From an uncultured Clostridia bacterium (GTDB lineage Bacteria; Bacillota; Clostridia; TANB77; CAG-508): 38,465 nucleotides of DNA. Below are positions 1 through 38,465 of the stretch, in pieces. Made by a program: the position numbers and the translations under genes. The notes beneath the pieces are model-generated. The model did no database searches. It was given only the letters and a program-made list of their open reading frames with translations, and was not told where the DNA came from. The stretch is from positions 1 through 38,465 of the forward strand of contig CALXVA010000005.1 of assembly GCA_944391835.1 (NCBI GenBank). Reading direction: 5' to 3'. Position 1 is the first letter of the stretch. Every line of letters starts with the position of its first letter.

Positions 1-1
1 T

Positions 2-133
2 TTAAAACGAACATATAGAAGAATAGTCATAAAAAATTATGTATTACTCTATACAATAGATGAAGAAACTAGAACAGTCTTTATTTCACATATGTATTAC
101 GGTGGAAAAAATTACATAGATAATAAATTTTAA
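2..133 (+). CDS. RelE/ParE-type toxin, C-terminal fragment (cut by window start)
   Basis: An open frame enters from the left edge and stops at 131-133, giving 43 residues that include YRRIVIKNYVLLYTIDEE and end in MYYGGKNYIDNKF. A basic YRR.V..NY.LLY.ID block followed by a V.I..M.YGG..Y strand is the usual C-terminus of the RelE/ParE mRNA-interferase or gyrase-poison fold of type II toxin-antitoxin systems. The antitoxin would normally lie just upstream, outside the window. The call rests on recalled family patterns, and the fragment cannot show whether the toxin is intact. No antitoxin gene is visible downstream. Confidence 0.7.
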   Translation, partial: LKRTYRRIVIKNYVLLYTIDEETRTVFISHMYYGGKNYIDNKF

Positions 134-300
134 ATCAAAACATTTATTTCTTTTTAAAATCCATTAAAAATAATTAAAAAAATATTTAACACAAGTATGA
201 ACAATACTTTTATTTGCTGTGTGCAATGAAGTCTATAAAAAATTGTATCAATAAAGTTGTTATCTAAAAAATTCTATGCTAAAATAAAGGAGGAAACAGT

Positions 301-363
301 ATGGAAAAAACACTTACGAGAAAGGACGGAAAGCATAAATGCAAGAACAACAATATGAACTAA
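301..363 (+). CDS. Possible 20-residue leader ORF overlapping the OGG start
   Basis: ATG 301 follows a near-perfect Shine-Dalgarno (aaaggagg, about 286-293) at good spacing. It reads 20 codons (MEKTLTRKDGKHKCKNNNMN) to a stop at 361-363, in a different frame from the glycosylase and overlapping its first 25 bases. The glycosylase ATG at 339 has only a weaker aaagga signal. The peptide is short and Lys/Asn-rich with no recognisable family. It may be a translated leader that couples to the downstream gene, or chance. Confidence 0.3.
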   Translation: MEKTLTRKDGKHKCKNNNMN

Positions 364-1208
364 ACAATATACCTTCATTTAATTCAAAACATATATTTGA
401 ATGTGGTCAATGCTTTAGATGGGATGAAGAAAGCGATGGCTCATACACAGGTATAGTAAGAAAGAACGTAATAAATGTTAAACAAGTGGAAAACAGAGTT
501 AAATTTTCTAGTTATGGTGCAGATAATTTAGAAAAACTAGTAATAAATTATTTTGATTTAGCTAGAAACTATGAAGAAATAAAAGACAAGCTTTCAAAAA
601 TAGATGAACATTTAGCAAGAAGCATAGAATATGGAAGTGGCATAAGAATCTTAAATCAAGACTTATGGGAAACAATTATATCTTTCATAATTTCAGCTAA
701 TAACAATATACCAAGAATAAAGGGAATAATAAATAGAATATCAAAAAATTATGGAGAGAAAATCGAGTGGAATGGAAAGGAATATTATACTTTTCCTACA
801 GTAGAAGAATTGTCTAAAGCAAGTGTAGAAGAACTGCGAGCTTTGGGCTTAGGCTTTAGAGATGTGCGTGTATATGAAACTACTCGTAAAATTCTAGAAA
901 AGCAGGTAGACTTAGAAGAGCTTCATAAGGAAAAGGATACTCAAAAAGTAAGGGATATATTGCTTACTCTTGATGGTGTTGGACCTAAAGTTGCAGATTG
1001 CATACTTCTATTCTCAACTTTAAAAAGGTTTGATGTATTCCCAATAGATGTATGGGTAAGAAGAGTAATGAATGAGTTATATATAAAAAATGAAGATGAA
1101 ACAAAGGTAAGTAAAAAAGAGATAGAAAAACTAGCTAAAGAAAAATATGGCAACCTAGAGGGCATAGCACAACAATATCTGTTTTTCTGGAAAAGAGATA
1201 CGGCTTAA
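339..1208 (+). CDS. ogg: 8-oxoguanine DNA glycosylase/AP lyase, OGG1-type HhH-GPD
   Basis: This base-excision repair enzyme removes 8-oxoguanine opposite cytosine and cleaves the abasic site. The 289-residue protein shows the OGG1 order: an N-terminal strand domain with ECGQCFRW (about 21-28, cf. eukaryotic CGQSFRW), ISANNNIPRI (118-127, cf. SSNNNIARI), GLGFRDVRVY, then the helix-hairpin-helix LDGVGPKVADC (211-221) with the Schiff-base lysine at K217. The catalytic aspartate is D237 in FPIDVWVRR. An in-frame stop directly upstream (336-338) fixes ATG 339 as the first start. It sits 137 bases before addB on the same strand, so two DNA-repair genes are adjacent. AlkA is an alternative for the superfamily, but the GQCFRW and NNNI motifs favour OGG. 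Confidence 0.9.
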   Translation: MQEQQYELNNIPSFNSKHIFECGQCFRWDEESDGSYTGIVRKNVINVKQVENRVKFSSYGADNLEKLVINYFDLARNYEEIKDKLSKIDEHLARSIEYGSGIRILNQDLWETIISFIISANNNIPRIKGIINRISKNYGEKIEWNGKEYYTFPTVEELSKASVEELRALGLGFRDVRVYETTRKILEKQVDLEELHKEKDTQKVRDILLTLDGVGPKVADCILLFSTLKRFDVFPIDVWVRRVMNELYIKNEDETKVSKKEIEKLAKEKYGNLEGIAQQYLFFWKRDTA

Positions 1209-1345
1209 GATATAAGCTAAATATACTAATAGGTGCTATTGAAATATCTAAAATTATAATTTCTGTACGCATTTTAAAGTATAGAAAAATAAAAAACTAA
1301 GTACATAATTGTGCGAGCCATAGAATAGCAAAAAAGGAGAAATTT

Positions 1346-4300
1346 ATGAGTTTAAGAATTATATATGGAAAATCTGGTACTGGAAAAAGTACATATATTT
1401 GTAATGAAATAGCAGAAAAAATAAAAAATGGAAACAGAAAAATATACATAATAACTCCTGAGCAATTTTCTTTCACGGCAGAAAAGAAATTGCTTGATGC
1501 ACTAGATACATCTTCTGTTATACAGGCAGATGTACTAACTTTTAATCGTATGGCATATAGAGTAATAAAAGAAACCGGAAACAAAAATTTATCTAATTTG
1601 TCTTTAACAGGCAAGTCTATGCTAATATATAATATTCTTTCCAAAGAGAAAAATAAGCTAAAATTTATAGGCAAGTCTAACGAAAATGTAAGCTTAGTAG
1701 AAACACAAATAACAGAGTTTAAAAAGCACGGCGTTACAGTAGAAAGTCTGAAAGAGATTATAGAAAAAACAGAAGACAAATATTTGCAAACTAAACTAAC
1801 CGATATGCTAATGGTTTACGAAAAATATACTGAAAATATAAATGACAAATACATAGACGAAAACGACAATTTAAGTATTTTAGCAGATAGGCTAGACTTA
1901 GTCAAAGATTTTGATGATGCAGATATTTATATAGACGAATTTGTAGGCTTTACTCACCAAGAGTATGAAATCATAAAGAAGCTACTAGTTAAAGCAAATG
2001 AAGTAAATATAACTATTTGTACAGATAATCTTAACTTAAGCTTAAATCAAGATACAGATATTTTCTATAGCAACAAATTAACAATAGATAAACTTTATTA
2101 TATTGCAAGAGAAGAAAATGTAAAAATAGAAAAGCCTATAGTTTTAGACAAATGCTATAGATTTAAGAATAAGGAGCTAAGCCATTTAGAGGAAAATATA
2201 TATGCATTTCCATATACACAATACAGAGAAAATGTAGAAAATATAGAACTATTTTTGGCTAAAAATCAATATTCGGAAATAGAGCACGTAGCAGAAAACA
2301 TAGTAAAACTCGCAAGAGACAATGGGTATAGGTATAACCAAATTTCAGTTATAACTAAAAATCTAGATGAATATTCAAACTTATGCAAGATTATTTTTAG
2401 TAAATACAACATACCAGTATTTATTGATGAAAAAAAGGACTTTAGCCAAAATATATTAGTAAAATATATCTTATCGCTAATCAACATCTTTGCTAAGAAC
2501 TGGTCAGAAGAAAGCGTTATAGAGTATATGAAATCAGGTTTAACATCCGAAATAGATGACGATGATATATATATACTAGAAAATTATGCCTTAAGATGGG
2601 GCATAAAAGGTAATAAGTGGTATGCAAAAGAGCCTACATTTTACAACGAAACAGAAGAGGAACAAAACAAAATAATTCATATAATGGAAAAGGTAATAAA
2701 GCCATTGTTACGACTTAGAGACGAGATAATGGGAGAAAGAAACTATAAAAACATTACAGAAAAGTTATATCAGTTTTTAATAGATAATCAAATAAATGTA
2801 AAGATAAATAACGAAATAAAGCACTTAGAAGAAATTGGAGAAGTAGAAAAAGCACGAGAATATGAAACTAGTTATAAAACTGTAATAGAGCTACTGGACG
2901 AAATTGTTTCGATTTTTGGAGAGGAGAAAGTAAGCTTCGACAAATATGCAGACATTCTAAAAACGGGACTAGGAAATAGTAGCTTAGGAAAATTGCCAAG
3001 TACACAAGACCAAGTAACTGTGGGAGATGTGGATAGGTCTAGAAATCATAGTATAAAAGCTGTATTTATTATAGGACTAAATGATGGTGTTTTTCCAAGC
3101 GTCAACAAAGATGAAGGATATTTTAATGATAAAGATAGAGAAACATTAAAGCAATATGGAGCAGAACTTGCAAAAGGCACGATGGAGAAACTATATGATG
3201 ATAACTTTAACATATACAAAGCATTTTCAACAGCAGAAGAGAAAGTGTATTTATCTTATGTGTCATCTGACTTAGAGGGAAAAGGACTAAGACCATCGAT
3301 TTTAGTAAACAGAGTAAAGAAAATATATACTAAATTGCAAGAGAAAAGTGACATAATTTCAAAGCAAAGTGAAGTTATAACAGAGCTTAGTACTTTTGAG
3401 GAATTATTAGCAAACCTAGAGGCCTTTAGAGATGGAGAAGAAATAGATAAAAAATGGTTTGAAATATACAACTATTATGCAGAAAGTCCAGCGTGGAAAG
3501 AAAAATTAGAAAGCAATTTAAAAGCATTAAACTTTAGTATAAAAGCAGACAAAATTAAAAAAGAGTTGGTAGACAAGCTATATGGAAATACTCTAAAAAC
3601 TAGTATATCAAGACTAGAGCAATACAAATCTTGCCCATTTTCATACTATTTAAAATATGGACTTGACTTACAAGAAAGGCAAGAATTTAAAGTACAAGCA
3701 ATCGATACAGGAACCTTTATGCACGACGTAATAGATAGCTTTTTTGATAAAATGCAAGAAAGAGGCAGAACTGTAAAAGGCATAAGTGACGAGGAAGAAG
3801 AAGACATAGTAGACGAAATTATAGAGGAAAAGCTTGGTCTAAAAAAGAACTACATTTTCACAGGAATACCAAAATACAAAGTATTAGCTAGTAGACTAAA
3901 AAAAGTAGTAAAAAAATCTATTAGGTATATAGTATATAGTTTAAAATATAGTGACTTCGAGGTAATGGGGCACGAAATGGAATTCAAGAATGGCAAAGAA
4001 TACCCTGCAATAGAAGTTAAGCTAGATAATGGCAGAAAGGTAGAAATAACAGGAAAAATAGACAGAATTGACATTGCAAAAACCCCAGAGGGAAAATATA
4101 TAAGAATAATAGACTATAAATCATCTGCAAAAGATATTAACCTAAATGAAGTAGTAGCAGGTTTGCAATTACAACTCTTAACATATTTAGATGCAGTATG
4201 CAATATAGAAGATGTAATGCCGGCAGGAGTTCTATATTTTAACTTAATAGACCCAGTAATAAAAACAGGCAAGAACGTAACAGAGGAAAAATTGGACGAA

Positions 4301-4702
4301 GAAATACGAAAGCAATTTAAAATGAAAGGACTAATTTTAGCAAATGTGGACATAGTAAAAAAGATGGACAAGACACTAGAAAGTGGAAGCTCAAATATAA
4401 TTCCAGCTTACATAGACAAAGAGGGAAATCTATCAAAAAAATCTAGTATAATTACACAAAGTCAGTTTGAAAATCTGCAAAAATATATGAATAAAATATT
4501 AAAACAAATTTCAGGAGAAATACTAACTGGAAATATTGATGTAAAGCCATATTATAAAATAAAGCAGGGGAAAACGCCATGCGAATATTGCAAATATAAA
4601 TCAATATGTAATTTTAACACAGGCATATGCAAGAAAGAATATAACTATATTGGAAATGAAGAGAAAGATTATATATTGGAGAGAATAAAGGAAGAGGTAT
4701 AA
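1346..4702 (+). CDS. addB: ATP-dependent helicase/nuclease subunit AddB (RexB)
   Basis: AddB is the second subunit of the AddAB helicase-nuclease that resects double-strand breaks to chi sites, replacing RecBCD in Bacillota. At 1118 residues it has the usual length. A Walker A loop (YGKSGTGKST, 7-16) opens the protein. The C-terminal RecB-type nuclease domain has GKIDRID (D906) and IIDYKSS (D923, K925). Four cysteines typical of the AddB 4Fe-4S clasp are present: C763 (SCPFSYYLKYGL), and C1079, C1082 and C1088 in CEYCKYKSIC. The start is supported by aaggag eight bases upstream. AddA, normally the next gene, is not in the window; a palindromic repeat and pgeF follow instead. Confidence 0.95.
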   Translation: MSLRIIYGKSGTGKSTYICNEIAEKIKNGNRKIYIITPEQFSFTAEKKLLDALDTSSVIQADVLTFNRMAYRVIKETGNKNLSNLSLTGKSMLIYNILSKEKNKLKFIGKSNENVSLVETQITEFKKHGVTVESLKEIIEKTEDKYLQTKLTDMLMVYEKYTENINDKYIDENDNLSILADRLDLVKDFDDADIYIDEFVGFTHQEYEIIKKLLVKANEVNITICTDNLNLSLNQDTDIFYSNKLTIDKLYYIAREENVKIEKPIVLDKCYRFKNKELSHLEENIYAFPYTQYRENVENIELFLAKNQYSEIEHVAENIVKLARDNGYRYNQISVITKNLDEYSNLCKIIFSKYNIPVFIDEKKDFSQNILVKYILSLINIFAKNWSEESVIEYMKSGLTSEIDDDDIYILENYALRWGIKGNKWYAKEPTFYNETEEEQNKIIHIMEKVIKPLLRLRDEIMGERNYKNITEKLYQFLIDNQINVKINNEIKHLEEIGEVEKAREYETSYKTVIELLDEIVSIFGEEKVSFDKYADILKTGLGNSSLGKLPSTQDQVTVGDVDRSRNHSIKAVFIIGLNDGVFPSVNKDEGYFNDKDRETLKQYGAELAKGTMEKLYDDNFNIYKAFSTAEEKVYLSYVSSDLEGKGLRPSILVNRVKKIYTKLQEKSDIISKQSEVITELSTFEELLANLEAFRDGEEIDKKWFEIYNYYAESPAWKEKLESNLKALNFSIKADKIKKELVDKLYGNTLKTSISRLEQYKSCPFSYYLKYGLDLQERQEFKVQAIDTGTFMHDVIDSFFDKMQERGRTVKGISDEEEEDIVDEIIEEKLGLKKNYIFTGIPKYKVLASRLKKVVKKSIRYIVYSLKYSDFEVMGHEMEFKNGKEYPAIEVKLDNGRKVEITGKIDRIDIAKTPEGKYIRIIDYKSSAKDINLNEVVAGLQLQLLTYLDAVCNIEDVMPAGVLYFNLIDPVIKTGKNVTEEKLDEEIRKQFKMKGLILANVDIVKKMDKTLESGSSNIIPAYIDKEGNLSKKSSIITQSQFENLQKYMNKILKQISGEILTGNIDVKPYYKIKQGKTPCEYCKYKSICNFNTGICKKEYNYIGNEEKDYILERIKEEV

Positions 4703-4721
4703 CTTGATTTTGTTCATACAG

Positions 4722-4909
4722 TATTAAGCAACTATGTATATTTTTCAAATTTTTTCGAACCTTGGCGAAAGCAAACATATAACCACAATTAAAAAATTAA
4801 TTTTTTAATTGTGCTCGTTTGCTCCAATTCGCACTCGCCTTATGTAAGGCTCGTTTGGTCGCTTACGCGTTTCTACAAAAAATTTTAAAATATACATAGT
4901 TGCTTAATA
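4722..4909. repeat. 188-bp palindromic MITE-like element
   Basis: Terminal arms 4722-4744 and 4887-4909 are perfect 23-base inverted repeats, beginning tattaagcaactatg. Complementarity continues imperfectly inward through an AAATTTTTT block. The centre holds a second palindrome, 14-base arms of acaattaaaaaatt type around 4785-4812, with gcaaac/gtttgc just outside it. No open frame of note lies inside. The whole unit could fold into one long hairpin between addB and pgeF. The structure is seen directly; calling it a miniature inverted-repeat element is inference. Confidence 0.75.
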
Positions 4910-4948
4910 AATAAGAAAATAAATCAGTGATTGGTGAAAGGAGTTAAG

Positions 4949-5860
4949 ATGAAAGATTTAACTAATGATATAATAGTGCATAAAAATATAAATGGTACAG
5001 AGTTTATACAGTTTAGGAGATTACTTGAATTTCCGAATTTGAAACATTGCTATACATTAAGAAAAAATGGTATAAATGTACAAGTGAAAAATGGAGATAA
5101 AACGGAATTATTAGAAAGCTACAGCAAAGTAGTAGATAGTTTAAATAATGACGAAAAATCTAATTTTAGTTCAAATAATTTGAATCAAGAAAATAATTTA
5201 AAAATAGAGAATATAGGCAGTATAAAACAAATGGAAAGTTTGCAAAAAGATAAAACTTTTACTATAAGCAATATAGTAAAACCTCATCAAACTCATACAG
5301 ATAAAGTAGAAGTAGTAAACAGTAGTAGCGATACTTTTGAAGAAGTAGATGGAGTAATTACAAATAAAGAGAACATACTCCTATGTACATCATCTGCAGA
5401 TTGTACTTCGCTATTTTTCTACGATGATGAGAAAAAAGTAATAGGAGATGTACACTCTGGATGGAGGGGAACTCTACAAAAAATAGGGAAAAAGGCAGTA
5501 GAAAAAATGATTAGCGAGTATGACTGCAAGCCAGAAAATATAATTTGTTGTATATCGCCTTGCATTAAAAAATGCCACTTTGAAGTAGAAGAAGATGTAA
5601 TGCAAATGTTTAAAAATGAATTTGCCTACACAGGCAGAATAGATGAAATAATTGAAAAAGGAAAAGTTGTAGATGGAATACAAAAATACAACATAGATAC
5701 TACTCTAATAAATAAGATTATTTTAGCAGAAGTAGGATTACAGGAAAGCAACATTATAGATAGTAATATTTGTACTGTATGCGATTCAGATTTATTTCAT
5801 TCATTTAGAGCCGATGGAGAAGCTTCTGGAAGAAATGGAGCTTTTATAGGAATGATTTAA
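4949..5860 (+). CDS. pgeF: PgeF/YfiH (laccase-domain) purine nucleoside phosphorylase family protein
   Basis: Members of the YfiH/YlmD family (old name polyphenol oxidase or laccase domain) are cytoplasmic zinc enzymes with purine nucleoside phosphorylase or adenosine deaminase activity, also linked to peptidoglycan precursor editing. The metal-site motifs are all present: PHQTHTDKVEVV (H113), SSADCTSLFFYD (C152), GDVHSGWRGTLQKIG (H169), then CISPCIKKCHFEVEEDV and FHSFRADGEASGRNGAF. ATG 4949 is chosen because aaaggag lies five to six bases before it; the TTG at 4931 would sit upstream of that site. An Asn/Ser-rich insertion around residues 65-100 makes it a little longer (303 aa) than usual. 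Confidence 0.9.
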   Translation: MKDLTNDIIVHKNINGTEFIQFRRLLEFPNLKHCYTLRKNGINVQVKNGDKTELLESYSKVVDSLNNDEKSNFSSNNLNQENNLKIENIGSIKQMESLQKDKTFTISNIVKPHQTHTDKVEVVNSSSDTFEEVDGVITNKENILLCTSSADCTSLFFYDDEKKVIGDVHSGWRGTLQKIGKKAVEKMISEYDCKPENIICCISPCIKKCHFEVEEDVMQMFKNEFAYTGRIDEIIEKGKVVDGIQKYNIDTTLINKIILAEVGLQESNIIDSNICTVCDSDLFHSFRADGEASGRNGAFIGMI

Positions 5861-5955
5861 TAAATATAATTTTATACTAAAGCATAAGAAAAGTTGCTTC
5901 GCCATAAGTGCATTTCGCTTCGCGAATATGCACAGCCCAAGGAAACTTAACCTTG

Positions 5956-5990
5956 TTGTATAGGCAAAATCTACGATTTTTCCTATACAA
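5956..5990. repeat. Perfect-arm palindrome downstream of pgeF
   Basis: TTGTATAGG at 5956-5964 pairs with CCTATACAA at 5982-5990, with an inner AAAATC/GATTTT stem. An imperfect hairpin built on gtgcat/atgcac precedes it (about 5893-5946). Together they fill most of the pgeF-DUF4160 gap ahead of the terminator. It may be a small palindromic repeat or part of an extended 3' UTR fold. Confidence 0.5.
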
Positions 5991-5991
5991 T

Positions 5992-6022
5992 AAAAAATCT
6001 ACCTTTTAAGGGTAGATTTTTT
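5992..6022. terminator. Bidirectional intrinsic terminator between pgeF and the DUF4160 gene
   Basis: Arms aaaaaatctacc (5992-6003) and ggtagatttttt (6011-6022) form a stem with a seven-base loop, flanked by an A run on the left and a T run on the right, so it can serve the converging genes from both sides. The T run includes the stop codon of the minus-strand gene. Confidence 0.8.
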
Positions 6023-6299
6023 AACAGTAAAACTTAACATCGTCTAGTTGATAAGTTTCTTTCCATTTTGAAATAATATAAAAATAATTTGATGCAATTG
6101 TTTCCATTATAGAATTTAAATCTTTATCTGGAATTTTACTATTATTATTTGCTAATATACAGCCACCACGTTTCGTAAGCCATACTTTAGTAGAATTAGG
6201 TACAGGTCTTCCTTTAGAAATATGTACATGGATTGGTTCACTATTCTCATTTGACCAAAAGAAAACTTTATAACCGTAAAGTTCAAAAATACTAGGCAA
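6021..6299 (-). CDS. DUF4160 domain protein
   Basis: This 92-residue protein begins MPSIFELYGYKVFFWSNE and continues EPIHVHISKGRP. The pattern is that of DUF4160, a small family with an MP.i..fyG..i.m....PpH.H... signature whose biochemical role is unknown to me. DUF4160 proteins often pair with a second small protein (DUF2442), and some pairs are suspected toxin-antitoxin-like modules. Here its start overlaps the stop of the upstream gene by eight bases, which implies translational coupling. The 3' end abuts the bidirectional terminator. Confidence 0.75.
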   Translation of the reverse strand: MPSIFELYGYKVFFWSNENSEPIHVHISKGRPVPNSTKVWLTKRGGCILANNNSKIPDKDLNSIMETIASNYFYIISKWKETYQLDDVKFYC

Positions 6300-6567
6300 T
6301 TTTTATTCCTCCTTCGCGAGCCCACTTATAAAAATATGGAGCTCCTTGTTCTACTACTTTTCTAAATAATTCTATTTCTTGTTCAGAATAATTTCCTTCT
6401 TTATAAGTGATTTTATAACTTGGAAGCTCAAATCTAACACTATCAAATCCATTTTCAGTAGGTCTCTCAAAATGAACAAATAATGTTTCTTCACCATTTT
6501 CATTTATTTTTATACTCGAAAAAACTACTTCTGTTTCATCAGAATATTTAACAAATGGATATACCAT
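6292..6567 (-). CDS. Small conserved-looking protein paired with DUF4160
   Basis: The 91-residue protein has no family I can name with confidence. It is mostly beta-strand-like in its first half (VVFSSIKINENGEETLFVHFERPTE is split by charged turns) and ends in a helical segment, SEQEIELFRKVVEQGAPYFYKWAREGG. A strong aaaaggagag lies nine to ten bases before the ATG. It is the first gene of a two-gene unit and overlaps the DUF4160 gene by eight bases. The position resembles that of DUF2442 beside DUF4160, but the sequence does not clearly show DUF2442 motifs. Confidence 0.7.
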   Translation of the reverse strand: MVYPFVKYSDETEVVFSSIKINENGEETLFVHFERPTENGFDSVRFELPSYKITYKEGNYSEQEIELFRKVVEQGAPYFYKWAREGGIKIA

Positions 6568-6682
6568 ATTTACTCACTCTCCTTTTTGATACTTTTAGTA
6601 TATCATATTATGAAATCATTTTCTATATTTTTACACAATAATTACCGTTTATCTAAAAATAAAACCTCTTAAAGACATATTA

Positions 6683-6711
6683 TTGAAAGTAGCTAAAAGG
6701 TAGAATATAAT
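6683..6711 (+). promoter_or_regulatory. Sigma-A-type promoter for the LytTR operon
   Basis: TTGAAA (6683-6688) and TATAAT (6706-6711) are separated by 17 bases, and the -10 ends 22 bases before the LytTR start. A sequence ACCGTTTAT at 6644-6652 upstream fits the recalled LytTR half-site pattern. A convincing second half one helical repeat pair away is not seen. Confidence 0.65.
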
Positions 6712-6733
6712 AAAATAAAAAAAGGGAAATAAT

Positions 6734-7183
6734 ATGGAAATAAAAATAACTACAAAAGAAGATTCAACATTAAAAGATGATGAAATTCACATAAGCATTG
6801 AAACAAATAAAGTTACACAAATAAATAAACTAATAGAATATATAAATTTGTATTCTAAAAAAATTAAAGCATATAAAAATAATGAAATCATAGAACTAAA
6901 CTTAAATGATGTTATTACATTCTATAGCGATAAAAAGAATAATTACTGTAGAACTGGTAAAGAAATTTACAGAATAAAATACAAATTATGTGAGATAGAA
7001 AATTTATCAAATGATTTTATAAGAATTTCAAAAAGTACTATAGTTAACATCAATTATATAAAATGCTTTGATATAGGAACTACAGGCAGTGTAATTGTAA
7101 AGCTGAATGATGGAACAAATGAATTTGTATCAAGAAGAAAGATAAAAGATGTAATGAAATATTTAGATGAAAGGAGTATATAG
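6734..7183 (+). CDS. LytTR-family DNA-binding transcriptional regulator
   Basis: The 149-residue protein has no receiver domain. An N-terminal stretch (about 1-50) leads into a LytTR DNA-binding domain at about 50-147, with EIIELNLNDVITFYSDKKNNYCRTG, then a segment ending in FIRISKSTIVNINYI, and SVIVKLNDGTNEFVSRRKIKDV. Stand-alone LytTR regulators of this size are commonly followed by a membrane protein that restrains them, as in streptococcal HdrRM/BrsRM or LytTR-DUF3021 pairs. That layout is present here: the next gene starts three bases after this stop and encodes a small membrane protein. Confidence 0.88.
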   Translation: MEIKITTKEDSTLKDDEIHISIETNKVTQINKLIEYINLYSKKIKAYKNNEIIELNLNDVITFYSDKKNNYCRTGKEIYRIKYKLCEIENLSNDFIRISKSTIVNINYIKCFDIGTTGSVIVKLNDGTNEFVSRRKIKDVMKYLDERSI

Positions 7184-7186
7184 AAA

Positions 7187-7465
7187 ATGGAAAAAATGAA
7201 ACTTGTATTTAGAAACGTAATATTTTACATTATAGGCTATATAGCATTTTATCTAATATGTATACTTATAGCAATAGTAGTTATGAATGTGACTGGAGCA
7301 AAAAATATATATGAACTTACAATAGAGATGTGTAATGATTATTTCTTTATTATAACCATAATTTATACAATATTATTTGTAATGTCATTATTGATAATAC
7401 GTTTATATGATTTAGTTTCAATAAAAAAGTTAAACACAAAACTAAAAAAAAAAAGGAGGGGGTAA
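7187..7465 (+). CDS. Small integral membrane protein, likely LytTR partner
   Basis: The 92-residue protein has hydrophobic spans at about 9-33 (VIFYIIGYIAFYLICILIAI) and 52-71, and ends with a Lys/Arg-rich cytoplasmic tail (KLNTKLKKKRRG). It starts three bases after the LytTR gene and should be co-translated. Its position matches membrane inhibitors in LytTR regulatory systems, but it is shorter than DUF3021 proteins, which usually have four spans. The tail codons run into the ribosome binding site of the next gene. Function is inferred from context only. Confidence 0.75.
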   Translation: MEKMKLVFRNVIFYIIGYIAFYLICILIAIVVMNVTGAKNIYELTIEMCNDYFFIITIIYTILFVMSLLIIRLYDLVSIKKLNTKLKKKRRG

Positions 7466-7467
7466 AA

Positions 7468-7710
7468 ATGAAAACGAAGAAAAGAATTGCAATAGTAGTA
7501 AGTATAATAGCAATTATAGTAGCAATAGGAATAGGAGTATATAGTGTACTATATAGTCATTTATTTACACTAGATGGAAAAGTGGTGCAAGATGGATATG
7601 ATGAACTTATTGACAGAATTAAATCAATGCAGGATGGAGAAACAAAAAACGAAGTAATAGAACTTTTTCAAAATGTAATAAAACCAGAGGACTTAAATAG
7701 TTTGAATTAA
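7468..7710 (+). CDS. Small single-span membrane or secreted protein
   Basis: The 80-residue protein starts with a basic MKTKKR, then a long hydrophobic segment (about 8-32, IAIVVSIIAIIVAIGIGVYS), and an acidic, probably extracytoplasmic tail of about 45 residues ending EDLNSLN. It is either a membrane-anchored or a signal-peptide protein; no lipobox cysteine is seen. It is the third gene of the LytTR unit, two bases after the previous stop, with aggaggggg as its ribosome site inside the previous gene's end. No family is recognised. Confidence 0.7.
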   Translation: MKTKKRIAIVVSIIAIIVAIGIGVYSVLYSHLFTLDGKVVQDGYDELIDRIKSMQDGETKNEVIELFQNVIKPEDLNSLN

Positions 7711-7728
7711 AAAATATAAAAACTTGGA

Positions 7729-7755
7729 GATTATTAAGATTTCCAAGTTTTTTTG
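7729..7755 (+). terminator. Intrinsic terminator of the LytTR operon
   Basis: aacttgga (7731-7738) pairs with tccaagtt (7742-7749) and is followed by a run of T. It lies 20 bases after the last gene of the unit. Confidence 0.75.
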
Positions 7756-7801
7756 TATGGTTATAGGAAAAAATTGTTTTTAATTTATATACTTTTTAAC
7801 C

Positions 7802-7830
7802 TTGATAATAATCAAAAAAAATGCTAATAT
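7802..7830 (+). promoter_or_regulatory. Sigma-A-type promoter upstream of the S66 peptidase
   Basis: TTGATA (7802-7807) and TAATAT (7825-7830) are separated by exactly 17 bases. They lie about 75 bases before the start codon in an otherwise empty gap after the LytTR terminator. Confidence 0.55.
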
Positions 7831-7903
7831 ATAGTAGAAAAAATCAGATAAATATTAGGCTATAGTTAGACCATATTACACTGTAGTTACGAAAGGAATA
7901 ATT

Positions 7904-8809
7904 ATGTTCGAAAAAATAAAAAAAGGTGATACAGTAGGAGTAATTGCTCCATCATCAAGAATAGATGAAGACGATTTAGAACCAATAAATAATTCTGTAC
8001 TATTGATGGAAAGTACAGGTTTAAAAGTAAAGTTTGCAAAAAATGCATTTAAAAATACATTAGGCTATGGTGCAACACCACAGGAAAAAGCAGAAGATAT
8101 AAATGAGATGTTTGCAGATAAAGATGTAAAGCTTATTTTCTGTGTAAGTGGTGGATTTAACTCTAATGCAACATTTGAATATTTGGATTATGATGTAATA
8201 AAAAATAATCCAAAACCTTTATGTGGTTTTAGTGATAGTACCTCTATAGAAAACATTATATATGCAAAAACAGGTGTAATAACCTTTAATTGTGCTACAT
8301 TTAAAGCATTAACATCCTGGGAAACACCTTATGCTTATGATGAAGTGATAAAAAGATTTATGCACGGAGATATGAGGCTTGGTAAAGAAGATGATAAATA
8401 CATAGAAATAAAGCCAGGCATTGCAGAAGGAATACTAGTTGGAGGAAATTTAAGCTTAGTAAATGAGATGTCTAGTGGAAAATATTGTATTGATTTTACC
8501 GATAAGCTATTGTTCATAGAAGAATTCTGCTTAGAAACTCCACCAGAACTTGCGTTTAACTATTTATACAATATGAAACAAAACGGAGTATTTGACCAAA
8601 TAAAAGGCGTATGGGTAGGCAATTATGATGGAAGTGTAGCATTAGAAAAAATATTATTAGATGTGTTAGATAATAAATATACATTTCCAATAATAAAATC
8701 TAACAACTTTGGGCATACCGAAAGAAAAACAGTTATACCAGTTGGTGGGAAAGCAAGAATAGATACTAGCAAAAAAGTAAAAATAGAAATTACAGAAAAA
8801 TTTATGTAA
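7904..8809 (+). CDS. S66-family LD-carboxypeptidase / MccF-like serine peptidase
   Basis: S66 enzymes are serine peptidases that trim murein tetrapeptides (LdcA) or inactivate microcin C-type antibiotics (MccF). The 301-residue protein has the family layout: KKGDTVGVIAPSS near the N-terminus, IFCVSGGFNSNATFEYLDYD, nucleophile Ser110 in CGFSDST, LLFIEE (E206 or E207) and FGHTERKTVIPVGG (H271), giving the Ser-Glu-His triad. There is no signal peptide, so it should act in the cytoplasm. It has its own promoter and a gaaagga ribosome site. LdcA versus MccF cannot be settled from sequence alone. Confidence 0.9.
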   Translation: MFEKIKKGDTVGVIAPSSRIDEDDLEPINNSVLLMESTGLKVKFAKNAFKNTLGYGATPQEKAEDINEMFADKDVKLIFCVSGGFNSNATFEYLDYDVIKNNPKPLCGFSDSTSIENIIYAKTGVITFNCATFKALTSWETPYAYDEVIKRFMHGDMRLGKEDDKYIEIKPGIAEGILVGGNLSLVNEMSSGKYCIDFTDKLLFIEEFCLETPPELAFNYLYNMKQNGVFDQIKGVWVGNYDGSVALEKILLDVLDNKYTFPIIKSNNFGHTERKTVIPVGGKARIDTSKKVKIEITEKFM

Positions 8810-8814
8810 AGCAA

Positions 8815-8845
8815 TTTGCAAAAGGGGACGGGCTCATTTTGCAAA
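8815..8845. repeat. REP-like hairpin with GGGGACGGGCT loop
   Basis: TTTGCAAAA (8815-8823) and TTTTGCAAA (8837-8845) are perfect complementary arms around a loop containing ggggacgggctc. The same loop, with different but still complementary arms, recurs at 26043-26075, 38063-38093 and, inverted, 38201-38231. It sits directly after the S66 stop codon and lacks a proper T run, so a terminator role is less likely. Confidence 0.7.
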
Positions 8846-8949
8846 AAAAAGACTAAAACGTAAGTAAAAACTGGATTATAGGATTTAAAATAAAAATTTT
8901 TAAACAGAATAAATATAGTAGAGAAACTAATCTTAGGAGGAAATATTAA

Positions 8950-9510
8950 ATGTACAACAATTGGGAGGATTTAGAGCAATCAATAGAAAATTGCAATAAA
9001 TGCAAATTGTGTAAAACCAGACTTAACATAGTATTTGGAACAGGAAAAAAAGATGCAGATATAATGCTTATTGGGGAAGGACCTGGAGGAGACGAGGACA
9101 AGCAAGGAATACCATTTGTTGGCAAAGCAGGCAAGTTAATGAACAAAGCTTTTGAAGGTCTAGGAATAGATAGACAAAGTGTATATATAGCAAATATTGT
9201 AAAGTGTAGACCACCTGCTAATAGAGTACCAGAAGATGATGAAGCAGAGGCTTGCTTAAATTATTTACGAAACCAAGTAATATTGGTAAAACCTAAGATA
9301 ATTGTTTTATTAGGAAGCACGGCTCTGAAAAATATATGTGGCAAGGAATTTGGCATAACGGCATACAGGGGAAAATGGATAGAAAAAAAGGGAATACTAT
9401 ATATGCCAACTTGGCACCCAGCAGCTCTTTTAAGAGATGAAAACAAGAAAATAGAATTTTGGAAAGACCTAAAAGAAGTTGTAAGAAAATACAACGAGAT
9501 TATGAGTTGA
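8950..9510 (+). CDS. Uracil-DNA glycosylase, family 4 (Fe-S type)
   Basis: Family-4 UDGs excise uracil from DNA and carry a 4Fe-4S cluster. The 186-residue protein has cluster ligands C15 and C18 (NCNKCKLCKTR), C86 (IVKCRPPANR) and C102 (EACLNYL), in the known spacing. The active-site motif is GEGPGGDEDKQGIPFVG (42-58) and the base-flipping loop HPAALLRD (156-163). The ATG has taggagg at normal distance. Gene order (peptidase, UDG, nudix) suggests loosely grouped genome-maintenance genes, each with a sizeable gap. Older annotations call such proteins phage SPO1 DNA polymerase-related. Confidence 0.93.
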   Translation: MYNNWEDLEQSIENCNKCKLCKTRLNIVFGTGKKDADIMLIGEGPGGDEDKQGIPFVGKAGKLMNKAFEGLGIDRQSVYIANIVKCRPPANRVPEDDEAEACLNYLRNQVILVKPKIIVLLGSTALKNICGKEFGITAYRGKWIEKKGILYMPTWHPAALLRDENKKIEFWKDLKEVVRKYNEIMS

Positions 9511-9523
9511 TGCTAACTTAAGA

Positions 9524-9600
9524 AATGTTTTATTGTGCAAAATGTAAAATTTTGTGATATATTTTTGTAGGTGAATAGATTTTAGAAGTAATAAAACATT
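9524..9600. repeat. Short inverted repeat pair between UDG and nudix genes
   Basis: aatgttttatt (9524-9534) is exactly repeated in inverse orientation at 9590-9600, 55 bases away. The AT-rich interior shows no gene. It may be chance in such AT-rich DNA, or a decayed palindromic element. Confidence 0.3.
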
Positions 9601-9670
9601 ATAAAAATATAGAAAAACTTTATCATAACATGGAGAACAATATTAAAAATAGTGGGGAGAGTAGTAATTT

Positions 9671-10228
9671 ATGGAAAACGAATATTATAAGCCAATCGAC
9701 TATGAACTATTAGACAAGAAAACAGCATATAAAGGAAAACGAATTACAGTAGAAGAATTACACTACAAGAATCCAAGAACAGAACAAATAATATATAGGG
9801 AACACGTACTCGCTGGACACGCAGCAGTAATAATTCCAGAAACTGATGATGGTGAATTTATAATGATAAAAGAGCCACGTACGCCTATTGGAAAAACGGT
9901 TATTGCTTTTCCAGCAGGTATGATAGAAGAGGGAGAAAATTCAGAAGATGGTGCTTTAAGAGAATTAGAAGAAGAAACTGGATATAAAGCAGGAAAAATA
10001 AAGAAATTAAGAGAGGTATACCCTGCTATAGGCTATTCTAACGAAAAAGTAACTATTTTTTTAGCAAAAGAACTAGTAAAAACTCATAGACACTTAGATG
10101 AAACCGAAGATATAGATGTAATAAAGATTCCTATAACAGAAATTAAACAAATGCTAGATAATGGAGAAATAAGAACTTCTAGCGAGGAAATAGGGCTATT
10201 GCATTATTTCTTATATGAAGACAAATAA
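9671..10228 (+). CDS. Nudix hydrolase, ADP-ribose pyrophosphatase type
   Basis: The protein (185 aa) hydrolyses a nucleoside diphosphate linked to another moiety, most likely ADP-ribose to AMP and ribose 5-phosphate. The full Nudix box is visible: G83-x5-E89-x7-R97-E98-L99-x-E101-E102-x-G104-Y105. The N-terminal strands (VEELHYKNPRTEQIIYREHV) and the AFPAGMIEEGE run are typical of the ADPR-ase (NudF/YqkG) branch. The start follows ggggag at about 11 bases. It stands alone, 160 bases after UDG and 116 before the flavoprotein gene. Confidence 0.9.
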   Translation: MENEYYKPIDYELLDKKTAYKGKRITVEELHYKNPRTEQIIYREHVLAGHAAVIIPETDDGEFIMIKEPRTPIGKTVIAFPAGMIEEGENSEDGALRELEEETGYKAGKIKKLREVYPAIGYSNEKVTIFLAKELVKTHRHLDETEDIDVIKIPITEIKQMLDNGEIRTSSEEIGLLHYFLYEDK

Positions 10229-10344
10229 TAAGAATACAGAATAGAATAGTTAGTCGAATAGATTGCAATTAAATATTAATATACTATATAATAAAAAATG
10301 TTAATATAATTTTGAAGATGATAAAGAACAAGAGGTATAAAAAG

Positions 10345-11607
10345 ATGAACGAAGAAATACAGAAATATACAGAATATTGTTTAAATTGCCCAGTAAAACC
10401 ATGTAGCAATAAAGGTTGTCCATTAAATAATGACATTCCAGCTTTTATAAAACAGGTTAAAGAGGGAAATGTAAAAGAAGCATATAAAATATTATCCAAA
10501 ACCACAGTGCTTGGCAGTGTTTGTGGAAGAATATGCCCACACATGAAACAATGTGAAGGAAGTTGTGTAAGAGGTATAAAAGGCGAGCCAGTTAATATCG
10601 GAAAAATAGAGGCTTACGTTTTTGATGAAGCTTTAAAAAATGAATGGTATAAAGAAATAGAAAAAACAAATGAATTAAAAGGAAAAACTGTAGCAGTAAT
10701 AGGTGGTGGTCCAGCAGGACTTACATGTGCTAGTTTCGTAGCAAGAAGAGGAGCAAAGGTAGTTATATACGAAAAATATAATCATCTTGGAGGAATATTA
10801 GAGCACGGAATACCAGAATTTAGACTAGATAAAGACGTATTAGAAAAAACTATTAAATCAATTTTAAATGAAGGTATACTTGATATTAGTGTAGAATATG
10901 GCAAAGAATTGGGCAAAAACTTGAGCTTAGACGAGTTAGAAAATAAATATGATGCTATATTCTTAGGATTTGGTGCAAATATACCATCTAAAATGAATAT
11001 AGAAGGAGAAGAGCTAAATGGAGTATTTGGAGGAAATAGTTTATTAGAAACAAGGAAGCATCCATCATATACAGGTAAAAAAGTTGCTGTAATAGGTGGA
11101 GGAAATGTAGCAATGGACTGTGCTAGAACTATAAAAAGAATGGGCGCAGATAAGGTATTTGTAATATATAGAAGAGCAGAAAAACAAATGCCAGCAGAAA
11201 GAAAAGAAATAGAAGAGGCAAAAAAGGAAGGAGTAGAATTCTTATTCCAAAACAATATTGTGAAGATACTTGGAAATGAAAAAGTAGAAAAGGTAGAGTG
11301 CATTAAAACAGAATTGGTAAAAAAAGAAGGAGAGACAAGAGAAGTACCAGTAAATATAGACGGAAGCAATTACGAGTTAGATATGGATTATGTGGTGATG
11401 GCAGTAGGTTCAAGTCCAGAAAAAGATGTTGTTGATTCACTAGGACTAGAGTTAAATAAATGGGGATACATAAAAGTAGATGAAAGCCATAGAACATCAA
11501 AAGAAAAAATATATGCAGGTGGAGATTTAGCAGGAGACAAAGGGACTGTGGCTTGGGCAGCAAGAGCAGGAAGAGATGTGGCAGAAGCCGTGGACAAAAG
11601 GCAGTAG
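10345..11607 (+). CDS. GltD/NfnB-like NAD(P)-dependent flavoprotein oxidoreductase
   Basis: This family covers the glutamate synthase small subunit, NfnB and sulfide dehydrogenase subunits; all pass electrons between NAD(P)H, FAD and Fe-S clusters. The N-terminal region has cysteine sets (YCLNCPVKPCSNKGCPLNN and SVCGRICPHMKQCEGSCVRG) for Fe-S binding. Next come an FAD Rossmann motif, VAVIGGGPAGLTCASF, and an NAD(P)-binding VAVIGGGNVAMDCART with VFVIYRRAEKQMPA. The C-terminal AGGDLAGDKGTVAWAARAG closes the FAD site. I take ATG 10345 (agaggt upstream, 420 aa) over the TTG at 10312. The usual partner subunit (GltB or NfnA) is not adjacent, so the electron partner is unknown. Confidence 0.85.
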   Translation: MNEEIQKYTEYCLNCPVKPCSNKGCPLNNDIPAFIKQVKEGNVKEAYKILSKTTVLGSVCGRICPHMKQCEGSCVRGIKGEPVNIGKIEAYVFDEALKNEWYKEIEKTNELKGKTVAVIGGGPAGLTCASFVARRGAKVVIYEKYNHLGGILEHGIPEFRLDKDVLEKTIKSILNEGILDISVEYGKELGKNLSLDELENKYDAIFLGFGANIPSKMNIEGEELNGVFGGNSLLETRKHPSYTGKKVAVIGGGNVAMDCARTIKRMGADKVFVIYRRAEKQMPAERKEIEEAKKEGVEFLFQNNIVKILGNEKVEKVECIKTELVKKEGETREVPVNIDGSNYELDMDYVVMAVGSSPEKDVVDSLGLELNKWGYIKVDESHRTSKEKIYAGGDLAGDKGTVAWAARAGRDVAEAVDKRQ

Positions 11608-11630
11608 TCCCTTTTGTCCACAATTTTACT
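11590..11630. terminator. Hairpin terminator between converging genes
   Basis: gtggacaaaagg (11590-11601) pairs with ccttttgtccac (11610-11621) over an eight-base loop, and aattttactt follows. The left arm contains coding sequence and the loop contains the stop codon of the flavoprotein gene. The minus-strand gene ends at 11626. Confidence 0.65.
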
Positions 11631-12702
11631 TGCTTAATTCAACATTTGCAGTTAAAATTGCTTTAACTTTTCTAAAGAATTTAGCAATTTTAGAATTGCT
11701 TACAACTGTCAAATTAGTATTATTTATAATTTTTTCGTATTTAGCATCTAAATCCATCATCTTATTTATATAAAACTCATTGAATTCAGAGTAATCATCA
11801 GAAATGCCAATATAATTTTTATAATTATATAGTCGTAATCTATATTCATCAATGTCTGCTGTAGTTAAAATTTTATTAAATTGAGTATTAAAGAATGATG
11901 TAAATATTAGTTTTTGTGTTTCAAAGAATATTTCTTTGATTTTTTTCTTGTAATTCTCCACTTTTTTAGCAACCTTTTGAGACTTCATAACCTCTAATTC
12001 ATCGTACATTAGTTTATTATTAAGCTTAATTGCTTTTTCTTCGGCTTCCATTATTTTGTCCATATTACTTTCTATTTTTAATAGACTATCAACTCCACAT
12101 AAATTGGCAAATTTCTCTTTAAATACAGATGAACCATAAAATGTGCTATCATACAATGCCTCTTCACCTGTAATGTATGCCATTTGTGCCACTAAATTAC
12201 ATAAAATTGGATAATATGATGGACTAATTGTTGGAAGTGATATACCATAATATTTAACAATTTCTTGTTCAGTATTAAGTGCTTTAGAAGCCATATATTG
12301 TACAGCACCTTCATTTAATGCCATACCACATATTTTTAATTCGCCAAAATCACATAAGCCTAATCTTACTAAATGACCTTTTTTATCTTTAATTTCTTGC
12401 AAATAATGAATAAATTCGTGTACTGCAAATTTTTCTAATTCCTCTATTTTAAGACCTTGTTTAAAATACATAGAAGAATTCTTATAAAAATATGTTGCTT
12501 CTGCAAATCCTTCAGGAATATCTGCTATATACATTGGTATTCTAGATAATGCTATAAATAGATTTTGAAATATAAAATTTTGATTAGGGAAAGCTTTGCA
12601 TAGCTTCTCTGCAATATCTCTAGATATTGAATTTACACTTAATGTGTCTAACTTGCCTACTACTGTAATACCATCCTTTTTTAAATCTGATTCTATACTC
12701 AT
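11626..12702 (-). CDS. Putative HExxH zinc metallopeptidase, family unknown
   Basis: The 358-residue protein (from ATG 12702, ten bases after aaggag) matches no family I can name. Around residues 92-104 it has FAVHEFIHYLQEI, an HExxH zinc motif (H95, E96, H99). Some 30 residues later, at about 127-137, comes MALNEGAVQYMAS, where E131 could be the third zinc ligand of a gluzincin-like site. Hydrophobic character, a YYGI..PTISPSYYP stretch and a helical charged segment (240-280) follow. There is no signal peptide or clear transmembrane helix, so it is probably cytoplasmic. It lies downstream of leuS but is separated from it by two hairpins. Confidence 0.7.
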   Translation of the reverse strand: MSIESDLKKDGITVVGKLDTLSVNSISRDIAEKLCKAFPNQNFIFQNLFIALSRIPMYIADIPEGFAEATYFYKNSSMYFKQGLKIEELEKFAVHEFIHYLQEIKDKKGHLVRLGLCDFGELKICGMALNEGAVQYMASKALNTEQEIVKYYGISLPTISPSYYPILCNLVAQMAYITGEEALYDSTFYGSSVFKEKFANLCGVDSLLKIESNMDKIMEAEEKAIKLNNKLMYDELEVMKSQKVAKKVENYKKKIKEIFFETQKLIFTSFFNTQFNKILTTADIDEYRLRLYNYKNYIGISDDYSEFNEFYINKMMDLDAKYEKIINNTNLTVVSNSKIAKFFRKVKAILTANVELSK

Positions 12703-12747
12703 ATACGTATTTCTCCTTAGTAATTCATATATCAACATTATACTACA

Positions 12748-12785
12748 TAAAAAGCAAAAGTAATATTACATTAATATTACTTTTG
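12748..12785 (-). terminator. Probable leuS terminator
   Basis: On the minus strand, 13-base arms (12755-12767 and 12773-12785 in plus coordinates, caaaagtaatatt and complement) close a five-base loop, followed by ctttttatg. It lies downstream of leuS and upstream of the metallopeptidase start, so it could also shape that gene's 5' region. Confidence 0.6.
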
Positions 12786-12813
12786 TGTTACAAAATTGTT
12801 ACAATTAGCGAAT

Positions 12814-12905
12814 TGACTCGGTAGTATGTAAAATAATTTTAAGTTTCCGTTCCCCCAACTGCATAACAGTATGTAGAAAAAATTATTTTACATACTACCG
12901 AGTCA
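12814..12905. repeat. 92-bp palindromic element downstream of leuS
   Basis: 27-base perfect inverted repeats at 12814-12840 and 12879-12905 (starting tgactcggtagtatg) enclose a 38-base centre with no gene. The arms end 11 bases from the leuS stop. There is no terminal T run, and a separate terminator follows, so it resembles a hairpin-type mobile repeat more than a terminator. Confidence 0.7.
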
Positions 12906-12915
12906 TCAATAATAC

Positions 12916-15387
12916 CTATTTCACTACAATGTTATAAATTTTATTTTTAACATAAATTTCCTTTACAACTGTTTTACCATCAATTTGTGATTGGATATTG
13001 CTATTTTGATGAACTGTATTTTTAACGTCATCTTGGCTAGCTCCTGCACTAATTGAAATTGTAGTTCTAACTTTACCGTTTATTTGAACAGGAATTTCTA
13101 CTGTATCTTCCACTAATTTAGTTTCGTCATAAGTTGGCCAAGCTTCATAAGTAATAGTATTACTGTGACCAAATCTGTTCCAAATTTCTTCTGTAATGTG
13201 TGGCGCTACAGGGTTTAGTAATTTGACAAATCCTTCTGCATATTCTTTAGGTATAACATCTTCTTTTGAAGCAGAATTTATAAAAATCATCATTTGAGAT
13301 ATTGCTGTATTAAAATACATATTTTCATAGTCGTTAGTAACTTTTTTAACAGTATAATTATATACTTTCTCTAGATTTTTATAAGCATCTCTATTAGTTG
13401 AATTTTTACTATTTTCAGTACTGCTGTTGTTAACAGAGCCATCTGATGAAAGATTTGTGCCAACATCTTGTACTTTGCCAGATTCTACAAACAATCTCCA
13501 TACTCTGTCCAAAAATTTCTTAGAGCCGTCAATACCATTTGGATCCCATGGCTTAGCTGCGTCAATTGGTCCCATAAACATTTCGTAAACTCTAAGTGCA
13601 TCTGCTCCATATTCTTTAACCATATCATCTGGATTAATTACATTACCTTTTGACTTGCTCATTTTCTCTCCGTTTGAGCCGAGTATCATACCTTGATGAC
13701 GAAGTTTAGCAAAAGGCTCTTTTGTAGGAGCTAAACCTTTATTATATAAATAGTTATTCCAAAATCTTGAATATAGCAAATGGCCTACTGCGTGCTCTGG
13801 ACCACCAACATATAAATCTACTGGCATCCAATGTTTAAGAAGCTTAGGGTCAGCAATTTCGTTTTCATTATGTGGGTCTATATATCTTAAGAAGTACCAA
13901 CTAGAACCAGCAGAACCAGGCATTGTGCTTGTCTCACGTTTTGCTGGTTTACCCTCGAATGTAGTATTAACCCAATCTGTTGCTTTATCAAGAGGAGAAG
14001 CTCCAGTTTTTGATGGAGCATAGTCTTCAAGTTCTGGTAATACCAAAGGCAAATCTTCATCTGCTAATACGTGAATTTCATTATTTTCTGTAAATACCAC
14101 TGGAATTGGCTCGCCCCAATAACGTTGTCTTGCAAATATCCACTCACGTATTTTGTAATTAACTTTCTTTGTTCCAATGCCTTTTTCCTCTAGCCAAGCA
14201 ATCATTTTGTCAATTGCCTCTTGTTTTCCAAGACCATTTAAGAAATCAGAATTGATGTGAACTCCATCACCTGTAAAGGCCTCACTAGAAATATCTCCAC
14301 CTTCTAGTACAGGAATAATATCAATTCCAAATTTAGTTGCAAATGCATAGTCTCTCTCATCGTGCGCAGGTACAGCCATAATTGCACCAGTTCCATATGT
14401 TGATAATACATAGTCAGAAATCCATATTGGAATTTCTTTTCCATTTACAGGGTTTATAGCAAATGCACCTGTAAAGCAACCAGTTTTCTCTTTATTAAGT
14501 TCAGTTCTTTCCAAATCAGATTTTGCCGATGCCATAGCCTTGTATTCTTCAATAGCTTTTTTATGGTCGCTAGTTGTAATTTCATTTACTAAATCGTGTT
14601 CAGGCGAAAGTACACAATATGTTGCACCAAATAAAGTATCTGCTCTAGTTGTAAATACGGTAAATGATTTATCCGAACTTGCTACTTTAAATATAACCTC
14701 TGCACCTACAGATTTACCAATCCAGTTACGTTGAATTTCTTTTGTAGATTCTGGCCAATCAACTTCATCTAATCCATTTAAAAGAACTTCTGCATATTTT
14801 GGAATATCCATAACCCATTGTTTCATATTCTTACGAACAACAGGAAAGCCACCTCTTTCACTTTTTCCATTTATAACCTCGTCATTAGAAAGCACACAAC
14901 CTAAACCTTCACACCAGTTTACAGGCATTTCTACTAATTTAGCTAAACCATCATTATATAATTGCTTAAAAATCCATTGAGTCCATTTATAAAAGCTTGG
15001 ATTACAGGTGGAAATTTCTTTATCCCAATCAAAAGAAAAACCAAGCATTTTTAATTGTCTTTTAAAAGTTGCTATATTTCTTTCTGTAAATCCAGCTGGA
15101 TGATTACCAGTTTTTATAGCATATTGCTCAGCAGGAAGACCGAAAGCATCCCATCCCATAGGATGAAGCACATTATACCCTTGCATTCTTCTCATTCTAG
15201 ACATAATATCAGTTGCAGTATAACCCTCTGGATGACCAACGTGAAGGCCTTGTCCTGATGGATAAGGAAACATATCTAGTGCATAATATTTAGGCTTAGA
15301 AAAATCCCATACATCAGTTTTAAAGGTTTTGTTCTTGTCCCAATATTCTTGCCACTTTTTCTCTATTTCAGTAAAATTATATGACAT
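12916..15387 (-). CDS. leuS: Leucyl-tRNA synthetase
   Basis: LeuRS charges tRNA-Leu with leucine. The class I signatures are [13 protein letters not shown] (HVGH at 49-52) and KMSKS at 575-579 ([10 protein letters not shown]). Between them lie the CP1 editing domain, with [12 protein letters not shown], and [12 protein letters not shown]. From ATG 15387 the protein has 823 residues, the usual length. That start has aaagaaagga eight bases upstream; the frame stays open a further 120 codons towards 15747, but that extension has no synthetase-like sequence. A Ser/Asn-rich, low-complexity insertion lies at about residues 642-668, ahead of the anticodon-binding domain. No T-box leader is visible upstream. 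Confidence 0.97.
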
Positions 15388-15424
15388 AGTATCAATCCTT
15401 TCTTTACATATATGTAAGCTTCTT

Positions 15425-15453
15425 GTTATATAGAAATTATAGAACAAGGGCAA
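15425..15453 (-). promoter_or_regulatory. Possible leuS promoter
   Basis: Reading the minus strand, TTGCCC (15453-15448) and TATAAC (15430-15425) are 17 bases apart, about 40 bases before the leuS start. The hexamers are imperfect. Confidence 0.35.
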
Positions 15454-15591
15454 ATATATGTATAAAAATAAATGCTGACAATAAATATAACATAAAATAG
15501 GCAAAAATACAATGGAAACCTTGAAAAAGTAATAATAAAATGATATCGTATTAGTAGAATTTAACAATTTTAGGAAGGAAAGTGTAGAATT

Positions 15592-16053
15592 ATGAACAAC
15601 TTTATGAAAATAGCAAAAGAATGTGCGGAGCATGGAATGAATGCAGGAGAGGGAGGGCCTTTTGGAGCAGTAATTATAGACAAAGATGGCAATATTATTG
15701 CGAAAGGCAACAATATGGTTCTTGCAAACAACGACCCAACTGCACACGCAGAGGTAACAGTTATAAGAGAGGCTTGCAAAAAGTTAGGCACTTATGATTT
15801 ATCAGGCTATGTATTGTATACATCTTGTGAGCCTTGCCCAATGTGCTTATCTGCAATAATTTGGGCAAATATTAAAACTGTATATTATGGTTGCACGCGC
15901 GAAGATGCAGGCAATATAGGTTTTAGAGATGATGCAATTTATGAATATTTAGAGGGAAAGAAAAAAGATTTACTAGAACTAAAACAGCTAGATAGAGATG
16001 ATTGCATAGCACTATTTGAAGAATATAAAAAGGATGGTAAGACTATTTATTAG
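15592..16053 (+). CDS. guaD: Guanine deaminase (cytidine-deaminase fold)
   Basis: The enzyme converts guanine to xanthine in purine salvage or catabolism. The 153-residue protein contains [15 protein letters not shown], then [20 protein letters not shown] with zinc ligand H52 and catalytic E54, and [17 protein letters not shown] with zinc ligands C82 and C85. This matches Bacillus-type GuaD closely (recalled pattern [40 protein letters not shown]). The EVTVIREAC and SGYVLYTS context favours GuaD over tRNA deaminase TadA. It is transcribed divergently from leuS. Confidence 0.88.
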
Positions 16054-16077
16054 AGTATACATAAATAAATTCAAAAC

Positions 16078-16106
16078 TTGCAAAATACAAGAAAATGTGG
16101 TATTAT
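16078..16106 (+). promoter_or_regulatory. Promoter of the SUMF1-fold gene
   Basis: TTGCAA (16078-16083) and TATTAT (16101-16106) with 17-base spacing precede a 65-base leader. The leader contains a small stem (ctgtc-aata-gacag) and a strong aaggagg ribosome site. Confidence 0.6.
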
Positions 16107-16171
16107 TAGTACACTGTCAATAGACAGATGTTGAGACCGTTATAACATCATCACATAAGGAGGTATACACT

Positions 16172-17125
16172 ATGAAACGGTATGAAAAATTTGTGCTTGA
16201 GGCAGAAAAAGGTATAACCTTTGAAGTCTCAGAGGGAATAAGAGGAGAATTAATTATCAGAGCTCGGAATATTGCTACAACTGAAGCTTTAGCGAAAACA
16301 AGAGAAGAGTCAATTACAAAAGCTCTGAATGTTGCTACAGCCAATAACTATGTAAATCCTCCAATTCCAGAAGGATACAAGCATGTTTGTGGCAAATGGA
16401 ACAATGGCTTTGTAATTGAAAGAGATTCTGATGGAAGCCAGTTTGTATGGGTACCTGTTGGAAGTCTCGACTCTAACGGAACACTTGATGGAGAACATTT
16501 TTCGCAGAAATTCGGCAGACGAAATTACATGAAGGATGAATTTTCGTATGATGAATTCAATGAAGTTTTAAATGGTGAACTGCTTGAACAACTTGAAAGT
16601 GTCAAAAAGTACGGAGGATTTTATATTTCTCGATATAATATTTCCAAGAGTTCAGCAGGAAAACCACAGTCGGTCAAAGGAGTTATGCCGTGGGTAAACA
16701 TCAATTTTGATGATGCCAAGAAGATTGCATCCACTATCGAAGACAATGAAGCAGTTAAAAGTCATCTGACTTTTGGTGCAGAATATGATTCTGTACTGGA
16801 ATGGTTTATCAAAACAGAAGTTAAAACTCTTGCTGAAATTGCAGAGGACTCTGCTGAATGGGGCAATCATTGTAATACAGAGAATTCTCCAAAGAAAGTA
16901 GTTGAAACAGGAAGCAGAGAAAAATGGTGTGCTAATAACATCTGCGACTTTGCAGGTAATGTGGATGAATGGACACAAGAACAGAACGAAAGTTCGTATC
17001 GCGTTATCCGTGGTGGCAGTTACGACCTTTATGGGTACAATTGTCCTGTCGCCTATCGTGGTTACGACAATCCTGGTGAAGTCTTTGACGACACTGGTTT
17101 TCGTGCTGCTCTTTACATTAAGTAA
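16172..17125 (+). CDS. Formylglycine-generating-enzyme (SUMF1) fold protein; candidate DGR target
   Basis: The 317-residue protein starts with a Lys/Glu-rich segment (about 1-55). From about residue 60 it has the FGE-sulfatase/SUMF1 fold, a C-type-lectin-like fold: SQFVWVPVGSL (about 89-99), YGGFYISRYNIS (about 148-159), ICDFAGNVDEWTQE (about 255-268), YRVIRGGSY (276-284) and a closing DTGFRAALYIK. This fold serves both as enzyme and as the variable ligand-binding protein of diversity-generating retroelements. No signal peptide is visible. The gene uses cgt/cgc/cgg for arginine and many g/c-ending codons, unlike its aga-rich neighbours, which suggests horizontal acquisition. It has its own promoter and terminator. 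Enzymatic FGE activity is doubtful, since I cannot place the paired active-site cysteines. Confidence 0.8.
   Translation: MKRYEKFVLEAEKGITFEVSEGIRGELIIRARNIATTEALAKTREESITKALNVATANNYVNPPIPEGYKHVCGKWNNGFVIERDSDGSQFVWVPVGSLDSNGTLDGEHFSQKFGRRNYMKDEFSYDEFNEVLNGELLEQLESVKKYGGFYISRYNISKSSAGKPQSVKGVMPWVNINFDDAKKIASTIEDNEAVKSHLTFGAEYDSVLEWFIKTEVKTLAEIAEDSAEWGNHCNTENSPKKVVETGSREKWCANNICDFAGNVDEWTQEQNESSYRVIRGGSYDLYGYNCPVAYRGYDNPGEVFDDTGFRAALYIK
16994..17122 (+). other. Candidate DGR variable region (3' end of the SUMF1-fold gene)
   Basis: The end of the gene (residues 275-317) has the layout of DGR variable regions. A constant RVIRGGS block comes first, then codons 284-307 with scattered Tyr, Asp, Gly, Asn, Leu, Val and Phe, then constant DTGFRAA. 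Of those 24 codons, 22 end in C or T, as expected if template AAC/AAT codons were changed at their adenines. Local GC is visibly higher than in the rest of the window, and arginine is always cgt or cgc. No second copy (template repeat) and no reverse transcriptase lie in the window. Confidence 0.5.
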
Positions 17126-17172
17126 CTACGCGTATACTGTTAAAGTATTATAATTTGTTCCCAAACACAGAT

Positions 17173-17217
17173 AGAAGGAGAGAACTTTGAAATTTCGGGT
17201 TCTCTCTTTCTTTTGAT
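17173..17217 (+). terminator. Terminator after the SUMF1-fold gene
   Basis: agagaac (17179-17185) pairs with gttctct (17199-17205) and is followed by a T-rich tail (ctttcttttg). It lies about 50 bases after the stop codon. Confidence 0.65.
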
Positions 17218-17305
17218 TCTATACGAGAATTTTGCTTTAATAATTGCCCACAATCTTATTTGCATAAAACATAGAAAGTAGTAGAAAAAACTCGAAGAAT
17301 TTTAC

Positions 17306-17334
17306 TTGACATTAATAACCTAATCTTATATTAT
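17306..17334 (+). promoter_or_regulatory. adhE promoter
   Basis: A consensus TTGACA (17306-17311) and TATTAT (17329-17334) are separated by 17 bases. They lie about 65 bases before the adhE start. Confidence 0.75.
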
Positions 17335-17350
17335 ATGAGTAAACAAATGC

Positions 17351-17379
17351 TATGCTCCCTTATTATACAAGGGAACATA
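17351..17379 (+). promoter_or_regulatory. Stem-loop in the adhE leader
   Basis: tatg-c-tccctt (17351-17361) pairs with aaggga-a-cata (17369-17379) around a seven-base loop, 11 bases before the aggagg ribosome site. It would form at the 5' end of the mRNA and could stabilise the transcript or control its translation. No Rex-type operator was seen. Confidence 0.5.
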
Positions 17380-17400
17380 AGTTTTGAATAGGAGGTAAAT

Positions 17401-20004
17401 ATGGGAAAAGAGATTAGTGAAGAAGAGCAAGCAAAAATAAAAGCTATGATAGATGACTTAATGGTAAAAGCCAAAAAAGCATCGGAAGAGTATATGAAGC
17501 TTACTCAAGAAGATGTAGACAGAATAATAAAAGCTATGTCTATGGCAGGGTTAGAGCACCACATGGAGCTAGCTAAAATGGCAGTAGAGGAAACTGGAAG
17601 AGGAATTTACGAAGATAAAATAACAAAGAATATGTTTGCAACAGAATATATTTACCATAGTATAAAATATGATAAAACTGTTGGTATTATATCAGAAAAT
17701 GAAGAGGAGGGCTATGTAGAAATAGCCGAACCTATTGGAATTATAGCAGGTGTAACACCTGTTACAAACCCAACATCAACAACTATGTTTAAATCAATAA
17801 TTGCAGCAAAAACAAGAAATGTTATAGTATTTGGATTCCATCCATCTGCACAAAAATGCAGTGTGGCAGCAGCAAAACTTTTAAGAGATGCAGCTGTAGA
17901 AGCAGGTGCACCAGAAAACTGTATATTATGGATTGAAGAACCATCTATAACAGCAACAAATATGCTAATGCATCATCCAGATGTTAATTTAATTTTGGCA
18001 ACTGGTGGAACAGGTATGGTTAAAGCAGCATATTCTTGTGGAAAGCCAGCACTTGGAGTAGGACCTGGAAATGTACCTTGTTACATAGATAAAACAGCAA
18101 AATTAAAAACATCTGTAAATGATTTGGTTATGTCAAAATCTTTTGACAATGGTATGATTTGCGCTTCAGAGCAATCTGTAATTGTAGATAGAGAAATAAA
18201 GGACGAGTTTGAGAAGCTAATGAAAGAAGCTGGTTGCTATTTCTTATCAGAAGATGAGACAAATAAATTAAGAGACACAATGTTTTTAAAAGAAAAAGAT
18301 GGTGCTTTAAACTCTGCAATAGTTGGGCAAAGCCCATATAAAATAGCAGGAGAAGCTGGAATAGAAGTGCCAAAGGATACAAAAGTATTAGTATTAAAAG
18401 AAAATGGAGTTGGAATAGAGCATCCATTCTCTAAAGAAAAACTTAGCCCTGTTTTGGCATACTATGTAGTAGAAAATAGTGATGAGGGTATAGACCTAGC
18501 AGAAAAGCTAATTGAATTTGGAGGACTTGGACACTCAGCAGTAATCCATTCAGAAGATAAAGAAACAATAGCTAAATTTTCAGAAAAAGTAAAAGTAGGA
18601 AGAATTATAGTAAACTCTCCATCAACACATGGAGCTATTGGTGATATATACAACACAAATATGCCGTCACTTACACTTGGTTGTGGTACATTTGGTGGAA
18701 ATTCAACAACAGCAAATGTATCTAGTGTAAACTTAATAAATATAAAAAGAGTTGCCGATAGGAGGGTTAATATGCAGTGGTTTAAAGTTCCAGAAAAAAT
18801 ATATTTTGAAGCAGGTTCAATAGCATACTTAGAAAAAATGCCAGATATAACAAGAGCCTTTATAGTAACAGACGAATCAATGGTAAGTTTAGGATATATA
18901 GATAAAATTCTATATCATCTAAGAAATAGAAATCAATATGTACATTCAGAAGTATTCTCAGATGTAGAATCAGATCCATCATTTGACACAATAAATAAAG
19001 GAGTTCAAATGATGAATGAATTTAAACCTGATGTAATTATAGCAGTTGGTGGAGGAAGCCCAATAGATGCAGCAAAAGGTATGTGGCTATTCTATGAGCA
19101 TCCAGATGCAGATGTAGAAGGTTTAAAACTTAAATTTATGGACATAAGAAAACGTACATACAAATTCCCAAAACTAGGAGAAAAAGCAAAATTTGTAGCA
19201 ATACCTACAACATCAGGAACAGGCTCAGAAGTTACATCATTTGCAGTACTTACAGACAAAAAGCAAAACAAAAAATATCCATTAGCAGACTATGAGCTAA
19301 CACCAGATGTAGCAATAGTAGATCCAGACTTAGTAATGAGCTTGCCAAAGAAAATTACAGCAGATACAGGTATGGATGTACTAACACACGCAATAGAATC
19401 TTATGTATCAAATATGGCATCAGACTTTACTGATGGACTAGCAGAAAAAGCAGTAGAACTTGTATTTAATAACCTAAGAGAAGCATATAATAATGGAAGC
19501 AACAAAGAGGCAAGGGAGCACATGCATAACGCAAGCACAATAGCAGGTATGGCATTCACAAACGCATTTTTAGGCATCAACCACTCTTTAGCACATAAAA
19601 TAGGAGCAGAATTCCATATGGCACACGGTAGAATAAATGCAATATTACTTCCTTATGTTATAAAATACAACAGCAGTAGACCAACAAAATTTGTATCATT
19701 CCCAAAATACGAATACTTTATAGCAGACCAAAAATATGCAGACTTAGCTAGAAGAATGCACTTCAAAGCAGATACAAATGAAGAGGGAGTAAATTCTCTA
19801 ATAGAAGAAATAAAGAAATTAAATGCAGACTTAGGAATAGAAAAGAGCTTTAAAGAAGCTGGAATCGATGAAACTGAATTTATGGCAAAGGTTGATATGC
19901 TTGCAGATAGAGCATTTGAAGATCAATGTACAACAGCAAATCCAAGAGTTCCATTAGTAAGTGAACTAAAGCAAATTTTAATAGACAGTTATTATGGTAA
20001 CTAA
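17401..20004 (+). CDS. adhE: Bifunctional acetaldehyde-CoA/alcohol dehydrogenase
   Basis: AdhE reduces acetyl-CoA to acetaldehyde and then ethanol, regenerating NAD+ in fermentation, and usually assembles into spirosomes. The 867-residue protein has the N-terminal aldehyde dehydrogenase domain with the catalytic cysteine C254 in [10 protein letters not shown] linker near 450-460 follows, then the C-terminal iron-dependent alcohol dehydrogenase: [29 protein letters not shown] and [20 protein letters not shown], with the His ligands for iron. It is preceded by a consensus promoter, a leader hairpin and taggaggt. An SD-like aggagg just before internal Met458 is unusual. The RAYT element begins two bases after the stop codon. 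Confidence 0.97.
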
Positions 20005-20005
20005 A

Positions 20006-20032
20006 TTAGAAATTGGGGACAGTCCCCTTTTT
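20006..20032 (+). repeat. Left inverted repeat of the RAYT element
   Basis: A 27-base sequence with central GGGGACAGTCCCC palindrome and a trailing T run. It is an exact inverse of 20867-20893. As RNA it would also act as a terminator-like hairpin just after adhE. Confidence 0.85.
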
Positions 20033-20104
20033 CTAAAAAAGGTGTATGATGATTCACACACTATTCGGGGGTAAAATTTAATTTAAGAAAAGAGGTATAC
20101 TAAT

Positions 20105-20866
20105 ATGTCCCGTTTAGCACGTAGAAATCTATGTACATCTTTTTTTCATGTCATTGTACAAGGTGTAAATAGAGAATTTATTTTTGAAAAATATAAATAT
20201 AGAGAAAAATACTTTCATTTATTGGAAGAGGTAAAAAAAGACCATATTTTAGATATTCTTGCATATTCGATTATGTATAACCATACACATATGTTAGTTC
20301 ATACAGAAAAGATAAAAGAACTATCAGACTTTATGAAGAAAGTTAATGAAAAATATGCTAAATACTATAATTATATGGAAAATAGAGTAGGCCACGTTTT
20401 TAGAGATCGATATATGAGTGAACCAATAACAAATAAAAAATATTTAATAAATTGCTTAGTTTATATTCATAATAATCCAGTCAAAGCCAATATTGTAAAA
20501 AAATGTGAAGATTATCAATTTTCGAGCTATTTGGATTATATAAATGAAACCAAATTTGTAAATAAAGATATAATTAAGTTAGTATTTGATACTAATAAAT
20601 TGGATTTAAGTTTATATAAGGAATTGCATCTTGGAAAAAGATATTATTTTTCGGATTACAATAATGCTACAGAAGAAAATGTACAAGAAATTTTACAAGA
20701 AATTGAAAGAATGTATGGCCAAAATATAGAAAATTTATTAAAGAAAGAGCATCTTGTATATAAAATTGTACTAGAAATAAAAGAAAGAATTCCCAATATA
20801 TCAAATCTACAAATTTCGAAAACTTTAGGAATAAATAAAAATATAATATATAAGATATTAAAATAG
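20105..20866 (+). CDS. REP-associated tyrosine transposase (Y1/HUH superfamily)
   Basis: RAYTs are single-copy relatives of IS200/IS605 transposases that act on REP palindromes through a single-strand HUH mechanism. The 253-residue protein begins MSRLARRNLCTSFFHVIVQGVNR-type, as the family does. It has the histidine pair in YNHTHMLVH (H60, H62), GHVFRDRYMSEPI, and the nucleophile tyrosine Y120 in CLVYIHNNPVKANIV. The last 40 residues (ISNLQISKTLGINKNIIYKIL) look like a helix-turn-helix found in some RAYT groups. The start has agaggt upstream. The reading frame is intact, and the gene fills the element between the inverted repeats. Confidence 0.92.
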   Translation: MSRLARRNLCTSFFHVIVQGVNREFIFEKYKYREKYFHLLEEVKKDHILDILAYSIMYNHTHMLVHTEKIKELSDFMKKVNEKYAKYYNYMENRVGHVFRDRYMSEPITNKKYLINCLVYIHNNPVKANIVKKCEDYQFSSYLDYINETKFVNKDIIKLVFDTNKLDLSLYKELHLGKRYYFSDYNNATEENVQEILQEIERMYGQNIENLLKKEHLVYKIVLEIKERIPNISNLQISKTLGINKNIIYKILK

Positions 20867-20893
20867 AAAAAGGGGACTGTCCCCAATTTCTAA
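20867..20893 (-). repeat. Right inverted repeat of the RAYT element
   Basis: Exact inverse copy of 20006-20032, directly after the transposase stop codon. Confidence 0.85.
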
Positions 20894-20898
20894 GAGAG

Positions 20899-20927
20899 TT
20901 GACATAAGTTAGAGAAAATAGTATAAT
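20899..20927 (+). promoter_or_regulatory. Consensus sigma-A promoter for the Spo0A-C gene
   Basis: TTGACA (20899-20904) and TATAAT (20922-20927), 17 bases apart, match both hexamers of the consensus exactly. The -35 lies six bases from the end of the RAYT element. Confidence 0.85.
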
Positions 20928-20975
20928 AGACTTGTTCGATTAGCAAAGCTAATGTATAAAAAATGGAGGTAAAAG

Positions 20976-21482
20976 ATGTATAACCGGCAATATTTTGTTT
21001 TGTTTGGAAAGAAGCTGACAAAGGAGGATTTTTTAGAGGCAACTTCTGCATTTTTGGATGTGATATTATCCAAAGAAGATGCTACTCTTGAAGTAGTTGA
21101 GGGCTCAACAATTAAAAATGCAGTTGTAAAGACTAACGAAGAAATTGTAGAGGAGGTTTTTGCACGGCTTGGACTTTCTTTTTCAAAGGAAGGAACGAGA
21201 TATATAAGGGATATTGTTTTATATTATTTGGTAAACAAAGATAAAATGGTAAATATCAAAGTAGACGTACATCCGATTCTTTTTGAGAAGTATAATGTTG
21301 GATATGAAAAGCTTAGGGCTTGTATGAGAGAGGCAATAAAGTTTGCGATGGTAAAACCGACACCTCTTACAAAGAATCTTTTTGAAGACAGCATCAAGAG
21401 AAATAAAACAGTTCCGGCTAAAGAATTTATTGTGAAGGTACTTGACTTTTGCAAGTACTATGCAATCTCCCTAGAAAAGTGA
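20976..21482 (+). CDS. Stand-alone Spo0A C-terminal-domain protein
   Basis: The 168-residue protein lacks a receiver domain. From about residue 55 it follows the DNA-binding domain of Spo0A: VFARLGLSFSKEGTRYIRDIVLYYL (cf. HEIGVPAHIKGYLYLREAI), VHPILFEKYNVGYEKLRACMREAIKFAM (cf. [28 protein letters not shown]), and finally KRNKTVPAKEFIVKVLDFC (cf. TKAKPTNSEFIAMVADKL). Spo0A is the master regulator of sporulation; this version may bind similar DNA without phosphorylation control. The N-terminal 50 residues match nothing I know. It has a consensus promoter, a strong tggaggt ribosome site and its own terminator, so it is a monocistron. Codon use (ccg, cgg, ctg, more g-ending) differs somewhat from the neighbours. 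Confidence 0.8.
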   Translation: MYNRQYFVLFGKKLTKEDFLEATSAFLDVILSKEDATLEVVEGSTIKNAVVKTNEEIVEEVFARLGLSFSKEGTRYIRDIVLYYLVNKDKMVNIKVDVHPILFEKYNVGYEKLRACMREAIKFAMVKPTPLTKNLFEDSIKRNKTVPAKEFIVKVLDFCKYYAISLEK

Positions 21483-21535
21483 CTGATTTTACTAAAATTG
21501 CTGGCTAATTAGTACAGTTCTAGTAAACAATCGAA

Positions 21536-21582
21536 AAAACGAGGCATTCTATATGAAAAAGTATAGAATGTCTCGTTTTGTG
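21536..21582 (+). terminator. Terminator after the Spo0A-C gene
   Basis: A long stem, aacgag-g-cattctata (21538-21553) against tatagaatg-t-ctcgtt (21562-21577), has an eight-base loop and is followed by tttgtg. Confidence 0.8.
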
Positions 21583-21756
21583 CCAATCTTTTGGACTAAT
21601 TAAATATGGGGTTACTAGCTAAAGAGAGTAAAACTATTATCTTGTAACCTTTACTCTATAAAAAATTGTATAAATATTGAAAAAATGGAAAATTTAATAT
21701 ATAATTGCACAAAGCTTAAAAAGAACATAAAAAATTTAAAAGTAAAGGATATAAGA

Positions 21757-22671
21757 ATGTTAATTACTTTAATTATTTTACTAATTTTATTTATAATTAC
21801 TGGAGTTATTTCAGGCAACTTTTTGTTTAATCTTGCATTAAATCCCAAATCTTCTAAATCCATTTTTCTAAATAGAACTATTGACGAAGATGAAATAATT
21901 CTAAGAGAAAAAAATACTGATTGGATAAATAAAAATGCAGAAGAAGTATGTATTTTTAACAAAAAAATAAAATTGTGTGGATATGAAATACAAAATAAAA
22001 AAGAAAGTAAAGTATGGGTCATAGGAGCACATGGCTATACAGAAACAGCATGCTCAATGGTAGGAGTAGCCAAACAGTTTTTAAATTATGGGTATAATGT
22101 TTTACTTCCAGACTTGAGAGCGCACGGAAAGAGTGAAGGAAAATATATTGGAATGGGATGGCTAGATAGACTAGACCTAGTAAAATGGATTAACTATCTT
22201 ATAGAAAAATATGGTCACATTAAAATAATACTTTATGGAATTTCTATGGGAGCTGCTACGGTAATGATGGCTAGTGGAGAAAATTTGCCAAGTAATGTAA
22301 GAGTTGTAATTGAAGATTGTGGATATACATCCGTATGGGAAGAATTTACAGACAAGTTAAAAACCATTTTTCACATACCAGCATTTCCTGCAATGTATAA
22401 TGCAAACTTTATAATAAAAATAAGAGCAGGCTTCTCTCTAAAAAAAGCATCGTGTGTTAAGCAGTTAAAAAAGTGCAAAATACCAACTTTATTTATACAC
22501 GGAGATAAAGATAAGTTTGTGCCATTTTATATGTTAGATAAACTTTATGCAATAGCAAAATGCCCAAAAGAAAAGCTTGTTATAAAAAATGCTGGGCATA
22601 CAGAAGCACAGGCGATAGAGCCACAAAAGTATTGGCACACAGTTAGAAAGTTTATTAAAAGGTATATATAA
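21757..22671 (+). CDS. Membrane-anchored alpha/beta hydrolase
   Basis: The 304-residue protein starts with one transmembrane or signal-anchor helix (MLITLIILLILFIITG) and then an alpha/beta hydrolase domain of the YqkD/BAAT type: VIGAHGYTETACSM (oxyanion HG), DLRAHGKSEG, nucleophile S163 in LYGISMGAA, acid D252 in FIHGDKDKFVP, and H281 in NAGHTEA. It should face outward or sit at the membrane; the substrate is unknown. I prefer ATG 21757 (aaagga eight bases upstream) to ATG 21685, which has no ribosome site and would add 24 polar residues before the helix. The HD-hydrolase gene follows 33 bases later and may be co-transcribed. Confidence 0.85.
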   Translation: MLITLIILLILFIITGVISGNFLFNLALNPKSSKSIFLNRTIDEDEIILREKNTDWINKNAEEVCIFNKKIKLCGYEIQNKKESKVWVIGAHGYTETACSMVGVAKQFLNYGYNVLLPDLRAHGKSEGKYIGMGWLDRLDLVKWINYLIEKYGHIKIILYGISMGAATVMMASGENLPSNVRVVIEDCGYTSVWEEFTDKLKTIFHIPAFPAMYNANFIIKIRAGFSLKKASCVKQLKKCKIPTLFIHGDKDKFVPFYMLDKLYAIAKCPKEKLVIKNAGHTEAQAIEPQKYWHTVRKFIKRYI

Positions 22672-22704
22672 TGCAAGATTTTAAATCAAGGAGGTATTTT
22701 TAGA

Positions 22705-23244
22705 ATGCAAAAATTAGATTATGCAATTTTATTTGCTACAAAAGCACACGATGGGCAAAGGAGAAAAACAGATAATGTAGATATGATATTCCATCCATTT
22801 ACTGTTGGAATGTTGTTACAAAGGGTAGGAGCAGATGATGATACAGTAATAGCTGGAATTTTACACGATGTTGTAGAAGATACAAAGTATACATTAGATG
22901 ACATTGAAAATATATTTGGAAAAAATGTAAGGAATATTGTAGATGAGGTTACCGAGGATAAATCTCTCGAATGGAAAAAGAGAAAAGAAGAAGCTATAGA
23001 AAAAGTAAGAAACGCAAGTTTACAGGGAAAAATGGTCGAATGTGCAGACAAAATTAACAATCTAGAATCATTATATGATTTACTTCAAGAAAAAGGAGCA
23101 GAGGTATGGAAAAACTTTAATAAACCATATTCTGAACAAAAATGGTATTATACAGAAATGTATCAGGCAGTGGTAGATAACGCAGAAAATAACCAGTTTT
23201 TTGAAAGATACAAAAAAATACTAAATAAGGTATTTGAAATGTAG
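22705..23244 (+). CDS. HD-domain hydrolase, MESH1/SpoT-like
   Basis: The 179-residue protein is a compact HD phosphohydrolase resembling the hydrolase half of RelA/SpoT and the small alarmone hydrolases: FATKAHDGQRRKTDN, HPFTVGMLL (H30), ILHDVVEDT (H54, D55, E58, D59) and ADKINNLESL (D115). These residues form the Mn2+ site that removes pyrophosphate from (p)ppGpp or a related nucleotide. No synthetase, TGS or ACT domain is present. It follows the alpha/beta hydrolase by 33 bases with aggagg at good distance. The exact substrate is inferred. Confidence 0.85.
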   Translation: MQKLDYAILFATKAHDGQRRKTDNVDMIFHPFTVGMLLQRVGADDDTVIAGILHDVVEDTKYTLDDIENIFGKNVRNIVDEVTEDKSLEWKKRKEEAIEKVRNASLQGKMVECADKINNLESLYDLLQEKGAEVWKNFNKPYSEQKWYYTEMYQAVVDNAENNQFFERYKKILNKVFEM

Positions 23245-23392
23245 AAATTTAATAGATGATTACAAACGAATTAAATTTAGCTAAGAGGCTTTATTCGAAA
23301 GTATTTATATTACTGAGATAACAGAATGAAAAACAATAAAATTTTTGAGATTAAATATATTTATTTATAAAATAGCAAGGAGAGAATAAAAA

Positions 23393-24148
23393 ATGATCAC
23401 TATTTCTAAAGATTTGATGGAACAAAAAATAGAGAAAATTAGTAGTAATATGCATAAAATAAAAGAGAAATTAACTCCAGATACACCACCAATTTTTGTA
23501 GAACTACTTGGTACACCTAAAAGTGGAAAAACAACATTATTAAAGAATTTAAGAGGACTTTTTAGTAACAACGATATTGAAATTTTTACTAGAAGGGAAA
23601 CGGCAGAGTATAATCCAGTGGCAAAAGACGCGAGAGAATACAATCTATGGATGGTACTAGAATTATTTAGGAATTTATCAGAAGATATTTCAAATAAACA
23701 AGGTAAAATTGTAATTTATGACAGAGGTATTTTGGACAGATTAACTTGGCTAGAAAGAGCAGTTGAAACAGGGGAAATGTCCAAAGCAGAGATTGATAAA
23801 ATTAGAGCATTGTATGAACTAGAAGCAATAAAAAATGGATATAGGCCAATAACATTAGGCTTTATAACTACACCAGAATTAAGTGTACAAAGGAAAGGAC
23901 AACCCGGAAGAGCAGTAAATGTAGAAAATTTAACTGCATACAATAGAATTCTGCTAAGTGCACAAAATGAAATAGAAAAAAATTCGTTTACAAATAGTCT
24001 AACAAGAACAGATACATATCAAGGTAGACTAGAGGAATTTATATTAGATATATCTTCTCAGTTGACGGACGAAATAATAAATAGCCTAGAAATAGGAAAA
24101 AACAAGCAAGTTAAAAGTGTAAAGGAAAGTATAGGAGAAGCTAGATAG
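23393..24148 (+). CDS. P-loop nucleotide kinase-like protein
   Basis: The 251-residue protein has an N-terminal helical segment (1-30) and a P-loop, ELLGTPKSGKTTLLKNL (G40, K46, T48). IVIYDRGILDRLTW (D110, R111) resembles the DR(F/G/Y) loop of thymidylate and deoxynucleoside kinases, and RKGQPGRAVN could be a lid. It is probably a (deoxy)nucleoside or nucleotide kinase, or a kinase-like ATPase, but I cannot name a family. It ends 32 bases before a thymidylate-kinase gene on the same strand, supporting a nucleotide-related role. Confidence 0.65.
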   Translation: MITISKDLMEQKIEKISSNMHKIKEKLTPDTPPIFVELLGTPKSGKTTLLKNLRGLFSNNDIEIFTRRETAEYNPVAKDAREYNLWMVLELFRNLSEDISNKQGKIVIYDRGILDRLTWLERAVETGEMSKAEIDKIRALYELEAIKNGYRPITLGFITTPELSVQRKGQPGRAVNVENLTAYNRILLSAQNEIEKNSFTNSLTRTDTYQGRLEEFILDISSQLTDEIINSLEIGKNKQVKSVKESIGEAR

Positions 24149-24180
24149 AAATAAAAAACAACAGAAAAGGAATGATAAGA

Positions 24181-24858
24181 ATGAAAACAGGAAAATTATT
24201 TGTAATAGATGGAACAGATGGAAGTGGAAAACAAACTCAGCTTCAAAAGTTAAAAGAAAGATTTACAAAAGAAGGAATTGAATATAAAGCAGTAAGTTTT
24301 CCAAATTATGATAGCCCATCATCAAGTTTAGTAAAAATGTATTTAGCAGGAGAATTTGGAACAGACTCACAAGCAATAAGCCCATACATAGCATCTACTT
24401 TTTTTGCAGTAGATAGATATGCAACATTTAAGAAAGATTATGAAGAATACTATAATAATGGTGGAATAATATTAGCAGATAGATATACAACCTCAAATAT
24501 GGTGCATCAGGCAGGAAAAATAAAAGATGATAATGAAAGAGCAAAATTTTTAGACTGGTTATGGAATTTTGAGTTTGGATTATATGGACTACCAGTACCT
24601 ACTAAAGTTATATTTTTAAATATGCCAACAGAATATGCACAAAAACTAATGAAAAATAGGGAAAATAAAATAACACACGAAGATAAAAAGGATATACACG
24701 AAAATAATACAGAGCATTTAAAGGCAGCCTATACAGAGGCGTGTAAATTAGTGAAAAAGTATGACTGGTGCGAAATACATTGTGTAGAAAATGACAGAAT
24801 AAAAACTATTGAAGAAATACATGAAGAAGTGTTTAATACAGTGAAAAAGTATATCTAA
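24181..24858 (+). CDS. tmk: Thymidylate kinase-like dTMP kinase
   Basis: The enzyme phosphorylates dTMP to dTDP for DNA synthesis. The 225-residue protein has the P-loop FVIDGTDGSGKQTQ (K17), the substrate loop SFPNYDSPSSSLV, VDRYATF, the LADRYTTSN loop (D100, R101, Y102) and NMPTEYAQKLMKNR as the region before the lid. The Gln after the P-loop lysine is a variant seen in some clostridial and eukaryote-like Tmk proteins. ATG 24181 is nine bases from aaaagga, whereas the ATG at 24172 is too close. The P-loop protein just upstream may be a partner or paralogue. No holB gene, common beside tmk, is seen. Confidence 0.85.
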   Translation: MKTGKLFVIDGTDGSGKQTQLQKLKERFTKEGIEYKAVSFPNYDSPSSSLVKMYLAGEFGTDSQAISPYIASTFFAVDRYATFKKDYEEYYNNGGIILADRYTTSNMVHQAGKIKDDNERAKFLDWLWNFEFGLYGLPVPTKVIFLNMPTEYAQKLMKNRENKITHEDKKDIHENNTEHLKAAYTEACKLVKKYDWCEIHCVENDRIKTIEEIHEEVFNTVKKYI

Positions 24859-24895
24859 CTTAAAGTATAAAAAATGCAAGAAAGGAGATTATAAA

Positions 24896-25891
24896 ATGGG
24901 AAGAAGTAGCGGTGGTGGAGGACGTTCTTCGGGAGGCTTTGGAGGTGGCCGTTCATCTGGTGGATTCTCAGGAGGAGGACGATCTTCAAGAGGAGGTTTC
25001 TCTGGTGGAGGATTTGGACATAGAAGCTCAGGTTCTTCATTTGGATTCTACCATAGACCTATGTATGGTGGCTGGGGGCCACGATACTACGGGAATGGTT
25101 GTGGCTGTGGTGGAGGAATAACTACAATTTTAATTTTATTCATATTACTATTGTTTTTGGACATTCCTAGTGGTTGTGTAATATTAGGATGTGCACCAGG
25201 GTGTATATCTGGGGATTCGGGGGATTATACTCAAACTGAATACACAAGTTCAACAAAGAGAGAACCTTTAGAAGGAGTTGTATCAAAAACAGATTGGTAT
25301 GAAGACCAATTAGGCTGGATAAGTAGTGAGAATGTACTAATTGAAGGTTTAGAAGACTTTTATAAACAAACGGGAATTCAACCATATGTATTATTAGTAA
25401 AATATTCAGAAGATTTATGGAACGATGGCAACCTTGCCCCAACCCTAGCAGATGAATACTTAGAGCAAGTATATGAAGAAAAATTCTCAGACGAAGGACA
25501 CTTTATATTTGCATACTTCCAATGTGCAAATGACTCAAAACAAGAAATGGAAGGAGAATTTAGATATCTAGGGGGATATAGCACAGACACAATTATGGAT
25601 AATGAAGCAATAAGAATTTTGTGGGGCTATTTTGAAAATAACTATTACAACACATCTCTAACTACAGAAGAAATGATATCAAATACTTTCTCGCAAACTG
25701 CAGATAGTATAATGCAAAACTCAGAAAAAAATCAATCTAAAGCACCAATGATAATATCTATAATACTTATTTCAATTTTAGTTATTGTATTTATATTTGC
25801 ATTAGTAAAAAACAAAGTAAATAAAAACAAAGGAAATACAGGAAAACCACCAGATATAATAATTGAAAATAATGATAATAGCAAAAATTAA
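24896..25891 (+). CDS. Gly/Ser/Arg-rich membrane protein with an extracytoplasmic domain
   Basis: The 331-residue protein begins with about 50 residues of RSSGG and GGGFSGG repeats, then YHRPMYGGWGPRYYG and a Gly/Cys-rich patch. A transmembrane helix follows at about 76-92 (TTILILFILLLFLDI). The middle region (about 130-275, with GWISSENVLIEGLEDFYKQTG and PYVLLVKYSEDLW) is predicted extracytoplasmic and resembles the TPM/YgcG fold in secondary structure. A second transmembrane helix lies at about 284-304, followed by a Lys/Asn tail. TPM proteins usually carry the Gly/Ser stretch at the C-terminus, so this N-terminal placement is unusual. It starts 37 bases after tmk with gaaaggag upstream. 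Confidence 0.75.
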   Translation: MGRSSGGGGRSSGGFGGGRSSGGFSGGGRSSRGGFSGGGFGHRSSGSSFGFYHRPMYGGWGPRYYGNGCGCGGGITTILILFILLLFLDIPSGCVILGCAPGCISGDSGDYTQTEYTSSTKREPLEGVVSKTDWYEDQLGWISSENVLIEGLEDFYKQTGIQPYVLLVKYSEDLWNDGNLAPTLADEYLEQVYEEKFSDEGHFIFAYFQCANDSKQEMEGEFRYLGGYSTDTIMDNEAIRILWGYFENNYYNTSLTTEEMISNTFSQTADSIMQNSEKNQSKAPMIISIILISILVIVFIFALVKNKVNKNKGNTGKPPDIIIENNDNSKN

Positions 25892-25963
25892 TAAAAATAT
25901 AAAAGAAAAACGAGTAGAAAGTATAAGCGACAAATTGGATAGTATAAATTAACCAAAATAGAT

Positions 25964-26024
25964 AAAAAAGAAAACTATGATGAACCTACCAGAAGAGTAG
26001 CTAAAAATCAAGTTTTCTTTTTTT
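25964..26024 (+). terminator. Probable terminator of the hydrolase-to-membrane-protein run
   Basis: aaaaaagaaaact (25964-25976) can pair with agttttctttttt (26011-26023), and the right arm runs into the T tract. The 34-base loop is long for an intrinsic terminator. Confidence 0.5.
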
Positions 26025-26042
26025 GCTTAATTATGTAAAGCA

Positions 26043-26075
26043 ATTTACAATTTAAGCCCGTCCCCAATTGTAAAT
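26043..26075. repeat. REP-like hairpin, inverse orientation
   Basis: ATTTACAATT (26043-26052) and AATTGTAAAT (26066-26075) are perfect arms around taagcccgtcccc, the reverse complement of the GGGGACGGGCTT core seen at 8815-8845. The arms differ from that copy at several positions yet remain fully paired, which points to selection for the hairpin. Confidence 0.75.
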
Positions 26076-26081
26076 AAACAC

Positions 26082-26110
26082 TTGTAATTACAAAAAAAAG
26101 TATGTATAAT
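26082..26110 (+). promoter_or_regulatory. Promoter of the gatCAB operon
   Basis: TTGTAA (26082-26087) and TATAAT (26105-26110) are 17 bases apart, seven bases after the REP-like hairpin. Confidence 0.7.
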
Positions 26111-26196
26111 AGTAAGGAATGTTTACGAGAAGATAGTAGCAAAATTTAATTCTTTTTCAACTAGATTTGAGCCTAAAGAAAGGAAAGTGATTGAAA

Positions 26197-26487
26197 ATGG
26201 CAGATGTAAGTAAAGAAGAATTATTGCATATTGCAAATTTAGCAGACTTAAATATTAAAGAAGATGAAATAGATAATTACTTAAAAAATCTTCAAGATAT
26301 ATTAAACTTTGCAAATATAGTAAATAATGCAAACACAGATGGATTAGGAGAAACAATAGGTGAAAATGACCAATGTAACGTGTTTAGAAAAGATGAAGTA
26401 GAAGAGTTTAAAGATAATGAACTTTTGCTAGCAAATGCAAAAGAGCAAGAAAGAAATATGTTTAAGATACCTAAGGTAATACAATAG
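26197..26487 (+). CDS. gatC: Asp/Glu-tRNA amidotransferase subunit C
   Basis: GatC is the small helical subunit that braces GatA and GatB in the enzyme converting misacylated Glu-tRNA-Gln or Asp-tRNA-Asn to the correct form. The 96-residue protein has the typical VSKEELLHIANLADLNIKEDE start, LQDILNFANIVNNANTDG in the middle and FRKDEV near the end. ATG 26197 fits the aaagaaagg site better than TTG 26191. It leads the gatC-gatA-orf-gatB run, 51 bases before gatA. Confidence 0.92.
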   Translation: MADVSKEELLHIANLADLNIKEDEIDNYLKNLQDILNFANIVNNANTDGLGETIGENDQCNVFRKDEVEEFKDNELLLANAKEQERNMFKIPKVIQ

Positions 26488-26538
26488 GAAGAGGTTTCTA
26501 ACCAGATTTTAATACTTAGAGAAAGGAATGGTTATAAA

Positions 26539-28011
26539 ATGGACATTACAAATTTAACAGTACATGAGCTTCAGGAAAAATTAGAGAAAAAAGAATTAAC
26601 CAGCGAAGAAATTGTACAAGCATACATAGATAGAATAAATGATAAAGAAAAAGACGTAAAAGCATTTGTTACCACATTATGCGATGAGGCTTTAAAAGAA
26701 GCAAAAGAGATAGACGAGAAGAGAAAAAAAGGAGAAAAATTATCTAGCTTAGCAGGTATTCCTATAGGAATAAAAGACAATATGTGTACAAAAGGTGCAA
26801 AAACTACTTGCAGTTCTAGAATGTTAGAAAACTTTGTTGCACCATACAATGCTACTGTAGTAGAAAAACTAAATGAAGAAAATGTAATAGATTTAGGAAA
26901 ATTAAATATGGACGAGTTTGCAATGGGAGCATCAACAGAGTATTCATACTTTAAGAAAACTTGTAATCCATGGAATTTAAGAACAGTACCAGGAGGTTCA
27001 TCAGGAGGAAGTGCAGCAGCAGTTGCAGCAAATTTAGTACCATGGGCACTTGGAAGCGATACAGGAGGCTCAATTCGTCAACCATCGTCTTTTTGTGGAG
27101 TTGTTGGTTTAAAACCAACTTATGGTCTAGTATCAAGATATGGACTAGTTGCATTCGCATCATCACTTGACCAAATAGGACCTATTACAAAAGATGTAAG
27201 GGACTCTGCAATATTATTAAACATAATAGCAGGACATGATGAAAGAGACACAACTTCATACAATATGCCAAAAAAGGACTACACAAAAGCATTAAAAAAT
27301 GATGTTAAAGGGCTAAAAATAGGTATTCCAAAAGAATACTTTGGAGAAGGTATAAACGAAGAAGTTAAAGCAAAATTAGAAGAGGCAATAGAAACTTACA
27401 AAAAGTTAGGAGCCGAAGTCGAAGAATTTTCATTAGACATTGCTCAGTATGCCTTAGCAACTTACTATATAATAGCGTGTGCAGAAGCAAGCTCAAACTT
27501 AGGAAGATTTGATGGAATAAGATACGGATATAGAACAGAGAACTATACAAATTTAAAAGAATTGTATAAAAATTCAAGAAGTGAAGGATTTGGACCAGAG
27601 GTAAAAAGAAGAATTATACTAGGTACGTATGTATTATCTTCTGGATACTATGATGCATATTACAAAAAAGCACAACAAGTTCGTACTCTAGTAAAGAAAG
27701 AATTTGACAAAGCATTTGAAAAATATGATGTACTATTAACACCAACTTCACCAACAGTAGCATTTGAAATGGGAACAAGGTCAGAAAATCCACTAGAAAT
27801 GTACTTAGCAGATATTTGTACAGTATCTGTAAATATAGCAGGACTTCCTGGAATTTCAATCCCTTGTGGAGTAAATGGGGATAATATGCCTATAGGAATG
27901 CAGTTAATTGGAAATAAATTTGAGGAAGAAAAAATACTAAATGCAGCATATACATTTGAGCAGGAATACAAGTTTAGAGAGAAATATCAGCCAGAGATGT
28001 GTAAAGAATAG
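26539..28011 (+). CDS. gatA: Asp/Glu-tRNA amidotransferase subunit A
   Basis: GatA is the amidase that releases ammonia from glutamine for the transamidation. The 490-residue protein has the Ser-cisSer-Lys triad of the amidase signature family: K79 (PIGIKDN), S154 (PGGSSGGS) and S178 ([10 protein letters not shown]), at the same residue numbers I recall for Staphylococcus aureus GatA. The signature continues through [15 protein letters not shown]. The start has agaaagga upstream. The frame is intact, with the usual length. A 551-residue unknown gene follows before gatB. Confidence 0.97.
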
Positions 28012-28136
28012 TAAGCTAAATTATAAAAATAGTTTAGCAACATATAAAGTTTTATCATATAAGTCTATATACAGAAAAGTTTTTAGCATATAAATAATTA
28101 AAAATAAAAGAACAAAAGTAAAGGAAGAAAATAATT

Positions 28137-29792
28137 ATGGGAGATGACTATAAATTTACAGAAAGTCAGAAGACCGAAATATATAATAAATATTTAAAAC
28201 CATTAAAACTAAAAATTTCACAGATAATTTTGTATGACACTAAAGGTGCAGTAGAATTTTTACAGAAATATAATGAGTTAATAGAAAATACACCTGACGC
28301 AGAACTAATGGATAAAATTACAGAATTAGAAATGCAATTAACTAGCTATGAAAAGGGTGAAGGTAAGCAAAAAAGCTTTAATGAGAAGAGAAAAATAATT
28401 ATTGGACAAATAGAAGAACTAGAGCAAACAAGTGAAAAACTTAGTTTTGAAGATTTTGAACAAGAAGTAGCAAATTTAATGGCAAGATATAGAGAAAATC
28501 TAAAAAACTATGAGTTTGATGATAGAGACGCTATAGAAGAAAAACTTTACCAAGTAAAAGCAAAGCTAATAATGAGGCAAGTTAAGGAACAATACCCAGA
28601 AAGAATTGAACTTTCGCCAGAGGACGAAATGGGCTTAATGGTATATATTAGCAAAGAACTAAATAGATTAGGTCAAAATAAAAATCCTAAAGCACAAAGT
28701 TATGTCGAAAGAGTAAAGTACAATATAATGGGTGGAATGGAAGCACTACATAATAGTGAAACTTGGAAATTGCTTAGTTATGCACAAAGAGAAAATTTTA
28801 TTGGAGAAGAGCAGAAAGCACAAAAAATAGCTGGAACATCTGTAACTCCACAAACAAATGCATTAGCTGTAGTGAAAAACACAAATAGAGGAAACTTTTT
28901 ACAAACTATTTCTAGAATGTTTAGTAAAGAGCCGAAATTACCTTTACAAGTAAGTGACTTAAAAAAGATAAATATTGACTGGTTAGCACAATATATACCA
29001 CAGGAAATGGCAGAGGATTTGGAAAATAAACAATTACAGGAGGAAGGAAAGAACCAAGAAAAACGTTATGTTCCAGATGGTAAAAAAGTAATTTATGAAG
29101 TAATGGATTCACTTCAGGGTTATGAAATGATAAAAGGAATAATATGGGATTCTCAAGCTAAGACATTTAAACAATATGATGGAATAAATACTTATATTGA
29201 TGAAAAGGGACATGAAAAGATACAGGAATGTTCTAATGATAAATATGATAGTTACTGGATTAGTATAAAATTAAAAAATAATGATTTAGTAGCTGAATAT
29301 CCTACCGTGAAAGAAGAATTTCAAGAATATATAGTATATGCAGATTTCCTTGACAATGTGTTTAAAACTAATTTTAAACAAGAGGTATTACAAATTATAG
29401 AAAGAGACGTTATTGAAAGTAGTATGAGGACTAAACAATTGGAAGATGCACCACAAAAATATTCGAGAAAAGTTTATAAAGAATTAGTTAAGAGCTATAA
29501 AAAATTGCTACAACAATATAAAAGTACTAGAGCTGATTTCTTAGCTGATGAACATGAAAGAAGAGAAAATTTTTATAAAGAGCAGGAAGAAAATCGAGAC
29601 CGTCAAATGGAAAATGAGTCATCAAAAACACCGGAACAAAGTTTTAGGCAAAGTATTGTGGTAGATTCCGAAAAAGTTATAAATGTACAAGGAAGAAGTG
29701 AAATTAAAGTTATACATCCAGAACTAGGGCAAAGTACAACAAGTAGGGCAAAGAAAGATGGAAAAAAATCGGAAGAAAAAGAAATGGAGTAA
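28137..29792 (+). CDS. Unknown charged protein inserted between gatA and gatB
   Basis: I do not recognise this 551-residue protein. It is highly charged and mostly helical, with likely coiled-coil stretches at about 45-170 and 450-510 (for example YKKLLQQYKSTRADFLADEHERRENF). A mixed region at about 295-420 has KRYVPDGKKVIYEVMDSLQGYEM and aromatic-rich strands (SYWISIKLKNNDLVAEYP). The last 60 residues are polar and probably disordered. No signal peptide, transmembrane helix or metal motif is seen. It lies 125 bases after gatA and 110 before gatB on the same strand, with an aaaggaag ribosome site. Composition and codon use match the neighbours. It could be a host gene that entered the operon or a co-transcribed passenger. 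Confidence 0.75.
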   Translation: MGDDYKFTESQKTEIYNKYLKPLKLKISQIILYDTKGAVEFLQKYNELIENTPDAELMDKITELEMQLTSYEKGEGKQKSFNEKRKIIIGQIEELEQTSEKLSFEDFEQEVANLMARYRENLKNYEFDDRDAIEEKLYQVKAKLIMRQVKEQYPERIELSPEDEMGLMVYISKELNRLGQNKNPKAQSYVERVKYNIMGGMEALHNSETWKLLSYAQRENFIGEEQKAQKIAGTSVTPQTNALAVVKNTNRGNFLQTISRMFSKEPKLPLQVSDLKKINIDWLAQYIPQEMAEDLENKQLQEEGKNQEKRYVPDGKKVIYEVMDSLQGYEMIKGIIWDSQAKTFKQYDGINTYIDEKGHEKIQECSNDKYDSYWISIKLKNNDLVAEYPTVKEEFQEYIVYADFLDNVFKTNFKQEVLQIIERDVIESSMRTKQLEDAPQKYSRKVYKELVKSYKKLLQQYKSTRADFLADEHERRENFYKEQEENRDRQMENESSKTPEQSFRQSIVVDSEKVINVQGRSEIKVIHPELGQSTTSRAKKDGKKSEEKEME

Positions 29793-29902
29793 AGTATCCA
29801 CAAGATTAAAAGTATAGGAACCTAAGAAAATAGTGAAATTAAAAGTGTAAAAAGCATAACAAATTGTAAAGCAAATAATTGCTATAAAAAGGAGGACAAG
29901 CA

Positions 29903-31345
29903 ATGGTAAACACAGATTATGAAGCAGTAATGGGCTTAGAGGTTCATGCAGAACTTGCAACTAAGACAAAAATATTTTGTAGTTGCTCTACAAAATTTGG
30001 AGCAGAGCCAAACACACAAGTGTGCCCAATATGTATGGCAATGCCAGGAACATTACCAGTATTAAATGAAAAAGTAGTGGAGTATGCTGTAAAAGCAGGT
30101 TTGGCTACAAATTGTACAATATCAAAAGATAGTAAGAATGATAGAAAAAATTATTTTTATCCAGATACACCAAGAGCATACCAGATATCACAATATGATA
30201 AACCACTTTGTGAACATGGATATATAGAAATAGAAGATGATGAAGGAAACCCTAAAAAAATAGGAATTACAAGAATTCACATCGAAGATGATGCAGGAAA
30301 GCTAAATCACAATGAATTTGGTGGAGGAAGCCTAGTGGACTTAAACAGAGCAGGTGTACCACTTATAGAAATAGTTTCTGAGCCAGATTTAAGAACGGCT
30401 GGAGAAGTTGATAGATACTTGAAAAAATTAAAATCAATACTTGAATATATAGAAGTATCAGACTGCAAAATGCAAGAGGGTTCTTTTAGAGCAGATGTTA
30501 ACGTTTCTGTACGTAAAAAAGGAGAAACAAAATTTGGCACAAGAACAGAAACAAAAAATATGAGTTCATTTAGAGCAATTACAAGAGAAATAGAATATGA
30601 AACAAATAGACAGATAGAAGTATTAGAAAATGGTGGTAAGGTAGAACAGGAAACACTAAGATGGGACGAGGTTTCAGGTAAAACATTTTCTATGAGAAAT
30701 AAAGAAGATGCACAAGACTACAGATATTTCCCAGAGCCAGACTTAGTAGCAATTAGATTATCTGATGAATATATAGAAAATATAAGAAAGAACTTGCCAG
30801 AAATGCCAGAAAGCAGAAAAGCTAGATATATGAGCGAATTTAAGCTATCTGAAAAAGATGCAAGACTTTTAACTGTTTCTAAATATTTATCAAATATGTT
30901 TGAAGAGGCAGAAAAAATATGTGGCAATGCAAAAGCAGTAGCAAACTGGTTACTTTCAGATGTATCAAGAATATTGAATGAAAAGGAAGAAGAGCCAGAT
31001 GCAATTCCATTTAAAGCAGAACACTTAGCAAAATTAGTTGAGTTAATAGATAAAGGAACAATCAGTTCTGCAATAGGAAAGAAAGTTGTAGAAGAATTGT
31101 TTGAAAATCCAAAAGACCCAGAAGAAATAATAAAAGAAAAGGGTTGGCTCCAAATATCTGACGAGGGTGCTATAAAAGAAGTAGTAGATAAAATTATAGC
31201 AAATAATCCTCAATCAGTAGCAGACTATAAAGCAGGAAAAGATAGAGCACTAGGATTTTTAGTAGGACAAGCAATGAAAGAGACAAAGGGAAAAGCAAAT
31301 CCTCAAATGCTAAATAAGATGTTTTTGGAGATATTGAGTAAATAA
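29903..31345 (+). CDS. gatB: Asp/Glu-tRNA amidotransferase subunit B
   Basis: GatB binds the misacylated tRNA and activates its carboxylate with ATP. The 480-residue protein opens MGLEVHAELATKTKIFCSCS, with zinc-type cysteines C26, C28, C41 and C44 (VCPICMAMPG). Further signatures are KNYFYPDTPRAYQISQYD, RIHIEDDAGKLNH, DLNRAGVPLIEIVSEPD and YRYFPEPDL. The last 60 residues (GFLVGQAMKETKGKANPQ) are the YqeY-like tRNA-binding tail. A strong aaaggagg precedes the ATG. It completes the gatCAB set. Confidence 0.97.
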   Translation: MVNTDYEAVMGLEVHAELATKTKIFCSCSTKFGAEPNTQVCPICMAMPGTLPVLNEKVVEYAVKAGLATNCTISKDSKNDRKNYFYPDTPRAYQISQYDKPLCEHGYIEIEDDEGNPKKIGITRIHIEDDAGKLNHNEFGGGSLVDLNRAGVPLIEIVSEPDLRTAGEVDRYLKKLKSILEYIEVSDCKMQEGSFRADVNVSVRKKGETKFGTRTETKNMSSFRAITREIEYETNRQIEVLENGGKVEQETLRWDEVSGKTFSMRNKEDAQDYRYFPEPDLVAIRLSDEYIENIRKNLPEMPESRKARYMSEFKLSEKDARLLTVSKYLSNMFEEAEKICGNAKAVANWLLSDVSRILNEKEEEPDAIPFKAEHLAKLVELIDKGTISSAIGKKVVEELFENPKDPEEIIKEKGWLQISDEGAIKEVVDKIIANNPQSVADYKAGKDRALGFLVGQAMKETKGKANPQMLNKMFLEILSK

Positions 31346-31367
31346 TAAAAGAATTTATAGTATAATT

Positions 31368-31526
31368 AAGATAGGCAGTATATATATAATTTATTTATGT
31401 TTTCGACCCCCAACATCGAACAAGTTGTAAGAACTTCGCAAAATGCTCAGTCTAACAACTTGTACTTTGTTGGTTCCCACCTTAAGCACTCCAACATAAA
31501 TAAATTATATATATACTGCCTATCTT
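31368..31526. repeat. 159-bp palindromic MITE-like element
   Basis: Perfect 34-base terminal inverted repeats lie at 31368-31401 and 31493-31526 (core ataggcagtatatat). Inside, caagttgt and acaacttg with flanking ccaaca/tgttgg continue the symmetry imperfectly, so the whole element can fold on itself. It has no gene and sits 22 bases after gatB. I see no clear flanking duplication. Confidence 0.8.
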
Positions 31527-31790
31527 TTATTTTAATACAATTTCACTATAAATTATTTTCAAATGTCAATTTTTGTCGAACTTTGACATACGATTTTGCT
31601 TGCAAAATCACATAATCTGTGCTTTAATATATATTGTAATTGCATCAAATGCTAATTTTAAAAATTCTTAGAAAAAAATTTAATCTGATTTAATTGTAAT
31701 CATATACTTTTATAAAAATCTATATCACCCCTATATATAAATATTAGTATATTCCTCTTGAATTAAAAAAGCATAAAATATTTTGAAAAA

Positions 31791-31817
31791 TTGACATAAA
31801 CTTATTGATAATAAAAT
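31791..31817 (+). promoter_or_regulatory. Possible promoter of a small transcript
   Basis: TTGACA (31791-31796) is exact, and taaaat (31812-31817) follows at 15 bases. A ribosome-site-like agaaaggag stands at about 31823-31832. Confidence 0.45.
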
Positions 31818-31824
31818 ATAAAGA

Positions 31825-31930
31825 GAAAGGAGTTTGCTTTTTGCATTGATGCAATTATAATTACATGAACATAAGCCTACAGAACTTGGACAAAGAGGTA
31901 TACTCATTATTGTCCAAGTTTTGTATTTAA
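31825..31930 (+). ncRNA. Candidate small RNA or 21-residue peptide gene
   Basis: After the promoter-like hexamers come an SD-like sequence, a short ORF from ATG 31865 to 31930 (21 residues, beginning MNISLQNLDKEVYS), and a strong hairpin. No longer frame exists. The peptide ATG is not at a sensible distance from the SD, and the hairpin lies inside the peptide ORF. A short non-coding RNA therefore seems at least as likely. Confidence 0.3.
31883..31925 (+). terminator. Hairpin ending the candidate small transcript
   Basis: aacttggacaa (31883-31893) pairs perfectly with ttgtccaagtt (31910-31920), followed by ttgtattt. The 16-base loop is larger than ideal. Confidence 0.5.
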
Positions 31931-31986
31931 TTCTATAAAAAAATAGCGGATATTCTTAAAAAACATACATACATTTTAAAATTTTA

Positions 31987-32232
31987 TTAAGGCTTATCTT
32001 TTTTAATTGTATCTATACCAATAGTGCAAATGCACAAAAAAGCAATATAAAATAGACTTGTTCTAAATAGGCTCATTCCTATGTAAAATAAATCAAAATT
32101 ATGTATAGAGTGATATAAACTTAAAATAAAAGTGGAAATAAGTAAAAGTACAAAACAAATTTTTAATCCTGTATATAAAACTTTAAGAATAGAATTATTT
32201 ATACCTTTAAGCTTGGATAATACAAGTTTCAT
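31987..32232 (-). CDS. Small two-span membrane protein
   Basis: From ATG 32232 (ggaggaa nine bases upstream) the protein is 81 residues: a basic start (MKLVLSKLKG), a hydrophobic span at about 20-40 (GLKICFVLLLISTFILSLY), a short loop, a second span at about 50-70 (SLFRTSLFYIAFLCICTIGI) and a DTIKKDKP tail. I know no family. It lies downstream of rpsT on the same strand, beyond the rpsT terminator, so it probably has its own promoter or depends on read-through. Confidence 0.65.
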   Translation of the reverse strand: MKLVLSKLKGINNSILKVLYTGLKICFVLLLISTFILSLYHSIHNFDLFYIGMSLFRTSLFYIAFLCICTIGIDTIKKDKP

Positions 32233-32382
32233 AACATTATTCCTCCAACAAATAGATTTAAAATTCAAAAATACAAAATAATAAAATAAACAGCAATTTA
32301 CTTTATGTTAACATATATAGTGCAAAAAATCAAAGGAAATATTATCCATAAAATTATAGATTATCAAACTGAAATTAAAACA

Positions 32383-32420
32383 CAAAAAAATGGACAAAGG
32401 GAAGAAAATTCCTTTGTCCA
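32383..32420 (-). terminator. rpsT terminator
   Basis: On the minus strand tggacaaagg (32420-32411) pairs with cctttgtcca (32400-32391) and runs into a stretch of eight T residues with one further T-rich block. It lies about 40 bases after the rpsT stop. Confidence 0.8.
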
Positions 32421-32462
32421 TAATAAAAAACTGTGCACAATTTTTTATTACATAGTAAAAAT

Positions 32463-32729
32463 CTATGCATTCATAGCATTTAATTTTTTAGCTAAGTTAG
32501 ATTTCTTTCTAGCAGCTGTATTTTTAACTATAACACCTTTTGTACAAGCTTGATCTATTTTCTTTGTTGCTACTGAAAATAATTTTGTAGCTTCTTCAAC
32601 ATTATTATTTGATACAGCTTCTTCAAATCTTTTTACAGCTGTTTTATATTCTGATTTAATCATGTTATTTCTTAAAGTTTTCTTTTCAATAACATTAACT
32701 CTTTTTATAGCTGATTTTATATTTGGCAT
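32463..32729 (-). CDS. rpsT: 30S ribosomal protein S20
   Basis: S20 binds 16S rRNA near the bottom of the 30S body. The 88-residue basic helical protein reads [21 protein letters not shown] at its start and ends [19 protein letters not shown], typical of the family. ATG 32729 is used because gggagg lies about eight bases upstream; the in-frame GTG at 32738 touches that site. It is a monocistron with a clear promoter and terminator. In many Clostridia rpsT stands next to sporulation or GTPase genes (gpr, lepA), which are not seen here. Confidence 0.95.
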
Positions 32730-32772
32730 ATTTTGCACCTCCCTTTAAGCAAAGTAAAATATAACGTATATT

Positions 32773-32801
32773 ATTGTATCACGAAAATGGCTATTTGGCA
32801 A
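32773..32801 (-). promoter_or_regulatory. rpsT promoter
   Basis: Minus-strand TTGCCA (32801-32796) and TACAAT (32778-32773) have 17-base spacing, 44 bases before the start. Confidence 0.7.
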
Positions 32802-32840
32802 GACTTTTGCTAAAATAATTTACTTTTTACTAGTTATGAC

Positions 32841-32874
32841 TTGCAAAATTGACAAATACAATATATAATATAAT
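32841..32874 (+). promoter_or_regulatory. hpf promoter region
   Basis: TTGCAA (32841-32846) pairs with TATAAT (32864-32869) at 17 bases. An overlapping alternative is TTGACA (32849-32854) with TATAAT (32869-32874) at 14 bases. The first is the better spacing. Confidence 0.6.
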
Positions 32875-32916
32875 CACATTACTAAAGAACAACAATAATT
32901 GGAAGGAGAGATTGTT

Positions 32917-33447
32917 ATGAATATTAAAATAACAAGCAAAGAATTAGAAGCTACAGAAGCAATAAAGGATTATATTGAAAAAAAATCAGAAAGATTAGTA
33001 AAATATTTCGGTGAGGAATTTGATGTTTATGCAACAATAAAAACAGAAGGAAATAATAAAGTTGCAGAAATGAGCATTAAAGCAGATACAGAAGACTTTA
33101 GATCAGTAACAGCACATAAAGACTTATATGCTGCTATAGATAAAGATATTGATATATTAGAAGGTCAAGTAAGAAAAATGAAAACAAAAAAAGACAAACA
33201 AAATATGACTGAATCTATAAGAGCAAAACAAGCAGTAAATGCAGAAGATACAGAGGTAACAAACGAAATAGTAAAAGTTTTATATTATGATATAAAACCT
33301 ATGACACCAGAAGATGCAAAATTAAAACTTCAAGAACAACCACAAAATAGATTTTTAACATTTATAGACGTAGATACAGGAAAAACAAATGTAATTTACA
33401 GATTAAAAGATAATAAAAACTTTGGTTTAGTAGAGCCAGAAGGCTAG
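32917..33447 (+). CDS. hpf: Ribosome hibernation promoting factor, long form
   Basis: Long HPF dimerises 70S ribosomes into inactive 100S particles in stationary phase. The 176-residue protein has the N-terminal S30AE domain (about 1-100: MNIKITSKELEATEAIKDYIEKK split by K/R helices, then VYATIKTEGNNKVAEMSI and DLYAAIDKDID). A charged linker leads to the C-terminal dimerisation domain (about 118-175: VKVLYYDIKPMTPEDAKLKL, then DVDTGKTNVIYRLKDNKNFG). ATG 32917 follows ggaaggagag; TTG 32899 lies within that site. secA, a frequent neighbour, is not seen. A terminator follows, so it is monocistronic. Confidence 0.95.
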   Translation: MNIKITSKELEATEAIKDYIEKKSERLVKYFGEEFDVYATIKTEGNNKVAEMSIKADTEDFRSVTAHKDLYAAIDKDIDILEGQVRKMKTKKDKQNMTESIRAKQAVNAEDTEVTNEIVKVLYYDIKPMTPEDAKLKLQEQPQNRFLTFIDVDTGKTNVIYRLKDNKNFGLVEPEG

Positions 33448-33452
33448 CAGAG

Positions 33453-33483
33453 AAGGACTTGCAAGAAATGCAAGTCCTTTTTT
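33453..33483 (+). terminator. hpf terminator
   Basis: aaggacttgca (33453-33463) and tgcaagtcctt (33469-33479) form a perfect stem with a five-base loop and a T tail. It starts six bases after the hpf stop. Confidence 0.9.
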
Positions 33484-33749
33484 CGGAATAAGAATACAAA
33501 ATAACAAGTAAAGATTTCGAGTTTTGTAATTCTAAAATCTATTATATTTGCTAATAAAAACCAGACACGGTAGCAATCAAAAATTGCAGCCTAAGTACCC
33601 CAAAACATTGTTGTCTAAGACAATAAAAGAAACCTTTTTAAAAATAAATTCTAAAAAGATTTCTTCTTTACGTGAATAAGTAAAATATATAAGTATACTA
33701 AAATGTAATAAACTAATATTTTTTACTAATATAAATCATCACGCAATAA
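33484..33749. other. Gap between hpf and the SASP gene
   Basis: No gene is seen. Small hairpins (gcaat-caaaa-attgc near 33571; ttgtc-taa-gacaa near 33610) and the probable SASP terminator are the only structures. Confidence 0.5.
33627..33665 (-). terminator. Possible terminator of the SASP gene
   Basis: On the minus strand aagaaatcttttt (33665-33653) pairs with aaaaaggtttctt (33639-33627), with one G-U pair, and tttattg follows. It lies about 85 bases downstream of the stop codon. Confidence 0.45.
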
Positions 33750-33950
33750 CTATTTCATTTGGCTTTCAGCTTGTTGTATTAACTTTCTAACCATTTGTCC
33801 ACCTATTTTACCTGCATCTCTAGCTGATATATCTCCATTATAACCTTGTTTTAAGTTAACACCAACTTCTGAAGCTACCTCGTATTTGAATTTGTCTAAA
33901 GCTTCTCTAGCTTCTGGAACAACTTTTGAATTGCTGTTTGAATATGCCAT
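33750..33950 (-). CDS. Alpha/beta-type small acid-soluble spore protein
   Basis: SASPs coat DNA in the dormant spore, protect it from UV and heat, and feed amino acids to germination. The 66-residue protein has the conserved VVPEAREALDKFKYEVASEVG with the germination-protease cleavage region, and GYNGDISARDAGKIGGQMVRKLI, the DNA-binding second half. ATG 33950 is chosen because aggaggtg stands nine bases upstream; the ATG at 33956 is too close. It stands alone, and expression is expected in the forespore under sigma-G, though I could not place that promoter with confidence. It is direct evidence that the host or its lineage sporulates. Confidence 0.95.
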   Translation of the reverse strand: MAYSNSNSKVVPEAREALDKFKYEVASEVGVNLKQGYNGDISARDAGKIGGQMVRKLIQQAESQMK

Positions 33951-34072
33951 TATCATTCACCTCCTAGAATGTGATAATTTTATTTTGTACATCTGAAAAA
34001 GTATAAGTACTTTTTCATTAAGTATGATGTGCAATATTCTTTAAAATAAACTGGAAATTTTTGAGAAAAATA

Positions 34073-34100
34073 TTGATTAGAAAAAATTAAATGGTATAAT
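34073..34100 (+). promoter_or_regulatory. Promoter of the HAD phosphatase
   Basis: TTGATT (34073-34078) and TATAAT (34095-34100) with a 16-base spacer, about 140 bases before the gene, which implies a long leader. Confidence 0.55.
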
Positions 34101-34206
34101 ATTATTTCAAATGCAAAAGATAAAAATAAATTAAAATTTTTATGTGTTAGCAAAAGCCGTAATTTCAAGCTATGTAAAATACAAATGTATAACAAGGAAA
34201 GGAGAT

Positions 34207-34227
34207 ATATTATAATAATTATAATAT
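34207..34227 (+). promoter_or_regulatory. Palindrome between ribosome site and start of the HAD gene
   Basis: A 21-base perfect palindrome (arms atattataat/attataatat) lies between aaaggag (34198-34204) and ATG 34239. Linear spacing from ribosome site to ATG is 34 bases, which is too long. Folding the palindrome leaves about 13 unpaired bases and could bring the site near the start. Confidence 0.45.
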
Positions 34228-34238
34228 AGATAAAAAAT

Positions 34239-35105
34239 ATGTATAAGCTAATAGCAATAGATTTAGATGGAACACTTCTAAATTCTTATGGTTTAATATC
34301 AGAAGAAAATAAAAAAGCAATAAAAAAAGCACAAGAAGAAGGGGCAAATGTAGTATTATCCTCTGGAAGGTCTACAAGTTCTGTAAAAAATTTAGCAGAG
34401 GAATTAGGTGGAAATAAATATATAATTTGTGGTAATGGTTCTTTAATATATGATTTGCAAAAAGAAGCAATAATATACGATAAATTCATAGATAAAAATA
34501 AAGTATTACAAATTATACAAATATGTGAGCAAAATAGTATTTACTATAACATATACACAGAAAATATGGTTATAGCAAAAACATTGGACAATAATGTATT
34601 ATTCTATCATCAAGAAAATGCAAATAAACCGGATGCAAAAAAAACAAAAATAAATTTAGTTCAAAATATATATGAATATGTAAGTAATTTGCAAGATAGC
34701 AATATTTTAAAATTTACAATCAGTGATAAAAGTAGTATCATATTTAATAGTATTATAAAAAAATTGAGAAATATAAAAAATATAGATGTATTAGATGTAG
34801 CGCATATGTCTAGAAAAATAATAAAATCTGGGACAGAAGAAGTATCACTCGAATATTATTACACAGAAATAACAAGCGAGAGTGTAGATAAATGGAATGC
34901 AATTAAGTGGCTTGCAGAACAATTACAAATAAATAAAGAAGATATAATGGCAATAGGAGACAACATAAATGACAAAATGATGATAGAAAATGCAGGAATG
35001 GGTGTAGCAATGGGTAATAGTGATCCAGCTGTAAAAGAAGTGGCTGATAAAGTAGTAGCAAACAACAACGAAAACGGAGTAGCAGAAGCAATAATGGCAC
35101 TTTAG
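34239..35105 (+). CDS. Cof-type HAD-IIB phosphatase
   Basis: The protein (288 aa) is a cytoplasmic Mg2+-dependent sugar-phosphate or nucleotide phosphatase of the Cof/YwpJ group. HAD motif I is AIDLDGTLLNS (D8 and D10), motif II is LSSGRST, and motif IV is AIGDNINDKMMIENAGMGVAMGNS, with VKEVADKVVANNNENGVA closing the fold. The C2B-type cap lies between about 85 and 205. The N-terminus must be at ATG 34239, since MYKLIAIDLDGT is complete and an in-frame stop precedes it, yet the ribosome site is displaced behind a palindrome. Substrates of this group are broad and cannot be predicted. Confidence 0.92.
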   Translation: MYKLIAIDLDGTLLNSYGLISEENKKAIKKAQEEGANVVLSSGRSTSSVKNLAEELGGNKYIICGNGSLIYDLQKEAIIYDKFIDKNKVLQIIQICEQNSIYYNIYTENMVIAKTLDNNVLFYHQENANKPDAKKTKINLVQNIYEYVSNLQDSNILKFTISDKSSIIFNSIIKKLRNIKNIDVLDVAHMSRKIIKSGTEEVSLEYYYTEITSESVDKWNAIKWLAEQLQINKEDIMAIGDNINDKMMIENAGMGVAMGNSDPAVKEVADKVVANNNENGVAEAIMAL

Positions 35106-35107
35106 TG

Positions 35108-35227
35108 CCTGTCACAAAAGTGCCATTTGACACTTTTGGGGACAGGTCTGAATGAGACAAAGGTGTCATCTTTAGGGACAGGTCCTTTTGCGACAAACGT
35201 GTCGGGTTTGGGGACAGACCTGAATGA
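35108..35227. repeat. Cluster of REP-like GGGGACAG hairpins
   Basis: Three diverged units carry gggacag: 35139-35145, 35174-35180 and 35210-35216. The first forms a long hairpin (cctgtc-a-caaaagtg against cacttttg-ggg-gacagg, 35108-35146). ggggacaggtctgaatga recurs at about 35205-35227 as ggggacagacctgaatga. gacaaacgtgtc makes another stem. It starts two bases after the HAD stop. Confidence 0.65.
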
Positions 35228-35291
35228 ATATTTTTTTGAAAATTACACAAACTATAATAAGCCAAAACTTATTTAGGAGGTGTATTTTTTT

Positions 35292-35525
35292 ATGCTAAAT
35301 GATTCGTATGCAAAAAGTGAAAATAATAGAAATGAGATTAAAGAGAATAATGCTAATACAACAAATAAAACTTTACAGGAAAGTGAATTAACAAAAAATA
35401 TTGAGAAAAATGAAGAAATGGAGGATGTTACAAAATATGGCGAATTTATTTCTTCATATTTCGCTTGGCTTACACCAGAAAGACAAAAGAAAAGAGCAAA
35501 AGAAATAGATGAGATGACGAAATGA
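35292..35525 (+). CDS. Small acidic/polar protein, unknown
   Basis: This 77-residue protein, rich in Asn, Glu and Lys, has a likely disordered first half (KSENNRNEIKENNANTTNK) and a helical second half with KYGEFISSYFAWLTPERQKKR. No family is recognised, and no signal or membrane segment is seen. Support for it being real is a strong taggaggtg ten bases before the ATG, a tataat about 35 bases upstream and a clean terminator 35 bases after the stop. Confidence 0.65.
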   Translation: MLNDSYAKSENNRNEIKENNANTTNKTLQESELTKNIEKNEEMEDVTKYGEFISSYFAWLTPERQKKRAKEIDEMTK

Positions 35526-35560
35526 TTCAATTCTTATTTCAAAAAGATAGACAAAAATTG

Positions 35561-35592
35561 CCTCAAGATAGGAATTTATCTTGAGGATTTTA
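35561..35592 (+). terminator. Terminator after the small acidic protein gene
   Basis: cctcaagata (35561-35570) and tatcttgagg (35577-35586) form a perfect stem followed by attttaa. Confidence 0.8.
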
Positions 35593-35630
35593 AATAGCTA
35601 AGATAAAAAATAAAATTTTCAAAAAAACTA

Positions 35631-35658
35631 TTGACATTACAAAAAACGGTAGTATAAT
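35631..35658 (+). promoter_or_regulatory. Promoter of the ctsR operon
   Basis: TTGACA (35631-35636) and TATAAT (35653-35658) with a 16-base spacer. Both hexamers are perfect. The transcript would start at about 35665, directly at the CtsR operator. Confidence 0.85.
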
Positions 35659-35667
35659 ATTATTGTA

Positions 35668-35690
35668 GGTCAAAGAAAGTCAAAGTCAAA
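35668..35690 (+). promoter_or_regulatory. CtsR operator
   Basis: GGTCAAA-gaa-AGTCAAA (35668-35684) fits the known CtsR heptad direct repeat with a three-base spacer. A third GTCAAA follows directly (35685-35690). It lies just downstream of the -10 box, so bound CtsR would block transcription of its own operon. Confidence 0.9.
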
Positions 35691-35781
35691 AAACAAAGAA
35701 TGCAAAATAAAATACGCGAAAACAAAGAACCATAAAAGGCCTAAACAAAAGACATATTTAAGCAAACAAGGAAGTGATTAG

Positions 35782-36231
35782 ATGAGAATGTCAGATATGA
35801 TAGAGGAATTTATAAAAGAACTTTTTGATGATGACGACTATATAGAAATACAAAGAAACGATTTAGCAGAGCATTTTAATTGTGTGCCATCGCAAATAAA
35901 TTATGTTATATCAACAAGATTTAAGCCATCTCAGGGCTACTATGTGGAAAGCAAAAGAGGTGGCGGAGGTCATATAAGCATTAGAAAAATAAATACTACA
36001 AAAAGTAATTATTTAATGCATACAATATCAAGCATTGGAGACAAACTTACTTCACAGGAGGTTGATATATTTTTAAGTAATTTTCTATCATATGGTGTTG
36101 TAACAGAAAAAGAAGCAAAGCTTTTAAAGGTGGCAACAAGCGACAATGTATTAAATGTACCACAAAATACAAAAGACGAACTACGAGCACGAATCTTTAA
36201 AAATATGCTTATAAATTTAGTTGAAGATTAA
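35782..36231 (+). CDS. ctsR: Transcriptional repressor CtsR
   Basis: CtsR represses the clp heat-shock genes and is inactivated by heat and by McsB. The 149-residue protein has the N-terminal winged helix-turn-helix: MSDMIEEFIKELF, DLAEHFNCVPSQINYVISTRF, and the glycine-rich wing SKRGGGGHISIRKI (R59-H64), the region tied to heat sensing. The C-terminal dimer domain (LTSQEVDIFLSNFLSYGVVTEKEAKLL) follows. It is first in ctsR-mcsA-mcsB-clpC, with the operator just behind the promoter. A second GGTCAAA-like stretch (aggtcaaaag, about 36236) follows its stop. Confidence 0.96.
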   Translation: MRMSDMIEEFIKELFDDDDYIEIQRNDLAEHFNCVPSQINYVISTRFKPSQGYYVESKRGGGGHISIRKINTTKSNYLMHTISSIGDKLTSQEVDIFLSNFLSYGVVTEKEAKLLKVATSDNVLNVPQNTKDELRARIFKNMLINLVED

Positions 36232-36331
36232 TGCAGGTCAAAAGTTAAATTTATAATAACAAAAGAAAATGTTTAACATATATAAAATAAAGAAATATAA
36301 AAGAATATATTTTAGATAGGAGTTGATTTTT

Positions 36332-36931
36332 ATGATGTGTCAAAATTGTGGAAAAAATGAAGTAACTTTTAAATATACTCAGGTTATAAATGGTGTAAAA
36401 AAGGAGTTAAATCTTTGCGATAATTGCGCAAGAGAATTAGGATTTAAAGATATAAATTTTAATATGCCAATTAGTTTTTCTAGCTTTTTAAGTGATTTCT
36501 TTAACGATTATAGTGACAACTTATTACCAAGCTTTATGGGAAACCAAGCAAAAGAGTGCAGTGGCTGTGGTACTACATTTGATGATTTTATAAATAGTGG
36601 AGAGTTTGGTTGCAGTGAATGTTATAACATATTTAAAGATAGAATTTCTCCAATCTTAAAGAATTTGCAGGGGGCAAATAGACACATTGGAAGAGGCTAT
36701 AGAGAGATTGCACCAAGTGCAGACAATGAAGAAAAAGCTAGCAAAAATGTAGAAAAGAAAGAAAAAAAGGAATCAAAACTAGAAAAATTGCAAAAGGATT
36801 TACAAAAAGCAATAAAAGATGAAAGGTATGAAGATGCTGCTAAAATCCGTGACGAGATAAAAGCAATAGAAACTACTAAAGCATCTAAAACTAAGAAAAA
36901 CGAAAATAAAGAAAATAAGAAAGAAGAATAA
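36332..36931 (+). CDS. mcsA: McsA, zinc-finger activator of the arginine kinase McsB
   Basis: McsA binds and activates McsB. The 199-residue protein has two zinc-finger units (C3, C6, C29, C32; C76, C79, C94, C97) and a C-terminal UVR coiled helix (about 147-181, KLEKLQKDLQKAIKDERYED then AAKIRDEIKAIE). The tail is Lys/Asn/Glu-rich. ATG 36332 is chosen because aggag lies nine to ten bases upstream; ATG 36335 is possible, and TTG 36323 would overlap the ribosome site. It lies 100 bases after ctsR. Confidence 0.95.
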   Translation: MMCQNCGKNEVTFKYTQVINGVKKELNLCDNCARELGFKDINFNMPISFSSFLSDFFNDYSDNLLPSFMGNQAKECSGCGTTFDDFINSGEFGCSECYNIFKDRISPILKNLQGANRHIGRGYREIAPSADNEEKASKNVEKKEKKESKLEKLQKDLQKAIKDERYEDAAKIRDEIKAIETTKASKTKKNENKENKKEE

Positions 36932-37046
36932 TTTCTAAGATTAAGACTAAAAAGTATTAGCCAAAATCTACTTAATAAAAGAGGCTAAAGGTTGGAAAAA
37001 AATATTTTTTACCAGGTTTAAGCCTTGAGAAAGGAATGAGAATAAA

Positions 37047-38060
37047 ATGGCAAATTGGTATTTACAAAATGGAAAAGAATCAGATGTTGTAGTAAGTTCA
37101 AGAGTTAGGCTATCTAGAAATCTAAATGGGTTTAATTTCCTAAATAGATGTTCTAAAGAAAAGCAAGAAGAAATTTTAGAAAAAATAAAGGAAATTGTAC
37201 CAAGTTTAGGATATGGCCTTAAATTTATAAAATTAGATGACTTAGACGAAGTTACTAAACTTAGCTTAGTTGAAAAAAATTTAATAAGTCCAGAATTTAC
37301 AGTAAAAAATAAAAACGTGAAAGCAATTATAATAAATGACGAAGAGAACATCAGCATTATGCTAAATGAAGATGACCATATAAAAATACAAGTATTTAGC
37401 GCAGGTCAAGAATTAGATAACCTAATGAGTTTAATAGTTGAAATTGATGAAAAACTAGGTGAAATGGTTGAATATGCATATAACAAAAACTTTGGATATT
37501 TAACAGCATCACCAGTAGATACTGGTACAGGAATGAAAGCATCTGTAATAGTACATTTGCCAGCACTAACACTTACAGGAAACTTATCGAAAGTCCTAAG
37601 AATAGTTAACAACTTTGGACTCAGCATTAAAGGAGTATATGGTGAGGGCTCACAAAATTATGGAGACTTGTATCAAATATCAAACAATCAAACAATAGGA
37701 ATAACAGAAAAAGAAATAATTGCAAATGTAAAAAATATTACAGAGAAAATAATAGAGCAAGAAAGAACTGCCAGAAAGTACTTATGCAAAAACGAGTTAG
37801 AATTACGAGACATTGTATATAGAGCATTCGGTGTACTTACATTCGCAAGCAAACTAGGAACAGAAGAATGTAGAAAACTTTTATCAGAAGTAAAAATAGG
37901 AGTGGACCTAGGAATACTTAACGAAATAGATGATGGCAAAGTAAGAAAACTAGAACTATATACTAAACCGGGCAACTTGCAGAAGTACGTAGGCAAAACA
38001 TTAGACGGCTATGAAAGAGAAATAAAAAGAGCAGAAATAGTGAAACAAATAGTAAAATAA
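37047..38060 (+). CDS. mcsB: Protein arginine kinase McsB
   Basis: McsB phosphorylates arginine residues, marking proteins for ClpCP, and inactivates CtsR. The 337-residue protein has the phosphagen-kinase catalytic domain: VVVSSRVRLSRNLNGF, MLNEDDHIKIQVF (cf. the NEEDH loop), GYLTASPVDTGTGMKASVIVHLPAL and GEGSQNYGDLYQISNNQT, then a helical C-terminal domain. Position 155 is Ser in LTASPVDTGTG, where most McsB proteins I recall have Cys (CPTNxGTG). The start follows gaaagga. It lies 115 bases after mcsA. A REP-like pair separates it from clpC. Confidence 0.95.
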   Translation: MANWYLQNGKESDVVVSSRVRLSRNLNGFNFLNRCSKEKQEEILEKIKEIVPSLGYGLKFIKLDDLDEVTKLSLVEKNLISPEFTVKNKNVKAIIINDEENISIMLNEDDHIKIQVFSAGQELDNLMSLIVEIDEKLGEMVEYAYNKNFGYLTASPVDTGTGMKASVIVHLPALTLTGNLSKVLRIVNNFGLSIKGVYGEGSQNYGDLYQISNNQTIGITEKEIIANVKNITEKIIEQERTARKYLCKNELELRDIVYRAFGVLTFASKLGTEECRKLLSEVKIGVDLGILNEIDDGKVRKLELYTKPGNLQKYVGKTLDGYEREIKRAEIVKQIVK

Positions 38061-38062
38061 AA

Positions 38063-38231
38063 TTTGCAAAAGGGGACGGGCCTAAATTGTAAAAGAGGTT
38101 ACATAACACACAAAACTAAGGTGAATAATATAAAATATGCAAAATTTAAAAAATATATGTGCGTGAAAAAGTAGCCTGTCTCTAAGAAAATTTGAAAAAA
38201 TTTACAATTTAAGCCCGTCCCCTTTTGCAAA
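38063..38231. repeat. REPIN-like pair of inverted REP hairpins between mcsB and clpC
   Basis: Two 31-base REP-like copies, 38063-38093 and 38201-38231, are inverted relative to each other and differ at one base (position 20 of the unit). Each can fold as its own hairpin, and both can pair over 169 bases. The unit starts two bases after the mcsB stop and ends just before the clpC ribosome site. The inner 107 bases show no gene. Confidence 0.75.
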
Positions 38232-38250
38232 AAAAGGAGTGTGAAAAATT

Positions 38251-38465
38251 ATGATGTATAAATTTACTGCTAGAGCTGAAAAAGCAATAGAAATAGCAAA
38301 TGATATAGCAATGGAGTTAGGACATAAATATATTGGAACAGAACATATACTTTATGGCTTGTGCAAAGAGGGCACAGGAATAGCAAGCAAAGTGTTGGAA
38401 AACCAAAACATAACAGATGAAGATATTTTGCAAGAAATAGAAATGCTTATTGGCACAGGTGAAGC
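38251..38465 (+). CDS. clpC: ClpC ATPase, N-terminal fragment (cut by window end)
   Basis: ClpC is the Hsp100 unfoldase that feeds arginine-phosphorylated proteins to ClpP. The 71 residues available form the Clp N domain: MYKFTARAEKAIEIANDIAM, GHKYIGTEHILYGL and GTGIASKVLEN. The start is ATG 38251 (or 38254) after aaaggag. It completes the ctsR operon order. The AAA+ modules lie outside the window. Confidence 0.95.
   Translation, partial: MMYKFTARAEKAIEIANDIAMELGHKYIGTEHILYGLCKEGTGIASKVLENQNITDEDILQEIEMLIGTGE

Follow-up and report, generated by a model that had tools for sequence, protein, structure and literature searches.

Does a gene that ends like the target of a diversity-generating retroelement (DGR), and that stands apart from any reverse transcriptase (RT) or template repeat (TR), derive from such a system, and is it still being diversified? 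The question is raised by a gene encoding 317 amino acids (positions 16172–17125, forward strand) in a 38,465-nucleotide stretch of DNA from an uncultured Clostridia bacterium, here called the window. The original prediction described its C-terminal end as rich in codons ending in C or T (NNY), with arginine always encoded by CGT or CGC, and as less AT-rich than its surroundings, and this description is accurate. Codons 284–307 include 22 NNY codons out of 24 (the exceptions are GGG and GAA; binomial P = 2.6 × 10⁻⁷), a count unmatched in 9,042 stretches of 24 codons taken from the window's other genes, where the maximum is 20. The four arginine codons of the C-terminal region (277, 280, 296 and 311) are CGC or CGT, and elsewhere in the gene arginine is encoded by AGA, CGA and CGG. 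The G+C content is 47% at positions 16994–17122, compared with 38% for the gene body and 30% for the window. The predicted SUMF1 fold was likewise borne out, in that the C-terminal, C-type-lectin-like domain matches the FGE-sulfatase family PF03781 at 27.5 bits, above the Pfam gathering cut-off of 23.3. A profile match to the SUMF2 structure 1y4j is weak (E = 0.0064).

Orthologues that are 79–82% identical sit in complete DGR cassettes in other Clostridia genomes. The homologues come from named GTDB genomes, all of them MAGs that, with few exceptions, carry the label uncultured Clostridia, Clostridium or Clostridiaceae. At eight loci (L131, L132, L134, L136, L137, L139, L140 and L156), target, Avd, RT and TR follow one another in this order over about 2.5 kb, with an A-rich near-copy of the variable region (VR) lying roughly 1.6 kb downstream of the gene. 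The L132 cassette, for example, comprises the target at 10001–10906, Avd at 11016–11384, RT at 11377–12390 and TR at about 12400–12545. The cassette Avd is recognised by PF22296 and by the PHROG family 'Avd protein of DGR', and its score against NF033474 (78.6 bits) falls slightly below the cut-off of 80. The RT matches RVT_1 and carries the motifs GNYTSQ (GNxTSQ) and YMDD (YxDD). Near the cassette, reading of the open reading frames (ORFs) points to a relaxase of the MobV type and a serine recombinase, which suggests that the cassettes travel on mobilizable elements.

The window VR aligns without gaps to the L132 TR over 120 bp (16993–17112, forward strand), and differs from it at 21 of the 39 template adenines as against 5 of the 81 other bases (Fisher p = 1.1 × 10⁻⁸). 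Cassette VRs compared with the same TR differ at 17 of 39 adenines and 0 of 81 other bases (L132) or at 22 of 39 and 1 of 81 (L136 and L140 alike). One template, that of L137, reads SYRVIRGGNYNNNGNNYPVAYRNYNNPNNNYNNTSF where the other templates encode TGF. The near-copy that the original prediction proposed to seek, distinguished by changes at template adenines and adjacent to an RT, is present at the eight loci in the genomes of relatives. The variable region that it had placed at 16994–17122 stands, and the bounds are corrected to the template-aligned 16993–17112.

Comparison of alleles among 23 orthologues locates nearly all variability at AAY-derived codons. Mean entropy is 2.9 bits at the 14 template asparagine sites and 0.45 bits at sites of the same region that are neither N nor Y in the template, and template N or Y sites account for 16 of the 20 most variable protein columns beyond residue 59. 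Measured against G003 or L132, the window gene has an excess of third-codon-position changes outside the VR and of first- and second-position changes inside it. In the closest cassette pairs, VR divergence is 8–12 times body divergence. Many FGE-domain proteins occur without any DGR, and the genome that carries the window gene contains no TR, as would be expected of an ordinary acquired FGE-domain gene whose C terminus became NNY-rich by chance. Such an origin is nevertheless extremely improbable, and is refuted already by the TRs physically linked to the orthologues, to which the mismatch is restricted to adenines and whose asparagine codons coincide with the entropy peaks. Because this restriction, the entropy peaks and the reversed codon-position excess together form the signature of a DGR, we consider the DGR origin settled: by its sequence, 16993–17112 is the variable region of a DGR target.

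The machinery itself is missing from the host assembly. No RT gene is found among the ORFs inspected around the target, and a genome-wide RT search gives no match on the same contig, as the original prediction had stated for the window. The gene has no TR in its own assembly and no linked RT or Avd, and is followed by adhE. In the assembly, which is 97% complete and fragmented into 140 contigs, blastn finds no second copy of the VR. Both an adenine-tolerant pattern run on 30 congeneric genomes and a protein query with N at the variable sites recover only the VRs themselves or the TRs and VRs of other DGRs, and a search with the real TR finds none in the host genome or in its three closest relatives (G020, G029 and G003). 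The only RT of the assembly, on contig C33, belongs to another lineage: it shares 35% identity with the cognate RT and 54% with that of a different DGR in G003. It was rejected as a server of the target, given this closer relationship and the lack of any TR/VR pair in 10.4 kb of contig C33. We also found no relatives in phage records or IMG/VR, and a phage origin of the target is unsupported.

Two sister species (G020 and G029) carry the gene at the same locus, in the order leuS, tadA, gene, adhE. Active diversification should make VR alleles differ between such close relatives. However, the window VR differs from theirs at 1 of 130 bases, whereas the gene bodies differ at 17 and 21 of 821 bases (2.1–2.6%). 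Cassette-borne pairs of matching body distance (14–17 of about 773 bases) differ at 24–28 of 130 VR bases (18–21%). The VR is thus nearly identical in three species despite body divergence, and therefore undergoes no appreciable diversification at present. The IMH-like 3′ end of the VR (17093–17112, forward strand) reads ACTGGTTTTCGTGCTGCTCT against the active-cassette consensus ACTGGTTTTCGTGCCACGCT in an alignment of 31 copies, so that the window copy is off consensus, and the last bases are GTGCTGCTCT in the window, G020 and G029 versus GTGCCACGCT in the cassettes. A GC-rich end of this kind and a hairpin downstream of it are found in nearly all copies. Taken together, these sequence comparisons indicate that the gene is very probably a solo, frozen former DGR target. 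The freezing may be fairly recent, because only 5 non-adenine VR changes are counted, a number that also tempers the frozen reading and that is measured against a distant template.

The original prediction of a remote target, served by a DGR elsewhere in the genome, is not upheld by this assembly. The main doubt about the frozen state is that a cassette could be missing from the host and sister MAGs, because the assembly is fragmented and TR/VR repeats break assemblies. The gene might then still be diversified in trans by a cognate RT and TR on a mobile element that the assembly missed. Cassettes are carried by elements that encode a MobV relaxase and a serine recombinase, which fits this scheme, as do the division of the assembly over its many contigs and the presence of a solo target (L141) together with a cassette (L160) in one MAG. 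However, the agreement of the VR to within one base across three species, the lack of a TR match in four genomes and the altered IMH-like end all argue against it. Furthermore, the L141 VR fits the template of its own MAG no better (5 of 82 non-adenine differences) than it fits the L132 TR (1 of 81). Diversification in trans is therefore improbable.

The target gene has recurrent borders. Homology detected by blastn with about 25 loci in unrelated contexts starts near position 16072 and stops near 17214, directly before a predicted sigma-A-like promoter (TTGCAA-N17-TATTAT, 16078–16106, forward strand; conserved in about 20 aligned 5′ flanks) and directly after a hairpin, GAGAGAAC...GTTCTCTC, that is followed by a T-run (17178–17206, forward strand). 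This hairpin, a putative terminator and/or DGR target hairpin, is kept at the same place in nearly all copies. Most pairs of copies have borders 80–120 bp before the start codon and 75–120 bp past the end of the gene, and the exceptions are pairs that share an element or flank. In related genomes the site is empty: the gene is absent from the leuS-tadA-adhE order of G007, G018 and others, and tadA and adhE are adjacent without it in G004. Many other copies have no RT or TR in the flanking sequence examined, several of them being cut by contig ends. This recurrence in other genomic contexts suggests that the target is part of a bordered solo unit comprising promoter, gene and terminator (about 16072–17214, forward strand).

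How the unit came to stand alone is a sub-question within the frozen-target explanation, and two readings stand: a unit that moves by itself, or one left behind by decaying cassettes. It is a serious possibility, if short of an even one, that a complete cassette inserted between tadA and adhE and then lost avd, RT and TR by deletion, with no separate arrival of the target unit. A copy with an Avd-like start downstream of the target and no RT or TR match within 2 kb (L138) speaks for this course. In the window, however, homology breaks off directly past the terminator hairpin and nothing of Avd remains there, and this same right border is found in many solo copies that are independent of one another. 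Also less likely than not, and offered tentatively, is a broader proposal that solo DGR-target units of gut Clostridia spread by insertion independently of DGR machinery, as satellites that would be fixed singly or re-diversified in trans when a mobilizable element with RT and TR enters the cell.

Several copies show further arrangements. Three target copies lie in tandem at L145:8970–12154, every one of them having a VR and a terminator hairpin of its own, with no RT or TR match in 19.9 kb. Contig C29 of G003 (L087, 5378–6154 and 11622–12056) holds two partial copies, one lacking the N terminus and one cut by the contig end. At the 5′ end of the gene, codon 3 is CGG (ATG AAA CGG TAT, 16172–16183) in 28 copies, CGG making up about 0.06% of codons. 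In nearly all copies, the sequence ACCGTT (16136–16141), complementary to AACGGT of codons 2–4, is kept about 35 bases upstream. A 5′ hairpin between these two segments was rejected, as its folding is no stabler than that of shuffled sequences (z = 0.32), and no RNA element above threshold was found in Rfam around the target gene.

Other DGRs with targets of the FGE type abound in the genus. In G001, G005, G006, G007, G009 and G029, TR/VR pairs differ by 11–26 adenine changes and 0–1 others, and further DGRs are present in G003 and G013. In G009 (L098), 32 matches to the target protein, many with VR-like ends, accompany at least one TR/RT locus, possibly representing one DGR with very many targets. 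An extra base (CGTGGGCGGTAATTAC) occurs in the RGG motif of the VR of three FGE-type targets of other DGRs, L085 (TR 3524–3658, VR 1213–1347), L091 (contig C70 of the host genome) and L097. The extra base is also present in the templates of L085 and L097; for the C70 target, which has a prepilin-like start, no template was found.

An oddity unrelated to the DGR target is seen in the RT of the host genome, among other genes, where ATT CGG TTG is read as IGCMTSQ. At in-frame CGG codons, +1 shifts interrupt genes whose homologues are intact, and the +1 frame resumes at GGN (Gly). Breaks were noted in L009:9265–10192 (reverse strand; host contig C33), L085, L091, L095, L097, L131, L136, L138, L141, L142, L150, L154 and L159. 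The Walker A motif of an ABC ATPase in L150 (TCA CGG TAA) is read as GSGKST, and L085, L095 and L097 share a break site near the RT C terminus. Across the GTDB loci, 15 of 70 in-frame CGG codons preceded by more than 80 open codons close in frame and stay open in the +1 frame, compared with 0.7% for all codons; in other genes, DGR targets included, CGG reads through in frame. One explanation may be that CGG is poorly decoded and provokes a +1 shift. Among 25 tRNA genes found in the host genome (L197–L221), the arginine anticodons are ACG, CCT and TCT, with no CGG-reading CCG or TCG, an absence that is only suggestive as the tRNA set is incomplete, with several amino acids missing. A literature search found no paper on +1 frame breaks at CGG.

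In the BPP-1-type DGR of a Bordetella phage (target, Avd, TR and RT), as in the window gene, the target is C-type-lectin-like, carries its VR at the 3′ end and departs from a TR specifically at adenines, and an Avd and a GNxTSQ RT are linked to it, for the window gene only in relatives. The window copy itself, however, has no TR, Avd or RT, and its VR has stopped changing. Multi-target or remote-target DGRs such as that of Treponema denticola TvpA (PMC4891356) likewise have a target away from the RT and a C-type-lectin-like VR domain, the scaffold on which DGR targets usually carry their VR (PMC8144416). In contrast to these, the genome assembly of the window has no matching TR, and sister species share one fixed solo copy, which takes the form of a bordered unit.

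The history that best explains these observations begins with the arrangement found in relatives, where the target precedes avd, a DGR-type RT and a TR on a mobilizable element. In such cassettes, error-prone copying of the template RNA at adenines would yield cDNA that replaces the VR, generating variants of a C-type-lectin-like binding surface. Adenine-error copying with VR replacement is the known mechanism of DGRs, and what is observed here is its sequence signature. The window species and its two sisters share an ancestor in which a promoter-to-terminator copy of the target would have ended up between tadA and adhE, with none of the machinery. From then on, the VR would have drifted as ordinary DNA does, with one variant kept and presumably in use as a fixed binding protein.

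Although the protein resembles the FGE/SUMF1–SUMF2 fold, its one VR cysteine (Cys 291), set against the catalytic cysteine pair of an FGE enzyme, occupies a variable site, so that an FGE-type catalytic role seems unlikely. Because this sole VR cysteine varies among orthologues and no signal peptide is recognisable by eye, ligand binding is a better guess than catalysis. An AlphaFold model computed with 23 orthologues was discarded as unusable, its mean pLDDT being 41.

Surveys of DGRs seek a TR and an RT beside the target, and solo targets are overlooked because this adjacency is required; Roux et al. 2021 (PMC8144416) note that their search misses remote targets. Here orthologues in other genomes made it possible to tie an orphan VR, spotted from raw sequence alone, to its template, and the frozen state of that VR could be gauged against actively varied copies of equal evolutionary distance. 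If the reading as a bordered unit is true, hypervariable binding proteins would travel apart from the machine that diversifies them, and bacteria could fix a single variant as an ordinary gene.
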